From Verrucomicrobiota bacterium (GTDB lineage Bacteria; Verrucomicrobiota; Verrucomicrobiia; Limisphaerales; VHCN01): a DNA stretch of 55,026 nt. The notes under the pieces were generated by a model that searched no databases, was not told the origin of the DNA, and was given only the letters and a program-made list of their open reading frames with translations. Shown piece after piece: positions 1-55,026 of this stretch (positions are counted from its first letter, which is position 1; each line of letters begins with the position of its first letter). A program made the position numbers and the translations under genes. The DNA lies in the NCBI GenBank assembly GCA_016871675.1, contig VHCN01000019.1, positions 1-55,026 on the forward strand, in the 5' to 3' direction.

Positions 1-140
1 GGCGGGATGACGATGGAATACGCCGGGCGCTTCTCGCTGACGCGCGCCGGGTCGGCAGTGAAGCAGCCTTGCTTCACCCAGAAGTCATACCATTTGTCCT
101 CCACGGACTGCGGTTCGTAGGCTTTGGTAATCTCGGTCAT
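1..140 (-). CDS. valS: Valyl-tRNA synthetase, N-terminal fragment (cut by window edge)
   Basis: The minus strand from an ATG at 140 encodes an N-terminus beginning MTEITKAYEPQSVEDKWYDF and continuing to a PAYSIVIPP stretch at the window edge. The 'Y-P-x-x-V-E-x-x-W-Y-x-x-W' opening followed by the strand leading into the class I 'PPPNVTG' signature is typical of ValS, which charges tRNA-Val in the cytosol. Only about 46 codons are visible, so the HIGH and KMSKS motifs cannot be checked. It lies upstream of cimA on the same strand, with about 87 bases of repeat-like sequence between them. Confidence 0.85.
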   Translation of the reverse strand, partial: MTEITKAYEPQSVEDKWYDFWVKQGCFTADPARVSEKRPAYSIVIP

Positions 141-148
141 GGGAGGAA

Positions 149-224
149 AACCACAAAGGCACGAAGTGCACGAAGGTTCACAGCGAGTCGGGTTCTGTGT
201 GGTCTTTGCGTCTTCGTGGTTTTG
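149..224. repeat. Degenerate CACGAAG-type repeats in inverted orientation
   Basis: Between the valS start and the cimA stop lies a stretch reading AACCACAAAGGCACGAAG and on to about 175, made of related 8-9 base units. At about 199-224 a second copy appears in the opposite orientation (reverse complement AAAACCACGAAGACGCAAAG). The two could pair as a long imperfect hairpin. The sequence resembles the 8-base array before mutS. Confidence 0.55.
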
Positions 225-227
225 AAA

Positions 228-1790
228 TCACTTCTTCAGCAGCGCGAACTCCATCGAGTCCACGAGCGCTTGCAGGCTTGCCTCGATGATGTTCTCGCTC
301 ACGCCCACGGTGCCCCACTCGCGCCGGCCGTCGGTGGAGGTGATGAGCACGCGGGTCTTCGCGCCGGTGCCGGCCACCCCGTCGAGGATGCGGACCTTGT
401 AGTCGGTCAGCGTCACGCGCTTGAGCTGCGGAAAAGACTTCGCCAGCGCGGTGCGGAGCGCGCCGTCGAGCGCGTTCACCGGGCCGTCGCCCTCGGAGAC
501 CGTATGATGCACCACGTCGCCGACGCGCACCCTCACCGTCGCTTCGCACACGGATTCCTTTGCGTCGCGGCGCATCGAGACGTGGTAGGCGTCCACGGTG
601 AAGAGCAATTGGGGCTTGTGATCGAGGATGCCGCGGATGAGCAGCGCAAGGGAAGCCTCGGCGGCCTCGTATTCGAAGCCCTCGTGTTCGCGCTGCTTGA
701 TGGTGTCGAGAATCTGCCGCAGTTCGGGCGTGTCGTTCGTGAGCTTGAGGCCGAGCTCGCGCGCCTTGAGGACGATGTTGCTGCGGCCGGCAAGGTCGCT
801 GATGAGCACGGTGCGCGCATTGCCGACGAGCGCGGGGTCAATGTGCTCGTAACTCGCGGCGACCTTTTGCACGGCGTTCACGTGCGTGCCGCCCTTGTGC
901 GCAAAGGCCGTCGGGCCGACCCACGGCTGGCGCGGGTTGTGGCGGAGGTTGGCGACCTCGTCCACGAACTGCGACAAGTCCTTGAGCTTGCGCATCGAGG
1001 CGTCGGGCAGGCAGCGCAATCTCATCTTGAGTTGCAGGCACGGCAGCACACTCGTGAGGTTGCAATTGCCCGTGCGCTCGCCGTAGCCGTTGATGGTGCC
1101 CTGCACGTGCGTCGCACCGGTTTCGATGGACGCGAGCGCGTTGGCCACGCCCACGCCGATGTCGTCGTGCGAGTGGATGCCAACCTTGCAGGTCAGGTTG
1201 CCTATCGCGTCGCGCGTGACTGCGGCGATGTCGGTTGGAAGACAGCCACCGTTCGTGTCGCACAGGACGACCACGTCCGCACCGGCCTTCTCCGCGGCCC
1301 GCCACGTCGCGATGGCGTAATCGCGGTCGAGTTTGTAGCCGTCGAAGCAATGCTCCGCATCGTAGATGACGAACTTCCCGTGGTCTTTCAAGAAGCGCAC
1401 GGTGTCGGCGATCATGCCGAGGTTTTCGTCGGGCGAGCAGCGCAGCACTTCCTTCACGTGCAGCATCGACGTCTTGCCGAAGATCGTAACGACCTTCGTG
1501 CCCGCGTCGAGCAGCAGGCGCACCTGTTCGTCGCGCTCGACCCTCACGCCCTTGCGGCGCGTGGAGCCGAACGCGGCGAGCCTCGCGTTGCGGAATCTGC
1601 GGCGCTTCGCCTGCGCGAAAAACTCGATGTCCTTCGGGTTGCTGCCGGGCCAGCCGCCCTCGATGTAGTGAATGCCGAAGGCGTCAAGGCGCTCGGCGAG
1701 GCGGAGCTTGTCCGCGACTGAGAAGTTGATGCCCTCGCCCTGCGAGCCATCGCGCAGGGTCGTGTCGTAGATTTCGACTGCCGGATTCAT
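228..1790 (-). CDS. cimA: (R)-citramalate synthase / 2-isopropylmalate synthase family
   Basis: 520 residues. Residues 7-15 carry the DTTLRDGSQ motif that binds the divalent metal and 2-oxo acid. The HMGL-like TIM barrel follows, with a conserved HSHDD-type metal site and a GYGERTGNCNL segment, and then a C-terminal LeuA-type allosteric domain (about residues 380-515). Length and the early DTTLRDG match CimA, which condenses pyruvate and acetyl-CoA to citramalate as the threonine-independent entry to isoleucine. A 2-isopropylmalate or homocitrate synthase is the alternative, but the spacing and the LKARELG-type C-terminal region favour CimA. The ATG at 1790 is the natural start. Confidence 0.88.
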   Translation of the reverse strand: MNPAVEIYDTTLRDGSQGEGINFSVADKLRLAERLDAFGIHYIEGGWPGSNPKDIEFFAQAKRRRFRNARLAAFGSTRRKGVRVERDEQVRLLLDAGTKVVTIFGKTSMLHVKEVLRCSPDENLGMIADTVRFLKDHGKFVIYDAEHCFDGYKLDRDYAIATWRAAEKAGADVVVLCDTNGGCLPTDIAAVTRDAIGNLTCKVGIHSHDDIGVGVANALASIETGATHVQGTINGYGERTGNCNLTSVLPCLQLKMRLRCLPDASMRKLKDLSQFVDEVANLRHNPRQPWVGPTAFAHKGGTHVNAVQKVAASYEHIDPALVGNARTVLISDLAGRSNIVLKARELGLKLTNDTPELRQILDTIKQREHEGFEYEAAEASLALLIRGILDHKPQLLFTVDAYHVSMRRDAKESVCEATVRVRVGDVVHHTVSEGDGPVNALDGALRTALAKSFPQLKRVTLTDYKVRILDGVAGTGAKTRVLITSTDGRREWGTVGVSENIIEASLQALVDSMEFALLKK

Positions 1791-1959
1791 TCACGCCCGC
1801 CGAAGCGGGACGTGATTACTACGCCAACCACAGAGGTGTTGCAAACGGGAAAACCCCGCGACGGTCCTGCGTTTGAGTCGACCGGCGGCCCGGAATCGCG
1901 CGCCTGACAATCCGCTTGTGCCTCCCGCGCGGATGGTCTCAACTTTCATCGTCGCACGC

Positions 1960-4782
1960 ATGGAAGAGCGCTCCACATCGCCCGCCGGATTTGTCTGCGC
2001 GCGACTGCCGTGGATTCTCGGTGCGGCCGCGCTGGCGCTGTATCTGGCGACGCTCTCGCCTTGGGTCACATTCGCCAGCCTGCCCGTGGTCGCAACGGTG
2101 ACGGGTTGGAACTGGTGGGAACCCACGCTGGTCAAGCCGCTCTTCCACCTGGTCTCCGCCCCGGTTCGCTGGCTGCCGCCGGGTGCGCAACCCCTCGCGC
2201 TCAATGTCCTTGCCGCGGTTTGCGCGGCGCTCACGCTCGCGTTGCTGGCGCGGTCGGTCGCCATCTTCCCCTGCGACCGCACGCGCGAACAGCGGCAGCG
2301 CGCGCGCAACGAGCACGCCTTGCTCGACGTCCGGCTGCGCTGGATTCCGCCCGTGCTCGCGGTCGCGGTGCTCGGTTTTCAATTCACGTTCTGGGAACAC
2401 GCGACCGCCGCGACGGGCGAGATGCTGGGCCTGCTGATCTTCGTCGCGCTTGTCCGGTGCCTGCTGGAGTTCCGGCTCACGCGGAAGGATTCGTGGCTGT
2501 TCCAGTTTGCCCTGCTTTACGGGTTAGGCGCGGCCGACAACTACGCGCTGGTCGGTTTTTTCCCGCTCGCGCTCGGGGCGCTCGTCGTGCTGAAGGGGCG
2601 CGCCGTGCTCGACGGCCGATTCCTGCAGACGATGCTCGGCTGCGGACTGCCGGGGTTGTTGCTCTACCTGATCCCGCCGTGGTTGATCCTGCGCGACCCG
2701 GACAACGTCGGGACATTTCTTGAGTTGATTCGCATCGAGCTCGGCACGCAAAAGAACCAGTTGCTCGGTTTCCCGCGGTCGCGCGCGTTGCTGCTTGCGC
2801 TTGTGACGGTCGTGCCGGCGCTGTTGATGACCGTGCGGTGGTCCACGGCCTCGGGCGACACGAGCGCCGCGGGCACGGCGATCACGGGCTTGCTCCTGCG
2901 TGTCGTGCAGGCGGTGTTCCTGGCGGTCGGCGTGTGGGTGGCGTTTGATCCGGATTTCGGCACCCGCGCGCTGGGGCTTGGAGTTCCGTTTTTGACTTTC
3001 TCGCTGCTGGGCGCGCTCGCCGTCGGGAACTTTGCCGGGCATTTCCTGCTGCTCGTCGCGAGCCCGGACGGCCAGGGTTCGTGGCGCAAGGAAGCGCTGC
3101 CGCTTCGCGCGCTCAACCATCTTTGCGCCGCCGCCGTGTGCGTGGCGGTCGTCGCCGTGCCCCTGATGCTCGCGCAGCGAAACCTCGGCGACCTCCGCGC
3201 ACAGAACGGGCTCGCGCTTCGCGACTTCGCCGGGATGGGCGCCGCCGTGCTGCCGCAAGGCGCCGTGCTGCTCAGCGACCGGCCGGACCTGCTGATGTTG
3301 CAGGCTGCGGTCGCCGACCCGCGCGCAGCGGCGCCGGTGTTGGTGGACATGCGCTGGCTGCCGCGCGTTTCGTATCATCGCAAACTTGCGCGAAAACACC
3401 CCGGCCTGTGGCCCGAGGTCGCGGCTGCCGTGCCCCGGACAAACTCGTTGTCAGCCGTGGAGTGGACGCAGCGGCTCGGCGCCGTCAGCGCGAAGCAGCC
3501 CCTGCTCTATCTCCACCCGTGCTGGGCCACGCCGTTGCTCGAGACGCACCATCTCGTCCCGCGCGGCGTCGTGTTCGACTTGCGCCCCTACGCGCCCGGC
3601 GTGATGACCCCGCCGCCCGCCACTGCGGAGGAAATCGCCGCGAACCAAGCCTTGTGGAAAGCCGCGATGCCGGGGTTCGCCGCGCTGCGCCGCGCGCCGT
3701 CCGGCAAGTCGGTCGCTGGCCCCGCGCTGGGAGGCTTCTACTCCGCCGCGCTCAACTTCTGGGGCGTGGAATTGCAACGCGCCGCCGCCCTCGAAACCGC
3801 CGGGCAGGCCTTCGCCGCCTGCGTGCAGCTCAACACCAACCCGGCGGCGCGGCTGAATCTGGGGGTCAACGAGGCGCTGCGCGCCGGCAAGCCCGTCGGC
3901 ACGAACTTCACCGCAAGATCCTCCGAACTCATCCGCGAAAGCGGCGCGTGGATCTCACTCTTCACCGCCCACGGCCCCGTGGACGAGCCCGAGCTCGCCT
4001 TCCAACTTGGCCGCGCCTTTCAATCCACCGCCCTCCAACGGCAGGCCCTCCACCAACTTGCCCGCGCACGGGCGCTCCACCCGGGGAGCTTCGCCGTCCG
4101 CTACACCATCGCCGAGTCCCTGCTGCAGGCGCATCGCACGGACGCGGTCGATGCCGAACTCCGCGCGCTCCGCGCCTCGGCAGAGTTTCGCGGCGAGGTG
4201 GCCGCGAACGAGGCGATGCTGCTCCGCCTCGACGGGCTCGCGCAATTGCAGCGCACCAACTTTACAGCCGCCGAGGCGCTGCTCGCCCGCGCGCGGACCT
4301 TGCAACCGCGGAATACGGCCGTGCTGGAATCGCTCTTCCAGGTGCAGATGTTTGCCAACCAGCTCACCAACGCCGCGGCCACGCTCGAGACGCTCCTGCA
4401 AGTCACCCCCGACGACGTCCGGGCGCTCTCGAATCTCGGCTCGCTCTTCGCCCGGTTAAACCTGCCTGAACGCGCCCTCACGGCCCTCGACCGCGCGCTC
4501 GCCATCCAACCCTCAAATGTCAACGCACTCATCAACCGCGGCCTCGTTCACTTCACGGCCGGCCGCCTCGATGCCGCCGGGCGCGACTACGCCGAGCTTG
4601 CGCGAATAGCGCCCGCGATGCCGGCGGGGCACTTCGGCCTGGCGGAGATTGCGCTCAAGCGCGACCAGCCCGCGGCCGCGCGCCGGCATTTTGAGCGCGG
4701 GATCCAGGTCGCTTCACCCGGCGCGCCCGACGCCGTCCGCGCCACCGAACGCCTCAAACAGCTCCAAGCCACCGGCAAATGA
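1960..4782 (+). CDS. Multi-pass membrane protein with C-terminal TPR repeats (DUF2723-like)
   Basis: About 940 residues. The first 420 or so residues hold around ten hydrophobic segments, with a short FWEHATAATGEML stretch in the second loop that resembles DUF2723/O-mannosyltransferase-like membrane proteins. After a soluble middle region, the last 300 residues are tetratricopeptide repeats (for example the block with RALTALDRALAIQPSNVNAL). The family is thought to act in envelope glycosylation, and the next genes are a glycosyltransferase and a WecA-type enzyme, so a role in surface polysaccharide is a reasonable inference. Start uncertain: ATG at 1933 or 1960 or an upstream TTG at 1873; none has a clear ribosome binding site. 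Confidence 0.75.
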   Translation: MEERSTSPAGFVCARLPWILGAAALALYLATLSPWVTFASLPVVATVTGWNWWEPTLVKPLFHLVSAPVRWLPPGAQPLALNVLAAVCAALTLALLARSVAIFPCDRTREQRQRARNEHALLDVRLRWIPPVLAVAVLGFQFTFWEHATAATGEMLGLLIFVALVRCLLEFRLTRKDSWLFQFALLYGLGAADNYALVGFFPLALGALVVLKGRAVLDGRFLQTMLGCGLPGLLLYLIPPWLILRDPDNVGTFLELIRIELGTQKNQLLGFPRSRALLLALVTVVPALLMTVRWSTASGDTSAAGTAITGLLLRVVQAVFLAVGVWVAFDPDFGTRALGLGVPFLTFSLLGALAVGNFAGHFLLLVASPDGQGSWRKEALPLRALNHLCAAAVCVAVVAVPLMLAQRNLGDLRAQNGLALRDFAGMGAAVLPQGAVLLSDRPDLLMLQAAVADPRAAAPVLVDMRWLPRVSYHRKLARKHPGLWPEVAAAVPRTNSLSAVEWTQRLGAVSAKQPLLYLHPCWATPLLETHHLVPRGVVFDLRPYAPGVMTPPPATAEEIAANQALWKAAMPGFAALRRAPSGKSVAGPALGGFYSAALNFWGVELQRAAALETAGQAFAACVQLNTNPAARLNLGVNEALRAGKPVGTNFTARSSELIRESGAWISLFTAHGPVDEPELAFQLGRAFQSTALQRQALHQLARARALHPGSFAVRYTIAESLLQAHRTDAVDAELRALRASAEFRGEVAANEAMLLRLDGLAQLQRTNFTAAEALLARARTLQPRNTAVLESLFQVQMFANQLTNAAATLETLLQVTPDDVRALSNLGSLFARLNLPERALTALDRALAIQPSNVNALINRGLVHFTAGRLDAAGRDYAELARIAPAMPAGHFGLAEIALKRDQPAAARRHFERGIQVASPGAPDAVRATERLKQLQATGK

Positions 4783-4792
4783 ACCCGCGGCG

Positions 4793-5983
4793 ATGCGCGT
4801 CACCCACGTCATCACACGCCTGATTCTCGGCGGCGCGCAAGAAAACACCCTCGCAAGCGTCCTCGGCCTGCGCGCGAAACCCGGGCTGGACGTCCGGCTC
4901 ATCTCCGGCCCCACCACCGGACCCGAAGGCTCGCTCGAATCCCAGGCCAGCGCCGTGCCCGGCCTGCTCACCCTCGTCCCGGAACTCGTCCGCCCCGTCT
5001 CCCCCGCGAGCGACTGGCTGGCGCTTCGACACCTCACGAACATTTTTCGCGAGACGAAACCCGACATCGTCCACACGCACAGCGGGAAGGCCGGGATTCT
5101 CGGCCGGTCCGCGGCGAGACGCGCGGGCGTGCCGGTGATCATCCACACCATTCACGGCCCGTCGTTCGGCCCGTGGCAGGGCGCGTTTGCCAACCTCGCA
5201 TTCAAGTCCGCCGAACGATACGCGGCCCGGGCCACCACGCACTTTGTCAGCGTGGCCGACGCGATGTCGCGCCAATACCTCGCCGCGGGCATCGGGAGGC
5301 CGGAGCAGTTCACGCGCATCGTGAGCGGCTTCGATCTCGCGCCCTTCCTCGCCGCGACCAACGACCCGCGACTGCGCGCCCGGCTCGGCCTCGCCCCCGG
5401 AGACTTCGTCGTCGGCATGATCGCCCGGCTCACGGAACTCAAGGGGCACGATGACTTGTTCGACCTCGCCCCCGGACTTCTGGCCCGGTGCCCGCGGGTC
5501 AAACTCCTGCTCGTCGGCGGCGGCCCCTGGCGCGCACGGCTGGAAGCACGCGCCCGGCAACTCGGGCTTGCCGGACGCGTCACCTTCGCCGGGCTCATCC
5601 CGCCCGCGGACGTGCCGCGCTTCACGGGCGTGATGGATGCGGTGGCGCACCTCTCGACTCGCGAAGGGCTGGCGCGCGCGCTGCCGCAGGCGCTCGCCGC
5701 CGGCAAACCCGTGGTGGCCTACGACTGCGACGGCGCGCGCGAGGTGTGCCTCGATGGCGGGACGGGTTTCCTCGTGCCCGCGGGCGAGCGCGAGACGGTC
5801 GCATCCAAGCTCGCGCTACTGTGCGAGAGCGACGAACTCCGCGCGCGGCTCGGCGCGCGCGGCCGCGAACTGGTCAAATCCGAATTCACCGTCGAGCGCA
5901 TGGTGGATGAACTGCACGCCCTCTACTTGCGACTCGCGCTTCCGCAACCGGCAACCGGCAACCGGCAACCGGCAATCCCATGA
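4793..5983 (+). CDS. Glycosyltransferase family 4 (GT-B fold)
   Basis: About 396 residues. The N-terminal domain begins MRVTHVITRLILGGAQENT, the usual GGA(Q/E) loop of GT4 enzymes, followed by a HTHSGKAGILG segment. The C-terminal domain has the NDP-sugar binding region with GMIARLTELKGHDDL, a GGGPWR loop and a REGLARALPQALAAGKPVVAYDCDGAREV stretch of EX7E type. It should transfer a sugar from a nucleotide donor to a lipid-linked or saccharide acceptor at the cytoplasmic face. The ATG lies 10 bases after the previous stop. The last 12 or so residues (PATGNRQPATGNRQP) are encoded by a 7-base tandem array, so the tail is repeat-derived. The stop overlaps the next start (ATGA). Confidence 0.88.
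   Translation: MRVTHVITRLILGGAQENTLASVLGLRAKPGLDVRLISGPTTGPEGSLESQASAVPGLLTLVPELVRPVSPASDWLALRHLTNIFRETKPDIVHTHSGKAGILGRSAARRAGVPVIIHTIHGPSFGPWQGAFANLAFKSAERYAARATTHFVSVADAMSRQYLAAGIGRPEQFTRIVSGFDLAPFLAATNDPRLRARLGLAPGDFVVGMIARLTELKGHDDLFDLAPGLLARCPRVKLLLVGGGPWRARLEARARQLGLAGRVTFAGLIPPADVPRFTGVMDAVAHLSTREGLARALPQALAAGKPVVAYDCDGAREVCLDGGTGFLVPAGERETVASKLALLCESDELRARLGARGRELVKSEFTVERMVDELHALYLRLALPQPATGNRQPAIP
5944..5978 (+). repeat. Heptanucleotide tandem array, unit GCAACCG
   Basis: Four exact copies of GCAACCG at 5944-5971 followed by a variant GCAATCC. The array is read through as the C-terminal tail of the glycosyltransferase and stops one base before the ATG of the next gene, so it also occupies that gene's ribosome-binding position. 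Confidence 0.92.
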
Positions 5984-6969
5984 ACTTTCCCGTCGGCGCT
6001 TATTTGCTCGCGTTCGTCGGCGCCTTCGCCGCGACGCTCGCGTCCATGCCGCTGTGGCGCGCGTGGAGTCTGCGCGCGGGCCTCGTGGATGACCCCGGGC
6101 ACCGGAAAGGGCACGACCAGCCCACGTCGCTGGCAGGCGGGCTGGCGGTGTTCACGGGATTGGTGATCCCGCTGCTTGGCGCGTTTGTGGTGGTGAAGGC
6201 GGGCTGGCTGGGCGCGGAAACCGCCTTGTCCGGAAGGCTCGAGCACGGTTTCGAGCGGCGCGCGGTCCAGCTTGCGGCGATCTTCGCGGGCGCGCTCGGA
6301 ATGCTCGTGCTCGGCTGGCTGGATGACAAACACGAGCTTCGGGCGCGGACGAAGTTCGCGGGGCAGTTCGCCATCGCCGCGCTGGTCGCGGCGGCGGGCG
6401 TGCGGATTACGCTGTTCGTGCCGAGCGTGGCGTTCAGCTACGCCGTCACCATCCTGTGGATCGTCACGCTGGCGAACGCGATGAACTTCCTCGACAACAT
6501 GAACGGCCTTTGCGGCGGGCTGGGCGTGATCGCGGCGGCCTGCCTCGGCGCGATCGCGGCGATACACGGGCAGTATCTGGTGGCGTTGCTCGCGTTCCTC
6601 GTGAGCGGCGCGCTGCTCGGATTTCTCCCGTTCAACTTCCCGAAGGCGAGCGTCTTCATCGGCGACTCGGGCGCGCACCTCGTCGGCTACCTGCTCGCGG
6701 TGCTGGCCATTCTGCCGCACTTCTACTCGGCGGGATCGCCGCGGCCGCTCGCCGTGCTCTCGCCGTTGCTGGTGCTCGCGGTGCCGCTCGGCGATTTGGT
6801 GTGCGTGGTCTGGATTCGCGCGCGCGCGCGCATGCCGTTCTGGATTGGCGACACAAACCACATCTCTCACCGGCTCGTGCGGCGCGGCTTGGGCAAGGCG
6901 AAGGCGGTGGCCGTGGTGTGGGCGCTCGGAGCGCTCGGCGGGCTCGCGGCGATCGCGTTGAACTGGTGA
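5980..6969 (+). CDS. Undecaprenyl-phosphate sugar-1-phosphate transferase (WecA/TagO/MraY family)
   Basis: 329 residues with about ten transmembrane helices. Diagnostic cytoplasmic motifs are present: DDPGHRKGHD-QPTSLAGG near residues 36-50, GWLDDK near 113, NAMNFLDNMNGL near 167 (Mg-binding), FIGDSGAH near 226 and DTNHISHRL near 289. The enzyme moves a HexNAc-1-phosphate from UDP-sugar to undecaprenyl phosphate, starting a surface glycan. The family's short length and the absence of the MraY-specific segments favour the WecA/TagO side. Its ATG overlaps the preceding glycosyltransferase stop by four bases, consistent with coupling in one operon. Confidence 0.88.
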   Translation: MNFPVGAYLLAFVGAFAATLASMPLWRAWSLRAGLVDDPGHRKGHDQPTSLAGGLAVFTGLVIPLLGAFVVVKAGWLGAETALSGRLEHGFERRAVQLAAIFAGALGMLVLGWLDDKHELRARTKFAGQFAIAALVAAAGVRITLFVPSVAFSYAVTILWIVTLANAMNFLDNMNGLCGGLGVIAAACLGAIAAIHGQYLVALLAFLVSGALLGFLPFNFPKASVFIGDSGAHLVGYLLAVLAILPHFYSAGSPRPLAVLSPLLVLAVPLGDLVCVVWIRARARMPFWIGDTNHISHRLVRRGLGKAKAVAVVWALGALGGLAAIALNW

Positions 6970-6979
6970 AGAGGTCGCC

Positions 6980-9121
6980 ATGAAGTCTGGTCTGAAATTG
7001 GACACGATGCGCGCGCACTTTCCTTCCCGCAACGGAGTCGTGCCCCGCGTTGCCTCCGGGTTCGCCCTTGCCGTGGCGCTGGTGATTCACGCGGCCGAAC
7101 CCGTCTGGCCAAAGCTCCCCGAGCGCGACGGGCCCGTGATGATCCCCGCGCAGGAATGGCCCGCGCGGCCCGGGCCGCGCGAGGTCCGCGTGCTCGTGCA
7201 TTATCCCGGCGGCGCGCGCGCCAACGTCGGCCCCCGCACCGGCGTCTTCCTCACGCTGCACAATTGGGGCGGGACGGACTGCGTCGGCACCGCGAGCCCG
7301 CAGTCGCTCGCGCGGGAGTTCGACGTGATCGCGGTCTGCGTGAACTACCTCCAGAGCGGAAAGAAGGAGTCCATGGACGACCGCGAGCCTTACGACTTCG
7401 GCTGGCTTCAAGGGCTCGACGCGCTGCGGGCGCTGTGGTTCGTGTTCAGCGAGCTCGATTCCGCGAAGGTTCCGTTCGCGCGCGGCCGCATATTCGCCAC
7501 GGGCGGATCCGGCGGCGGCAACGTCACGCTCATGGCGAACAAGCTCGCGCCGCGCACGTTCGCATGTGTCGTGGACATGTGCGGGATGAAGAAACTGAGC
7601 GACGACATCGCGTTCAACATCCCCGGCGGCAGCTCACTCGATGCGCGTTGGAGCCGCGATCCGGCGAGCGCAAGCTTCCTCGCGCCCGGCGCGCAGGAGA
7701 TTCGATTCGCCGGCCATCCGGCGCACCTCGCGGAGATGAAGCGGCTCGGCAACAGGACGAAAATCATCTCGGTGCACGGAGACGAGGACACGACGTGCCC
7801 CTTTGCGGACGCGATCGAACTGGCCGCGAACATGAAGCGCGCGGGCCTGGATTTCACCGCCGAGTGGGTGACGAAGGCGCGGCTCGACGGCAAGGTCTTC
7901 ACCAGCGCGGGCCACTCGCTGGGGAATCGCACGCTGATCCCCGGCCATGTCGCGGGCCGTTGGTTGCTCACCACGAGCCCCGAGGCGGTCGAGCGACGGA
8001 CGCCTTCCGATTTCGAGCGCCGTGATGAAGTGCGCTACGTGACGGGCGACGGCGTTTTCGTCGTGAGTTACGCGCGTGGATTTCCAGTCGGCCGGTTCGA
8101 GCCGGCGGCGCCGCCGCCGGCTTACACGAATCACTTCGCGCTCCTTCAAGTCGCCGGGACTGACGGGGGGATGTTCACCGCGAAGTCCGCAGGCGACTGG
8201 GAGGCGCGGCGTCGGCACACGCTCGCCCACATGGAACGGGTGATGGGGTCCTTGCCCAACCCCGCCACGCGCGTGCCGCTCGACGTGAAAGTTTACGAGG
8301 AAGTGACGCTCGAAGGCGGACTCGTCCGGCGCAAGCTGAGCTTTCAAAGCGACGTGTCCGACCGTGTGGCCGCGTATCTGTTCCTCCCGGGAACCGACGT
8401 TGGCGCGAGGATGCCGGCTGTCCTTTGCCTGCAACAGACCACGCAGGCCGGCAAGGCCGAACCGGCCGGTCTTGCGGGTGATCCCACCTTGCACTACGCG
8501 CTGCACCTCGCACGCCGCGGTTTTGTGACGCTCGCGCCCGACTACCCCGGCTTCGGTGATTCCAAATTCGATTTTGCGTCCGGATCGGGCCGTCATTACG
8601 CCAGCGGATCGATCAAGGCCGTCTGGGACAACGTGCGCGCGGTGGACCTGCTTGAGTCCCTCCCTGGTGTGGACGCAGAGCGCATCGGCGTGATCGGTCA
8701 CTCGCTGGGCGGGCACAACGCCATTTTCACGGCCGCGTTTGAACCGCGCCTGCGGGTGGTCGTGTCCAGTTGCGGCTTCACCACATTCACCAAGGACGAC
8801 ATGCCGAGCTGGTCGGGTCCGCGCTACATGCCGCGCATCGGGACCCTGTTCGGCAACGATCCGGCGAAGGTGCCGTTTGATTTTCCGGAGGTGGTGGCTG
8901 CGCTGGCGCCGCGCCCGTTCCTGGCCTGTGCTGCGGAGTTTGACAATGATTTCGACGCCGGAGGTGTGCGCGAAGTGATGGCGGCGGCGCGCGCGATTTA
9001 CGCGTTGCACCGAGCCGATGGAAACATCGACGCTCGGTATCCGAGGACACCACATTCCTTCCCGGAGGAGGCGCGTCAGGCGGCGTATGAGTTTCTCGAC
9101 CGGCACCTAGGGAAACGATGA
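6980..9121 (+). CDS. Secreted protein with two alpha/beta hydrolase domains
   Basis: 713 residues. An N-terminal hydrophobic segment (about residues 25-38, ending in HAAEPVW) looks like a signal peptide. The first hydrolase domain (about 45-330) has a nucleophile elbow GGSGGGN near 175 and a late GDEDTTCPF stretch. The second (about 380-713) has GHSLGGHN near 575 and a C-terminal His in RTPHSFPEEA, giving a plausible Ser-Asp-His triad. The second domain is clearly related to the single-domain protein at 16334-17446, sharing VWDN-R--DLLESLP and GHSLGGHN. Likely an extracytoplasmic esterase or acylhydrolase acting on plant-type polysaccharides; the substrate is unknown. It begins 10 bases after the WecA-like gene. 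Confidence 0.78.
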   Translation: MKSGLKLDTMRAHFPSRNGVVPRVASGFALAVALVIHAAEPVWPKLPERDGPVMIPAQEWPARPGPREVRVLVHYPGGARANVGPRTGVFLTLHNWGGTDCVGTASPQSLAREFDVIAVCVNYLQSGKKESMDDREPYDFGWLQGLDALRALWFVFSELDSAKVPFARGRIFATGGSGGGNVTLMANKLAPRTFACVVDMCGMKKLSDDIAFNIPGGSSLDARWSRDPASASFLAPGAQEIRFAGHPAHLAEMKRLGNRTKIISVHGDEDTTCPFADAIELAANMKRAGLDFTAEWVTKARLDGKVFTSAGHSLGNRTLIPGHVAGRWLLTTSPEAVERRTPSDFERRDEVRYVTGDGVFVVSYARGFPVGRFEPAAPPPAYTNHFALLQVAGTDGGMFTAKSAGDWEARRRHTLAHMERVMGSLPNPATRVPLDVKVYEEVTLEGGLVRRKLSFQSDVSDRVAAYLFLPGTDVGARMPAVLCLQQTTQAGKAEPAGLAGDPTLHYALHLARRGFVTLAPDYPGFGDSKFDFASGSGRHYASGSIKAVWDNVRAVDLLESLPGVDAERIGVIGHSLGGHNAIFTAAFEPRLRVVVSSCGFTTFTKDDMPSWSGPRYMPRIGTLFGNDPAKVPFDFPEVVAALAPRPFLACAAEFDNDFDAGGVREVMAAARAIYALHRADGNIDARYPRTPHSFPEEARQAAYEFLDRHLGKR

Positions 9122-9176
9122 ATAGACCGCGGGTGGACACCGATGTTCCCTGTCTCCGGGCACGACTGTGGTTGGC

Positions 9177-9223
9177 AAAAAAAAACCGGGTCAGGCAACC
9201 AGAGGGTGGTCGCTCTGACCCGG
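9177..9223 (-). terminator. Rho-independent terminator
   Basis: On the minus strand CCGGGTCAG (from 9223) pairs with CTGACCCGG (to 9186), extended by an inner AGCGACC/GGTTGC pairing, and is followed by nine T residues (A-run at 9177-9185 on the plus strand). This is a strong intrinsic terminator for leftward transcription, far downstream of tRNA-His. On the plus strand the hairpin is followed by only a short T4, so it may be weakly bidirectional for the hydrolase gene. Confidence 0.85.
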
Positions 9224-9566
9224 GGAGTTTTCGGAATCAGCACACAGGGGGTATCGGGGACTTCCGGAACCGGCTGTGCTCACCGGAACCAAAACTTGTT
9301 GGGCTTCAAAGAACGATCACCGACTTACTTGCCCGAAATTCGTGTCTTAACTTGCTATTATTAGTGACAGGTGTTCGACGGGGCGTCAAATGGTTTGTTC
9401 AAATCGGCTTTCGGTATTACTCCAGCTTGTCGGTCGGATTAGTAGGAGATCGTCCAGAGACAATCGGGTGCCTGAATCAGGAGGGAACTGACACGCGGTG
9501 CCTGCACGATCGAAGCACCACACGAGACGAATCGAAACAGGTGGGGGAGTGGACCACTGGGAGTGG
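9224..9566 (-). other. Non-coding, AT-richer interval; candidate structured RNA
   Basis: About 340 bases between tRNA-His and the leftward terminator, visibly lower in GC than the genes around it. Open frames here are not protein-like and the plus-strand frame runs into the tRNA. On the minus strand there are local self-complementary segments (for example GATCGT near 9511 with ACGATC near 9450). I could not match it to tmRNA, 6S, RNase P or SRP RNA by eye. It may simply be a long tRNA-His trailer. Confidence 0.35.
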
Positions 9567-9639
9567 GGTGGCCAACGGGATTCGAACCCGCAACAACAAG
9601 CTCCACAAGCTTGGACTCTACCATTGAGCTATGGCCACC
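9567..9639 (-). tRNA. tRNA-His (anticodon GTG)
   Basis: Folds into a full cloverleaf on the minus strand: acceptor GTGGCCA/TGGCCAC, D arm GCTC-AATGGTA-GAGT, anticodon stem CAAGC/GCTTG around loop TTGTGGA, T arm GCGGG-TTCGAAT-CCCGT. An encoded extra G at position -1 faces C73, the identity pair specific to tRNA-His. The 3' CCA is not encoded. The terminator for this direction lies about 340 bases downstream. Confidence 0.96.
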
Positions 9640-9693
9640 GTCCGATGAGTGGGACGATATGGATGGGGCTGCGGGGCGTCAAGTGATGAGGAG

Positions 9694-9749
9694 GATTTCC
9701 GATTTCCAATTTGCAATTGGCGAATGGAAATTGAGAATTGAAAATCGAA
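9694..9749 (+). repeat. Heptanucleotide array (degenerate), units GATTTCC/AATTGNN
   Basis: Eight consecutive 7-base units can be laid out with no slippage: two GATTTCC, then AATTTGC, AATTGGC, GAATGGA, AATTGAG, AATTGAA, AATCGAA. The array ends one base before the GTG start of the GmhA-like gene and is strongly AT-rich for this genome. Confidence 0.8.
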
Positions 9750-9750
9750 C

Positions 9751-10320
9751 GTGAACGACTGGGTTTCAAACTACGTAACGGCTCAGAAGGCGGCGCTGGA
9801 CTCCATCCCGCAGGAGGCGGTGGTGGCATTGATCGGGCGGTTGCGCGCGGCGTGGCGGGAGGATCGCCAGCTTTTTGTGTTTGGCAACGGGGGCAGCGCG
9901 GCGAATGCGTCGCACTTCGCCACCGATCTGGGCAAGGGTTCGTCGGACAAGCTGGGCAGGCGGTTTCGCGTGCTTTCGCTCAACGACAATGTGAGTTGGT
10001 TGACGGCGCTGGGCAATGATTACGCCTATGATGAGGTGTTCTCACGCCAGTTAATGAATTACGGGCGTGCGGGCGACGTGGCGATGACGTTGAGTGTGAG
10101 CGGGAGTTCGCCGAATTGTGTGAAGGCCATCGAGTGGGCGAATGCGAACGGGTTGCACACGGTCGCGCTCGTCGGTGCCAAGCGCGGCAAGCTTGCGGAA
10201 ATCGCGAAGGAGACGATCGTCGTCCGGGACGGGCACTACGGCCGCGCGGAGGACGCACAGATGGGCATCTGCCACATGCTCTGCTACGCGTTCATGGAGT
10301 TGCCGGAGTTGGGGCGGTAG
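9751..10320 (+). CDS. gmhA: SIS-domain phosphosugar isomerase, GmhA-like
   Basis: 189 residues, the normal length of sedoheptulose-7-phosphate isomerase. It shows the SIS-domain phosphate-binding loop FGNGGSAANASHFATDL (about 44-60), a second LSVSGSSPN loop near 114 and a C-terminal helical segment with EDAQMGICHM. GmhA makes D-glycero-D-manno-heptose 7-phosphate for lipopolysaccharide core or GDP-heptose. The start is a GTG directly after a 7-base repeat array with no Shine-Dalgarno, so initiation may be weak or repeat-dependent. A different SIS isomerase cannot be excluded. No other heptose gene is adjacent. Confidence 0.82.
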   Translation: MNDWVSNYVTAQKAALDSIPQEAVVALIGRLRAAWREDRQLFVFGNGGSAANASHFATDLGKGSSDKLGRRFRVLSLNDNVSWLTALGNDYAYDEVFSRQLMNYGRAGDVAMTLSVSGSSPNCVKAIEWANANGLHTVALVGAKRGKLAEIAKETIVVRDGHYGRAEDAQMGICHMLCYAFMELPELGR

Positions 10321-10350
10321 GGGGTCGCGCCCCGGCTCGCAAGGGGCGGG

Positions 10351-10731
10351 TCACGGGATGATTTTCAAGCTCCACGGATACTTGAAATCCTTGCCGTCAT
10401 TCGCCTGGATGCCCGCGATCGTCGAGAGAATCAGTCCGCCCCACCAGATCACGAGGAACAGGGGCGCGATGAGCCAGCCGATGCAGAGGAAGAACGAGAT
10501 CATGGTGATGACGCCCATGGCGAGCATGGCAAGTGAGACGGTGATTTGAAAATTCACGGCAGCCTTCCCGTGGAGGTCCGTGGAGGGGATTTCGTTCTTC
10601 TTGAGCTGCCAGATGACGAGCGGGCCGACGATGTTTCCGCCGACGGGGATGATCAAGCCGAGCAGTGCGGTAAGGTGGCAGAGCATGTTCCAGCGGCGGA
10701 CTTCGGCGTCGTTCATCGGCGGCGTGTTCAT
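10351..10731 (-). CDS. DUF4870 (Tic20-like) small membrane protein
   Basis: About 126 residues from the ATG at 10731 (an upstream in-frame ATG at 10788 would add 19 residues; another start lies at 10716). An N-terminal MNDAEVRRWNMLCHL segment leads into three or four hydrophobic helices, with the FVIWQLKKNE-like loop (here LVIWQLKKNEIPSTD) followed by HGKAAVNFQIT. That pattern is characteristic of DUF4870, an inner-membrane family of unknown function. It is convergent with the gmhA-like gene and divergent from recA. Confidence 0.85.
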   Translation of the reverse strand: MNTPPMNDAEVRRWNMLCHLTALLGLIIPVGGNIVGPLVIWQLKKNEIPSTDLHGKAAVNFQITVSLAMLAMGVITMISFFLCIGWLIAPLFLVIWWGGLILSTIAGIQANDGKDFKYPWSLKIIP

Positions 10732-10924
10732 TGCGGCGGGATATGGTGTGGGGTAAATATTCGCAAGCAGGGCGGCTGGCAACGCCAATCTGAGCGACCC
10801 AAGAAGCTGTCACAGTGCGAGCAGCAGCGAACTGGGCAGGTCTCGATTCCGTGGGCGGGGAGGGGCAGCGGCTGGGTAAACCAAAACCCCGACCGATGGC
10901 AACGAAACCGACGCGACTGCGACA

Positions 10925-10953
10925 TTGACTTGCCCCCGGGGCTTCTCTATCAC
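10925..10953 (+). promoter_or_regulatory. Possible sigma70-type promoter of recA
   Basis: TTGACT at 10925-10930 and TATCAC at 10948-10953 are separated by 17 bases, and the recA ATG follows 29 bases later. The -35 is good and the -10 only partial. I do not see a clear LexA-type palindrome overlapping it. The rest of the 250-base gap up to the DUF4870 gene shows nothing else I can support. Confidence 0.45.
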
Positions 10954-10982
10954 GGGCGCGCATCAAAAATCTCCCCGCGCCT

Positions 10983-12071
10983 ATGCCCCCAAAACCCGCC
11001 GACAAATCTCCCGATAAACCCGCCGCAGACACGAAGGCCGCCGATGCCGCCAAGCAGTCCGCGGCGCGCGCGCGCGAGCTCGAGTCTGCCATCTCCACCA
11101 TCACCAAGGCCTACGGAGAGGGCTCGATCATGCGGCTCGGCGACGCACAGTCGCAGCGCAAAATGGAGATCATTCCGTCCGGGGCGCTCGCGCTCGACCT
11201 CGCGCTGGGCGTGGGTGGCGTGCCCCGCGGGCGCGTCGTGGAGATCTTCGGCCCCGAGTCCAGCGGCAAGACCACGCTCATGCTTCACATCATCGCCAAC
11301 GCGCAGAAAGGCGGCGGCCTTGCGGCGTTCATCGACGCCGAGCACGCGCTCGACCCGGTCTACGCGAAGAAGCTCGGCGTTAACCTCGACGACCTGCTCG
11401 TCTCACAACCCGACAGCGGCGAGGAGGCGCTGACGATCTGCGAGACGCTCGCACGCTCCAACGCGCTCGACGTCATCGTGGTGGACTCCGTCGCAGCGCT
11501 GGTGCCCAAGGCCGAGCTCGAGGGCGAGATGGGCATGGCCACGATGGGCATGCAGGCGCGCCTCATGTCGCAGGCGTTGCGCAAGCTCACCGCCATCCTC
11601 GCCAAGGCCAAGACCACCTGCCTCTTCACAAACCAGATGCGCGAAAAGGTCGGCGTCATGTTCGGGAATCCCGAGACCACGCCCGGTGGCAAGGCGCTGA
11701 AGTTCTACGCGAGCGTGCGCATGGACATTCGCAGGCGCGATGCGATCAAGGACGCCACGGGCGCGGCCATCGGCAGCCACGTGCGTGTGAAGGTCGTGAA
11801 GAACAAGGTCGCCCCGCCGTTCGCCGAGGCCGAGTTCGACATCATGTTCAACCACGGCATCAACAAGGAAGGCAGCATCCTCGAGGTTGGCATCGACAAG
11901 GGCGTGGTGGAGAAGAAGGGCGCCTGGCTCCAATTCGACGGCGACCTCATCGGCCAGGGGAAGGACGCCGCCGTGAACGCGCTCCGGGACAAGCCCGGCC
12001 TCGCGAAGAAAATCGTGGATTCGATTTACGCGAAGCTCGCGGCCCCGGCGCCCGCAGCGGCCTCAGCGTAG
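10983..12071 (+). CDS. recA: Recombinase A
   Basis: 362 residues, standard RecA length apart from an Ala/Lys-rich N-terminal extension of about 30 residues ([18 protein letters not shown]). Walker A is GPESSGKT, followed by the [11 protein letters not shown] segment, Walker [11 protein letters not shown], the L1 region with [20 protein letters not shown] and the L2 region [23 protein letters not shown]. RecA forms the filament for strand exchange and triggers the SOS response. Its last nine bases overlap the 3' end of the convergent hemW gene. Confidence 0.98.
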
Positions 12072-13223
12072 CAGAACGGCCGCCGCGTGATCGGCAAAGC
12101 GCATCCCCATGCGCGTGAGGTGAAAGCGCCTCGCGTCTGACTCCGCCAACCCGCCGGAAATCAGTTCATCCATCTCCGCGCGCCATTCGCGTCGCAGGTC
12201 GAAGCCCGTCGTGCGCTCGAACTCGTCGAACGGCCAGCCCGCGTTCATTCGCAAGCCGAACGCGGCCGTCTCTCCCGCGCGCCGCAGCGGCGGCAGTTGC
12301 TCGCTCGACTCGATGGCGCGCGCGCCTTTCTCGAGTTGCTCGCAGTAGAGCTGCGTGTTGGACCAGTTCTTCGTGCGCACGCCATCCACGTAACCCGCCG
12401 CGCTCGGGCCGAGGCCGTGATACGCGCCGCCGCGCCAGTAGTTCACGTTGTGCCGGCAGGCGCGCGCCGGGATGCCACCCGCCGCGTCCAGCACTCCGCC
12501 CGGGTGCTTCCCGAAGTTCGCCACCTCATACTGCGCAAACCCCGCCCGGTCCGCCGCGCGGAGCAGTTCCTCATACATCGCCTCGGCGAGTTCCTCATCC
12601 ACGTCGAACTCGCCCGCCTGCAACTGTGCGAAGAGCGGCGTGTCCTGCTCGTAAATGACCTCGTAGCAGGAGAGATGTTCGCTGCCCAGCGCCGCGGCTT
12701 CGCGCAGGGTGGACTGCCAGGTCTCCATCGTCTGGCCGGGGATGGCGAACATGAGGTCCACGTTCACGTTGTCGAAGCCCGCGGCGCGCAGCGTGTCGAA
12801 GGACTTGAAGACCTGCCCGCGCGAGTGGAGGCGCCCGAGGCGGTCAAGGAGCTGCTCGTCGAGCGACTGAACGCCCATCGAAACGCGGTTCACGCCGAAA
12901 TCGCGCAGCAGCTTCGCCTTGTCGTCGGACACGGTCGCGGGATTGCACTCCACCGTCCACTCGCCGGCGCCGAGCAGGTTAAGTCGCTGCATCGCCTCGA
13001 GGATTCGCCGCCATTGCGCGAGGTTCAGGAGCGACGGTGTGCCGCCGCCGAAGAAAACGGTCTGCGGCTTGAGTTCATGCGCGACCAATCCCATCTCGCG
13101 CACAAGCGCCGCGACATAGCGGTTTGTCACGTCGCCCGACGGCGGCGCCGAGTAAAAGGCGCAATACTCGCACTTGTGCGCGCAAAACGGCACGTGCACG
13201 TAGAGGCTGGTGACAGTCGGCAC
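12063..13223 (-). CDS. hemW: Radical SAM protein HemW (coproporphyrinogen III oxidase-like)
   Basis: 386 residues. The radical SAM cluster motif [10 protein letters not shown] (CxxxCxxC) lies near residue 14, followed by [10 protein letters not shown], a VECNP segment, [10 protein letters not shown] and [17 protein letters not shown]. The C-terminal HemN-like domain follows. HemW is now regarded as a heme chaperone rather than an oxidase, and the cluster motif with one fewer spacing cysteine than HemN fits HemW. It converges on recA, overlapping by nine bases. Confidence 0.9.
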
Positions 13224-13268
13224 GGGCGGACGATGGCGGAGGAGCGGGCGCCGGGCAAGGGCGGGGCG

Positions 13269-14315
13269 TCACCCCGCCATCAGTCGCGCCACCAGGTCGG
13301 AAAGCAGCACCCCTCGCGATGCGGGCCACGGCGGCTTGCCGGTGCGAAAGAAATCATCCATGGCTGCGACAAGCCGGCTGTAGTGATTCTCCGCCGGGGA
13401 CGGGCCGCGCAGGACTTGAGCCGAGAGGATTTCCCCGGAGCGCAATTGCACGGCGAAGTTGATGTCCGCCACGACGCCGTCGAGCACGAGCACGGTCGTG
13501 CGGAGGCCGTCCTTGTGGAAGATCGAGACGCCGCGCGGCTCACGCGCGAGCTTGGGCACGAGGCCGAGGCCGGCGAGGTCCTGCGTCCGGGCATCCTTGA
13601 GCGCGTCGCCCTGCGGCGAGTTCGAGCGCGAAAGCGCAGCGGCAAGCAGCGGCCAGGACCACGCGCGCCGTTCGCTGTCGCGCCAGACATCCTCGCCGGC
13701 AAACGTGCGAACGGTGTCAATCCCCGCCTCGCCGCCGCGCCGGCGTTCGACGAGGGCAAGCGCGAGGTCGAGTCCGTGCAGCTCCGCGGCCGGCTTCGGG
13801 CCTTGCACGACGACGAGCGCCTCTTTCAGCGGCGCGCCGGGGGGAACGTCCACCTGCGGCAGTCGCGGGGCGACGGGCACCCAGGTCCCGGAGAGGAGGC
13901 TGGTGCGCGACGCTGCAGCGCTGCGCCCGGAGAGGCGCGCCGATTCGAAGTCGTCGGCCAAGGGACCGTAGATGAAGCAGGTGCCGACGCGCGCCCGGAT
14001 CGCGCTTGCCGTGCGGACCGGGAGTTCCGGGCCATGCTTCGCGCCGGGCGTCGTCGGGATGATGATGACCGCGTCGGACGTGGCGAAGTGGCCGAGTTCA
14101 TCCGTGATCCGCGTCACTCCGTGGTCGCGCACGCGACGCGTCAGTTCCGCGTCGCCGATGCTGCGACTTGCAGCGACGAAGCATTTCGTGCCGGGGAATG
14201 TTCGCCATCCGCCGTCGCGCGGGTAACCGAGGAGGAACCGGTCGAGGATTTGTTGCGCCGGACTCTGCAACGAAAACTCGCCAAGCAGGAACGTGATCTT
14301 CTTCAGGTCGCGCAT
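13269..14315 (-). CDS. Cytosolic paralogue of the adjacent Tat-exported protein (unknown function)
   Basis: 348 residues, no signal peptide. It matches the upstream gene along its length: ILDRFLLGY (compare FLDRLLEGY), DAVIIIPTTPGA (compare DGVLIIGEHGDYP), VERRRGGEAG (compare AERRQGGETG) and TTVLVLDGVVADINFA (compare STVFLLNGTVEAVAF). These paired motifs show tandem duplication. The Rossmann-like start (KKITFLLGEFS) suggests an NAD- or nucleotide-binding type fold, but I do not recognise an enzyme. Its ATG overlaps the upstream stop by one base (TGATG), so the pair is co-translated. Confidence 0.7.
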   Translation of the reverse strand: MRDLKKITFLLGEFSLQSPAQQILDRFLLGYPRDGGWRTFPGTKCFVAASRSIGDAELTRRVRDHGVTRITDELGHFATSDAVIIIPTTPGAKHGPELPVRTASAIRARVGTCFIYGPLADDFESARLSGRSAAASRTSLLSGTWVPVAPRLPQVDVPPGAPLKEALVVVQGPKPAAELHGLDLALALVERRRGGEAGIDTVRTFAGEDVWRDSERRAWSWPLLAAALSRSNSPQGDALKDARTQDLAGLGLVPKLAREPRGVSIFHKDGLRTTVLVLDGVVADINFAVQLRSGEILSAQVLRGPSPAENHYSRLVAAMDDFFRTGKPPWPASRGVLLSDLVARLMAG

Positions 14316-15673
14316 CAGGCCCTCCAGAAGTGCGATTCCCCCGGGGCTTTGTAGGCGACGTTCATCCACGGTGTCGCGAGGCGCTCGCCGCCGCGGTGCA
14401 GCGAGTCGAGTCCGGCCGCGGTCATGCCCGTCGTGAGCAGCGTGCGCTCGACCGGATACGGCGCGCGCCCGGTCTGAATCGTCGTCTCGACGTGGTGCAT
14501 GAGCGGGTTGAAGAAGTCCGCAAGCGTCGTGTTGTAGGGCGGCATGGGCAGGTGGAACTTCGCCGAGTGGACGCGGCCGCCGCGCTCGAGTCCGGCCCAG
14601 GTGAAGTCGCGCGCGAACCGGTCGGTCCACAGCGACGTGCGCGTGCGCTGGTCGCGAAAGGCCACCGCCTCGACCGTGCCGTTGAGCAGGAACACCGTGC
14701 TGCGAAATCCATCGGCGTGCTCGGCGAGGAAAACCGTGAAGTTCGGCGAGCCCTGCCGCACCCGGTCCAGCGTCGGTTCGGCGAAGGTGTAGCCGGCGGG
14801 CGCGCTCACCGCATCGCTGCGGCAAAGCGCGGCGAGCAGCAGCCGGCGCGTGCCTTCGCGGCCCGTTGCGTCGAGGACTTCCCACGCCGTCTCGCCCTTG
14901 AGCGCCTGCATCGAGCGCACGCCGGTCTCGCCGCCCTGGCGCCGCTCGGCCATGCACTGCGTCGTCTCGAAGCCGTGGAAGTCATACGAATCCACGCCGC
15001 CGTAGCAGACGCAGACGCTCTCGGTGAGCGGCGCGTCCAGCGGCAGTTCGAGCGCGGGCAGGCGCCACGTGACGGGCAGCGACGAGCCGGCGATGAACGC
15101 GAATTTGAGCCGGCGCGCGTCCTCGACCATCTCGACCGCCTCGCGCCATTCGGTGGACAGGTGCTTGTCGTTGAAGACCGGCACCGCGCGGTTGCTCGCC
15201 TCGAAGACGCGCACGATTTCCTTGAACCACTTGTAGCGCGGGTAGAGCACCTGCCCCTTCTCGTTGCGCGGGTAGTCGCCGTGCTCGCCGATGATGAGCA
15301 CGCCGTCCACGGCGAGCCGCCCGGTGCCGAGCGTGAGCGCGTCGGCGACCGTGGGCTGGAGCTTCACTCCAAACCGCGCGCTGCGCTCGCGCGCAAGGTC
15401 TGACGCGGGGAACTGGTCGATGTAAAGCCCGGCCAGTTCGAGCGCGGGATGATGGTGGCGCCCCTGCCAGCCGTAGCCTTCGAGCAGCCGGTCGAGGAAG
15501 TGTTGCGCGTGCGAGAACTTCTGCACGTGCGTGCCGATGAGCGCGACCTTCTTGCGGGCCGCGGACGGCGGCTGCTCCGCGCCCCCCGCCGCGAGCGCAA
15601 GCGAGGCAGCCGAAGTCGCCCCGACGAATGCGCGCCGGGACCAGCCGGGCGGCGGATGCGGGTGTGGATTCAT
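14315..15673 (-). CDS. Tat-exported protein of a planctomycete/verrucomicrobial-type family, unknown function
   Basis: 452 residues from the ATG at 15673. Residues about 10-35 form a twin-arginine signal (WSRRAFVGATSAASLALAAGG). The mature part has KKVALIGTHVQKFSHAQHFLD, then VDGVLIIGEHGDYPRNEKG and YPRYKWFKEIV, a C-terminal half with AERRQGGETG. Proteins of this appearance are common beside Gfo/Idh/MocA dehydrogenases in these phyla, but I see no confirmed catalytic motif. It forms a coupled pair with its paralogue downstream. An upstream in-frame ATG at 15751 would destroy the signal peptide layout and overlap the next gene. Confidence 0.75.
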   Translation of the reverse strand: MNPHPHPPPGWSRRAFVGATSAASLALAAGGAEQPPSAARKKVALIGTHVQKFSHAQHFLDRLLEGYGWQGRHHHPALELAGLYIDQFPASDLARERSARFGVKLQPTVADALTLGTGRLAVDGVLIIGEHGDYPRNEKGQVLYPRYKWFKEIVRVFEASNRAVPVFNDKHLSTEWREAVEMVEDARRLKFAFIAGSSLPVTWRLPALELPLDAPLTESVCVCYGGVDSYDFHGFETTQCMAERRQGGETGVRSMQALKGETAWEVLDATGREGTRRLLLAALCRSDAVSAPAGYTFAEPTLDRVRQGSPNFTVFLAEHADGFRSTVFLLNGTVEAVAFRDQRTRTSLWTDRFARDFTWAGLERGGRVHSAKFHLPMPPYNTTLADFFNPLMHHVETTIQTGRAPYPVERTLLTTGMTAAGLDSLHRGGERLATPWMNVAYKAPGESHFWRA

Positions 15674-15680
15674 GGCGGTG

Positions 15681-15986
15681 CTACTTCGCTCCCTCGACGA
15701 CGGGCATCGGGTTGGCGATGTAATCCCGCTGGCACCGGAGGCACAGGTCAAACTTGAACTCGACGAACACGTCCTTCATCAACTCCTCCTCGGTCATGCC
15801 CTCGCACTGGCGGAGGAGCGCGGCGATTTCATCCCGATGGCTCGTGGTGAGTTCACCGTGCGAGACGGCCAGCGGCCCCGGGCTGGCGAAAACCTGGATG
15901 CGCGCGACGAACCGCACCTCGGCGGAATCCAGCGGACGGCCGCACCGGTCGCACAAGTGAGTGAATTGAGGCGTGGGCTCGGCCAT
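15681..15986 (-). CDS. Small zinc-ribbon protein, unknown function
   Basis: 101 residues. Two cysteine pairs are placed like a zinc ribbon: CDRCGRPLD near residue 12 and CLRCQRDY near residue 82. Between them is a beta-rich segment and an acidic helix (REEEL-like EGMTEEELMKDV). It lies seven bases upstream of the Tat-protein start on the same strand, so the three genes probably form an operon. Function is not recognisable. Confidence 0.7.
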   Translation of the reverse strand: MAEPTPQFTHLCDRCGRPLDSAEVRFVARIQVFASPGPLAVSHGELTTSHRDEIAALLRQCEGMTEEELMKDVFVEFKFDLCLRCQRDYIANPMPVVEGAK

Positions 15987-16006
15987 GGCGCTGCTCCCGC
16001 GGAGAG

Positions 16007-16091
16007 TGCCGACGGCGGGACTTGAACCCGCACGACCCGCAAAGGCCGGGGGATTTTAAGTCCCCTGCGTCTGCCATTCCGCCACGTCGGC
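16007..16091 (-). tRNA. tRNA-Leu (anticodon TAA)
   Basis: Minus-strand cloverleaf with acceptor GCCGACG/CGTCGGC plus discriminator A, D arm GTGGCGGAATGGCAGACGC, anticodon stem GGGGA/TCCCC around loop CTTAAAA (anticodon TAA), a long variable arm of class II type, and T arm GCGGG-TTCAAGT-CCCGC. No encoded CCA. Confidence 0.95.
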
Positions 16092-16333
16092 TCGGATGTT
16101 CACCTGGACTCGAAAATGTCGTGACACGAAGGACGCCACGGGTGAACAGCGCCCGGGGCCGGTGTCACCCCCGCGAGGCCCGGCGTGTCGGCGGAAACGT
16201 GTCGCTCCAAACTCGGCGTCATCGCGATGGACACTATCAGAGCGCGTCGAGGGCCCGCAAGCGGGCCGTGCGCGGCCTCGGAACTCAAGCCGTGACAGGG
16301 GCGCGCCGGTTTGCGAGCCTGAGTCATCACTCG

Positions 16334-17446
16334 ATGAACTTCCAACTCCAATGCCCCGTGCTCGCGCTTGCCGCGGGCTTCGCGTTCGCCGCGCGCGCTG
16401 AAGCCGCCGAACCCGCGAAACCCGTGCCGCGGCTTCCCCGCACGAATCTGCTCGTCTTTGCCACGCACGCGGGCGAGGTGAAGCCCGTCAAGTCCGTCGG
16501 CGACTGGCAGAAGCGCCGCGCCTCCGTGCTTGCCGGCATGCAGGACGTCATGGGCAAACTGCCCGGCAAGGAGAAGCGCGCCGCGCCGGACTTGAAGGTG
16601 GACGAGGAAGTGGACTGCGGCACCTACGTGCGCCGGCTCGTCAGCTACGCGAGCGAGCCGGGCTGCCGCGTCCCGGCCTACCTGCTCATCCCGAAGGAAG
16701 TTCTTGCCGGAAAAAGAAAGGCGCCCGCAGTGCTGTGTCCGCATCCGACCGACAACCGCATCGGCCACCAAGTCGTCGTCGGGCTTGGCGGCAAGGCCAA
16801 CCGGCAGTATGCGGCCGAGCTCGCCGGGCGCGGCTTCGTCACGCTCGCGCCGTCGTATCCGCTGCTGGCAAATTACCAGCCCGACATCAAGCTGCTCGGC
16901 TGGGACAGCGGCACGCTCAAGGCCGTGTGGGACAACATGCGCGGGCTGGACCTGCTTGAATCGCTGCCGTTCGTCACGTCGCGCAAGGGCTTCGGTGCCG
17001 TCGGCCATTCGCTCGGCGGGCACAACTCGGTTTACACCGCCGTCTTCGACGACCGCATCAAGGTCATCGTGTCGAGCTGTGGACTGGATTCGTATCTCGA
17101 CTACTACGGCGGCGACCCGAAGAACTGGCAGCCCGAGCGCGGCTGGTGCCAGACGCGCTACATGCTCCGGCTCGCGAACTACTCCGGCCGGCTGCAGGAA
17201 ATCCCGTTCGACTTCCACGAGATGATCGGCGCGCTCGCGCCGCGGGTGGTCTTCATCAGCGCGCCGATGAAGGACTCGAACTTCAAGTGGGACAGTGTGG
17301 ACCGCGTGGCCGCAGCCGCGGCGCCGGTGTTCAAGCTCTACGGCAAGCCGGACAACCTGATGGTGGAGCATCCCGACTGCGACCACGACTTCCCCGATGC
17401 CATGCGCGAGAAGGCCTACAAGCTCTTCGAGCAGCATTTGAAGTGA
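16334..17446 (+). CDS. Secreted alpha/beta hydrolase (acetyl-xylan-esterase/dienelactone-hydrolase-like)
   Basis: 370 residues from the ATG at 16334; any earlier start would run into tRNA-Leu. A signal peptide occupies about residues 1-24 (MNFQLQCPVLALAAGFAFAA). The catalytic domain has GHSLGGHNS near 222, an aspartate in PMKDSNFKW and a histidine in CDHDFPDA, a plausible Ser-Asp-His triad. It is closely related to the C-terminal half of the two-domain hydrolase at 6980-9121. Preceded by about 240 bases without a gene, containing only a small GCCCGCAAGCGGGC hairpin near 16256. Confidence 0.82.
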   Translation: MNFQLQCPVLALAAGFAFAARAEAAEPAKPVPRLPRTNLLVFATHAGEVKPVKSVGDWQKRRASVLAGMQDVMGKLPGKEKRAAPDLKVDEEVDCGTYVRRLVSYASEPGCRVPAYLLIPKEVLAGKRKAPAVLCPHPTDNRIGHQVVVGLGGKANRQYAAELAGRGFVTLAPSYPLLANYQPDIKLLGWDSGTLKAVWDNMRGLDLLESLPFVTSRKGFGAVGHSLGGHNSVYTAVFDDRIKVIVSSCGLDSYLDYYGGDPKNWQPERGWCQTRYMLRLANYSGRLQEIPFDFHEMIGALAPRVVFISAPMKDSNFKWDSVDRVAAAAAPVFKLYGKPDNLMVEHPDCDHDFPDAMREKAYKLFEQHLK

Positions 17447-17462
17447 CCGCGCGCCGGCGCCC

Positions 17463-17672
17463 TCACATCAGCTTCGTGTCCTGCCCCTCCAGCTTCTTGA
17501 GCTGCTTCTTGATGATCTCCACGTTCGTCGTCAGCGCAAACTGCGCCTTGATGATCTCGTCCTGAACCGCCTTGTCGCCCAGCGCGCGCGAGGCGGGGAG
17601 GATCTTCATCATCTCCACGGTCATGGCGTTGCAGGCTTTGCGGATTTGCTCGGTGGCTTCTGTCGGTGTCAT
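17463..17672 (-). CDS. Small helical protein, unknown function
   Basis: 69 residues, predicted to be almost entirely helical and charged (QIRKACNAMTVEMMKILPAS at the start; VEIIKKQLKKLEGQD at the end, coiled-coil-like). It is convergent with the hydrolase and lies 45 bases downstream of the sulfite-oxidase-like gene on the same strand. No family recognised; codon use looks normal for the window. Confidence 0.55.
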   Translation of the reverse strand: MTPTEATEQIRKACNAMTVEMMKILPASRALGDKAVQDEIIKAQFALTTNVEIIKKQLKKLEGQDTKLM

Positions 17673-17717
17673 GGGAATTGTCCTTCGATTACGACGACGC
17701 GGGAGACGATGATCGTT

Positions 17718-18365
17718 TCACGAAAACCTGTCCTCCGTCCACGGGTCCGCCGTGTTCGAGTAGCCGCGCACTTCCCAGAAACCCGGCTTGTCCTCGTCGA
17801 GGAACTCAATCTCGCTCACGAACTTCGCGCCCTTCCACGCGTAGCGCTTGGGGAGGATGACGCGTGCCGGGCCGCCGTGCTCGACCGGGATGGGCTTGCC
17901 GTTCCACGAATGCGCCACGAGCACGTCGTCGTCGAGGCACGCGTCGAGCGGGTTGTTCGTCGAGTAGCCGTCGTAGCCCTTGAAGAACACGTGCGTCGCG
18001 TCCGGCTTGGGCCGCACGAGGTCCGCGAGCGTGAAGAACGCCACCCCGCTGAACTCCATGTCGAACTGGCTCCACGTCGTCACGCAGTGAAAGTCGCTCA
18101 CGTCCGTGAACTGCGGCAGCGCCATGAAGTCCTGCCACGAGAGCGTGACGGGGTTTTCGACGTGGCCGTGAATCTTCAGCTCCCATTTGTCGGGCGGCAC
18201 GTCCGGATGGATGCCGAGGTCGAGCACGGGGAAGTTGTGCACCTGCCGCTGGCCCGGCGGCAACCGGTCCGACGAGCGCACGGCGGGCTTTTCCTGGCCG
18301 GCCATCTTCCGCGCCCAGCGTTCCTTGCGCGCGATGTAGCCGGCCTTCATCGCCTCGTCGCTCAT
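17718..18365 (-). CDS. Sulfite-oxidase-like molybdopterin oxidoreductase
   Basis: 215 residues from the ATG at 18365, whose ATGA overlaps the upstream stop. It contains the oxidoreductase molybdopterin-binding fold: PVLDLGIHPDVPPDKWELKI, LSWQDFMALPQ, the Mo-ligating cysteine in FHCVTTWSQFD near residue 99, and the SWNGKPIPVEHGGPARVILP segment. There is no Tat signal and no heme domain, so it resembles the short cytosolic sulfite-oxidase-like subfamily rather than MsrP. Substrate unknown. Confidence 0.85.
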   Translation of the reverse strand: MSDEAMKAGYIARKERWARKMAGQEKPAVRSSDRLPPGQRQVHNFPVLDLGIHPDVPPDKWELKIHGHVENPVTLSWQDFMALPQFTDVSDFHCVTTWSQFDMEFSGVAFFTLADLVRPKPDATHVFFKGYDGYSTNNPLDACLDDDVLVAHSWNGKPIPVEHGGPARVILPKRYAWKGAKFVSEIEFLDEDKPGFWEVRGYSNTADPWTEDRFS

Positions 18366-19270
18366 TTTCTCCCCTTCACCCACGCCAACCCGGGCTTGTC
18401 CGTGCGAAACGCCACGAGCCGCGTGTGCTGCACTTCCGTCACGTAAGCCGTGCGGCCATCCGGCCCGCCGAAGCAGATGTTGCTCGGCTGCTTGCCCAGC
18501 ACGTCCACCTCGCGCAACACCTCGCCCTTGGGCGACATGACCGCCACCACGCCCTTGCCGTAGCGTGTGATGAAGAGGTTGCCGTCGGCATCCGCGCGCA
18601 TGCCGTCAAAGCCGTGGTCCTCGAATTTCCTGAGCAGCCGCTTGTCCTTGAGCGTGCCATCGGCCGCGATGGTGAAGGCCCACACGTTGCGCTGGACGCT
18701 CTCGTTCACGTAGAGCGTTTTGCCGTCGGGGCTGACCTCGATGCCGTTGCTCGTGCCCATGCCGGGCGCGGCGAGCGTGACCTTGCCGTTGGTGCCGATG
18801 CGCCAGACCTGGCCGGTGCTTTCCTTCCAATTCGGGTCGCTCGCCCAGAGCGTGCCGTCGGGCGCGAGCGCGAGGTCATTCGGCTGGTTCATCCTCGGCT
18901 CGTGTGCGAACACGCTGAGGGTCTTCGTGACCGGGTCAATTTGCAGCACGTTGTGCCCGACGTAATCCGCGACGAACATGATGCCCGCGCGGTCGAACAC
19001 GATGCCGTTGCCCGTGCTCTTGCCCGGCAGCGTGATGAAGACCTCGGACTTCCCGTCCGGCGTGGTGCGGCCGATGGTCTGCTGCTTCGCGAAGTTCACC
19101 GCGTAGATGTTCCCCTCGCGGTCGCACGCCGGCCCCTCGATGCCGGGCGTGAACTCGCCGGGCTTGGTGAGGGGCTTGGCGGTCCAAAGCGGTTCCTCGG
19201 CGGCGAAGGCGACAGACCAACCCCAAAGCACGGCCAGCGCGGCGCACGGCAGGGGCGGAAGTGGATTCAT
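18362..19270 (-). CDS. Secreted SMP-30/gluconolactonase-like beta-propeller
   Basis: 302 residues from the ATG at 19270 with a signal peptide of about 23 residues (ends SVAFAAEEP). Repeated propeller blades show GIEGPACDREGNIYAVNF, GNGIVFDRAGIMFVADY, QPNDLALAPDGTLWASDP, SNGIEVSPDGKTLYVNES and FDGMRADADGNLFITRYGKG. The aligned E, N and D residues are the usual metal ligands of this lactonase family. A periplasmic sugar-lactonase role is likely. It is translationally coupled to the sulfite-oxidase-like gene. Confidence 0.85.
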   Translation of the reverse strand: MNPLPPLPCAALAVLWGWSVAFAAEEPLWTAKPLTKPGEFTPGIEGPACDREGNIYAVNFAKQQTIGRTTPDGKSEVFITLPGKSTGNGIVFDRAGIMFVADYVGHNVLQIDPVTKTLSVFAHEPRMNQPNDLALAPDGTLWASDPNWKESTGQVWRIGTNGKVTLAAPGMGTSNGIEVSPDGKTLYVNESVQRNVWAFTIAADGTLKDKRLLRKFEDHGFDGMRADADGNLFITRYGKGVVAVMSPKGEVLREVDVLGKQPSNICFGGPDGRTAYVTEVQHTRLVAFRTDKPGLAWVKGRK

Positions 19271-19330
19271 GCGAGGGAGAGTCAGCGTTCGTGTGCCCGA
19301 AAGCAAACCCGGAGGCGGCCCCGGGCGCGG

Positions 19331-20044
19331 TCACTTCACTCCCGCGAGGCGTTCTTTCCAGAACTTGTGCAGCAGCACGGTGGCTTGCACGTCGCGCAGG
19401 CAGTAGTCGGCGATTTGCTTGAACTTTCCCTCGCGCAGCAGGTTCGTCACATCCATGCCCGTCACGCCGTGGCTCTTGGGCGACTCGATGCCGAAGGCCT
19501 TGCAATAGAAATCCAGGTTGAACTTCCGCGCCGCGCCGTCGCGTCCGCTCACGCCGTAGAACGTGAACTGGTCGGCGAGGTCGCAGTGCGGTTCCGTGGC
19601 GAAGCGGTAGCCGAGCCAGTCGCGCCTCGAAATCGGCACGTTGAGCACGGCGGAGCGCAGGTAGAGGAACGGCACATCAAACCCGCGGCCGTTGAAGGTC
19701 ACAATGTGCTGGTAGTGTTTCGCGGCGTCCCAGAACGCGGTCAGCAGCTCGGCCTCGTCCGCGCAGGGCATGAACTCCACCGGGCCCGCCCCGGCGTCCT
19801 CCTCGAAATCCTCGGCGAGGAACAACACCTGCCCGCGCTGCGATTCGGCGTTGAGCATCGCGATGCAGACGACCTGCGCGGTGAGCGGCCAGAGATTGAA
19901 CTGCCGCTCGATCTCCTCGCGCCGGGCCGCGCGCTCGGCTTCGGGCAGCTTCTCGGCGTCGCGGAAGAGATACTCGCGTTGCGCCTCGTCAAAGTTTTCC
20001 AGCGGCTGTCGTGAAGTCTCAATGTCGAACACCAGCGTGGCCAT
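19331..20044 (-). CDS. PolB-like 3'-5' exonuclease (DEDDy family, RNase H fold)
   Basis: 237 residues from the ATG at 20044; an upstream ATG at 20086 would place a repeat array in the protein. Three exonuclease motifs are visible: FDIETS at residue 5, TFNGRGFDVPFL near 116 and YCLRDVQATVLL near 216 (Exo III, DEDDy type). The family is a stand-alone predicted 3'-5' exonuclease related to the proofreading domain of family B polymerases. It diverges from mutS with two repeat arrays between them. Confidence 0.85.
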   Translation of the reverse strand: MATLVFDIETSRQPLENFDEAQREYLFRDAEKLPEAERAARREEIERQFNLWPLTAQVVCIAMLNAESQRGQVLFLAEDFEEDAGAGPVEFMPCADEAELLTAFWDAAKHYQHIVTFNGRGFDVPFLYLRSAVLNVPISRRDWLGYRFATEPHCDLADQFTFYGVSGRDGAARKFNLDFYCKAFGIESPKSHGVTGMDVTNLLREGKFKQIADYCLRDVQATVLLHKFWKERLAGVK

Positions 20045-20066
20045 GCGCGTGAGCTTCGCTCCTCGG

Positions 20067-20101
20067 GTTCCCGGTTCAAAGTTCAAAGTTCACGGTTCGA
20101 C
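20067..20101 (+). repeat. Heptanucleotide tandem array, unit GTTCAAA
   Basis: Five consecutive units in perfect 7-base register: GTTCCCG, GTTCAAA, GTTCAAA, GTTCACG, GTTCGAC. Located between the divergent exonuclease and mutS starts, 22 bases from the former. Confidence 0.9.
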
Positions 20102-20107
20102 GCCGCA

Positions 20108-20139
20108 CCTTTGTGCCTTTGCGGCTCCGCGGCTTTGCG
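20108..20139 (+). repeat. Octanucleotide tandem array, unit CCTTTGTG/GCTTTGCG
   Basis: Four units in 8-base register: CCTTTGTG, CCTTTGCG, GCTCCGCG, GCTTTGCG. It follows the heptamer array after six bases and ends 15 bases before the mutS ATG, so it forms the mutS leader. Confidence 0.85.
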
Positions 20140-20154
20140 TTAAGAACTCCCGCG

Positions 20155-22782
20155 ATGTCCGCCGACGCCCAGCTTACGCCCATGATGGCGCAGTATCGCC
20201 GCATCAAGGCCGAGCTGCCCAAGGACGCGCTGCTCCTGTTCCGGCTTGGCGACTTCTACGAGATGTTCTTCGACGACGCGGTCGAAGGGGCGCGCATCCT
20301 CAACCTCGCGCTCACGCGCCGGCAGGCCATCCCGATGTGCGGCCTGCCGCATCACGCCGCCAACGGCTACATCGCGCGCCTCCTGCGCGCCGGCCGCAAG
20401 GTCGCCATCTGTGATCAGCTCGAGGACGCCAAGCCCGGCAAGCTCGTCAAGCGCGATGTGACGCAAATCCTCTCGCCCGGCACGCACTTCGATGAACGGA
20501 TGCTCACGGCCGAGCGCAACAACTTCCTCGCCGCCGTGCACGCCGTCGGCTCGATGTTTGGCATCGCGTGCGTGGATCTCACGACCGGCGACTTCAAGAC
20601 GACCGAACTCGGCAGCGAGGCGGAGCTGCTCACGGAACTCGAACGGCTCCGGCCCACGGAAGTGATCCATCCCGGCGAGGCGGCATCGCTGCGCGCGCTG
20701 TTGCAGCACGCGTCGCGCATCCTCGTCGGGCACGACGACTGGACCTTCGCGCCGGAAACGGCCGTGTTCACGGTGCGTGAGCACTTCAAGGTCGCGTCCC
20801 TCGACGGCTTCGGCCTCAAGGACCGCGTTGCCGCCACGGGCGCGGCGGGCGCGGTGCTGCATTATCTCACGCAGCAGTTGCGGCGCGACGTGAAGCACCT
20901 CACGCGGCTGTCGTTTTACCAGTGCCGTGACTTCCTCGTGCTCGACGCCACGACGCTGCGCAATCTGGAAATCCTCGAGCCGCTGCATCGCGACGCGCCG
21001 CGGAACACGTCGCTCTTCGGCGCGCTCAACCGGACGGTCACGCCGATGGGCGCGCGCCGCCTGCGCGACTGGCTCACGCAACCGCTCGCCGCCGTCGAGC
21101 CCATCCACCGCCGGCAGGACGCCGTGCAATCATGGCTCGACCACACCGCGGCGCTCGACGCATTCCGCGCGAAGCTCGCCGCCGTGCGCGACCTCGAGCG
21201 GACGATCAGCCGGCTCTCGGTGGGCACCGGCAACGCGCGCGACCTGATCGCGCTGCGCATGGCGCTGGAGCAGTTGCCGGGATTGCGGGAGACGCTCGCC
21301 AGCGTGGGAGGGCCGGGTTCCACGCCGGCCGTGATCGAAGAGGGGGGGGCGCAGGCGGAACCGCGTCCGCCCAGCCCGGTCGCCGGGCTCGCCTCGCAAG
21401 TGACGGAGATGCCCGCCCTCGTCGAGCTGATCGGCCGGGCCATCATGGAGGATGCGCCGCTGGCGTTGAAGGAAGGCGGCATCATCCGCGACGGCTTCGA
21501 CGCCGCGCTCGACGAACTTCGCACTGCGATGCGCGGCGGCAAGGATTGGATCGCGAAACTGCAGCAGGACGAGATCACACGCACCGGCATTGCGTCGCTG
21601 AAGGTCCGATTCAATTCCGTCTTCGGCTACTACATCGAGGTGACGAAGTCGAACCTCGACAAGGTGCCGGCTGATTACGTGCGCAAGCAGACCGTCGCGA
21701 ACGGCGAGCGGTTCTTCACGCCGGCGCTCAAGGAAATGGAGTCGCGCATCCTCGGCGCCGAGGAGCGCGCGACGAAGCTCGAATACGACCTCTTCCTGAA
21801 AGTGCGCGAGCAGGTGCTCGGCTGCCTGCGCGCCATCCAGCAGACCGCGGGCGCGCTCGCGCAACTCGATGCGCTCGCGGGCTTCGCCGAATCCGCGCGC
21901 CACTTCAACTACTGCCGGCCCGAAGTCGGCGACGAGGGCCGCATCGTGATCCGCGACGGCCGGCATCCCGTGCTCGACCAGGCGCTCGTGGAGGAACGCT
22001 TCGTGCCGAATGACACCTTGCTGGGGAGCAGCGGACGTCAGTCCGCCCCGGTCGAAGCGAATGAGAGCCAGAGCCGACTGACGTCGGCTGCCACGGAATC
22101 GCCCCAGATCGCGTTGATCACCGGGCCGAACATGGCGGGCAAAAGCACCTACATCCGGCAGGTGGCGTTGCTCGCGTTGCTCGCGCACACGGGCAGCTTC
22201 ATCCCTGCGGCGTCGGCGCGTGTGGACCTCGTGGACCGCATCTTCACGCGCATCGGCGCGAGCGACGATCTCGCGCGCGGGCAGAGCACGTTCATGGTGG
22301 AGATGAGCGAGACGGCGAACATCCTCAACAACGCCACGCCGCGCAGCCTCATCATCCTCGACGAGATCGGACGCGGCACGAGCACGTTCGACGGGCTCTC
22401 GCTCGCGTGGAGCATCGTCGAGCACCTGCACAACGCCGTTGGCGCGAAGTCCCTCTTCGCCACGCACTATCACGAGTTGACCGAGCTCGCGGGAAAGCTC
22501 GGTCGCGTGCGGAACTTCAACGTGGCCGTTCGCGAGTGGCGCGACTCCATCGTTTTCTTGCGCAAGATCGTCGCGGGCGGCACGGACAAGAGCTACGGCA
22601 TCCAGGTCGCGCGGCTCGCGGGCGTGCCGCGCGAGGTGATCGAGCGCGCGAAGGTGATTCTCGGCAACCTCGAGGAGAGCGAACTCACGCCCGAGGGGGA
22701 CGTCCGCCCATCGCGCCGCGAGCAGGACCGCGCGAGGCTCAAGTCCATCGCGCCCTCGCCGCAGATGGATTTGTTCTCATGA
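20155..22782 (+). CDS. mutS: DNA mismatch repair protein MutS
   Basis: 875 residues from the ATG at 20155. The mismatch-recognition motif FYEMFF lies near residue 38 (LFRLGDFYEMFFDDA). Connector, core and clamp domains follow, then the ATPase with Walker A GPNMAGKST near residue 660, Walker B LIILDEIGRGTSTFDG and the LFATHYHEL switch. The protein ends in a normal C-terminal helix region. Oddity: about residues 620-648, just before the ATPase P-loop, are an in-frame insertion encoded by a paired-hairpin repeat (22028-22091). A second low-complexity stretch (GGAQAEPRPPSPVAG) sits near residue 400. Start codon chosen because the upstream sequence is a repeat array. Confidence 0.97.
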   Translation: MSADAQLTPMMAQYRRIKAELPKDALLLFRLGDFYEMFFDDAVEGARILNLALTRRQAIPMCGLPHHAANGYIARLLRAGRKVAICDQLEDAKPGKLVKRDVTQILSPGTHFDERMLTAERNNFLAAVHAVGSMFGIACVDLTTGDFKTTELGSEAELLTELERLRPTEVIHPGEAASLRALLQHASRILVGHDDWTFAPETAVFTVREHFKVASLDGFGLKDRVAATGAAGAVLHYLTQQLRRDVKHLTRLSFYQCRDFLVLDATTLRNLEILEPLHRDAPRNTSLFGALNRTVTPMGARRLRDWLTQPLAAVEPIHRRQDAVQSWLDHTAALDAFRAKLAAVRDLERTISRLSVGTGNARDLIALRMALEQLPGLRETLASVGGPGSTPAVIEEGGAQAEPRPPSPVAGLASQVTEMPALVELIGRAIMEDAPLALKEGGIIRDGFDAALDELRTAMRGGKDWIAKLQQDEITRTGIASLKVRFNSVFGYYIEVTKSNLDKVPADYVRKQTVANGERFFTPALKEMESRILGAEERATKLEYDLFLKVREQVLGCLRAIQQTAGALAQLDALAGFAESARHFNYCRPEVGDEGRIVIRDGRHPVLDQALVEERFVPNDTLLGSSGRQSAPVEANESQSRLTSAATESPQIALITGPNMAGKSTYIRQVALLALLAHTGSFIPAASARVDLVDRIFTRIGASDDLARGQSTFMVEMSETANILNNATPRSLIILDEIGRGTSTFDGLSLAWSIVEHLHNAVGAKSLFATHYHELTELAGKLGRVRNFNVAVREWRDSIVFLRKIVAGGTDKSYGIQVARLAGVPREVIERAKVILGNLEESELTPEGDVRPSRREQDRARLKSIAPSPQMDLFS
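22028..22091. repeat. Paired inverted hairpins (REP/BIME-like) inside mutS
   Basis: Arm 1 (22028-22046) is GCAGCGGACGTCAGTCCGC; arm 2 (22073-22091) on the opposite strand is GCAGCCGACGTCAGTCGGC. Each arm forms its own hairpin (GCGGAC/GTCCGC and GCCGAC/GTCGGC around a 4-base loop), and the two differing positions are compensatory. They are separated by 26 bases and are translated in frame within MutS. Confidence 0.85.
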
Positions 22783-23585
22783 AACCCCGTCGTTCAATCG
22801 CTTGGGCCGCACTGCTCATCGCTGGGCATTTTGCGGTGGCTGCATCCGGCCCCGGTGGCATCTGTGACACGCCGACTCTCGACGATTATCTCAAGCGCGC
22901 CGATGAGCTCGACCGCGCCCGCGACACGACCGCGGCGGCGCAGGCGCTCGAGGACGCCGACGCGAAGTTTCCGAACAATCCCGAGGTGCTCTACCGGCTC
23001 TCGAAGCAACATTCCGACCTGATCTTCGCGGCGAAGTCGAAGCCCGAGGCGAAGGCGCTCGCGGCGAAGTGCCTCGCCACCGCGCGCCGGGCGGTCGAGG
23101 CCGGTCCGAAACACGCGAAGGCCCGCCTGTCACTGTCCATCTGCTACGCGAAGAATTTCCCGCACGTGGACAACCAGACCAAGGTGAACTACTCCCGTGC
23201 GCTCAAGGAGGAAACGGAGCGGGCCATCGCGCTCGACCCGACGCTCGACCTCGCGCATCACATGCTCGGTCGCTGGCACTTCGAGTCGGCAAACATGAAC
23301 TTCGTCACGCGCACCCTCGCGGCGGCCGTCTACGGCGGGTTGCCGAAGGCGAGCTTCGAGGACGCGCGCGCCGGATTCCATCGCGCCGTGGAACTGGCGC
23401 CGAAGCGCATCCTCCACCGCTTGCACCTTGCTGGGGCGCTGCTGGCGTTGAAGAAGAAGCCTGAGGCGATCGAAGCATTGCGAACCGCTTTGAAGCTCGA
23501 ACCGCTCGACAAGGACGACGAGGAAGCCAGGCGTGACGCGGCGGCGGCCTTGAAGAAGCTCGGCGTGAAGGATGCGGCGGAGTGA
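22779..23585 (+). CDS. Exported TPR protein (RMD/regulator-of-microtubule-dynamics-like fold)
   Basis: 268 residues from the ATG at 22779, overlapping the mutS stop by four bases. A signal peptide covers about residues 1-22 (RSIAWAALLIAGHFAVAAS). The rest is helical repeats with YLKRADELDRARDTTAAAQ, LYRLSKQHSDLIF, LARLSLSICYAKNF, DLAHHMLGRWHFE and a final TPR (EAIEALRTALKLEPLDKDD). Proteins with this arrangement resemble the bacterial RMD1-like family. Role unknown; coupling to mutS is likely only positional. Confidence 0.75.
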   Translation: MKPRRSIAWAALLIAGHFAVAASGPGGICDTPTLDDYLKRADELDRARDTTAAAQALEDADAKFPNNPEVLYRLSKQHSDLIFAAKSKPEAKALAAKCLATARRAVEAGPKHAKARLSLSICYAKNFPHVDNQTKVNYSRALKEETERAIALDPTLDLAHHMLGRWHFESANMNFVTRTLAAAVYGGLPKASFEDARAGFHRAVELAPKRILHRLHLAGALLALKKKPEAIEALRTALKLEPLDKDDEEARRDAAAALKKLGVKDAAE

Positions 23586-23691
23586 ATCCGGAGCGCGGCG
23601 CGGCCGGCCGTTGTTTCCGGTTTTTTCCAGTTGCGTCCATGCTGAACCCCGATATTCTCACCGTTCCTTCGGCGGAGAAGCGAACCCGAAC

Positions 23692-23934
23692 ATGAACAGC
23701 GAACTGGCAAAACGAGCCCTCGACAAGGTCGGCAACCCCAACATCCTGATCAATTACATCTCCCGCCGCGTGCGGCAGCTCAACTCGGGCAGCCGTCCGC
23801 TGATGGCCGAGACTGCGGGCCTTGGCCTGGCGGACATCGCCTTGATTGAGCTGCTCGAGGAGAAGATGGCTTTCGAGATGATCGAGCCGGCGCCGGCCGC
23901 CGCGGCGCCCGCCAAGAAGCGCAAGAAACACTGA
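23692..23934 (+). CDS. rpoZ: DNA-directed RNA polymerase omega subunit
   Basis: 80 residues from the ATG at 23692, with GGCGGAGAAG about 11 bases upstream as a ribosome binding site. It matches the omega fold: VGNPNILINYISRRVRQLNSGSRPL, then GLADIALIELLEEKM. Omega stabilises the beta-prime subunit. The divergent sequence with a long C-terminal Ala/Lys tail (AAAAPAKKRKKH) fits the verrucomicrobial version. An intrinsic terminator follows 24 bases after the stop. Confidence 0.85.
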   Translation: MNSELAKRALDKVGNPNILINYISRRVRQLNSGSRPLMAETAGLGLADIALIELLEEKMAFEMIEPAPAAAAPAKKRKKH

Positions 23935-23958
23935 GTGGTTTTTCAGCGCCGTCCACAG

Positions 23959-23993
23959 GCCAGTCCCGAAGCATCGGGACTGGCTGCTTTTTT
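23959..23993 (+). terminator. Rho-independent terminator abutting smpB
   Basis: GCCAGTCCCGA (23959-23969), loop AGCA, TCGGGACTGGC (23974-23984), spacer TGC, then six T residues ending at 23993. The perfect 11-bp stem with a T-run is a strong intrinsic terminator for rpoZ. The next base is the A of the smpB ATG. Confidence 0.93.
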
Positions 23994-24449
23994 ATGGCCG
24001 ACATCGTGACCAACCCGAAGGCGCGGCGCGACTTTCACATCCTGGACACTTACGAGGCGGGCCTCGTGTTGCGGGGCACGGAGGTCAAGTCGCTGCGCGC
24101 GGGTCGCGGCCAGATTGGGGATGCCTTTGCGCGGGTGGACGCGGACGAAGTCTGGCTGTTCAACGCGCACATCGAGGAGTATTCCCACGGCAACCTGCTC
24201 AACCACGCGCCGAAGGCACCACGCAAACTGCTGTTGCGCCGGCAGGAAATCCGCAAGCTCGCCGAACTCACGCGGGTGAAGGGCAATGCGCTCGTGCCGC
24301 TCGCACTCTATTGGAAGGAGGGCAAGGTGAAGGTCCGGCTCGGCGTCGGAAAGGGAAAGCTGGAGTTCGACAAGCGCGAGGACCTCAAGCAGCGCGAGGC
24401 GGACTTGGAAATGAAACGGGCTCGAATGTCCCGGATGAAGGGCCGGTGA
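23994..24449 (+). CDS. smpB: SsrA-binding protein SmpB
   Basis: 151 residues, full SmpB length. Starts MADIVTNPKARRDFHILDTY and continues with EAGLVLRGTEVKSLRAGRGQIGDAFARV, the NHAPKAPRKLLL segment and a basic C-terminal tail (MKRARMSRMKGR) that mimics the tRNA anticodon stem in the ribosomal mRNA channel. SmpB works with tmRNA in trans-translation. The start codon directly follows the T-run of a terminator, so there is no ordinary leader or Shine-Dalgarno. Confidence 0.96.
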   Translation: MADIVTNPKARRDFHILDTYEAGLVLRGTEVKSLRAGRGQIGDAFARVDADEVWLFNAHIEEYSHGNLLNHAPKAPRKLLLRRQEIRKLAELTRVKGNALVPLALYWKEGKVKVRLGVGKGKLEFDKREDLKQREADLEMKRARMSRMKGR

Positions 24450-24475
24450 CCTTCCTGGATGACCGGGTGCCGCGG

Positions 24476-24745
24476 CTACGCGGGCCTGGGCGCCTCGGGC
24501 TTTTTCCAAGTGCGCTTGAACGGCTTGATGACCAGGCCTTTTTTGATGGCGCTCGTCGCGACCCGGATTCTCATCACGCGCCCGTTTACGAGGGCCCGGA
24601 CGCGCTTAAGATTGGGATAGAATCGCCGCTTGGTGATCGCGGTGATGTGCGTGCCGATGCCGCCGGACTTCTTCGCCTTGCCGCTGCGCCAGATGTGGTT
24701 GCCCCTGACCGGGCGTTTGCCAGTGAAGTAGCAGATTTTTGCCAT
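24476..24745 (-). CDS. rpmB: 50S ribosomal protein L28
   Basis: 89 residues. N-terminus MAKICYFTGKRPVRGNHIWR, then the L28 pattern with a THITAITKRRFYPNLKRVRAL segment and a basic C-terminus with RVATSAIKKGLVIKPFKRTWK. Only the first of the usual zinc-type cysteines is present (C5). Converges on smpB. The 134 bases between this gene and nnrE/D hold the divergent promoters, which I cannot define. Confidence 0.95.
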   Translation of the reverse strand: MAKICYFTGKRPVRGNHIWRSGKAKKSGGIGTHITAITKRRFYPNLKRVRALVNGRVMRIRVATSAIKKGLVIKPFKRTWKKPEAPRPA

Positions 24746-24879
24746 AACTTTCGATCACATCTCGTTTTAGGAGCGCGGACGTTATCAGCGCCGTGAGACG
24801 TGGCGCAAGCACCAATTCGACGTCCGATCGCGGGAATTGCCGGCTTCCATGCCCCGTCCGCCCCACGTAACCTGACGCC

Positions 24880-26280
24880 ATGCCGTTGCCGGTGCTGAGC
24901 GTCGCGCAGATGCGCGAGTGGGAAACCGCGACATGGTCGCTCGGCGTCTCGCAGGAGTCCGTGATGCGTCGCGCGGGCGCTGCGGTCGCCGCGCGCGTCT
25001 GCCAGCTCACCCGACCCGGCGAGTCGGTGCTCGTGCTCGCGGGGCGCGGTCACAACGGCGACGACGCGCGCTTTGCCGCGGAGGGTCTTGCCGAGAGGGC
25101 CGTGCGGCTCGTGAACGTGACCGACCCGGTCGCGGCGGCTGCCGAGGTCCGGATCGCGCCCGCGGCGCTTGTGGTGGACGGGCTTTTGGGAATCGGGTTG
25201 AACCGCCCGCTCGATGCCGCGTGGAACGGACTTCATCGCACAATCAACTCACGCGGATGTCCGGTGCTCGCGGTGGACGTGCCGAGCGGGTTGGACGCGG
25301 ACACGGGCGAGGCGCGCGGCGACGTGTTGCGCGCCACCGTCACGGTCACGTTTGGCGCCGTGAAGCGCGGCCTCCTTCGCACGGACGCGGTCCCGCTGAT
25401 CGGCCGGCTGGAACTCGCCCATGACATCGGCCTTGCGCCGTGTCCGTTTCTCGAAGCGGACGTGAACTGGACGCTCGCCACGGATTTCGGCGGTTTCCCG
25501 CCGGGACGTTGCGTCTCGGGACACAAAGGGACCTTCGGCCACGTCGTGATTGTGGCGGGCAGCCTCGGCTTTCATGGCGCGGCGGTGCTCGCGGCTTCGG
25601 GTGCGCTTCGCGCGATGCCGGGACTCGTCACGGTGCTGACGACGGACGCGGCTTTCATCCCGGTTGCTTCGCAGATTTCGCAAGCAATGGTCCGGCCGTG
25701 GAAGGCGGGCGCGGCGCTGCCCGCCTCGTGCTCCGCCGTGGTGTTCGGCCCCGGGCTTGCCGGCGACGACGTGCCACCGGGGTTGCGCGAGGCCATGACA
25801 CGGCTATGGCGCGAAGCAAATCTGCCGGTCGTCGCCGACGCCAGCGCGCTCGACTGGCTGCCCGCGGAACGGATTCCCTCCGGCTCGACGCGCGTCATCA
25901 CGCCGCACCCCGGCGAAGCGGCGCGTCTGCTCGGGCAATCCGTTCCGCGCGTGCAATCCGACCGGCCCGCCGCCGTGCGCGAACTCTCTCGCCGCCTCGG
26001 CGGCTGTCACGTCGTGTTGAAGGGGCACCAGACGTTGTGCGGTGCCGCCTTCGGGCCGGTGATAGTGAATCCGACCGGCAATCCCGGCCTCGCGCAGGGC
26101 GGCACCGGCGACGTGCTCGCGGGATACCTCGGCGGCCTGCTCGCCCAGCCCGGAGCCGATGCGTCGATGGCGATGCGATACGCGGTGTTCCAGCACGGAC
26201 GCGCGGCCGATGAACTTTCGGCGCGCGGCGGCGCGTGGACGGTTGCCGGCCTGCTCGCGCGCCTCGGCGGCACCGGCTAG
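24880..26280 (+). CDS. nnr: Bifunctional NAD(P)HX epimerase / ADP-dependent NAD(P)HX dehydratase
   Basis: 466 residues. The N-terminal YjeF_N domain (about 1-200) has AGRGHNGDDARFAAEGL, VVDGLLGIGLNRPL and AVDVPSGLDADTG. The C-terminal ribokinase-like dehydratase domain (about 210-466) has GHKGTFGHVVIVAGSLGFHGAAVL, VFGPGLAGDD, ITPHPGEAARLLG, VLKGHQTL and the NPTGNPGLAQGGTGDVLAGYLGG signature. It repairs hydrated NADH/NADPH. The ATG start lies about 20 bases after a GCCACGTAAC stretch without a strong SD. Confidence 0.95.
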   Translation: MPLPVLSVAQMREWETATWSLGVSQESVMRRAGAAVAARVCQLTRPGESVLVLAGRGHNGDDARFAAEGLAERAVRLVNVTDPVAAAAEVRIAPAALVVDGLLGIGLNRPLDAAWNGLHRTINSRGCPVLAVDVPSGLDADTGEARGDVLRATVTVTFGAVKRGLLRTDAVPLIGRLELAHDIGLAPCPFLEADVNWTLATDFGGFPPGRCVSGHKGTFGHVVIVAGSLGFHGAAVLAASGALRAMPGLVTVLTTDAAFIPVASQISQAMVRPWKAGAALPASCSAVVFGPGLAGDDVPPGLREAMTRLWREANLPVVADASALDWLPAERIPSGSTRVITPHPGEAARLLGQSVPRVQSDRPAAVRELSRRLGGCHVVLKGHQTLCGAAFGPVIVNPTGNPGLAQGGTGDVLAGYLGGLLAQPGADASMAMRYAVFQHGRAADELSARGGAWTVAGLLARLGGTG

Positions 26281-26344
26281 GAATCGTCGCGCCCGGCTGA
26301 AAAGTGCTTTCGCTGCCCCTGTCCTTCTGATAACAACACGCGCC

Positions 26345-27355
26345 ATGAACCGGTCCATCGGAATCGCGGTGTTGAGTTGTCTCTGCGCCGTGGTCGTGCT
26401 GCGGGCAACGTCCGCCGATTACAAGCTGTTGAACGGGAAGTCCTACAAGGGCGACCCGACCGGCGCGAACAACGTCAGCGTCATCATCCGCGACCCCGAC
26501 GCCAGCACCAACGCGCCCCGCACGGCGTGGACCAACTTCACCCAGGAAGCACTCAAGGAATTCGCGAAGAACGCCAAGCTCAAGCAATACGTCGAGATTC
26601 TCATCGAGGAACCCGAGCAGGACCTCGACACCTCGCTCATGCCCACGGTGCAGAAGCGCGCGCGTCCGGCGATGAAGCTCGTGCCCGTCGAGAAGCCCCA
26701 GCGCTACAAGCCACGGCCCGGATTCATCGGCAGCATCTTCACCTCGGCGATTGGCTGGTTTACGCTGTTCATTCTCTACGCTGCAAATCTCTACGCCGGC
26801 TACGAAGTCGCCATCTACCGGCGCCGTCCCATCAAGCTTGTCATCGGCGTTTGCGCGGCCGCGCCGCTCTTTGGGCCCATCACATTCCTCTGCATGCCCG
26901 AGATCAAGAGGGTCACGGAAGCCCCGCCACCCGTCGCCGCCGAGGAGGAGGAAATCAAGGCGCCCGGTCCAAGGCAGATGCACAAGGGCCCCGGTGTCGC
27001 CGCGCACGGCGCGTCCGCGAGCGGACCGCTGGCCGACGTGCCCACCATCGCGCCGCAGGCTGCGCCCGTTCCCAAGACGCAGTATTTTCGCCGCGGCGAA
27101 GTCTCCTTCAACCGCCGATACATCGAGTCCAAGTTCGCGCCCTTCTTCAAGATGGTCCTCGGCGAGAAGGAGCAGGACCTCTTCCTGGTCTTCAACACGG
27201 TCCGCGGGCAGTTCATCACGCAGCACGTTGTGAAGGCCACGCAGGCGGACATGACCGTGAAGATCGAGGCCGAGAACGGCGCCTCGTGCGACGAAAGTTT
27301 TCCGTTCAACGACATTCAGGAAATCCAGATCCGCCACCGCGAGGCCACCGACTGA
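26345..27355 (+). CDS. Membrane-anchored hypothetical protein with N-terminal signal
   Basis: 336 residues from the ATG at 26345. It begins with a signal-like hydrophobic stretch (IAVLSCLCAVVVL) followed by YKLLNGKSYKGDPTG, an SH3-like segment. Two transmembrane helices lie near residues 135-155 and 160-185. A long soluble region carries an acidic AAEEEE stretch, and a final domain has GEVSFNRRYIESKFAPFFKMV. Function unknown. Its stop overlaps the kinase start (TGATG), so the two are co-expressed. Confidence 0.65.
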   Translation: MNRSIGIAVLSCLCAVVVLRATSADYKLLNGKSYKGDPTGANNVSVIIRDPDASTNAPRTAWTNFTQEALKEFAKNAKLKQYVEILIEEPEQDLDTSLMPTVQKRARPAMKLVPVEKPQRYKPRPGFIGSIFTSAIGWFTLFILYAANLYAGYEVAIYRRRPIKLVIGVCAAAPLFGPITFLCMPEIKRVTEAPPPVAAEEEEIKAPGPRQMHKGPGVAAHGASASGPLADVPTIAPQAAPVPKTQYFRRGEVSFNRRYIESKFAPFFKMVLGEKEQDLFLVFNTVRGQFITQHVVKATQADMTVKIEAENGASCDESFPFNDIQEIQIRHREATD

Positions 27356-27936
27356 TGCGTTACCGGACCGTCCTCCTCTTCGGGGCGCCCGGCGCCGGCA
27401 AGGGCACACAGGGGAAAATCCTCGGCAGCGTCCCCGGCTTCTTCCACTGCGCCTGCGGAGACGTTTTCCGAAATCTCACCGTGGACAACGAACTCGGCCG
27501 CAAGTTCGTCGAGTATTCCAGCCGCGGCGAACTTGTCCCCGACGAATACACCGTCAAACTCTGGCGGCAGAACATCGAGGCCAGCACGGTCGCCGGACGG
27601 TTCAACCCCGAGCGCGACGTGCTCGTGCTCGACGGCATCCCGCGCACTGTCGCGCAGGCTGAGTTGCTCAAGGACACCCTCGACGTCCGCGCCATCCTCT
27701 ACCTCTCCTGCCCCGACACCAATCGGATGATCGAGCGGCTCCAGCGCCGCGCGCTCCGCGAGAACCGCCTCGACGACGCCAACCTCGACGTCATCAAGCA
27801 CCGCCTGGATGTCTATCGCCAGGAGACCAAGCCCGTGCTCGACTATTACGGCGAGGACCTCGTCCACACCGTGGACGCCACCCAACGCCCCGTCGAAGTG
27901 CTCGGCGACATCCTCAATTACGTGACGAAGTGCTGA
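27355..27936 (+). CDS. Adenylate kinase family nucleoside monophosphate kinase
   Basis: 193 residues. P-loop GAPGAGKGTQ at residues 10-19, then CGDVFRNL (NMP-binding), GIPRTVAQAELL, and RLQRRALRENRLDDANLDVIKHRLDVYRQETKPVLDYY (lid region and R-rich motif). The lid is short, without zinc cysteines, and the protein is shorter than canonical Adk, so it may be a second Adk-like kinase rather than the main enzyme. Overlaps the preceding gene by one base. Confidence 0.85.
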   Translation: MRYRTVLLFGAPGAGKGTQGKILGSVPGFFHCACGDVFRNLTVDNELGRKFVEYSSRGELVPDEYTVKLWRQNIEASTVAGRFNPERDVLVLDGIPRTVAQAELLKDTLDVRAILYLSCPDTNRMIERLQRRALRENRLDDANLDVIKHRLDVYRQETKPVLDYYGEDLVHTVDATQRPVEVLGDILNYVTKC

Positions 27937-28035
27937 GCGCGGGTCGGAGCAGCCGCAAGTGAAGGCAAAGTCGGGGACGGGAAATCGGGCTGACCGGACA
28001 TGAGTCGGGCCGTTGTGTCGTGGCTCCAATGAGGC

Positions 28036-28075
28036 CAGCCACTCTTTGCTTTCTCGGTGTTCCTTCGCGGCCAAT
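28036..28075 (+). repeat. Degenerate octanucleotide-like array
   Basis: ACTCTTTGCTTTCTCGGTGT and following bases to about 28070 resemble the CTTTGNG-type 8-base array before mutS, but with many changes. Placed before the heptamer array that leads into fmt. Confidence 0.45.
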
Positions 28076-28105
28076 TCCCGCGCGTCAGTTGAACCAACTG
28101 CGTCT

Positions 28106-29122
28106 GTGTCCACCATCCACCATCCACCATCCACTTCGGCACATCGCATTCTTTTCATGGGCACGGCCGACATCGCCCGGCCCGCGCTTGAGGCGTTCGC
28201 GCGCGACCCCGCCTTCCATCTCCTTGCCGCCGTCTCCCAGCCCGACAAGCCCCGCGGCCGCGACCTCCAGCTCCAGCAGACACCCGTCAAAGCCGCCGCC
28301 GTCGCCCTCGGCCTGCCCGTGCTCCAGCCCGCGCGCGCCCGCGATGCGTCCTTCCTCGCGCAACTCCGGGAACTCGCCCCCGACCTCATTGTGGTCTTCG
28401 CCTATGGTCAACTTCTTCCGCGAGCCTTGCTCGACATCCCGCGGCACGGCTGCCTGAACATCCACACCTCGCTCCTCCCGCGCTGGCGCGGCGCCGCGCC
28501 CATCCAGTGGGCCCTGCTCGCGGGTGACACCGAAACCGGAGTGACCTTGATGAAAATGGATGCCGGCCTCGACACCGGCCCCATCCTCGCCACGCGCACC
28601 ACGCCGATCGCTCCCGAGGACAACGCGCAAACCCTCCACGACCGCCTCGCCGCGCTGGGCGCGGAACTCGCCGTGCAAACCATCCCGCGCTACGTCGCCG
28701 GCGACCTTGCGCCGCGACCGCAACCGGCCGGTGGCGTCACCCACGCGCGCAAGATTTCCAAGGCCGACGGCCGCCTCGACTGGACGCAGCCCTCGCGTGC
28801 GCTGTGGAATCAGGTCCGCGCTTTCACCCCGTGGCCCTCGGCGTTCACGTTCCTTCCCGCGGACGGCAAGCCGCGCCTCCTGAAAATCTGGCAGGCCCGC
28901 GACGACGACGCACCGCCGCCTGCCGTCGCCGCGCCCGGCACGGTGCTTTCGGCCGACAAGACCGGCATCTTGATCGCGTGCGGCCAAGGGGCGCTCCGGC
29001 TTCTCTCCGTGCAACGCGAAGGCAGCCGCCGGATGAACGCGCAGGAATTCCTCACAGGCCACTCCGTCGTTCCAGGCACAATCCTCGCGTCCGCATCACC
29101 TTCCTCCGCCGGTTCGGCCTGA
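28106..29122 (+). CDS. fmt: Methionyl-tRNA formyltransferase
   Basis: About 338 residues from GTG at 28106. The conserved start RILFMGTADIARPAL is followed by the VFAYGQLLPRALLDIPRHGCLNIHTSLLPRWRGAAPIQWALLAGD block (catalytic N-H-D region) and the C-terminal domain with VTHARKISKADGRLDW and AFTPWPSAF. It formylates initiator Met-tRNA. The start is uncertain: an ATG at 28157 would cut the first beta strand, while GTG 28106 gives a leader (STIHHPPSTSAH) encoded by a heptamer array. Either way the array is at the start of the gene. Confidence 0.93.
   Translation: MSTIHHPPSTSAHRILFMGTADIARPALEAFARDPAFHLLAAVSQPDKPRGRDLQLQQTPVKAAAVALGLPVLQPARARDASFLAQLRELAPDLIVVFAYGQLLPRALLDIPRHGCLNIHTSLLPRWRGAAPIQWALLAGDTETGVTLMKMDAGLDTGPILATRTTPIAPEDNAQTLHDRLAALGAELAVQTIPRYVAGDLAPRPQPAGGVTHARKISKADGRLDWTQPSRALWNQVRAFTPWPSAFTFLPADGKPRLLKIWQARDDDAPPPAVAAPGTVLSADKTGILIACGQGALRLLSVQREGSRRMNAQEFLTGHSVVPGTILASASPSSAGSA
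28110..28137 (+). repeat. Heptanucleotide tandem array, unit CCACCAT
   Basis: Three exact CCACCAT units (28110-28130) and a variant CCACTTC. It overlaps the presumed fmt N-terminus, right after the GTG. Confidence 0.9.
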
Positions 29123-29158
29123 GCAGTCAGCCCTCCCGGTCGCGGGGCGCTGGCTCCG

Positions 29159-30373
29159 CTACTTCAATTCCTTCACGAACACGCTCGCGAATTGGGCGGC
29201 GGCTCCGTCGTGCCGGAGGGCGAAGGGTCCGGACGGCGCGGACTTGACGGGCAGGTTTTCGACAAGAGCCTGGCCGTCGAGCGTCACCGAGAGCGCGCTC
29301 CCCTTGCGGGTGATCTGAAACCGGTGCCACTGGCCGGACTTCCGCGCGTCGAGCCGGGGCCCGAGCGCGGCGCGCAGTTTGTCGGCGTCGAGCGCGTCGT
29401 CGCCGCCCGGCAGGATCACCGGCAGCGGCACGCCCGTCAGCGGCTTGGAGGGCCGCCAGTCCACCACGAGGGCGAAGTCTCTCAGCGGTTTCTCGCTCCA
29501 CAGGTTTTTGTCGGCGGCCTCGCTTTTGCCGTCGTAGTTGAGGGTCCAGTCGCGAGGCGTCCAGTGGCCGGCGTGGCCGGGGTCGGCCTTGAAGTTGCGC
29601 AGGTCCACGCCGGTGTAGAGCGAAACGAAGCCGTCGTAGGCGCGCGCGGTTTGCTCGGGAGTGGCGTTGGAGGCGGGCAGTTCCTTGATGCGGACGTTGC
29701 GGAAGTGAATCTCGCTGCCCTCGCTCTCAAGGCAGAGGTAACCCTTGCGCGGGATGCAGTCGCGGCTGGTGCTGACTTCCTTGCCGTTGACCGAGAGACT
29801 CACGGTGCCGTTGGTGGCGACGACGCGGTAGTGGTTCCACTCGGGCGAAGGCTTGGTGCGGTCCTCGGTGGGGAAGGCGCGGCCGCCCTTGGACACGCGG
29901 CCGAGCGGGGTCATCTTCGCGCCGTGAATGGGAAAGATGTCGCCGTGAGTGGTGAAGGAGACGTTGCGGGCGGCATTGCCCTCGCCGTAACCGGTGTCGA
30001 GGATTTGCACCTCGATGCCGCGCGAGAAGGGCGTGCCCGCGGCGGAGATGGGGTCGCCCCAGAGGAAGAGGCCGGAATTGCCGCCGGGCTTCATGTGGCG
30101 CCATTCGAGCTCGATGATGAAGTTCTCATACATCCGCTCGGTGCGCATGGTGCCGGTGGGGATGCCGGTGCAGTGGATGAGCCCGTTCTTCACGGTGAAA
30201 GTCTCGGGCGCGACGTTCACGGGCACCCAGCCTGAGAGGTCGCGGCCGTTGAACATGGGGACGAAACCCGGTTCATCCGCACCACCCCCGGCGGGCAGAG
30301 CCGCGGTGAAGACGACGGCAGCAGCAGCGGCGGTTGTGAGGATTGCAACGCGGAGTGGAAGCGGGCTTTTCAT
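29159..30373 (-). CDS. Secreted DUF1080 (3-keto-disaccharide hydrolase) protein
   Basis: 404 residues from the ATG at 30373, with a signal peptide (about residues 1-30, ALPAGGGADEP). The first domain (about 33-240) is a full DUF1080 concanavalin-like fold: FVPMFNGRDLSGW, FIIELEWRHMKPGGNSGLFLWG, GIEVQILDTGYGEG, WNHYRVVATNGTVSLSVNGKEV and GYLCLESEGSEIHFRNVRIKEL. A second partial copy (about 250-404) has DFALVVDWRPSKPLTGVPLPVI and FALRHDGAAAQFASVFVKEL. Such proteins act on disaccharides or bind glycans in the periplasm. Convergent with fmt. Confidence 0.88.
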   Translation of the reverse strand: MKSPLPLRVAILTTAAAAAVVFTAALPAGGGADEPGFVPMFNGRDLSGWVPVNVAPETFTVKNGLIHCTGIPTGTMRTERMYENFIIELEWRHMKPGGNSGLFLWGDPISAAGTPFSRGIEVQILDTGYGEGNAARNVSFTTHGDIFPIHGAKMTPLGRVSKGGRAFPTEDRTKPSPEWNHYRVVATNGTVSLSVNGKEVSTSRDCIPRKGYLCLESEGSEIHFRNVRIKELPASNATPEQTARAYDGFVSLYTGVDLRNFKADPGHAGHWTPRDWTLNYDGKSEAADKNLWSEKPLRDFALVVDWRPSKPLTGVPLPVILPGGDDALDADKLRAALGPRLDARKSGQWHRFQITRKGSALSVTLDGQALVENLPVKSAPSGPFALRHDGAAAQFASVFVKELK

Positions 30374-30430
30374 GGACAATGCGGTTCGGGCTTTGCAGGA
30401 TGGAGCGTAGCCAAGCCCCGCACGTTGGAA

Positions 30431-31507
30431 ATGAAAAAGTCCGCGCCTCAAGCGAAACGTCGTCCCGGCCTGCGCCCGCTCCCCGCCCGCATCACGACCG
30501 TCGCGCCATTGGAGGATTTGCTCAGCGAGCCCACGCCCGGCGCCATCGAGGCGATGCGCGCGCTCGACGGCGACCTCATCCTGCTCGGCGTCGCGGGCAA
30601 GATGGGCCCGACCCTTGCGCGCATGGCGAGGCGCGCCTGCGACTCTGCCGGCGCGACGCGTCGCATCATCGGCGTCTCGCGCTTCACAAGTCCCGCGGAC
30701 GAAGCCGCACTCCGCGCGCACGGCATCGAGACGATCCGGTGCGACTTGCTCGATGAAGCCGCCGTCGCCGCGCTGCCCGACGTGCCGAACGTGATATCGA
30801 TGGCCGGGATGAAGTTCGGCGCGACCGGCAACGAGCCGCTCACGTGGGCGATGAACGTCCACCTGCCGGCCATCGTGTGCAGGAAGTTCCGGAACAGCCG
30901 CATCGTGGCGTTCTCGACGGGAAATGTTTACGGCCTGAGCCCGGTCCCGCGGGGCGGGTCGGTCGAGTCAGATGCGCCCGCGCCCGTGGGCGAATACGCG
31001 ACGAGCTGCCTCGGTCGCGAGCGGATGTTCGAGCACTTCAGCCGGACGCTGGGAATCCCCGTGGTGCTGTTGCGGCTCAACTACGCGGTCGAGTTGCGCT
31101 ACGGCGTGCTCGCGGACCTCGCGCGCAAGATCCGCGACGGCGAGCGCGTGGACCTCGCGATGGGCCACTTCAACTGCATCTGGCAGGGCGATGCGAATGC
31201 GATGACGCTGCAAGCCTTCGCGCTCGCCGACACGCCCGCGCGCGTGTTGAACATGACCGGCCTGGCGACCTTGAGCGTTCGCGAGACCTGCGCCACGCTC
31301 GCATCACTCATGAATACGACCGTGAAGTTCACGGGAACCGAATCCGCGACGGCGCTGCTGAACAACCCGGCGAAGTTGCACGCACTGATCGGCGCGCCGC
31401 GCGTCCCGGTCTCACAAATCTTGGAGTGGGTCTCCGACTGGACGCTGCGCGGCCGGCCGACGCTCGGCAAGCCCACGCACTTCGAGGCGCGCGACGGGAG
31501 GTTTTGA
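30431..31507 (+). CDS. NAD-dependent epimerase/dehydratase family protein
   Basis: 358 residues from the ATG at 30431. An N-terminal Rossmann motif (LLGVAGKMGPTLARMARR) with GxxGxxG variation, DLLDEAAVAALPDVPNVISMAG, then FSTGNVYGLSPV and a later CLGRERMFEHFSR region in place of the usual YxxxK (here EYATSCLGRE), so the catalytic Tyr is displaced and Lys is not evident. It looks like an atypical short-chain dehydrogenase for a sugar nucleotide or similar. Divergent from the DUF1080 gene. Confidence 0.75.
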   Translation: MKKSAPQAKRRPGLRPLPARITTVAPLEDLLSEPTPGAIEAMRALDGDLILLGVAGKMGPTLARMARRACDSAGATRRIIGVSRFTSPADEAALRAHGIETIRCDLLDEAAVAALPDVPNVISMAGMKFGATGNEPLTWAMNVHLPAIVCRKFRNSRIVAFSTGNVYGLSPVPRGGSVESDAPAPVGEYATSCLGRERMFEHFSRTLGIPVVLLRLNYAVELRYGVLADLARKIRDGERVDLAMGHFNCIWQGDANAMTLQAFALADTPARVLNMTGLATLSVRETCATLASLMNTTVKFTGTESATALLNNPAKLHALIGAPRVPVSQILEWVSDWTLRGRPTLGKPTHFEARDGRF

Positions 31508-31537
31508 AACACGGGAACCGAACAAAGAACAGCCCCC

Positions 31538-31738
31538 ATGAAAACGAATCGAACTCCGGAATGGGCCGCGAGAGGACGCAGCGCGGCATTGCCGAACCGG
31601 TGGGTTCCCCAAGCCGTCGCCGAGCGGCTGGCGACCATGGTTGCGCTCGCATGCGGCATCGGTGCGCTGGCGGCTGCGGCCTCTGAACCGTCAACGAACG
31701 ACCTCGCCGGCGCGCTGGCGTTCCGGTTGAAGTTCTGA
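31538..31738 (+). CDS. Doubtful short ORF with signal-like segment
   Basis: 66 codons from an ATG at 31538. It contains a hydrophobic stretch (ATMVALACGIGALAAAASEP) like a signal peptide and then ends after 17 residues. It may be the remnant of an exported protein or a real small exported peptide. The 337-base stretch between the epimerase and the CBM48 gene contains nothing else I can support. Confidence 0.3.
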   Translation: MKTNRTPEWAARGRSAALPNRWVPQAVAERLATMVALACGIGALAAAASEPSTNDLAGALAFRLKF

Positions 31739-31845
31739 CCGGGCCGCCTCGCGGGTTGCTACGGGGGGCCGGTTGTTCCATGGTCGCTCCCGTCAGCACC
31801 AGGTGGCTGGCCTTGCAGCAATCCAACCCTCACCCCGACCCTGCC

Positions 31846-32121
31846 ATGTCTGCCAAACAAGCCCGACGCAAGCAGCCCTTCGCCATCAGCGCCCCCGCCG
31901 CGCAAAGCGTCGCCGTGGCCGGCTCGTTCACCAACTGGGAGCAAAGCCCGGTGCCGCTGAAGCGCCAGAAGAACGGCGTCTGGAAAACGACGCTCGAGCT
32001 CGGTCCCGGCCAGCACGAATACCGCTTCCTCGTGGACGGCCAGTGGGTGGATGACCCGGACTGCCCGCAACGCGCGCCGAATCCTTTCGGCAGCGAGAAT
32101 TGCGTTCGACAGGTGGGTTGA
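31846..32121 (+). CDS. CBM48/isoamylase N-terminal-like glycogen-binding protein
   Basis: 91 residues from the ATG at 31846. The whole protein is one early-set domain: FAISAPAAQSVAVAGSFTNW, LKRQKNGVWKTTLELGPGQHEYRFLVDG and a WVDDPDCPQRAPNPFGSENC ending, the hallmarks of AMPK-beta/CBM48 folds. It probably binds alpha-glucan or acts as a small regulatory subunit. No catalytic domain is attached. Confidence 0.88.
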   Translation: MSAKQARRKQPFAISAPAAQSVAVAGSFTNWEQSPVPLKRQKNGVWKTTLELGPGQHEYRFLVDGQWVDDPDCPQRAPNPFGSENCVRQVG

Positions 32122-32154
32122 GAAATCCTCGGGGCGGTCGAAAGCGGAAGCGGG

Positions 32155-32236
32155 TGCGGATAGCAGGACTTGAACCTGCACGCCTTACGGCACTACCACC
32201 TCAAAGTAGCGCGTCTGCCAATTCCGCCATATCCGC
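32155..32236 (-). tRNA. tRNA-Leu (anticodon GAG)
   Basis: Minus-strand class II cloverleaf: acceptor GCGGATA/TATCCGC with discriminator A, D arm TGGCGGAATTGGCAGACGC, anticodon stem CTACT/GGTAG around TTGAGGT (anticodon GAG), short long-arm, T arm GCAGG-TTCAAGT-CCTGC. It lies about 100 bases downstream of prcA on the same strand. Confidence 0.94.
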
Positions 32237-32337
32237 AACGGCGCGGAGAAAGTGCCCACTGCCTCCGGCTCGCGCAAGTTCTATTTGGCCGGAGTGGACG
32301 ACGGTTGAATCGGGCGAAGCCAAACCGCCAATGCGCG

Positions 32338-33081
32338 TCACGCCAGGCCAACGTCCTGCGCGGTGAGACTCGTGTATCGGGTTGCGCGGGTGCCCGACCG
32401 CGCGAGCCAGCCCGCTTCGAGGACTTTTCCCTTCATCCCTGCACGCACGCCGTCCCGCCGCTCGGACTCGGCTGGCAGCCCCCCATCGAACGTGTGCCCG
32501 GCCGTCACGCACCACCACGCCTGCAGGAGCGTGTCCACCACCGCCGCGCGGTCGGACTTGCCCGCGAGCGCGTCCGAGAGCCACTTCTGCGCGGCGGACT
32601 CGGCTTCGGCGGTGCTCGCAGCCACGTGCACGCCGCCATGTTCGATGGTGAAAGCCCCGTCGAAATGCAGCCGGTAGAACGAATCCTCCGCGGGCGCGGC
32701 GCCGAGTTCGGCCAGCACCAGTTCGACAAGAGACGGCGCCGCGTAAATCTGCTCGAAGTTCGTCTTGAGTTGCGGGCTCAATCCGAAGCTCACAAGCCGC
32801 CGCATGCTCACGTCCTCCGGCGCTCGCGTGAAAGCTTCGAGATGCGCGGCATCAATCGCGGCCTGCCGGACTCTCTCGATGTCCGCGGGATGGCCGAGCC
32901 CCGCGAGCGCGTGACGGTCAAACAGCTCGAACACCTTCGAACGCCCGGTGCCGACGCCGAGCAGCAGGATGCCGTCCGCGAGGCTCGCGGCGAACACGGG
33001 CGAGCCGCCCTTGAGCTGTTCGCGGACGTATTCGCGCCGGTTCGCGACGGCTTCGAGCCAGCGATAGGGTTCCTCGGTCAT
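32338..33081 (-). CDS. prcA: 20S proteasome alpha subunit
   Basis: 247 residues from the ATG at 33081, whose ATGA overlaps the prcB stop (an alternative ATG at 33093 overlaps by 16 bases). The alpha-type N-terminal helix is followed by FAASLADGILLLGVGTGRSKVFELFDRHALAGLGHPADIERVRQAA, the usual alpha-subunit pattern with a non-catalytic N-terminus. It resembles mycobacterial PrcA in order of elements (Y/F-ELFDR-, AAGK-like, then LV--ELG---ED--YR--FDG). Alpha rings gate the 20S core and bind the ATPase. Last gene of the proteasome run. Confidence 0.9.
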   Translation of the reverse strand: MTEEPYRWLEAVANRREYVREQLKGGSPVFAASLADGILLLGVGTGRSKVFELFDRHALAGLGHPADIERVRQAAIDAAHLEAFTRAPEDVSMRRLVSFGLSPQLKTNFEQIYAAPSLVELVLAELGAAPAEDSFYRLHFDGAFTIEHGGVHVAASTAEAESAAQKWLSDALAGKSDRAAVVDTLLQAWWCVTAGHTFDGGLPAESERRDGVRAGMKGKVLEAGWLARSGTRATRYTSLTAQDVGLA

Positions 33082-33851
33082 TGCCTCAGCCACTCCGCTT
33101 GTTGTTCGTCGCTCACGGTTTCGACCCCGGACGCGCGCAGGACCTTGATCGTCGCGAACGTCTCCGCGCCGGGATTCACGCCGCCCGTCGCCGCGTCGAG
33201 CTCGGACGCCGTCATCAGCAGCCGCAACGCGAATCGCACCGCTTCTTCGAGATTCATCTGCGACGGACCCGGCCGGCCGTAACGCTCCTGAAAACTCAGC
33301 ACGCTCCGGATGGTCCCCGAACCCGAGCCGCTGGCCGCGTGGCCGACCGCCTGAAACTGCGCGCCGAGCGGGTCGTAAAAGTAAATCTGCGGTTTGGGAG
33401 GCGTCGCGTGCGCGTCCACGCCGGCGAAAAGCGGCACGACCACGCCGACGCCCTGCATCGTCATGGGTAGATTGTCACGGAGCAACCGCGCGAGCGCGCG
33501 GACCTTCGCGGGAAGGCTGAGCGATTGGAGCTGGCTGCGCCGGTAATACTCGAACGACGTTTGCAGCACGCGCGCCATTTCGAACGCGGTTGCAGGCACG
33601 CCCGCAATGGCGAGCAACGACGTGGCGTCGAGTTCGAGAACCTTGTCCACCCGGTCGGTGACGATGACGTTGCCCGCGGTGGCGCGCCGGTCGCCAGCCA
33701 TCAGGACGCCCCCGGCGAAGTGAAACGCAAAGACCGTCGTGGCCTGCGTCTGCGCAGGAGCCGCGTTCGATGCGTCGGCGCGAACCGGCGCGAGATTGTG
33801 GCTCGCGAGCAGGGAGACGAAATCGCCGGCGATCGGAGTTTGCGCGCTCAT
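33078..33851 (-). CDS. prcB: 20S proteasome beta subunit (catalytic)
   Basis: 257 residues. A propeptide of 37 residues precedes the likely processing site A37/T38, giving a mature N-terminal threonine in TTVFAFHFAGGVLMAGDRRAT. The Asp of GDRRA, the basic residue in VDKVLELD and the late SGSGS stretch complete the beta-type active site. The chain then continues with YDPLGAQFQAVGHAASGSGSGTIRSVL and FALRLLMTASELDAATGG. The beta rings degrade unfolded substrate. ATGA overlap with the modifier gene upstream (start 33851 vs stop 33848) and with prcA downstream. Confidence 0.93.
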   Translation of the reverse strand: MSAQTPIAGDFVSLLASHNLAPVRADASNAAPAQTQATTVFAFHFAGGVLMAGDRRATAGNVIVTDRVDKVLELDATSLLAIAGVPATAFEMARVLQTSFEYYRRSQLQSLSLPAKVRALARLLRDNLPMTMQGVGVVVPLFAGVDAHATPPKPQIYFYDPLGAQFQAVGHAASGSGSGTIRSVLSFQERYGRPGPSQMNLEEAVRFALRLLMTASELDAATGGVNPGAETFATIKVLRASGVETVSDEQQAEWLRQ

Positions 33852-34021
33852 TCGCCTGTGCGCTGCCGGTAGCGTTTGGCCTGGTCGGGGTCCACCTTGC
33901 GCATGCGCTTGAGGAGTTCCTCCACGTTCGGTTTGTCCACCTTCGGCTCCTTCGGGCCGTCACCGCCGCCACCGGGGTTGCCCGGCGCGACCGGCCGCGT
34001 CTTCTGGGATTGGTCGGGCAT
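33848..34021 (-). CDS. Pup/UBact-type ubiquitin-like modifier, 57 residues
   Basis: Starting at the ATG at 34021, the protein opens MPDQSQKTRPVAPGNPGGGG, continues with DGPKEPKVDKPNVEELLKRM and ends RKVDPDQAKRYRQRTGE. It is small, disordered at the N-terminus, with a C-terminal amphipathic helix and a final Gly-Glu. In Pup the C-terminal Glu (or Gln, deamidated by Dop) is the residue joined to substrate lysines; here Glu is encoded directly. The RYRQR(S/T)G(E/Q) ending is that of UBact, the Pup homologue described in several Gram-negative phyla. It starts three bases after the dop stop and overlaps prcB by ATGA, so it is co-translated with the core. Confidence 0.92.
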   Translation of the reverse strand: MPDQSQKTRPVAPGNPGGGGDGPKEPKVDKPNVEELLKRMRKVDPDQAKRYRQRTGE

Positions 34022-34024
34022 AAC

Positions 34025-35563
34025 TTAGCGCGAACCTAGCTTTCGAAGGCCGATCACGCCACGCAAATCATCCGGCGCGCGCGCCGCGTCCACGGCTTGA
34101 CGGTAGCGCAGCACGTCCTCCGGCTCGAAGAGGTCGAGCAGCGAAATCTTCACCAATCCGTGATCGTCGGCGAGCGTGAGGTGGTCCCACTGCGCGTTCT
34201 CGACGGCCTCGGCAAATTTCTGGATGCACTTGCCGCGCACATACGCGCGCGTCGTCAGCGGCGGCTCGAACACGGCGCGTTGCACGATCGCTTCGTCGGG
34301 GACGCCGCGCATCGCGCCGGCCTGTTCGAGCCCGAAGTAGAGCCCCTCGACCGCGTCGAGCCGGTGGTATTCGAGATCGAGCGCCTGCACCCACGGGTCG
34401 TCATCCGCGACGCGCTGCGCGGCTTGGAATTCGCGGATGAGCGCGAGCTTCGCGACCCAATCGAGCCGGTCGCGGCAGCGCATGAAATCGGCTTCGAGGT
34501 CGTTCAGCACGGTTTCCCAATCCGCGATGACCGATTGCCTTTCCGCGGACGACAGGTCGCAAAGCGCCTTCACTGCGGCGAGATACTCGCGCTGCACGGC
34601 GAGCGCGGTCGAATGGCGCCGGCCGGCCAGCTTCACCTCCCACTTGAACTCCGGGTCGCGCGAAATCGCCGTGAGCGCGCGCAGCGGGTCCGAGAGCTGC
34701 GGCCACGCGCGGCGCGGGTCGCGCACGAGCGCCTCGAGCACGAGCGCGGTCGCGCCCGCTTTCAGCCTCGTGGCGAAGGGCGACATGTTCGCGTCGCCGA
34801 GGATGACGTGGAAGCGCCGCCAGTGCTGCGGGTTCGCGTGCGGCTCGTCGCGCGTGTTGATCAGCGGGCGGCGCTGCATCGTGTCCACGCTTTGCAGCTC
34901 GCTGAAGAAGTCGCCCCGCTGCGAAATCTGGAAATGCGGTGAGAGGAGGCGATCCTCGGCTTCGATGGCAAACTTGCCCGCGCCGGCGAAGACCTGCCGC
35001 GTGACGAGGAAAGCCTGCATCGCCTGGGCGAGCGTGTCCCATTCGAGCGAGCGCGGCAGGAGATAGTTCTCGTGGCAGCCGTAGCTGTGGCCGCGGAAGT
35101 CCGTGTTGTTCTTGTAAATCCGGACGGTCGCGCCGCGCTGTTCGGAGAGCCGCTCGGCGCACTGCATCACGATGCGCTCGCCCGCGCGGTCGTGCGCGGC
35201 GATTTCGTCGAGCGTGCTGCACTCGGGCGTGCAGTATTCGGGATGCGCGTGGTCGTTGTAGAATCGCCCGCCGTTGCCGAGCGCGAGGTCGCTTTTGATC
35301 TCGGCGAAGGACAGTTCGCGGTGGGCATCCTGCTCCACGTATCCCGCCTCGTCCGTGTCCTGCCGCAGCGCCTCGACGTGGAAGCCGCGCGCGTCCGCAT
35401 GCGGGTCCTCGGTCGCGTAGTCCCAGCGCATCCGCACGCCGGGTTCGACCGCGCTGCGCACGAGTGCGATGGACTCGGCGACGACATCGAGTTCCTCCGC
35501 GCCGTCCCGCGCGATGCCGTATTCGGTCTCGATGCCGAAGAGGATAGTGACTCGTTCAAACAC
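34025..35563 (-). CDS. dop: Pup/UBact deamidase-depupylase (Dop)
   Basis: 512 residues of the carboxylate-amine ligase (glutamine-synthetase-like) fold. Motifs: GIETEYG at 10-16, HAHPEY at 105-110, YKNNTDFRGHSYGCHENY at 150-167, INTRDEPHA at 235-243 and FHVILGDANM at 251-260. It carries the Dop-loop type segment MRWDYATEDPHADARGF (45-61) that is absent from PafA ligases, so Dop is the better call. The same family ligates (PafA) or removes (Dop) Pup. ATG at 35563; the C-terminus ends KLGSR. With Pup ending in Glu, deamidation is not needed, so depupylation would be its main role. Confidence 0.88.
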   Translation of the reverse strand: MFERVTILFGIETEYGIARDGAEELDVVAESIALVRSAVEPGVRMRWDYATEDPHADARGFHVEALRQDTDEAGYVEQDAHRELSFAEIKSDLALGNGGRFYNDHAHPEYCTPECSTLDEIAAHDRAGERIVMQCAERLSEQRGATVRIYKNNTDFRGHSYGCHENYLLPRSLEWDTLAQAMQAFLVTRQVFAGAGKFAIEAEDRLLSPHFQISQRGDFFSELQSVDTMQRRPLINTRDEPHANPQHWRRFHVILGDANMSPFATRLKAGATALVLEALVRDPRRAWPQLSDPLRALTAISRDPEFKWEVKLAGRRHSTALAVQREYLAAVKALCDLSSAERQSVIADWETVLNDLEADFMRCRDRLDWVAKLALIREFQAAQRVADDDPWVQALDLEYHRLDAVEGLYFGLEQAGAMRGVPDEAIVQRAVFEPPLTTRAYVRGKCIQKFAEAVENAQWDHLTLADDHGLVKISLLDLFEPEDVLRYRQAVDAARAPDDLRGVIGLRKLGSR

Positions 35564-35610
35564 TGTGGCTTGCTGTATGCGTCAGTTGTTACGACTGTCT
35601 CTCGCAAGGC

Positions 35611-35838
35611 TTAGATCCGAATCGAGTCATCGGGTTCGCAGATAACCTTTCCCGTAACAGGTCTGACACTCTTTCGACCCTCCGCATTTTTGCAGGCTTG
35701 GATAGAACTGCTCAACGACTCTGCAAGCGCCTCAAAGAAGTCTTGCTCCACTCCAGTGCCGTGACATTCGTTGCACTTGCCGTTTCCACCCCAAGCTTCG
35801 CTGACAAAATCGCAGTCAGGGCAATGTTCGATAGCCAT
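35611..35838 (-). CDS. Small zinc-ribbon protein between arc and dop
   Basis: 75 residues with two CxxC knuckles: HCPDCDF near residue 5 and CNECHGTG near residue 22, like a DnaJ-type or rubredoxin-like ribbon. The remainder (AEGRKSVRPVTGKVICEPDD) is uncharacterised. Its base composition is clearly lower in GC than the arc and dop genes on either side. Gaps of 62 and 47 bases separate it from them. Unknown function; may be an accessory subunit or an unrelated insertion. Confidence 0.65.
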   Translation of the reverse strand: MAIEHCPDCDFVSEAWGGNGKCNECHGTGVEQDFFEALAESLSSSIQACKNAEGRKSVRPVTGKVICEPDDSIRI

Positions 35839-35900
35839 TGTCAGTCCTCATCTGCAGATTCAATTTGTTTCGCCTTCTGATACCGTCGGCAGACCAGGCG

Positions 35901-37601
35901 TCACACCACCCCGCTCGTCTCGACCTTGCGCGGGCGAACGGGGCCGAGCTTGACTACGTTCTCGGGATCGAAGTCCGTCAGCTTGAGCCAGTCCTCGGTG
36001 AGGTCGGTGGCGGGGAAGAGGTCGTTCTCCTCGTGCTCGCGGCGCAGCGCGGTGACGAGGTCTTCGCGCGCGATGTGCGTCTCGGCCTTGGTCTCGATGC
36101 TGCGCTTGATGGCGAGGCTCTTGGCGCGTTCGACGACGGCGGCGATGATCGCGCCGCTCGCGAGGTCGCCGCGATACAGCACGTCGCGCCGCCCGCTGCG
36201 GTAGATGACTTCGAGGAATTCGTTCTCCGGCCTGTGCGCGAAGTGCTCCTCGGTGATGGCTTCGGCGAGCGCGGATTTCGGCTCGGCGAGCGGCAGCGAT
36301 TCGCGCAGGTAGATTTCGTAGATGGCTTTGGCGCCGGGGCGGTCGGGGCGCTTGACGCGAATCTTCCTGTCTATGCGGCCGGGCCGCAGGATGGCCGGGT
36401 CAATCAGATCCGCGCGGTTCGAGGCGAGGATGACGACGACGTTCTGCAGGACTTCGATGCCGTCCATCTCCGTGCAGAACATCGGCACGAGGGTGCTGAG
36501 GATGCTGTGGTAGCGGCCCGCGCGGCGCGTGCCGAGGATGCTCTCGGCCTCGTCAATGAAGAGGAACGCCAGCGCGCCGTCCTTCGCGCGCTCGCGGCAC
36601 TGCGCGAAGAGGTCGCGGACCTGCCGCTCGCTTTCGCCGACCCACATGTTCAGGATCTCCGGCCCCTTCACGTGCAGGAAAAACTCGGGATGATCCACGC
36701 CGGTCTGCGACTTGACCTGCTGGCGCAGGTTGTAGGCGGTGGCCTTGCCGAGCAGCGTCTTGCCGCAACCGGGCGGGCCGTGGAGCAGGAAGCCCTTCGG
36801 CACATGGTGGTCGAAGCGCTTGAACAGGTCGCGGTGCAGGAAGGGAAGCTCGATGGTCTCGCGGATGGCCTGCACCGCCTCGTCCTGCCCGCCGATGGCC
36901 GACCACGGCAGCTCGGCGACGGTTTCGAGCGAGCGTTCGATGCGCTTGCCGACGCCGATGACTTCGAGCGCGACGCGCTGGTTCACGTCGAGGCGCACGT
37001 CCATGCCGGGCTTGAGCTTCTCCTTCGTGAGCAACGCCGAGCGTTGGATGACGGAGTTGGTGATGCCCGCCTCCTGCCCGATGCGGATGCGGCCGTCGGA
37101 GAGCAACTCATCCACGCGCACGATGGGGCCGTTGCGGTCGAAGCCGAGCGGGCGGACGACGGCGAAGGCTTCGTTGCAGAGCACGCGCTGCCCGACTTGC
37201 AGGCTCGAGAGCGGCACAGCGAGGTCCACTTTGCAGACGTAGTCCATCCCGCCGAGGCAGACTTGCGCCATCTGCGGCTCGACTGCGGCGAGAAACGTGC
37301 CGACGCGAAACGCGGGCAAACGCAGCGCTTCGATGGCTTTGTCCATCTTCTCCAAAGCCTGCCGGGCTTGATCGTTCATCTCCTCCACGTCCGCGATGCG
37401 TTCGCGCAGATACACGAGGTCCATGAGCGACGAGTGGCGCGGCGGGAGCTTGCTGGCGATGAGGTCCACGAGCTGGAGCGTGGAGAGTTTTTCGAGGTCC
37501 TCGCGCGGCAGAAGGTCCTCCAGCGGCGGCAGCCCCTTGGGGTTTTCGGCGGATGACTTGTCCGCGGCGGGCGGGGCTCCCTTCTTCCTTTGCTCAGCCA
37601 T
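35901..37601 (-). CDS. arc: Proteasomal AAA+ ATPase (ARC/Mpa)
   Basis: 566 residues from the ATG at 37601; the reading frame stays open upstream but that part is not protein-like. Order: low-complexity N-tail, coiled coil (about 55-95, the Pup/UBact receptor helix), two OB domains (about 97-225), AAA+ domain with Walker A GPPGCGKT (275-282), pore loop NMWVGE (318-323), Walker B LFIDEAES (347-354) and NRADLIDPAILRPGRIDR (395-412). It unfolds tagged substrates and feeds them to the 20S core. The C-terminus ends VETSGVV, lacking the usual Gln-Tyr-Leu or HbYX tail that opens the alpha-ring gate. Confidence 0.93.
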   Translation of the reverse strand: MAEQRKKGAPPAADKSSAENPKGLPPLEDLLPREDLEKLSTLQLVDLIASKLPPRHSSLMDLVYLRERIADVEEMNDQARQALEKMDKAIEALRLPAFRVGTFLAAVEPQMAQVCLGGMDYVCKVDLAVPLSSLQVGQRVLCNEAFAVVRPLGFDRNGPIVRVDELLSDGRIRIGQEAGITNSVIQRSALLTKEKLKPGMDVRLDVNQRVALEVIGVGKRIERSLETVAELPWSAIGGQDEAVQAIRETIELPFLHRDLFKRFDHHVPKGFLLHGPPGCGKTLLGKATAYNLRQQVKSQTGVDHPEFFLHVKGPEILNMWVGESERQVRDLFAQCRERAKDGALAFLFIDEAESILGTRRAGRYHSILSTLVPMFCTEMDGIEVLQNVVVILASNRADLIDPAILRPGRIDRKIRVKRPDRPGAKAIYEIYLRESLPLAEPKSALAEAITEEHFAHRPENEFLEVIYRSGRRDVLYRGDLASGAIIAAVVERAKSLAIKRSIETKAETHIAREDLVTALRREHEENDLFPATDLTEDWLKLTDFDPENVVKLGPVRPRKVETSGVV

Positions 37602-37662
37602 GGCGCCAGTGTAGCGCGGGAGGCGGGGATTGCAAATGCGTGGTGGACTCGGTCGACCACGT

Positions 37663-37776
37663 CGTCGTCCTCGTCCTCGATCCTTCGACACCTGCACCAA
37701 GGTGGGACGGGCCGCGCTGCGGTCCGTATCCGGTCGCAGCGCGACCGGAGTCGCCTGTTCGACGACGAGGATGACG
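37663..37776. repeat. Composite inverted-repeat element (REP-like hairpins with outer arms)
   Basis: Outer arms CGTCGTCCTCGTCCTCGA (37663-37680) and TCGACGACGAGGATGACG (37759-37776) pair at 16 of 18 positions. Inside are two hairpins of opposite orientation: GGGCCGC-GCT-GCGGTCC (37709-37725) and CCGGTCGC-AGC-GCGACCGG (37730-37748), whose loops are reverse complements. It occupies most of the 179-base gap between the WYL gene and arc. Confidence 0.75.
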
Positions 37777-37780
37777 GAAA

Positions 37781-38785
37781 CTACTGCGCGTAGTTCCGCA
37801 CAATCCCCTGCGCTGCGGCGAGGACGCGCTCGCGCAACTCGGACGGCTGCACGACTTCGACACCGCCGCCCCAGCCGAGAATCCAGCGCTCGATCTCGAC
37901 CAGGCTCGAGAGCTTGAGCCGCAGTTCGAGCGAGCCGTCTTTCAGTTCGCGCAATTCCTGCGAGGGATGCCACCGTTTCTCGCGCACGTAGTCTGCGACG
38001 GCGGCGTTGAACCGCAATACCACCTCGAACTCCCCCTCGGCCGAGTGGACGCCGAAGCTCGATTCGAGCAGCTTGGCGACGGAGAACTTGGCGGGTCGGG
38101 TGAACTTCTTGCCGGTGGCGCGGACTTCCCTCACCCGCGCGGGCACGAACGTGCGCTGGGCTTTCCGCAGGTGGTCGTAGGCGAACAGATACCACTCGCC
38201 GTTGATGTTCGCGAGGTGCCACGGGTCCACGACGCGCTTCTCGATGTCGCGCCGGCCGGGCTTTCGATATGTGATCTCGATCTGCTCGTGCTTGGCCGCG
38301 GCCTTGGCGATGGCGTCGAAGACCTCGAGGTTGAGCACGGGTTGCGCGCTCGTGCGGAAGGACACCGTGGCGTCCCAGTCCGCGAGGTGCAGCGAGATGG
38401 TGTCCGGCAGCGACGAGGCCATCTTGCCGAAGGCGCTCTTGAGCGGGCGCTCGAAGTTGGTGCCGCGGTATTGTTGCAGGGCCTTTTCCGCCACGAGGAG
38501 CGCGAACAGTTCGCCCTCGGTGATCTGCAGCGTGGGAAAGGAGCCGACTTCCTCCGTGTAGTGGTAGCCCCAGCGGCTGCTGTCGTATTCGAGCGGAAGC
38601 ATCAGCCGGTCGCGCATGAACTCGATGTCGCGCCCGATGGTCTTGGTGGAGACTTCCATCTCGGCGGCGAGCTTGGTGGCATTGGGAAATCCGCCGGCGC
38701 TGATGGCCTGGTGGATGCGCATCATGCGCTCGAGCGGCGGCCGGGATTGCGGCAGGGCCGGCAGGGCGCGGGACGCGGGCTTCAT
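37781..38785 (-). CDS. WYL-domain transcriptional regulator (DeoR-type HTH)
   Basis: 334 residues. An N-terminal helix-turn-helix (about 15-75, with RMMRIHQAISAGGFPNATKLA and TKTIGRDIEFMRD) is followed by a WYL domain containing NGEWYLFAYDHLRKAQRTF near 205 and a C-terminal WCX region (GGGVEVVQPSELRERVL). WYL proteins sense ligands or nucleic acids. In actinobacteria two such proteins (PafB and PafC) are encoded beside pafA and control DNA-damage genes; here one sits directly upstream of arc. Specific function is inference. Confidence 0.88.
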   Translation of the reverse strand: MKPASRALPALPQSRPPLERMMRIHQAISAGGFPNATKLAAEMEVSTKTIGRDIEFMRDRLMLPLEYDSSRWGYHYTEEVGSFPTLQITEGELFALLVAEKALQQYRGTNFERPLKSAFGKMASSLPDTISLHLADWDATVSFRTSAQPVLNLEVFDAIAKAAAKHEQIEITYRKPGRRDIEKRVVDPWHLANINGEWYLFAYDHLRKAQRTFVPARVREVRATGKKFTRPAKFSVAKLLESSFGVHSAEGEFEVVLRFNAAVADYVREKRWHPSQELRELKDGSLELRLKLSSLVEIERWILGWGGGVEVVQPSELRERVLAAAQGIVRNYAQ

Positions 38786-38845
38786 GGTGCGGGCGGAGGT
38801 TCGGGTTTCGGCTTCGTGCGGCGCTCCGCCGGTGGCGGTGCGGGG

Positions 38846-39322
38846 TCAGAGGCTTTGGCCGATCGCAAGGCGATTTTGAATGTCCCGGTAGGTGGAGAGG
38901 AAGAAGTCGTTCTCGGCGAGCGTCTTGAGCAGGATGCGGCCGAAGCCGGGGAGGTCGCCGCGATGGACAACCGCGTGGACGCTTAACTGGTAGGCTTGCA
39001 TCGTGTTCATCGTCTCGTAGCTGTCGCCGATCAGGACCACGACGGCGTGGCGGCGCAATTGCATCGGCATGTGCTGGAGCATCGTGAGCGTGCGGTTCTC
39101 GGCGCGGGTGGTGGCGCAAAACAAATCCTCGATGACGACGATTGGGTATTGCACGCCGCTGAAGAGGCGGTCGAACTCCTCGTGGTCCGCGGCGACGTGC
39201 ATCTTGTATTCCAGCGACGCGAGCACGCTCTGCATGTTCGAAAGCAACTCGTGGTCCGAGAGCGCGAGCAGCGCCGGCTTGTCGCCGGAGGCGAGAAAGT
39301 CGAGGTCAACAGCCATGGTCAC
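38846..39322 (-). CDS. Degenerate receiver-like protein next to PilT genes
   Basis: 158 residues. It reads like a CheY-type fold (KPALLALSDHELLSNMQSVLA, YPIVVIEDLFC, RRHAVVVLIGDSYETMN, VHAVVHRGDLPGFGRILLKTLAE), but the first strand lacks the Asp pair and the phosphoacceptor position is E or D in VVIED, so phosphorylation is doubtful. Its ATG overlaps the upstream PilT-like stop by four bases (ATGA), so it is co-translated. Possibly an adaptor for pilus motor control. Confidence 0.65.
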   Translation of the reverse strand: MTMAVDLDFLASGDKPALLALSDHELLSNMQSVLASLEYKMHVAADHEEFDRLFSGVQYPIVVIEDLFCATTRAENRTLTMLQHMPMQLRRHAVVVLIGDSYETMNTMQAYQLSVHAVVHRGDLPGFGRILLKTLAENDFFLSTYRDIQNRLAIGQSL

Positions 39323-40533
39323 TTGAGCTTGAGCACGAGCGGTCCGCCGCCCGCGGCCGGGTCGGGTTTGCCCGCCGGCGGGCCTTCCTTCTTCACCTTC
39401 AACTGCGCGACGTCGGTGGTCATCTCGCCGCGCTTCTTCTTGATGAGGTCAATGCCCCGCGTGACGGGTCCGCGCCGCGAGCAGTAGAGGAGGGCGTTTT
39501 CCTCGGAAATCTGGCCGTTCTCGTAGGCTTCGAGCGCCGAGTGGTCGAAGGTCTTCCATCCGTAAGTCGTGGTCGCCTCGATGATCTCGTAGAAGGTGCG
39601 GCCGTCGGCCTCGCCCTGCGCGACGCTTTCCTTCGTGCGAAGGCTGTTGCCCATGATCTCGAAGAGCGCGTGGCGTCCGCCGCTGATCTTTGGCGCGAGG
39701 CGCTGGCTCACGATCCAGCGCAGCGTGTCCGCGAGGCGGAGGCGGATTTGCGGCTGCTCCTCGGGCTCGAACATGCCGAGGATGCGGTTGATGGTCTGCC
39801 CCGCGTCGTTCGTGTGCAGCGTGCTCAGGACAAGGTGGCCCGTCTCGGCCGCGCTCAACCCGATTTCCACCGTCTCCCGGTCGCGCATTTCGCCGACGAG
39901 TATGATCTTCGGCGCCTGACGGAGCGCCGCGCGCAGGCCGGTTGAAAAGCTGTCGAAATCCGTTCCCAACTCGCGCTGGTTGAACGTCGCCTTCCTTTGC
40001 TGGTGCACGAACTCGACCGGGTCCTCCAGCGTGATGATGTGGATGGACTTGGTCTCGTTCACCTCGTTCAGAATGGCGGCGAGCGTGGTGGACTTGCCGG
40101 AACCGGTCGCGCCCGTGACGAGCGCGAGCCCGTTCTTCTCCCGCGCAATCTCGCGGATGCTCGCCGGCAGCTTGAGCTCGTCCACGGTCGGGATTTTCGT
40201 GGTGAGCTTGCGCAGCACGATCGAGTAGCAGCCGCGCTGGGAGAAGATGTTCACGCGGAAACGCGCCTTGCCGAGCAGCGTGTAAGACGTGTCGCACGAG
40301 CCGGTCTGGATCAGATTCGCCGTCAGCCGCCGGTTGCCTTGAAGCAGGTTGAACGCGATCTGCTCGGTCTGGAACGGCGAGAGGGCTCCGAGGTCAGGTT
40401 GGAACGCGACCGGCATGAGCTGGCCGTTGGACTCGACCTGCAACGGCTTGTCCGCCGTGATGTTCAGGTCCGACACGTCCTTTTGCGACGCGAGCATCGT
40501 GCTCAGAATCTGGTCCAGTTCGGGGCGGCGCAT
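39319..40533 (-). CDS. PilT/PilU-type retraction ATPase (second copy)
   Basis: 404 residues of the GspE/PilT family: DVSDLNITADKPL N-terminal domain, Walker A TGATGSGKSTT, Asp box ITLEDPVEFVH, Walker B KIILVGEMRDRETV and a His-box type GHLVLSTLHTND. A low-complexity, proline-rich tail (KKEGPPAGKPDPAAGGGP) is added at the C-terminus. Likely a second retraction motor or PilU-like accessory for type IV pili. It starts 34 bases after the first PilT gene. No pilin or pilus assembly gene lies in the window. Confidence 0.9.
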   Translation of the reverse strand: MRRPELDQILSTMLASQKDVSDLNITADKPLQVESNGQLMPVAFQPDLGALSPFQTEQIAFNLLQGNRRLTANLIQTGSCDTSYTLLGKARFRVNIFSQRGCYSIVLRKLTTKIPTVDELKLPASIREIAREKNGLALVTGATGSGKSTTLAAILNEVNETKSIHIITLEDPVEFVHQQRKATFNQRELGTDFDSFSTGLRAALRQAPKIILVGEMRDRETVEIGLSAAETGHLVLSTLHTNDAGQTINRILGMFEPEEQPQIRLRLADTLRWIVSQRLAPKISGGRHALFEIMGNSLRTKESVAQGEADGRTFYEIIEATTTYGWKTFDHSALEAYENGQISEENALLYCSRRGPVTRGIDLIKKKRGEMTTDVAQLKVKKEGPPAGKPDPAAGGGPLVLKLK

Positions 40534-40567
40534 GGGGTTCGGGTTTGTTGGTCGCGCGGGCGCGGGA

Positions 40568-41683
40568 TCACATCTCGTTCTCGCCGCTCGCGCGCATCTC
40601 GTCCTGCATCTCTTTCGTGAGGAAGGGGAAGAATTTCTTCCGGTCGAGGGACTTGTCGAACGCCTCCTCGGGCGCGATGCGCTTCATGCGCAGGTGGTCC
40701 ATGATCGCGTCGTCGAGCGGCTGGTTGCCGAGTTTCTTGCCGACCTGGATCATGCCGGGGATCTGGTGCGTCTTGTTTTCGCGGACAAGGTTTGCGATGG
40801 CCGTCGTGAAGACGAGGATTTCGAGCGCGGCCACGCGGCCTTTCTTGTCCACCCGCTTGAAGAGGTTTTGCGCCACGACCGCCCGCAGCGCCTCCGAGAG
40901 CGTCGCGCGAATCTTGTTTTGCTGCTCGGCGGGGAAGACGTCGATGATGCGGTCCACCGTCTTGGCCGCGCTCGGCGTGTGCAGCGTGCCGAACACAAGG
41001 TGGCCCGTGCTCGCCGCGGTGAGCGCGAGATCGATCGTCTCCAGGTCGCGCAATTCGCCGACGAGGATGATGTCCGGATCCTCGCGCAACGCGCCGCGCA
41101 GCGCCGAGGCGAAGGACTTGGTGTGCACGCCGACCTCGCGGTGGTTCACCAGGCAGCTCTTGCTCTCGTGCACGAACTCGATCGGGTCCTCCACCGTGAT
41201 GATGTGGTCCTTCCGGTTCTTGTTCGCGTAGTCGATCATCGCGGCGAGCGTCGTGGACTTGCCCGAGCCGGTCGGCCCCGTCACCACCACGAGCCCCTTG
41301 TGCAGCATCGCGAGTTTCCGGAGCACCGCGGGCAACGGGGCGTCGAACTTCTCGAAATCCTCGAACGAAAGCACCTTGCTCGGGATCTGGCGGAAGACCG
41401 CGGCCACGCCGTTCTTCTGGTTGAAGAAATTCGCGCGGAAGCGCGACAGCCCGGGAATCTCGTAGCCGAAATCCACGTCGCCCGTTTCCTCGAAGACCTT
41501 CACCTTATACTCCGGCGCGATCTCGTAGAGCATCGCCTTGAGCGGTTCGCTCTCCAGCGGCGGGTAATCCACGCGCACCAGTTCGCCGTTGAGCCGGAGG
41601 ATGGGCGGGTTGCCCGACGAGAGATGCAGGTCCGAGGCTTTCTCCTTGAACATCAGGTCGAAGAAGGCGTCAATTTTGGCCAT
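40568..41683 (-). CDS. pilT: PilT twitching motility ATPase
   Basis: 371 residues. N-terminal KASDLHLSSGNPPILRLNG, Walker A GPTGSGKS (136-143), ITVEDPIEFVHE, DIILVGELRDLETI, GHLVFGTLHTPSAAKTVDRIIDVFP, and a conserved AIANLVRENKTHQIP region corresponding to the AIRNLIRE helix. It powers type IV pilus retraction. ATG at 41683; divergent from midA with only about 60 bases between them. Confidence 0.93.
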   Translation of the reverse strand: MAKIDAFFDLMFKEKASDLHLSSGNPPILRLNGELVRVDYPPLESEPLKAMLYEIAPEYKVKVFEETGDVDFGYEIPGLSRFRANFFNQKNGVAAVFRQIPSKVLSFEDFEKFDAPLPAVLRKLAMLHKGLVVVTGPTGSGKSTTLAAMIDYANKNRKDHIITVEDPIEFVHESKSCLVNHREVGVHTKSFASALRGALREDPDIILVGELRDLETIDLALTAASTGHLVFGTLHTPSAAKTVDRIIDVFPAEQQNKIRATLSEALRAVVAQNLFKRVDKKGRVAALEILVFTTAIANLVRENKTHQIPGMIQVGKKLGNQPLDDAIMDHLRMKRIAPEEAFDKSLDRKKFFPFLTKEMQDEMRASGENEM

Positions 41684-41745
41684 ATCGCTTCGGGGTGGCG
41701 GCTCGTTGCGGCCAGTCTAGCCGAAGCCTCCCCGACTGCAAGCCG

Positions 41746-42987
41746 TTGAATCCCCTCGCCGAAATCATCCGTCGCGAGATCGCGCAGTCCGGACCGATGT
41801 CCTCCGCGCGCTTCATGGAACTCGCGCTTTACCACGCGGCGTTCGGCTACTACGAACGCGCCCCGCGCCCCATCGGGCGGCGCGGCGACTTCTTCACCAG
41901 CGTCAGCGTCGGCCCGCTCTTCGGCGGACTGCTCGCGTTCCAATGCTCCGAATGGCTCGCCGAACTCGAAGCCCAAAAACCCAGACTCGAAACACTGCAC
42001 CTCGTCGAAGCCGGCGCGCACGACGGCCAGCTCGCAGCCGACATCCTCGGCTGGCTGCAACGCCATCGTCCCGCGCTCCTCGAGCGGATCGAATACCTCA
42101 TCATCGAACCCTCCGCCCGCCGCCGCGCGTGGCAGGAAGAAACTCTCCGCAACTTCGCGCCGCGCGTCCGCTGGCTCGAAGCCCTTCCGAAAAGTCCGGC
42201 TTCACAGCTTGAGGCCGCACCAGGCTGCCACCCCTCACCCGCCCTTCGGGCACCCTCTCCCCTCGTCGGACAAGGGGAAACGGACGAGGTGAGGGGTGAA
42301 GTCTCCGCCAATCCGCAATCCGCAATCCACGATCCGCAGTTCACCGGCGTCATCTTCTCCAACGAACTGCTCGATGCCTTCCCGGTCCATCGGCTCGGCT
42401 GGGACGCGAAGAACCGCGCGTGGTTCGAGTGGGCCGTCGAGTCGCGCGGTGACGCCTTCGAGTGGACCCGCCTGCCGCTCGTCCCCGACTCCCCTCTGCT
42501 CAAGCCGCAATCCGCAATCTGCAATCCGCAGTTGCAAGCCGTCCTGCCGGATGGCTACACCATCGAACTCTGTCCCGCCGCCGAAACGTGGTGGCGCAAT
42601 GCCGCCCTCTCACTCGCCCGCGGCTGGCTCCTCGCGATTGATTATGGCCTCACCGACGACGATTGGCTTCGACCCGAACGGCCGCACGGCACCCTGCGCG
42701 CCTATCGTGACCACCACGCCAACTCCGACCTGCTTGCGAACCCCGGCGAACAAGACCTCACCGCGCACGTGAACTTCAGCGCGATTCAACGCGCTGGTGA
42801 ATCAGCCGGGATGCGAACGCTCGCCTTCGAGCCGCAATTCCGATTCCTCACCCGCGCACTCGACGCCGCGCGGCGGCCGGCTGCGAACTTCGGCGAATGG
42901 ACCACAGAGCAGACAAGCCGGTTCGCCACGCTCACCCACCCCGACCATCTCGGCGGGGTGTTCCGCGTTCTGACCCAAGAGCGCTGA
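41746..42987 (+). CDS. SAM-dependent methyltransferase, MidA/NDUFAF7 family
   Basis: About 413 residues from a TTG at 41746 (a GTG at 41695 would leave only 11 bases to pilT). LAEIIRREIAQSGPMSSARFMELALYHAAFGYY, GDFFTSVSVGPLFGGLLA, LHLVEAGAHDGQLAADIL and VIFSNELLDAFPVHR are the family signatures. Eukaryotic members dimethylate an Arg of complex I. Three in-frame repeat insertions break the protein: about residues 162-184 (palindromic element), 188-199 and 254-263 (heptamer arrays encoding NPQSAIHDPQ and KPQSAICNPQ). The core motifs lie outside them. Long and unusual for the family. Confidence 0.86.
   Translation: MNPLAEIIRREIAQSGPMSSARFMELALYHAAFGYYERAPRPIGRRGDFFTSVSVGPLFGGLLAFQCSEWLAELEAQKPRLETLHLVEAGAHDGQLAADILGWLQRHRPALLERIEYLIIEPSARRRAWQEETLRNFAPRVRWLEALPKSPASQLEAAPGCHPSPALRAPSPLVGQGETDEVRGEVSANPQSAIHDPQFTGVIFSNELLDAFPVHRLGWDAKNRAWFEWAVESRGDAFEWTRLPLVPDSPLLKPQSAICNPQLQAVLPDGYTIELCPAAETWWRNAALSLARGWLLAIDYGLTDDDWLRPERPHGTLRAYRDHHANSDLLANPGEQDLTAHVNFSAIQRAGESAGMRTLAFEPQFRFLTRALDAARRPAANFGEWTTEQTSRFATLTHPDHLGGVFRVLTQER
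42230..42297. repeat. Palindromic repeat element inside midA
   Basis: Outer arms ACCCCTCAC (42230-42238) and GTGAGGGGT (42289-42297) are perfect inverted copies; an inner GCCCTTCGGGC hairpin and a CCTCGTC/GACGAGG pairing lie between. The element is translated within MidA in the same frame as the flanks, as a mobile in-frame insertion. Confidence 0.82.
42308..42342 (+). repeat. Heptanucleotide tandem array, unit GCAATCC (midA, first)
   Basis: Five 7-base units, CCAATCC, GCAATCC, GCAATCC, ACGATCC, GCAGTTC. Translated in frame within midA, following the palindromic element after 10 bases. Confidence 0.9.
42507..42534 (+). repeat. Heptanucleotide tandem array, unit GCAATCC (midA, second)
   Basis: GCAATCC, GCAATCT, GCAATCC, GCAGTTG in 7-base register. 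A second copy of almost the same array, 165 bases after the first, also in frame. Confidence 0.9.
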
Positions 42988-43035
42988 GGATTCAGCGTCT
43001 CGACAAGCAGGGGGCGCGGTGGCAGTTTGCGCGGC

Positions 43036-43881
43036 GTGGACAAGCTCGAATCCCTTCGTGGCGCGCTGCGATCGTTCGGCTCGTGCCTCGTGGCGTATTC
43101 GGGCGGCGTGGACTCGGTGTTCCTCGCATTCGTCGCGCGCGGCGTGCTGGGCGAGCGCTCTCTCGCGGTGATTGCGGATTCGCCGAGCCTGCCGCGGCGC
43201 GAACTCGACGAGGCGCTCGAACTCGGGCGCAGGTTCGCGTTTCCCGTGCGCGTGGTCCACACCGCGGAGTTCGACAACGCGAGCTACACCGCCAACCCGT
43301 CAAACCGCTGTTACTTCTGCAAGCGCGAGCTGTTCGAGGAACTCACGCCGCTCGCGCGCGCGGAGGGTTTCGCGGTGATCGCCTACGGCGAGAACGCCAG
43401 CGATGTCGGCGACTTCCGCCCCGGTTCGAAGGCCGCGCAGGAGTTTCAGGTCCGGGCGCCGCTCAAGGAGTGCGGGTTGACGAAGGCGGAGATTCGCGAA
43501 CTCTCCGCGCGGTTCGGACTGCCGACGGCGGACAAGCCGCAGATGGCCTGCCTGAGTTCGCGCGTGCCCCACGGCGAGTCGGTCACGCCGGCGAAGCTGC
43601 GCATGATCGAGGCGGCGGAGAATCTGTTGCGCGACCTCGGCTTCCACGACGTGCGGGTCCGCCATCACCAGCTCGAAATCAGAAGTTCAGAACGCGCGAC
43701 AGGCGCGGCGCTCGCGCGCATCGAGGTCGGCGTGGCGGAGCTGCCGCGACTGGTCGAACCGGCGTTGCGCGAGCGCGTCACCACCGCGATGCGCGGGCTC
43801 GGCTACGCGGAGGTCGAGGTGGACCCGCAGGGCTACCGGCGCGGCAGCTTGAACGAGCCTGTCCGCGCGGCGGCTCGCTGA
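43036..43881 (+). CDS. larE: ATP-dependent sacrificial sulfur transferase LarE
   Basis: 281 residues from a GTG at 43036 (a TTG at 43027 adds three residues). PP-loop SGGVDSVF near residue 23, then RCYFCKRELFEELT, YGENASDVGDFRPG and MACLSSRVPHGE, where the Cys in ACLSSR matches the residue whose sulfur is donated in the sacrificial LarE subtype. LarE builds the nickel-pincer cofactor of lactate racemase and related enzymes. No larB, larC or larA is adjacent. Confidence 0.88.
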   Translation: MDKLESLRGALRSFGSCLVAYSGGVDSVFLAFVARGVLGERSLAVIADSPSLPRRELDEALELGRRFAFPVRVVHTAEFDNASYTANPSNRCYFCKRELFEELTPLARAEGFAVIAYGENASDVGDFRPGSKAAQEFQVRAPLKECGLTKAEIRELSARFGLPTADKPQMACLSSRVPHGESVTPAKLRMIEAAENLLRDLGFHDVRVRHHQLEIRSSERATGAALARIEVGVAELPRLVEPALRERVTTAMRGLGYAEVEVDPQGYRRGSLNEPVRAAAR

Positions 43882-43909
43882 CGCCCTGGGCTTTGACGAC
43901 CGCTTCATC

Positions 43910-44557
43910 ATGGCTTCGCATCCCGGCAGCATGCTCAAGACCGGCGCGTCGTGGTTCGTCTCGGCGTGCTTGTTGATCGTGGTGGGCGGGCTGCTGCTGC
44001 TGGCCTACGGATTGTGGCGCACGCCCATGCCGCGGCCGGAGGTCGAGGAGTTCCGGCAGTTCTTTGCCACGCGCCACGCCGCGCTGCTGCAGCTCGCGGA
44101 CAGCCCGGCGGCCACCGCGAACCGCGGCCGGCTGCCGGACGCCGCCGCGATCACGGGCTTGCTCGAGGACGCCCGCAAAGTCCACACCGAGGCCATCGAG
44201 CGGCTTGTGGACCGGGACGTGACCATCTGGAACTGGAGCCGCGCCATCGCCACGAGCCACCGCGACACCGAGCAGCAGCGCGAATACTGGTATGTGTTTC
44301 ACTCGGCGAAGTTCGATCTCTTCAAGCTCGAGGTTCGCGACCTCACGACGCGGGAGCTCCTGCACGCGTTCCGCCACGAGAAGGAGGGGTCGGTGACTTT
44401 TCGCCGGCTCAAGGACGGCGCCTCATTTGTCACCCACACGAACGGCGCACTCGCCAGCGTGAGTGTCCCGCTCGCCGACGGCCGGCGCGTGCAGGTGGAT
44501 TGGAATCCCGACGGCTCGATTCACGAACGGCGCGCGCCTGCGAAGGAGAAGCGTTGA
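43910..44557 (+). CDS. Single-pass membrane protein, unknown function
   Basis: 215 residues with one N-terminal transmembrane segment (about 13-36, SWFVSACLLIVVGGLLLLAY). The soluble domain has helical and beta elements (FRQFFATRHAALLQL; EVRDLTTRELLHAFR). Follows larE by 28 bases. Start could be M1 (43910) or M8 (43931). No family recognised. Confidence 0.65.
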   Translation: MASHPGSMLKTGASWFVSACLLIVVGGLLLLAYGLWRTPMPRPEVEEFRQFFATRHAALLQLADSPAATANRGRLPDAAAITGLLEDARKVHTEAIERLVDRDVTIWNWSRAIATSHRDTEQQREYWYVFHSAKFDLFKLEVRDLTTRELLHAFRHEKEGSVTFRRLKDGASFVTHTNGALASVSVPLADGRRVQVDWNPDGSIHERRAPAKEKR

Positions 44558-44587
44558 GACGGGTGACGGGTCTCTGACGCGTCCACC

Positions 44588-45592
44588 TCACCGGCCAAGA
44601 ATCTTCCGCGCCTCGGCATCGGGCGTGGCGGAAGTGCGGCGCGTGAGCGTGTAGGTGTTCGTTTGCGTGAGCGAGTCCCCGGCGCGCACCGTGACCGCGG
44701 GGCCGAGCGTCTCCAGTTCCACATACGGCAGCGCGTCGGGGTTCGTGTAGATTTCCGCGCTGTTGCCCTGATGCACGTAGTCGCCAAGCGCGGCGCGGCG
44801 CGTGTCGATGTGCAGCGCTTGTTTGTCGCCGACCCACAGCAATGACTGGGCATCGTTCCCGATCTTGAACGACGTCGTGGCGTCGCGCTTCACTGAGATC
44901 AAGCCGCGGTCAATCCTCAGGCTCGGCGGCGCGGACTTCGAAACGACCGTGTAGCCCGTGGCGTTGATCGAGTCCTTTGGGATTGGAAGGAACGCGGCTT
45001 GCGGATCCTTGAGCTGCGTGACGACCCAGACTGCGACTTTCACGGGTTCGCCGAGCACCTTCTCGAACGTGGTCGCGATGGTCATCGCGGGCTGCCCCGG
45101 TTCGAGCGCGATGCGGCGCACGACGCGGATGCCGTAATGGGTATCCACGGCGGATCGGAGGATCGCGGTCGCGCCGTCCGGCGAGGACTCCAGATCGAGC
45201 CCGGCCGCGGGCATCGAGTCAAACGCGGCCGGCGGCGGCCACGCGCGCGGGGTGACTTTGGCCCAGTCGGCCTGCGGCGCGGGCCATGCCTTGTCGCCGC
45301 CGAAGTTGATCCAGGTGTTCGTCCGCGCATCCGGGGGCTTGCCGTCGAGCGCGCGGTTTTCCCAGAATGGCCCGTCTTCCTCGCCCGCGAAGCGGAACTG
45401 CATCACGCGTCCGATTTCCGGGACAATGATCACCTCGACGCGGCCGTTGGAAAGAAACTGCGCCGCGCGCCACCCGTGATACGCGCCGTGGCGCGCGGAA
45501 GTCTTGCTTGCAGCGCTCGCGACGGTGAGCAGCTGCGGGAGCAGGCAAAGAAGCGCGAGGGCAGCGGCCCGGGTCGCTCGGCGGGAGTTCAT
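44588..45592 (-). CDS. Secreted DUF4380-like protein
   Basis: 334 residues. Signal peptide about residues 1-27 (RAAALALLCLLPQLLTVASA). The mature domain begins YHGWRAAQFLSNGRVEVIIVPEIGRVMQFRF, then NTWINFGGDKAWPAPQADW, and a DYVHQGNSAEIYTNPDALPYVELETLGP region. These are typical of DUF4380/aldose-epimerase-like beta-sandwich proteins, seen in carbohydrate-processing gene sets. It converges on the gene upstream and runs in the same direction as the kinase-MurQ fusion, 31 bases away. Confidence 0.83.
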   Translation of the reverse strand: MNSRRATRAAALALLCLLPQLLTVASAASKTSARHGAYHGWRAAQFLSNGRVEVIIVPEIGRVMQFRFAGEEDGPFWENRALDGKPPDARTNTWINFGGDKAWPAPQADWAKVTPRAWPPPAAFDSMPAAGLDLESSPDGATAILRSAVDTHYGIRVVRRIALEPGQPAMTIATTFEKVLGEPVKVAVWVVTQLKDPQAAFLPIPKDSINATGYTVVSKSAPPSLRIDRGLISVKRDATTSFKIGNDAQSLLWVGDKQALHIDTRRAALGDYVHQGNSAEIYTNPDALPYVELETLGPAVTVRAGDSLTQTNTYTLTRRTSATPDAEARKILGR

Positions 45593-45623
45593 CGGCGCGA
45601 GTGTGGCGCGGCGCGCCCGGCTT

Positions 45624-47498
45624 TCAAGCCCGTCGTCGGGCGAGGCGCAACGCTTTCTTCACGACCCATCCGCTGCGTTCGAGGCTTTGCCGCGCGCGGG
45701 TGGCGTCGGCGCCGGTGAGTTCGGAGACGATGCGCACCGCGCGGTCGCGCAGCTTCACGTTCGACGGATTCAAGTCCACCATCAAGTTGCCAGCGACCTT
45801 GCCGATGCGGACCATGGCAAGCGTGGTGAAGATGTTCAGCACGAGCTTGGTCGCCGTGCCGGCCTTCAGCCGGGTGGAACCCGTGAGCACCTCCGGCCCG
45901 ACCGCGGGCGCGATCACGAGGTCGGCGGGGCGCGGCCGGCGGGCGGTCATCGCGGGATTGAAGCACAGCAGGATGGTGAATGCGCCGCGCCGCTTCGCCG
46001 CGCCGAGCGCGCCGTGAACGAACGGCGTGGTGCCACTCGCCGCGATGCCGACGACAACATCCCGAGCGCCCGCGCCGCGGAATTCCATCGCCCTCGCGCC
46101 GGCGCCGGCGTCGTCCTCGGCCCCCTCGACCGCTCGCCACAACGCCTGCTGGCCGCCGGCCACCACGCCCTGCACCATGTCGGGCGGCGAGCGGAATGTG
46201 GGCGGGCACTCGCTGGCATCGAGCACGCCGAGCCGGCCGCTGGTGCCGGCGCCGACGTAGAAGAGCCGTCCGCCGCGTTCGAATGCGGCCGCAATCCGCC
46301 GCACTGCGCGCTCGATCCCGGCGCGTTCCGTCCGCAGCGCGGCGAGAATCTCCGCGTCCTCGGCGAGCATCAACTCGATGGCGCGCGCGACGGGGAGACG
46401 GTCGAGATGTCTCGACCTCGGGTTGCGCGACTCGGTCAGGGGAGTTGGATCCGGTTTCCCGTGTCCGGTTTCGTTCCGCGTCGACGCAGGCTCGCGCCGG
46501 CCGGCCCTGGACTCGGAACGCAGCCCCTTGAACTTGCGTTCCGCGAGCGCCACCGCGCCCCAGGCGCCTTCGTGCCGGAGCGTCGTGACGGTTGCGCCGG
46601 GCCAGTGGCTTGCGAGTTCGCGGCTCACCTCCCGTGCGAAGCGCGGCTGCTGCGTCAACACGCCGCCGGCGAGGATGAAGGTCGCGGGCGCGCCCGGTTT
46701 CACGAGCTTTCGCGCGCACGCGGCCCCGTCCCTCGCGAGGCTCGACGCCGCGCCCTCGAGGATGTCCCGGGCAATGGCGTCGCGACGTGACGCGGCGGCG
46801 AAGACCCCGGCCGCGAGCGAGGCGATGTCCTTCTTCGTCGCGTTCTGCGCCCATGCGATGAGGTCGCCCGGTTCGTTCAAGAGGAGCGTCGAGAGAATGC
46901 GGCGGCCGAGGTCGGACCATGTGCCGTCGCGGTCGTGATAGAAAACCGCGGCCTTGAGCGCGCGAAGGCCGATTTCATAGCCGCTGCCCTTGTCGCCGAG
47001 CAGGTGGCCCCAACCGCCGAAGCGTGCGGCGCGACCGTCCGGCGCGAGTCCGTAGCAGCACGAACCCGTGCCGCTGAGGATGAGAATCCGCGGCGCGGAC
47101 GGCGGGAGATGGCCTGTGGATGGCCCCGAGGTTCGGCGCGAACCGCGCGCGACGGGTATCTCGGCCGCGGCGATTGCGGTCTCGAGATCGTGCGTGGCAT
47201 GGCACGGAACGCCCGTCCACACGCGGCCGGCAGCCTCGCGGATTTGCCCCCATTCGGCTTCGCCGCGCGCGCCCGCCAGCCCGATTGCCACGGCATCCGG
47301 CTTGGGAAACGACTTCGAGATCGTTCGCAAGTGGCGGAAGAGCTGCGGGGGAGTGAGCAGCTTGAAGTTGCCCGGCCCGAACTCGCGCCGGTCACGGAGT
47401 TGCCCGTCCGAATCGACGAGCAGCGCCACCGTCCGCGTGCCGCCGCCCTCGATCCCGAGGAACAAAGCGGAATGGGACGCTGTCGATTTCTTCTGCAT
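45624..47498 (-). CDS. murQ: Fused N-acetylhexosamine kinase (BadF/NagK-like) and MurNAc-6-P etherase (MurQ)
   Basis: 624 residues from the ATG at 47498. The N-terminal half (about 1-320) is a BadF/BcrA ATPase-type sugar kinase: FLGIEGGGTRTVALLVD, ILILSGTGSCCYGLAPDG and GWGHLLGDKGSGYEIG. After a charged linker (about 320-345, Arg- and Glu-rich), the C-terminal half is MurQ: FYVGAGTSGRLGVLDASECPPTF, VVVGIAASGTTPFVHGAL and KAGTATKLVLNIFTTLAMV. Together they could phosphorylate an aminosugar and cleave MurNAc-6-phosphate, a complete peptidoglycan-recycling step. No stop or frameshift lies between the halves. Confidence 0.93.
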   Translation of the reverse strand: MQKKSTASHSALFLGIEGGGTRTVALLVDSDGQLRDRREFGPGNFKLLTPPQLFRHLRTISKSFPKPDAVAIGLAGARGEAEWGQIREAAGRVWTGVPCHATHDLETAIAAAEIPVARGSRRTSGPSTGHLPPSAPRILILSGTGSCCYGLAPDGRAARFGGWGHLLGDKGSGYEIGLRALKAAVFYHDRDGTWSDLGRRILSTLLLNEPGDLIAWAQNATKKDIASLAAGVFAAASRRDAIARDILEGAASSLARDGAACARKLVKPGAPATFILAGGVLTQQPRFAREVSRELASHWPGATVTTLRHEGAWGAVALAERKFKGLRSESRAGRREPASTRNETGHGKPDPTPLTESRNPRSRHLDRLPVARAIELMLAEDAEILAALRTERAGIERAVRRIAAAFERGGRLFYVGAGTSGRLGVLDASECPPTFRSPPDMVQGVVAGGQQALWRAVEGAEDDAGAGARAMEFRGAGARDVVVGIAASGTTPFVHGALGAAKRRGAFTILLCFNPAMTARRPRPADLVIAPAVGPEVLTGSTRLKAGTATKLVLNIFTTLAMVRIGKVAGNLMVDLNPSNVKLRDRAVRIVSELTGADATRARQSLERSGWVVKKALRLARRRA

Positions 47499-47598
47499 CG
47501 CGCCGCGAGTATTCAAACGGGCTTCGGATTTGGGAAGTTCTTTGACGGCGCCAGTTCCCCTTGCCCATCCGCACTTCGCCGCTATCCTCCGCCGCGTT

Positions 47599-48369
47599 AT
47601 GGAATGGCTCTCCGATCCCGCCTTGTGGCTTGCCTTCTTCACACTCACCGTGCTGGAGATCGTGCTCGGCATCGACAACGTCGTCTTCGTTTCCATCCTC
47701 GCCGACAAGCTGCCCCCGGACCAGCGTCCGCGCGCGCGCAAGATCTGGCTCCTGCTCGCGCCGACCAACCGCATCCTCATGCTCGTCGGCCTGGGCTGGC
47801 TCGTCGTGAAGCTCAAGGCGCCGTTCCTGCACATCCCCGGTTTTCTCGGCGTGGGCCCGTGGCATTTCTCCGGCAAGGACCTGGTGCTCATCGGCGGCGG
47901 GTTGTTCCTGCTCTACAAGAGCACGCACGAGATCCATGAGAAACTCGAGGGTGAGGACGGAGGGATCACGCGCACGCTTGCGCCGAACTTCGCCGCCGTG
48001 ATGACGCAGATCCTCGTGATCGATCTCGTCTTTTCTCTCGACTCCGTGATCACCGCGATCGGCATGGTGAAGGAAGGGCCGGGCAAAGTGCCCGTGATGG
48101 TGGGCGCCGTCGTCGTTGCGATGGTCTTCATGATGGCCTACAGCAAGAAAATCGCGGACATCATCCACGACCACCCGACGCTCAAGATGCTCGCGCTGAG
48201 TTTCCTCATCCTCATCGGCTGCCTGCTCGTGGCCGAGGGCTTCCACAAGGAGATCCCGAAAGGCTACGTTTACTTCGCGATGGCGTTCTCCGTCGGCGTC
48301 GAGATGCTGAACATCAAGATGCGCACCAAGCGCGCGCGCGCGGTGGAACTGCACCAACCGGTGCGCTGA
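47599..48369 (+). CDS. terC: TerC family integral membrane protein
   Basis: 256 residues from the ATG at 47599. About seven transmembrane helices. The N-terminal signature LEIVLGIDNVVFVSILAD and the second-half repeat VIDLVFSLDSVITAIGMV carry the paired acidic residues (D in GIDN and SLDS) typical of TerC. TerC proteins are linked to metal (manganese) export or membrane-protein metalation. Divergent from the kinase-MurQ gene with 100 bases between. Confidence 0.9.
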   Translation: MEWLSDPALWLAFFTLTVLEIVLGIDNVVFVSILADKLPPDQRPRARKIWLLLAPTNRILMLVGLGWLVVKLKAPFLHIPGFLGVGPWHFSGKDLVLIGGGLFLLYKSTHEIHEKLEGEDGGITRTLAPNFAAVMTQILVIDLVFSLDSVITAIGMVKEGPGKVPVMVGAVVVAMVFMMAYSKKIADIIHDHPTLKMLALSFLILIGCLLVAEGFHKEIPKGYVYFAMAFSVGVEMLNIKMRTKRARAVELHQPVR

Positions 48370-48380
48370 CGGCGGTATTT

Positions 48381-48415
48381 GAGTTTCAAGTTGCGCGTTG
48401 CGTGCTCAATGTGGA
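48381..48415 (+). repeat. Degenerate heptanucleotide array
   Basis: GAGTTTC, AAGTTGC, GCGTTGC, GTGCTCA, ATGTGGA in 7-base register, ending three bases before the GTG of the next gene. The match between units is weaker than at other loci. Confidence 0.55.
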
Positions 48416-48418
48416 GTC

Positions 48419-49549
48419 GTGAGATCTCCACTGCTTCCATTGCGCAGCCTTTCGCTGGCCACAATCGTGGCCGGCATCCCGGCGCTCCCGGGCTCGTTCG
48501 CCGCCGACGTTCCATCGCCGAAACGGCATACCGAGGTCTCCATCCGGGGCGCGGACTTCCATATCAACGGGCGGCCGACCTACGAGGGGCGGACGTGGAA
48601 CGGCCGCCGCATCGAAGGGCTGCTCATGAACTCGCGCATGGTGCAGGGCGTCTTCGATGACCGGAATCCCGACACGGCGAAGCAGTGGGCGTATCACGAC
48701 AGCGGCAAGTGGGACGCGGAGCGCAACACGCGCGAGTTCATCGCCGCGATGCCCGCGTGGCGGCGGCACGGGCTGCTGGCGGTCACCATCAACTTGCAGG
48801 GCGGCTCGCCGCAGGGTTATTCCCGCGACCAGCCGTGGCACAACTCGGCCATCGAGCCGGACGGTTCGCTGCGCGCGGACTACATGGCCCGGCTCGAGCG
48901 CATCCTCGGCCGCGCCGATGAACTCGGCATGGTCGTGATGCTCGGCTACTTCTACTTCGGGCAGGACCAGCGGTTGAAGGACGAGGCCGCCGTGCTCCGC
49001 GCGACGGACGACGCGACCAAGTGGCTCTTCGAAAGGGGCTGGCGCAACGTGATCGTCGAGATCAACAACGAGTGCAACGTCCGCTACGACCACGACGTGC
49101 TGAAGCCTGACCGCGTCCACGAGCTCATCCAGCGCGTGCGGGCCGCGAGCGTCGGCGGGCGCCGGCTGCTGGTGAGCACGAGCTACGGCGGCAACACCCT
49201 CCCGAAGGAAAACGTCGTGCGCGCGTCGGACTACCTGCTGCTCCACGGCAACGGTGTTTCGAATCCCGATCGCATCGCCGAGATGGTGCGCCTCACGCGC
49301 GCCGTGCCGGGCTACACGCCCAAGCCGATCCTGTTCAACGAGGACGACCACTTTGACTTCGACAAGCCGCGCAACAACTTCATCGCCGCCGTCGGCGAAG
49401 GGGCGTCGTGGGGTTACTTCGACTTTCGCATGAAGGACGAGGGCTTCGACGAGGGCTTCCAAAGCGTGCCGGTGAATTGGGGCATTTCAAGCGCGCGCAA
49501 GCGGGGCTTCTTCAACCTGCTGGCGGAGATCACGGGCTCCAAGCCGTGA
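48419..49549 (+). CDS. Secreted glycoside hydrolase-like protein (TIM barrel, clan A-like)
   Basis: 376 residues from the GTG at 48419, giving a signal peptide (about 1-28, SLATIVAGIPALPGSFAA). Barrel motifs include NGRPTYEGRTWNGRRIEGLLMN, LGMVVMLGYFYFGQDQRL, NVIVEINNECNVRYDHD (Glu at residue 218, likely acid/base) and ILFNEDDHFDF (Glu 308, likely nucleophile). The two glutamates on strands 4 and 7 are the GH-A arrangement. Target polysaccharide unknown. Follows a heptamer-type array. Confidence 0.8.
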   Translation: MRSPLLPLRSLSLATIVAGIPALPGSFAADVPSPKRHTEVSIRGADFHINGRPTYEGRTWNGRRIEGLLMNSRMVQGVFDDRNPDTAKQWAYHDSGKWDAERNTREFIAAMPAWRRHGLLAVTINLQGGSPQGYSRDQPWHNSAIEPDGSLRADYMARLERILGRADELGMVVMLGYFYFGQDQRLKDEAAVLRATDDATKWLFERGWRNVIVEINNECNVRYDHDVLKPDRVHELIQRVRAASVGGRRLLVSTSYGGNTLPKENVVRASDYLLLHGNGVSNPDRIAEMVRLTRAVPGYTPKPILFNEDDHFDFDKPRNNFIAAVGEGASWGYFDFRMKDEGFDEGFQSVPVNWGISSARKRGFFNLLAEITGSKP

Positions 49550-49561
49550 GATGGCCGTCGC

Positions 49562-50551
49562 CTACCGCGTCACCAGTTCGCCCATCCGCACCACTTCGAG
49601 ATCCCGGCCTTTCACGCGCTTGAGGGTCGCGAGTTGCTCCACGTCCCATCGCGGATCGGGCGCGCCGCTGATGAACCAGTCCGAGCCGTTGTCCGCGAGC
49701 AGCATGCCGTGCTTCTTGAGCGCCGTGAGGATCACCTGCACGGGCGCGGGAAACCGCGACACGTCAAATCCTGCCTTGAGCCGCACCCGCATCCCCATCG
49801 GCGGGAGGTTGGCGTCAGTCAGCCGGCTCGCAAAATGCGTCGCGGGCTTCACGTAGGCACGCCGCGACCGCCGCACGGTGAAGCGCAGGGCGTGGCGGAT
49901 TGCCCTCATCTCCATCACTTCATCGTAACGCACAAGCCCCGGGAAAATCGGCAGGCCCGCGGCATCGGCCGAAGTCCAGCCGGCGGGGCGCAGCTTGTTG
50001 GAATTCAAGTCGAAGATCGCTCCCGAACTCGCGCGCCAGCGCTTGCCGCCGTCGAGCGGATGCGAGTCGAAGAGTTCGTAGAGCTTCCAGTTGTCGCGAT
50101 CGAGCACGAGCACGTGGCGGTCGCCTTTCGCGTTGGGGCCGCCCTCAATCGGCGCGTCGGACGGCACCGGATACGGCCCCGGATCGCTTTCGTCCGCATA
50201 CTGGAATTGCACCGGCACGCGCGGCTGTTTGCCATCCACCACGACATACGGGATGCCCGCGGGTGCGCCCTGCCAGACGGTGCCGAAGTCCGGGTGCAGG
50301 TTCCGCTCTAGCCCGATGCTCGCAAGGATCGCGTCCGAGTTCGGGTCCACGGGTTCCTTGGAGACGTCGAGATTCCACGGGTTGTCGTCAGGAAACGGCC
50401 GCCGTCCCTTGAGCGAACGGTTCGCGCCGAGCGCGGGAAGTTCCGCCGACCATGCGGCGAAGTCCCCTGCCGCGGCGAATCCAGCGGCCGCGGTGGCTGC
50501 TTTCACGAAGGTCCGGCGCGACAGGCGGGCGCGATGAAGCATCTGTGTCAT
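49562..50551 (-). CDS. Tat-exported hypothetical protein
   Basis: 329 residues from the ATG at 50551 (an earlier ATG exists but lies in a non-protein-like stretch). Twin-arginine signal LSRRTFVKAATAAAGFAAAG. The mature part has DPNSDAILASIGLERNLHPDFGTVWQGAPAGIPYVVVDG, DRHVLVLDRDNWKLYELFD and GMRVRLKAGFDVSRFPAPVQVILTALKKHG. No enzyme family recognised; the pattern resembles conserved bacterial surface proteins. Converges on the glycosidase gene. Confidence 0.72.
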   Translation of the reverse strand: MTQMLHRARLSRRTFVKAATAAAGFAAAGDFAAWSAELPALGANRSLKGRRPFPDDNPWNLDVSKEPVDPNSDAILASIGLERNLHPDFGTVWQGAPAGIPYVVVDGKQPRVPVQFQYADESDPGPYPVPSDAPIEGGPNAKGDRHVLVLDRDNWKLYELFDSHPLDGGKRWRASSGAIFDLNSNKLRPAGWTSADAAGLPIFPGLVRYDEVMEMRAIRHALRFTVRRSRRAYVKPATHFASRLTDANLPPMGMRVRLKAGFDVSRFPAPVQVILTALKKHGMLLADNGSDWFISGAPDPRWDVEQLATLKRVKGRDLEVVRMGELVTR

Positions 50552-50645
50552 GGTTGGCTTTGTGTTCTCGGGAATTCTATCCGGTTCCCGGGATGGAGTC
50601 ACGCCGCGGTGTGGACACGACCCGGCGGCAATGTAAGCTGCGCCC

Positions 50646-51638
50646 ATGGCCACGAAGTTCTTCACTTCTTCACGTCATTTGGTCTTCCTCGCGATGGCGC
50701 TGGGGCCCGCGAATGCGATCGCATTCAATGCCGAGGGAGCGGCGGCGCCCGCGAACTCGCGCCGCCCCACCGGGGACGGGGAACTCGCTTACTGGCTCGG
50801 CAACATGGTCACGCATCACCGGTTCACGATGGCCGAGGTCGCCTTGGCGACGGGCATGGCTCCGGATGAAATCGCCGCCGCGATCAAGCGACTCCGTATC
50901 CCGGCCGACCCCATCGCGCCCCGTCGACCGGACGCTCCGGTGCGGGTGCTTCCTTATCCCGGCGGGCGTCACCCGCGCATTGGATTCCTGGACGGCGCGG
51001 TTCATCCGCAGCGCGAGACAAAGGTGAGCGTGTTCACTCCGTGGGACGCGGCGAGCTACGTTGTCGTGGACGTGCCCGAGGCGATCTGGTCCAACCTCGG
51101 CCTGACCTACCTCGCGCACACGCACGTGCCGACCGTGTGGACGAAACAGAACGTGGAACTGCCGCGCCTCGAGTGGAACCGCCGCGCCGACGGCTCGTTG
51201 GACCTCGATCGCACACTTCCCAATGGGATTCGTTTTTCCTCCAGGGTTCAGCCCGTCCGTGACGGTGTGCGCATGGAACTCACCCTCTTCAACGGCACCA
51301 GGGAGAAACTCACCGACCTGCGCGTGCAGAATTGCGTGATGCTGAAGGGCGCGAGCGGATTCACGGCGCAGACCAATGCGAACAAGGTCTTGGCGAAGCC
51401 GTTCGTCGCCGCGCGCGACGAATCAAGGCGCCGGTGGATCATCACGGCATGGGAACCGTGCCACCGACCGTGGGCGAACCCGCCGTGCCCGTGCCTCCAC
51501 TCGGATCCGAAGTTCCCCGATGCCGAACCCGGCGCAACGGTCCGTGTGCGCGGGTGGCTGTCGTTCTTCGAAGGCGCCGACGTGGAAATGGAATTCAACC
51601 GGCTGAACACCGCCGCTGAAAGCTGGTTGCGGGAATGA
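50646..51638 (+). CDS. Exported hypothetical protein
   Basis: 330 residues with an N-terminal signal (about residues 1-25, HLVFLAMALGPANAIAF). An early helical segment (ELAYWLGNMVTHHRFTMAEVALATGMAPDEIAAAI) resembles a winged or HTH-like motif, followed by a beta-rich domain with RIGFLDGAVHPQRETKVSVFTPWDAASYVVVDVPEA. No known family. It is divergent from the Tat protein by 94 bases. Confidence 0.7.
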   Translation: MATKFFTSSRHLVFLAMALGPANAIAFNAEGAAAPANSRRPTGDGELAYWLGNMVTHHRFTMAEVALATGMAPDEIAAAIKRLRIPADPIAPRRPDAPVRVLPYPGGRHPRIGFLDGAVHPQRETKVSVFTPWDAASYVVVDVPEAIWSNLGLTYLAHTHVPTVWTKQNVELPRLEWNRRADGSLDLDRTLPNGIRFSSRVQPVRDGVRMELTLFNGTREKLTDLRVQNCVMLKGASGFTAQTNANKVLAKPFVAARDESRRRWIITAWEPCHRPWANPPCPCLHSDPKFPDAEPGATVRVRGWLSFFEGADVEMEFNRLNTAAESWLRE

Positions 51639-51646
51639 CCGGCGGC

Positions 51647-53464
51647 CTACGGCCGGCCCTCGAACAGGCTCGGCGCGACCTGCCTCACGAGTTCGTTCGC
51701 GCGCGCCAGGATTTCCGCGCCGGACTCGCACTGGAGCGAGAATTCCGCGAGCGCCCGCGCCTCGGGCATCTTGAGCCGGCGGATGAGGAACTTCGTCTGC
51801 GGCACGAGCGACGCGCTGACGCTCAGTTCCTCCACGCCGAGCCCGAGCAGGATCGGCACGAGCGCGGGTTCGCCTGCCATCTCGCCGCAGACACCCGTCC
51901 AGATGCCGTTCCGACGGCCCGCGTCCACGGTCATCTTGATGAGCCGCAGGATTGCGGGATTCGTGGGCTCGTAGAGGTGCGCGACGCGCTCGTTGATGCG
52001 GTCCACCGCGAGGGAATATTGGATGAGGTCGTTCGTGCCGATGCTGAAAAACTTCACGCGCCTGGCGAGCGCATCGGCGACCATCACGGCCGCGGGAATC
52101 TCGATCATCACGCCGACCTCGAGCCGCTCGTCGAACGGCTTGGCCTCCGCGTGCAACTCGGCCTTGCACTGCTCGACGATGGCGAGCGCCTGCGTGAGTT
52201 CGTCCAGCCCGGAGATCATCGGGAACATCATCTTCACGTTGCCCTCCGCGCCCGCGCGCAGAATCGCCCGGAGCTGCTGGCGGAAGACGTCCTGCTCGTG
52301 CAGGCAATACCGGATCGCGCGCCAGCCGAGGAACGGGTTGAGCTCCTGCAACTGCTCCTGCTGCGCGAGAAACTTGTCGCCCCCGAGGTCGAGCGTGCGA
52401 AGGATCAGGGGCGCGGGCTTGACCGCCGCGGCCGCGGCGCGATAGGCCTCGAACTGCTCCTCTTCTCCCGGAAGACGTTCCCGGTTGATGAACAGGAACT
52501 CGGTGCGGAACAAGCCCGCGCCCTCCGCGCCGTTCGCACGGATGGAGTCCGTCTCGCCGGCCTGCCCGATGTTCGCCGCAAGCACGACGCGCGTGCCGTC
52601 GAGCGTCACCGCGGGCTTGTCGAGCACGTCGCGCAGCTTCTCGCGCAAGCCCTCCTGCGCGCGCACAAGCTGGCCGTATTCGAAAAGCGTCTGGTCGGTC
52701 GGGTTGACGATGACGACGCCGTTGAAGCCGTCGAGCAGCACGTAAGCGCCGTCCTCGAGGTCGCGCGAGATGGTCTGCAAACCCACGACGGCGGGGATTT
52801 GCATCGAGCGCGCCATGATGGCCGTGTGCGACGTGCGCCCGCCGGCATCGGTGGCGAACCCGAGCACGTTTTTCTTGTCGAGCACCGCGGTCGTGCTCGG
52901 CGCGAGGTCGTGCGAGACGATGATGCACGGCTCCTTGAGGCGCCGGATGTCCGGTGTCTCGTGGCCACCCGTGAGGTTCCCGAGCACGCGAGCCGCGACA
53001 TCGCGCAGGTCGGCCACGCGTTCGCGGAGGTATTCGTCGTCCACGGCGGCGAGCGTCTCGATGAAGTTTCCAGACGCCTCGTGGAAGGCCGAGTCGGCGG
53101 CGAGCTTCTCGTCGCGGATGCGCCGCGTCACCTCCTCGATGAGCGTCGGGTCATCGAGCATCATCAGGTGCGCGTCGAAAATGAGCGCGTCCTTCGCGCC
53201 GAGCTTCTGCATCACCTGTTGCTGCAGTTCGTGGAGCTGATGCCGCGTGGTGATGAGCGCCTGCTCGAACCGCTCGAGCTCGCGCGGGACGTCGTCGTCC
53301 CCGACGTGACGGCGCGCGATCGTCCCTTGGGGGCGCCCGAGCACGAGCACGCGGCCGCGGCAGATTCCATTCGAAACGGGAACGCCTCGGAACGTCCGTT
53401 GACCGGCTTGGGCTGGCTCGGGCACGCGCAGGTTGTAGCGCGTGAGTGCCGGGTTGAGAATCAA
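51647..53464 (-). CDS. ptsI: Phosphoenolpyruvate-protein phosphotransferase (PTS enzyme I)
   Basis: 605 residues, standard enzyme I length. The phosphoryl His is in GGRTSHTAIMAR (His213); the C-terminal TIM barrel has FRTEFLFINRERLPGEEEQFEAY, TLDLGGDKF, NPFLGWRAIRYCL, MFPMISGLDEL, GVMIEIPAAVMVAD, FFSIGTNDLIQYSLAVDR and GVCGEMAGEPALVPILLGLG (PEP and Mg site). Transfers phosphate from PEP to HPr. No HPr (ptsH) or EII gene is adjacent in the window. ATG at 53464. Confidence 0.97.
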   Translation of the reverse strand: MILNPALTRYNLRVPEPAQAGQRTFRGVPVSNGICRGRVLVLGRPQGTIARRHVGDDDVPRELERFEQALITTRHQLHELQQQVMQKLGAKDALIFDAHLMMLDDPTLIEEVTRRIRDEKLAADSAFHEASGNFIETLAAVDDEYLRERVADLRDVAARVLGNLTGGHETPDIRRLKEPCIIVSHDLAPSTTAVLDKKNVLGFATDAGGRTSHTAIMARSMQIPAVVGLQTISRDLEDGAYVLLDGFNGVVIVNPTDQTLFEYGQLVRAQEGLREKLRDVLDKPAVTLDGTRVVLAANIGQAGETDSIRANGAEGAGLFRTEFLFINRERLPGEEEQFEAYRAAAAAVKPAPLILRTLDLGGDKFLAQQEQLQELNPFLGWRAIRYCLHEQDVFRQQLRAILRAGAEGNVKMMFPMISGLDELTQALAIVEQCKAELHAEAKPFDERLEVGVMIEIPAAVMVADALARRVKFFSIGTNDLIQYSLAVDRINERVAHLYEPTNPAILRLIKMTVDAGRRNGIWTGVCGEMAGEPALVPILLGLGVEELSVSASLVPQTKFLIRRLKMPEARALAEFSLQCESGAEILARANELVRQVAPSLFEGRP

Positions 53465-53679
53465 ATTCCAATACGCGCCGCGCTTCCGATCCAGCGCGTT
53501 TCGCGTAACATCGCCGCGTGAGCCTGGTCACCCGCTTCCTCGCCGGTTGGGCGCTGGCGAATGCGGCAAGGCTCGAGCGGCGCGGCGTGGGTTCTCGCCT
53601 GTCGAGGTGCTGTCGTCGCGCGCCGATGCGGCCGGGGTGGCGGCACTGAGGAACCGCCTGCTCGTGCGCCCGTAGGCCT

Positions 53680-53964
53680 TCAGGCCCCGGGCTCGGCGCG
53701 TTTGCGGTGGAAGACGGCGACGTGGCCGACGATGGCGAGAAGTTCGCTTCCGGTCTTCGCGGCAATTTCGGGCGCCAGTCGCTTGCGTTGGTCTTTAAAG
53801 GCGTCGAAGCGCAGCTTGACCAGTTCGCGGCGGGTCAGTTCCGAGTCCATCGCCTTCACAAAGCCCTCCGTCACGCCGGCCTTTCCGAGATGGATCGTGG
53901 CCTCGATGCGTTGCGCGCGGCCGCGGAGATCGCTCCTCTCGGCGCCGGTGAGTGGCTGGTTCAT
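53680..53964 (-). CDS. YhbY/CRM-domain RNA-binding protein
   Basis: 94 residues from the ATG at 53964, two bases after the cysN stop. MNQPLTGAERSDLRGRAQRI, then ATIHLGKAGVTEGFVKAMDSELTRRELVKLRF (the GKxG(V/I) loop typical of CRM) and a C-terminal ELLAIVGHVAVFHRKR. YhbY binds pre-50S ribosomal particles. The 215 bases between it and ptsI show only short, unconvincing frames. Confidence 0.9.
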   Translation of the reverse strand: MNQPLTGAERSDLRGRAQRIEATIHLGKAGVTEGFVKAMDSELTRRELVKLRFDAFKDQRKRLAPEIAAKTGSELLAIVGHVAVFHRKRAEPGA

Positions 53965-53966
53965 GG

Positions 53967-55026
53967 TCAAATTGCGAAGTCGTTGTATTCGAGTTTCACT
54001 CGTTCGGCCGGCGGCAGGAGCATCCCGGCGCCCACGGTGACGTTGGTGCCTTGCTCGATGAGGATGAACGCGCCGGTCAGCCGGTTCCATTCGTAGCCGT
54101 CATAGACGAGGGGGCGCGCGGCCTTGAGCCGCACTTCGCCGATGTCATTCAGCGCAAGCTCTGACGGCTCCGGCTCCGGCTCGAAGGTGGAGACGTTGAT
54201 GCGGTCCTCGATGAGCGTGATGATGGCTTGCACGGTCTGCGTCCCGTGCTTGAGGAGAAGTTTTTTCCCGCGCACGAGCGGGCGCGGATGCATCCAGCAC
54301 ACGCGCGCGCGCAGGTCGCTGCCCATGCCGGGCAAATGATCCGTGCCGACGATCGTGTCGCCGCGGCTCACGTCGAGGTCGTCCGCGAGCGTGAGTGTGA
54401 TGCTTTGCGGGCAGAAGGCTTCCTGCAAACTGCCGTCGTAAGTCCAGATGGCCTTCACCGTGCTGCTCTGGCCGCTGGGCAGCGCCATCACCTTCTGGCC
54501 GACCTTCACCACACCGCCGGCAAGCTGCCCGCTCAAGCCGCGGAAGTCGTGCAGCGCCGGGTTCGTCGGGTCATTCGGGCGGTTGACCCACTGCACCGGG
54601 AAGCGCAGCCCGTGCAGGTTCCAGTCGCTCGCGATGTGCACGGTCTCGAGGTGGCCGAGCAGCGTCGGGCCGACATACCACGGCGTGTGCTGCGAGGCGC
54701 CCACCACGTTGTCGCCGTGGAGCGCGCTGATGGGGATGAACTTCACGTCCTTGATGTCGAGCAGCGGCAGGAACTCTTCGAACGTGTCGCGGATTTTGGT
54801 GAAGCGGTCCTCGCTCCAGTCCACGAGGTCCATCTTGTTCACGGCAATGACGAGATGCGGGATGCGCAGCAGCGACGCGATGTAAGTGTGCCGGCGCGAC
54901 TGCTCGATGACGCCCTGCCGCGCGTCCACGAGCACGATGGAGAGGTTCGCCGTGCTCGCGCCCGTGACCATGTTGCGGGTGTATTGCACGTGCCCCGGCG
55001 TGTCCGCGACGATGAACTTGCGGCGC
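53967..55026 (-). CDS. cysN: Sulfate adenylyltransferase subunit 1 / CysN-type GTPase (5' end beyond window)
   Basis: The visible 352 codons contain the G3 motif DTPGHVQYTRNM at the window edge, G4 VNKMDLVDWSE, and IPISALHGDNVV, followed by EF-Tu-like beta-barrel domains (DFRGLSGQLAGGVVKVGQKVMAL, VSRGDTIVGTDHLPG and GAGMLLPPAERVKLEYNDF). CysN with CysD makes APS from sulfate; the barrel segments match CysN rather than EF-Tu. The N-terminus, P-loop and any fused CysC lie outside the window. Confidence 0.93.
   Translation of the reverse strand, partial: RRKFIVADTPGHVQYTRNMVTGASTANLSIVLVDARQGVIEQSRRHTYIASLLRIPHLVIAVNKMDLVDWSEDRFTKIRDTFEEFLPLLDIKDVKFIPISALHGDNVVGASQHTPWYVGPTLLGHLETVHIASDWNLHGLRFPVQWVNRPNDPTNPALHDFRGLSGQLAGGVVKVGQKVMALPSGQSSTVKAIWTYDGSLQEAFCPQSITLTLADDLDVSRGDTIVGTDHLPGMGSDLRARVCWMHPRPLVRGKKLLLKHGTQTVQAIITLIEDRINVSTFEPEPEPSELALNDIGEVRLKAARPLVYDGYEWNRLTGAFILIEQGTNVTVGAGMLLPPAERVKLEYNDFAI

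Follow-up and report, generated by a model that had tools for sequence, protein, structure and literature searches.

A UBact-type Pup-proteasome operon in an uncultured verrucomicrobial bacterium, with its predicted tag ligase encoded on a separate contig

Recent literature still often regards bacterial proteasomes as exclusively actinobacterial. A run of proteasome-type genes in the draft genome of an uncultured verrucomicrobial bacterium (3.6 Mb, completeness about 97%) raises the question of which system these genes encode and whether it is whole. The genes lie on contig C19, whose 55,026 nucleotides are referred to here as the window. They are read from the minus strand in the order ARC, a zinc-ribbon-like ORF, dop, a 57-codon UBact gene, prcB and prcA, and the ORF listing of the window recovered all six as a first-pass annotation, made from the DNA letters alone, had ordered them. 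With high confidence, we assign this operon to a UBact-type Pup-proteasome system, of which it encodes the tag, the enzyme that removes it and the entire protease; PafA, the ligase for the tag, is encoded apart on contig C5.

The modifier gene (33848..34021, minus strand; 57 aa) matched the UBact profile PF20513 in the Pfam search with an E-value of 2.5e-23 (82 bits; curated cut-off 27.8) and NF033388 in the NCBIfam search with an E-value of 3.2e-24 (84.9 bits; cut-off 35), whereas the Pup model PF05639 gave no match to it in the Pfam search. The modifier thus passes the UBact family cut-offs, which upholds the earlier identification of a Gram-negative, verrucomicrobial UBact-type Pup-proteasome locus. 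Because it passes both and keeps its position in many relatives, the ORFs are not attributable to chance. The annotation would have been undermined had the modifier not been conserved in place; in relatives belonging to several phyla, UBact again lies after Dop and before PrcB. The C-terminus reads RYRQRTGE, the Gly-Glu end having been seen correctly and being encoded directly. Since UBact is translated here with a terminal Glu, deamidation by Dop is not needed, and by analogy with Corynebacterium glutamicum the Dop of the window would act as a depupylase (PMC3511204). The 77 distinct homologues end in GQ (47) or GE (29), with one truncated, and when these ends are mapped on a tree of the order's Dops, at least five changes between Glu and Gln are required, three of them forced by well-supported branches. 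A tag end that depends on the species in this way offers natural material on when Dop is needed as a deamidase.

The spacing of the genes is operon-like from dop onward. Three nucleotides separate the dop stop from the UBact ATG, and UBact overlaps prcB by ATGA. The prcA gene (32338..33081, minus strand) has an alternative GTG start at 33093; the ATG at 33081 is more likely, because it generates a further ATGA overlap with the prcB stop and because the resulting N-terminus, MTEEPYRW, fits the family consensus MxxxPYxW. The overlaps and near-contacts described from dop to prcA therefore stand for the gap and the UBact/prcB junction, but prcA probably starts at the later ATG.

The beta subunit of the 20S core, PrcB (33078..33851, minus strand; 257 aa), matches the Proteasome family PF00227 with an E-value of 5e-25. 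Alignment to PDB entries places Thr38 on Thr1 of mature actinobacterial PrcB, behind a predicted propeptide of 37 residues, and Thr38, Asp54 and Lys70 (the equivalents of Thr1, Asp17 and Lys33) are invariant in all 57 homologues, so that the catalytic position proposed for Thr38 is borne out. PrcA is more divergent from the available profiles: no Pfam model matches it, and its score against TIGR03691 (E-value 1.6e-17, 63.8 bits) does not reach the cut-off of 139. Of the profile searches that had been suggested as a check, those for UBact, Dop, PrcB and ARC succeeded with Pfam, and the one for PrcA did not. The AlphaFold2 model of PrcA, computed from an alignment of 32 sequences, has a mean pLDDT of 93, and its top Foldseek matches are the 20S chains of Mycobacterium tuberculosis (E-value 4e-14). 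As modelled, PrcA has the fold of a 20S alpha subunit.

The Mpa-type proteasomal AAA+ ATPase ARC (35901..37601, minus strand; 566 aa) matches PF00004 (E-value 1.9e-30), PF17758 (E-value 1.1e-18) and TIGR03689 (417 bits). Its best PDB matches are the Mpa/ARC entries 5kwa and 7px9, and it aligns with Mpa over most of its length. The AlphaFold2 model opens with a disordered stretch, followed by a coiled coil (residues 58–94), two OB domains, an AAA domain and eight disordered residues at the end. Mpa docks into the pockets of the 20S alpha-ring via a C-terminal GQYL with a penultimate Tyr (PMC8755798); GQYL is absent from the ARC of the window, which ends in SGVV. All 44 distinct C-termini of UBact-type ARCs end in a hydrophobic pair devoid of Tyr, [VITM][VIL], and seven further ARCs from loci with no detected UBact end in the same kind of pair. 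Nine of ten Pup-type ARC matches, by contrast, end in GQYL or GHYL, and the tenth in TCDA. The stretch that precedes the pair varies in sequence and in length while the pair itself is constant, and we infer that the pair is a putative docking signal. Because the GQYL of Mpa is missing in ARC, we propose that the C-terminal Val-Val would dock in the intersubunit pockets of the PrcA ring, where its carboxylate would probably pair with Lys53 of PrcA (numbering based on the GTG start; invariant in the 50 of 50 sequences that cover this position). The ARC tails raise the testable question of how a proteasomal ATPase lacking the HbYX tyrosine opens the 20S gate.

Immediately upstream of ARC and in the same orientation lies a gene for an HTH-WYL-WCX transcription regulator (37781..38785; PF13280, E-value 1.3e-18; PF25583, E-value 2.7e-19). 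Such a gene is also found upstream of ARC in loci L120 and L129, and its product is a possible candidate regulator of the operon.

On the other side of ARC, before dop, the zinc-ribbon-like ORF (35611..35838, minus strand; 75 aa) carries the motif CPDC...CNEC and has a sub-threshold match to DnaJ_CXXCXGXG. No homologue was detected in the other 57 of the 58 genomes of the order that were searched, nor in the compared loci, and the ORF was consequently rejected as a component of the system. It had been listed as a member of the locus; unconserved and not recognisable as a system part, it is probably specific to this genome and not part of the system.

Dop (34025..35563, minus strand; 512 aa, GTG start) scores 491 bits against PF03136 (Pup_ligase), and the PDB entries that match it best, 4b0r and 5lrt, are both Dop structures (E-value 2e-98). 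Comparison with the loops of other Dops verified the Dop-loop that had been read by eye, WDYATEDPHADARGF, and identified a Dop-type alpha-loop, FFSELQSVDTMQRR; in this activity-determining alpha-loop and in the region of His95 the enzyme agrees with Pup-type Dop. Its 442 bits fall short of the cut-off of 492.3 for the equivalog TIGR03688, a model built from actinobacterial sequences. None of the actinobacterial equivalog cut-offs for Dop, PafA, PrcA, PrcB or ARC was reached, and the system is therefore classed as UBact-type and kept out of the actinobacterial set.

The locus had been called complete, which does not hold: no gene for the ligase PafA is found within the window. Were the locus degenerate, its Dop, UBact and proteasome would have ceased to form a tagging pathway, and both the lack of a ligase in the window and the foreign-looking ORF that interrupts the operon agree with such a fate. 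We consider it very improbable, however, because the same genome encodes an intact second Pup_ligase-family protein, lacking the Dop-loop, at C5:25797-27086. This gene is divergent from parB and lies well inside an 87.6-kb contig. Its product has PafA-type anatomy and branches in the tree with the PafAs that close UBact operons in relatives; by its sequence, it is a predicted PafA-type tag ligase. Although pafA usually follows prcA, it is placed apart from the operon in some other genomes of the order too, and the catalytic residues of PrcB are all intact. The preferred reading is thus of an operon with its ligase encoded elsewhere in the genome.

Three trees of Dop and PafA, made with different choices of rows and columns (the last two without gap-rich columns, the Dop-loop among those), separate UBact-type Dop and PafA, which lie together, from the Pup-type pair, with support of 100/99 to 100/100. 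An initial tree, which included divergent third-type enzymes, also grouped UBact Dop with UBact PafA, at the lower support of 86/98. These results bear on whether an actinobacterial Pup-proteasome system was recently acquired, a scenario in line with a gene order equal to that of Pup-type loci and with solved homologues that are mostly actinobacterial. It is exceedingly improbable: the modifier is matched by the UBact model but gives no hit to that of Pup, ARC lacks GQYL, Dop and PafA lie outside the Pup-type group with support of 100/100, and many genomes of the order have UBact loci. The scenario is refuted by the family of the modifier and by the Dop/PafA tree, and the UBact-type assignment is retained.

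Constraining all Dops together is rejected by the AU test in the three trees (p 0.028, 0.021 and 0.006), although these values are somewhat optimistic because the grouping had been noticed in the initial tree before testing. A count of strictly fixed columns that would separate the two evolutionary scenarios came to zero, and mean substitution scores, used in their place, agree with the split of Dop and PafA by system. The columns that unite the Dops against the PafAs lie in the alpha-loop, at His95 and near residues 440–450 (A. cellulolyticus Dop numbering), regions reported to set Dop/PafA activity (PMC7947786, PMC8599861). Within the alpha-loop, a [DE]-T motif is mostly kept by the Dops of both systems. 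The Thr-Thr of the Pup ligases occurs in none of 43 UBact-type ligases, a number counted by hand once the Dop and Pup-type rows had been removed.

These patterns suggest either that the ligase arose twice or that, after a single duplication, the two enzymes of each system co-adapted to the same tag. Under the second account, a single ancient Dop/PafA duplication would have preceded the split of UBact and Pup, and the paralogues of each system would later have converged through co-adaptation to the shared tag or through gene conversion. The rejection of a Dop-versus-PafA split by the trees and the AU test, and the different alpha-loops of the ligases of the two systems, argue for two independent origins; the Dop-loop common to the Dops of both systems, and the location of the Dop-uniting columns in the activity-setting alpha-loop and His95 region, argue for one. 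As the position of PafA after PrcA, and with it the gene order, is identical in UBact and Pup loci, we lean slightly towards one duplication with co-adaptation. That a Dop-like depupylase gave rise to a ligase within the UBact branch, in an origin separate from that of the Pup ligase, and that the ARC of this branch docks on the 20S via a Tyr-free hydrophobic pair replacing HbYX/GQYL, is a combined proposal we put forward tentatively, as the less probable course. The tree nonetheless poses a testable question: has a protein ligase arisen twice from a hydrolase?

From the protein families, gene order, catalytic residues, C-termini, conservation and ligase location, every biochemical step of the system can be outlined conditionally. 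PafA would activate the Glu side chain of UBact with ATP and link it to a lysine of the target protein, and Dop would be able to remove UBact from the target again. UBact would be captured by the coiled coils of hexameric ARC, and the AAA ring would unfold the target and thread it by way of the PrcA ring into the chamber; cleavage there would be the work of PrcB Thr38, once released from its propeptide. Alternatively, the tag may serve mainly as a regulatory, reversible modification that leads to degradation for some targets only. In Actinobacteria, where Dop reverses tagging, a role in regulation has been suggested (PMC3511204), and a distinct Pup-like system of the same verrucomicrobial order has no 20S at all. 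This alternative is nevertheless unlikely, as almost every UBact locus examined also encodes PrcA, PrcB and ARC, and we maintain tagging for degradation as the anticipated function.

Across the order, profile searches of 196 genomes detected UBact in 69, about a third of those sampled, and a Pup_ligase match in 80; by hand count, all 69 UBact genomes have the latter. The order ARC-Dop-UBact-PrcB-PrcA-PafA is repeated, as far as the contigs extend, in records of Gemmatimonadota, Latescibacterota, Armatimonadota/Chthonomonadia, Acetothermia and Nitrospirae. UBact-type loci occur in records of these groups and of Verrucomicrobiota, and their restriction to a few phyla, as first described, understates the spread. 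Two apparently tag-less systems were ruled out as such, L056 (KSB3) by a Pup match to PF05639 (7.5e-17) and L055 by a Pup gene elsewhere in its genome; at L060, a locus without UBact, the Pup C-terminus is near-identical. Loci without PrcA are partly explained by one family in which prcA is relocated near pafA (L141, L145). A search of 388 genomes of the phylum for a third-type tag yielded no more than two matches, both weak and partial, which we attribute to chance.

Pup-like genes were reported in Verrucomicrobia in 2008 (PMC2588565), UBact was described in 2017 (Lehmann et al. 2017, as cited in PMC12751074), and PafA/Dop homologues in Verrucomicrobia were called sporadic in 2020 (PMC7947786). 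In a literature search outside which most subscription papers fell, we found no description of the ARC tails, the ligase alpha-loop or the system-wise split of Dop and PafA. The grouping of Dop and PafA by system, the ligase without the alpha-loop Thr-Thr and the Tyr-less ARC pair may therefore be new comparative observations.

The locus itself is a further member of the already described UBact systems of Gram-negative bacteria (PF20513/NF033388), with which it shares the modifier family, the gene set, the gene order and the C-terminal Gly-Glu/Gln; it differs in that PafA lies beside parB on a separate contig and that an additional zinc ORF stands between ARC and dop. Proteasome-less Pup-like loci of the planctomycete Rhodopirellula and of Plesiocystis (PMC2588565) likewise combine a Dop/PafA-like enzyme with a small Gly-Glu/Gln tag, but the locus of the window has both 20S subunits and ARC. 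The actinobacterial Pup-proteasome (Mpa/ARC, Dop, Pup, PrcB, PrcA, PafA) resembles it in homologous gene order, catalytic residues, Dop-loop and Thr protease. In contrast to that system, the modifier here has no PF05639 match, ARC ends in a hydrophobic pair and not in GQYL, the equivalog cut-offs are missed and the UBact-type ligase lacks the alpha-loop Thr-Thr. The UBact system is, in short, a putative tagging system of Gram-negative bacteria related to the Pup system of mycobacteria.

The operon in the window is flanked by a regulatory gene on one side and a tRNA gene on the other, both on the minus strand. Immediately upstream of ARC, the proteasomal ATPase gene, lies a gene encoding an HTH-WYL-WCX regulator (37781-38785), which also precedes ARC in the compared loci L120 and L129. 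The mycobacterial proteins PafB and PafC are WYL proteins and are encoded together with pafA. A tRNA-Leu gene (gag; 32152-32237) is located immediately downstream of prcA.

The operon is split in one family of the order (f27; L133, L134, L141 and L145), with approximately 1.8 kb separating ARC from dop and with prcA relocated to the pafA locus. In L133 (genome G125), Dop and PrcB are intact, and the reading frame of UBact (6988-7134 of that locus) departs before the C-terminus to end in AAARIT, not in the Gly-Gln tail, which reflects a frameshift, an assembly error or loss. Verrucomicrobial Dop, with or without ARC, was also found at L018, L023-L026 and L051, where no UBact, PrcB or PafA was detected in the flanking DNA examined.

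Pup_ligase-family matches are present in 78 of the 95 genomes of the phylum of G196 (Rokubacteria locus L055). The loci examined there contain prcBA, Dop and PafA and are apparently of the Pup type, making this phylum a second Gram-negative group with abundant proteasome loci.

A third, divergent Pup-like locus was observed in four genomes of the same order as the window genome (L148-L151; G186, G180, G039 and G181). It encodes, in order, an ARC-like ATPase, a Dop-like enzyme, a small protein of 57-70 residues ending in GG[EQ], and a PafA-like enzyme, which bears a TPR tail in L148. The family search returned no match over the cut-off for the small proteins of L148-L150. No proteasome-family match was found in G186, G180 or G181; G039 carries a UBact system besides the third-type locus. 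Pup-like loci without a proteasome have been described in planctomycetes (PMC2588565), and L148-L151 are possibly their kin.
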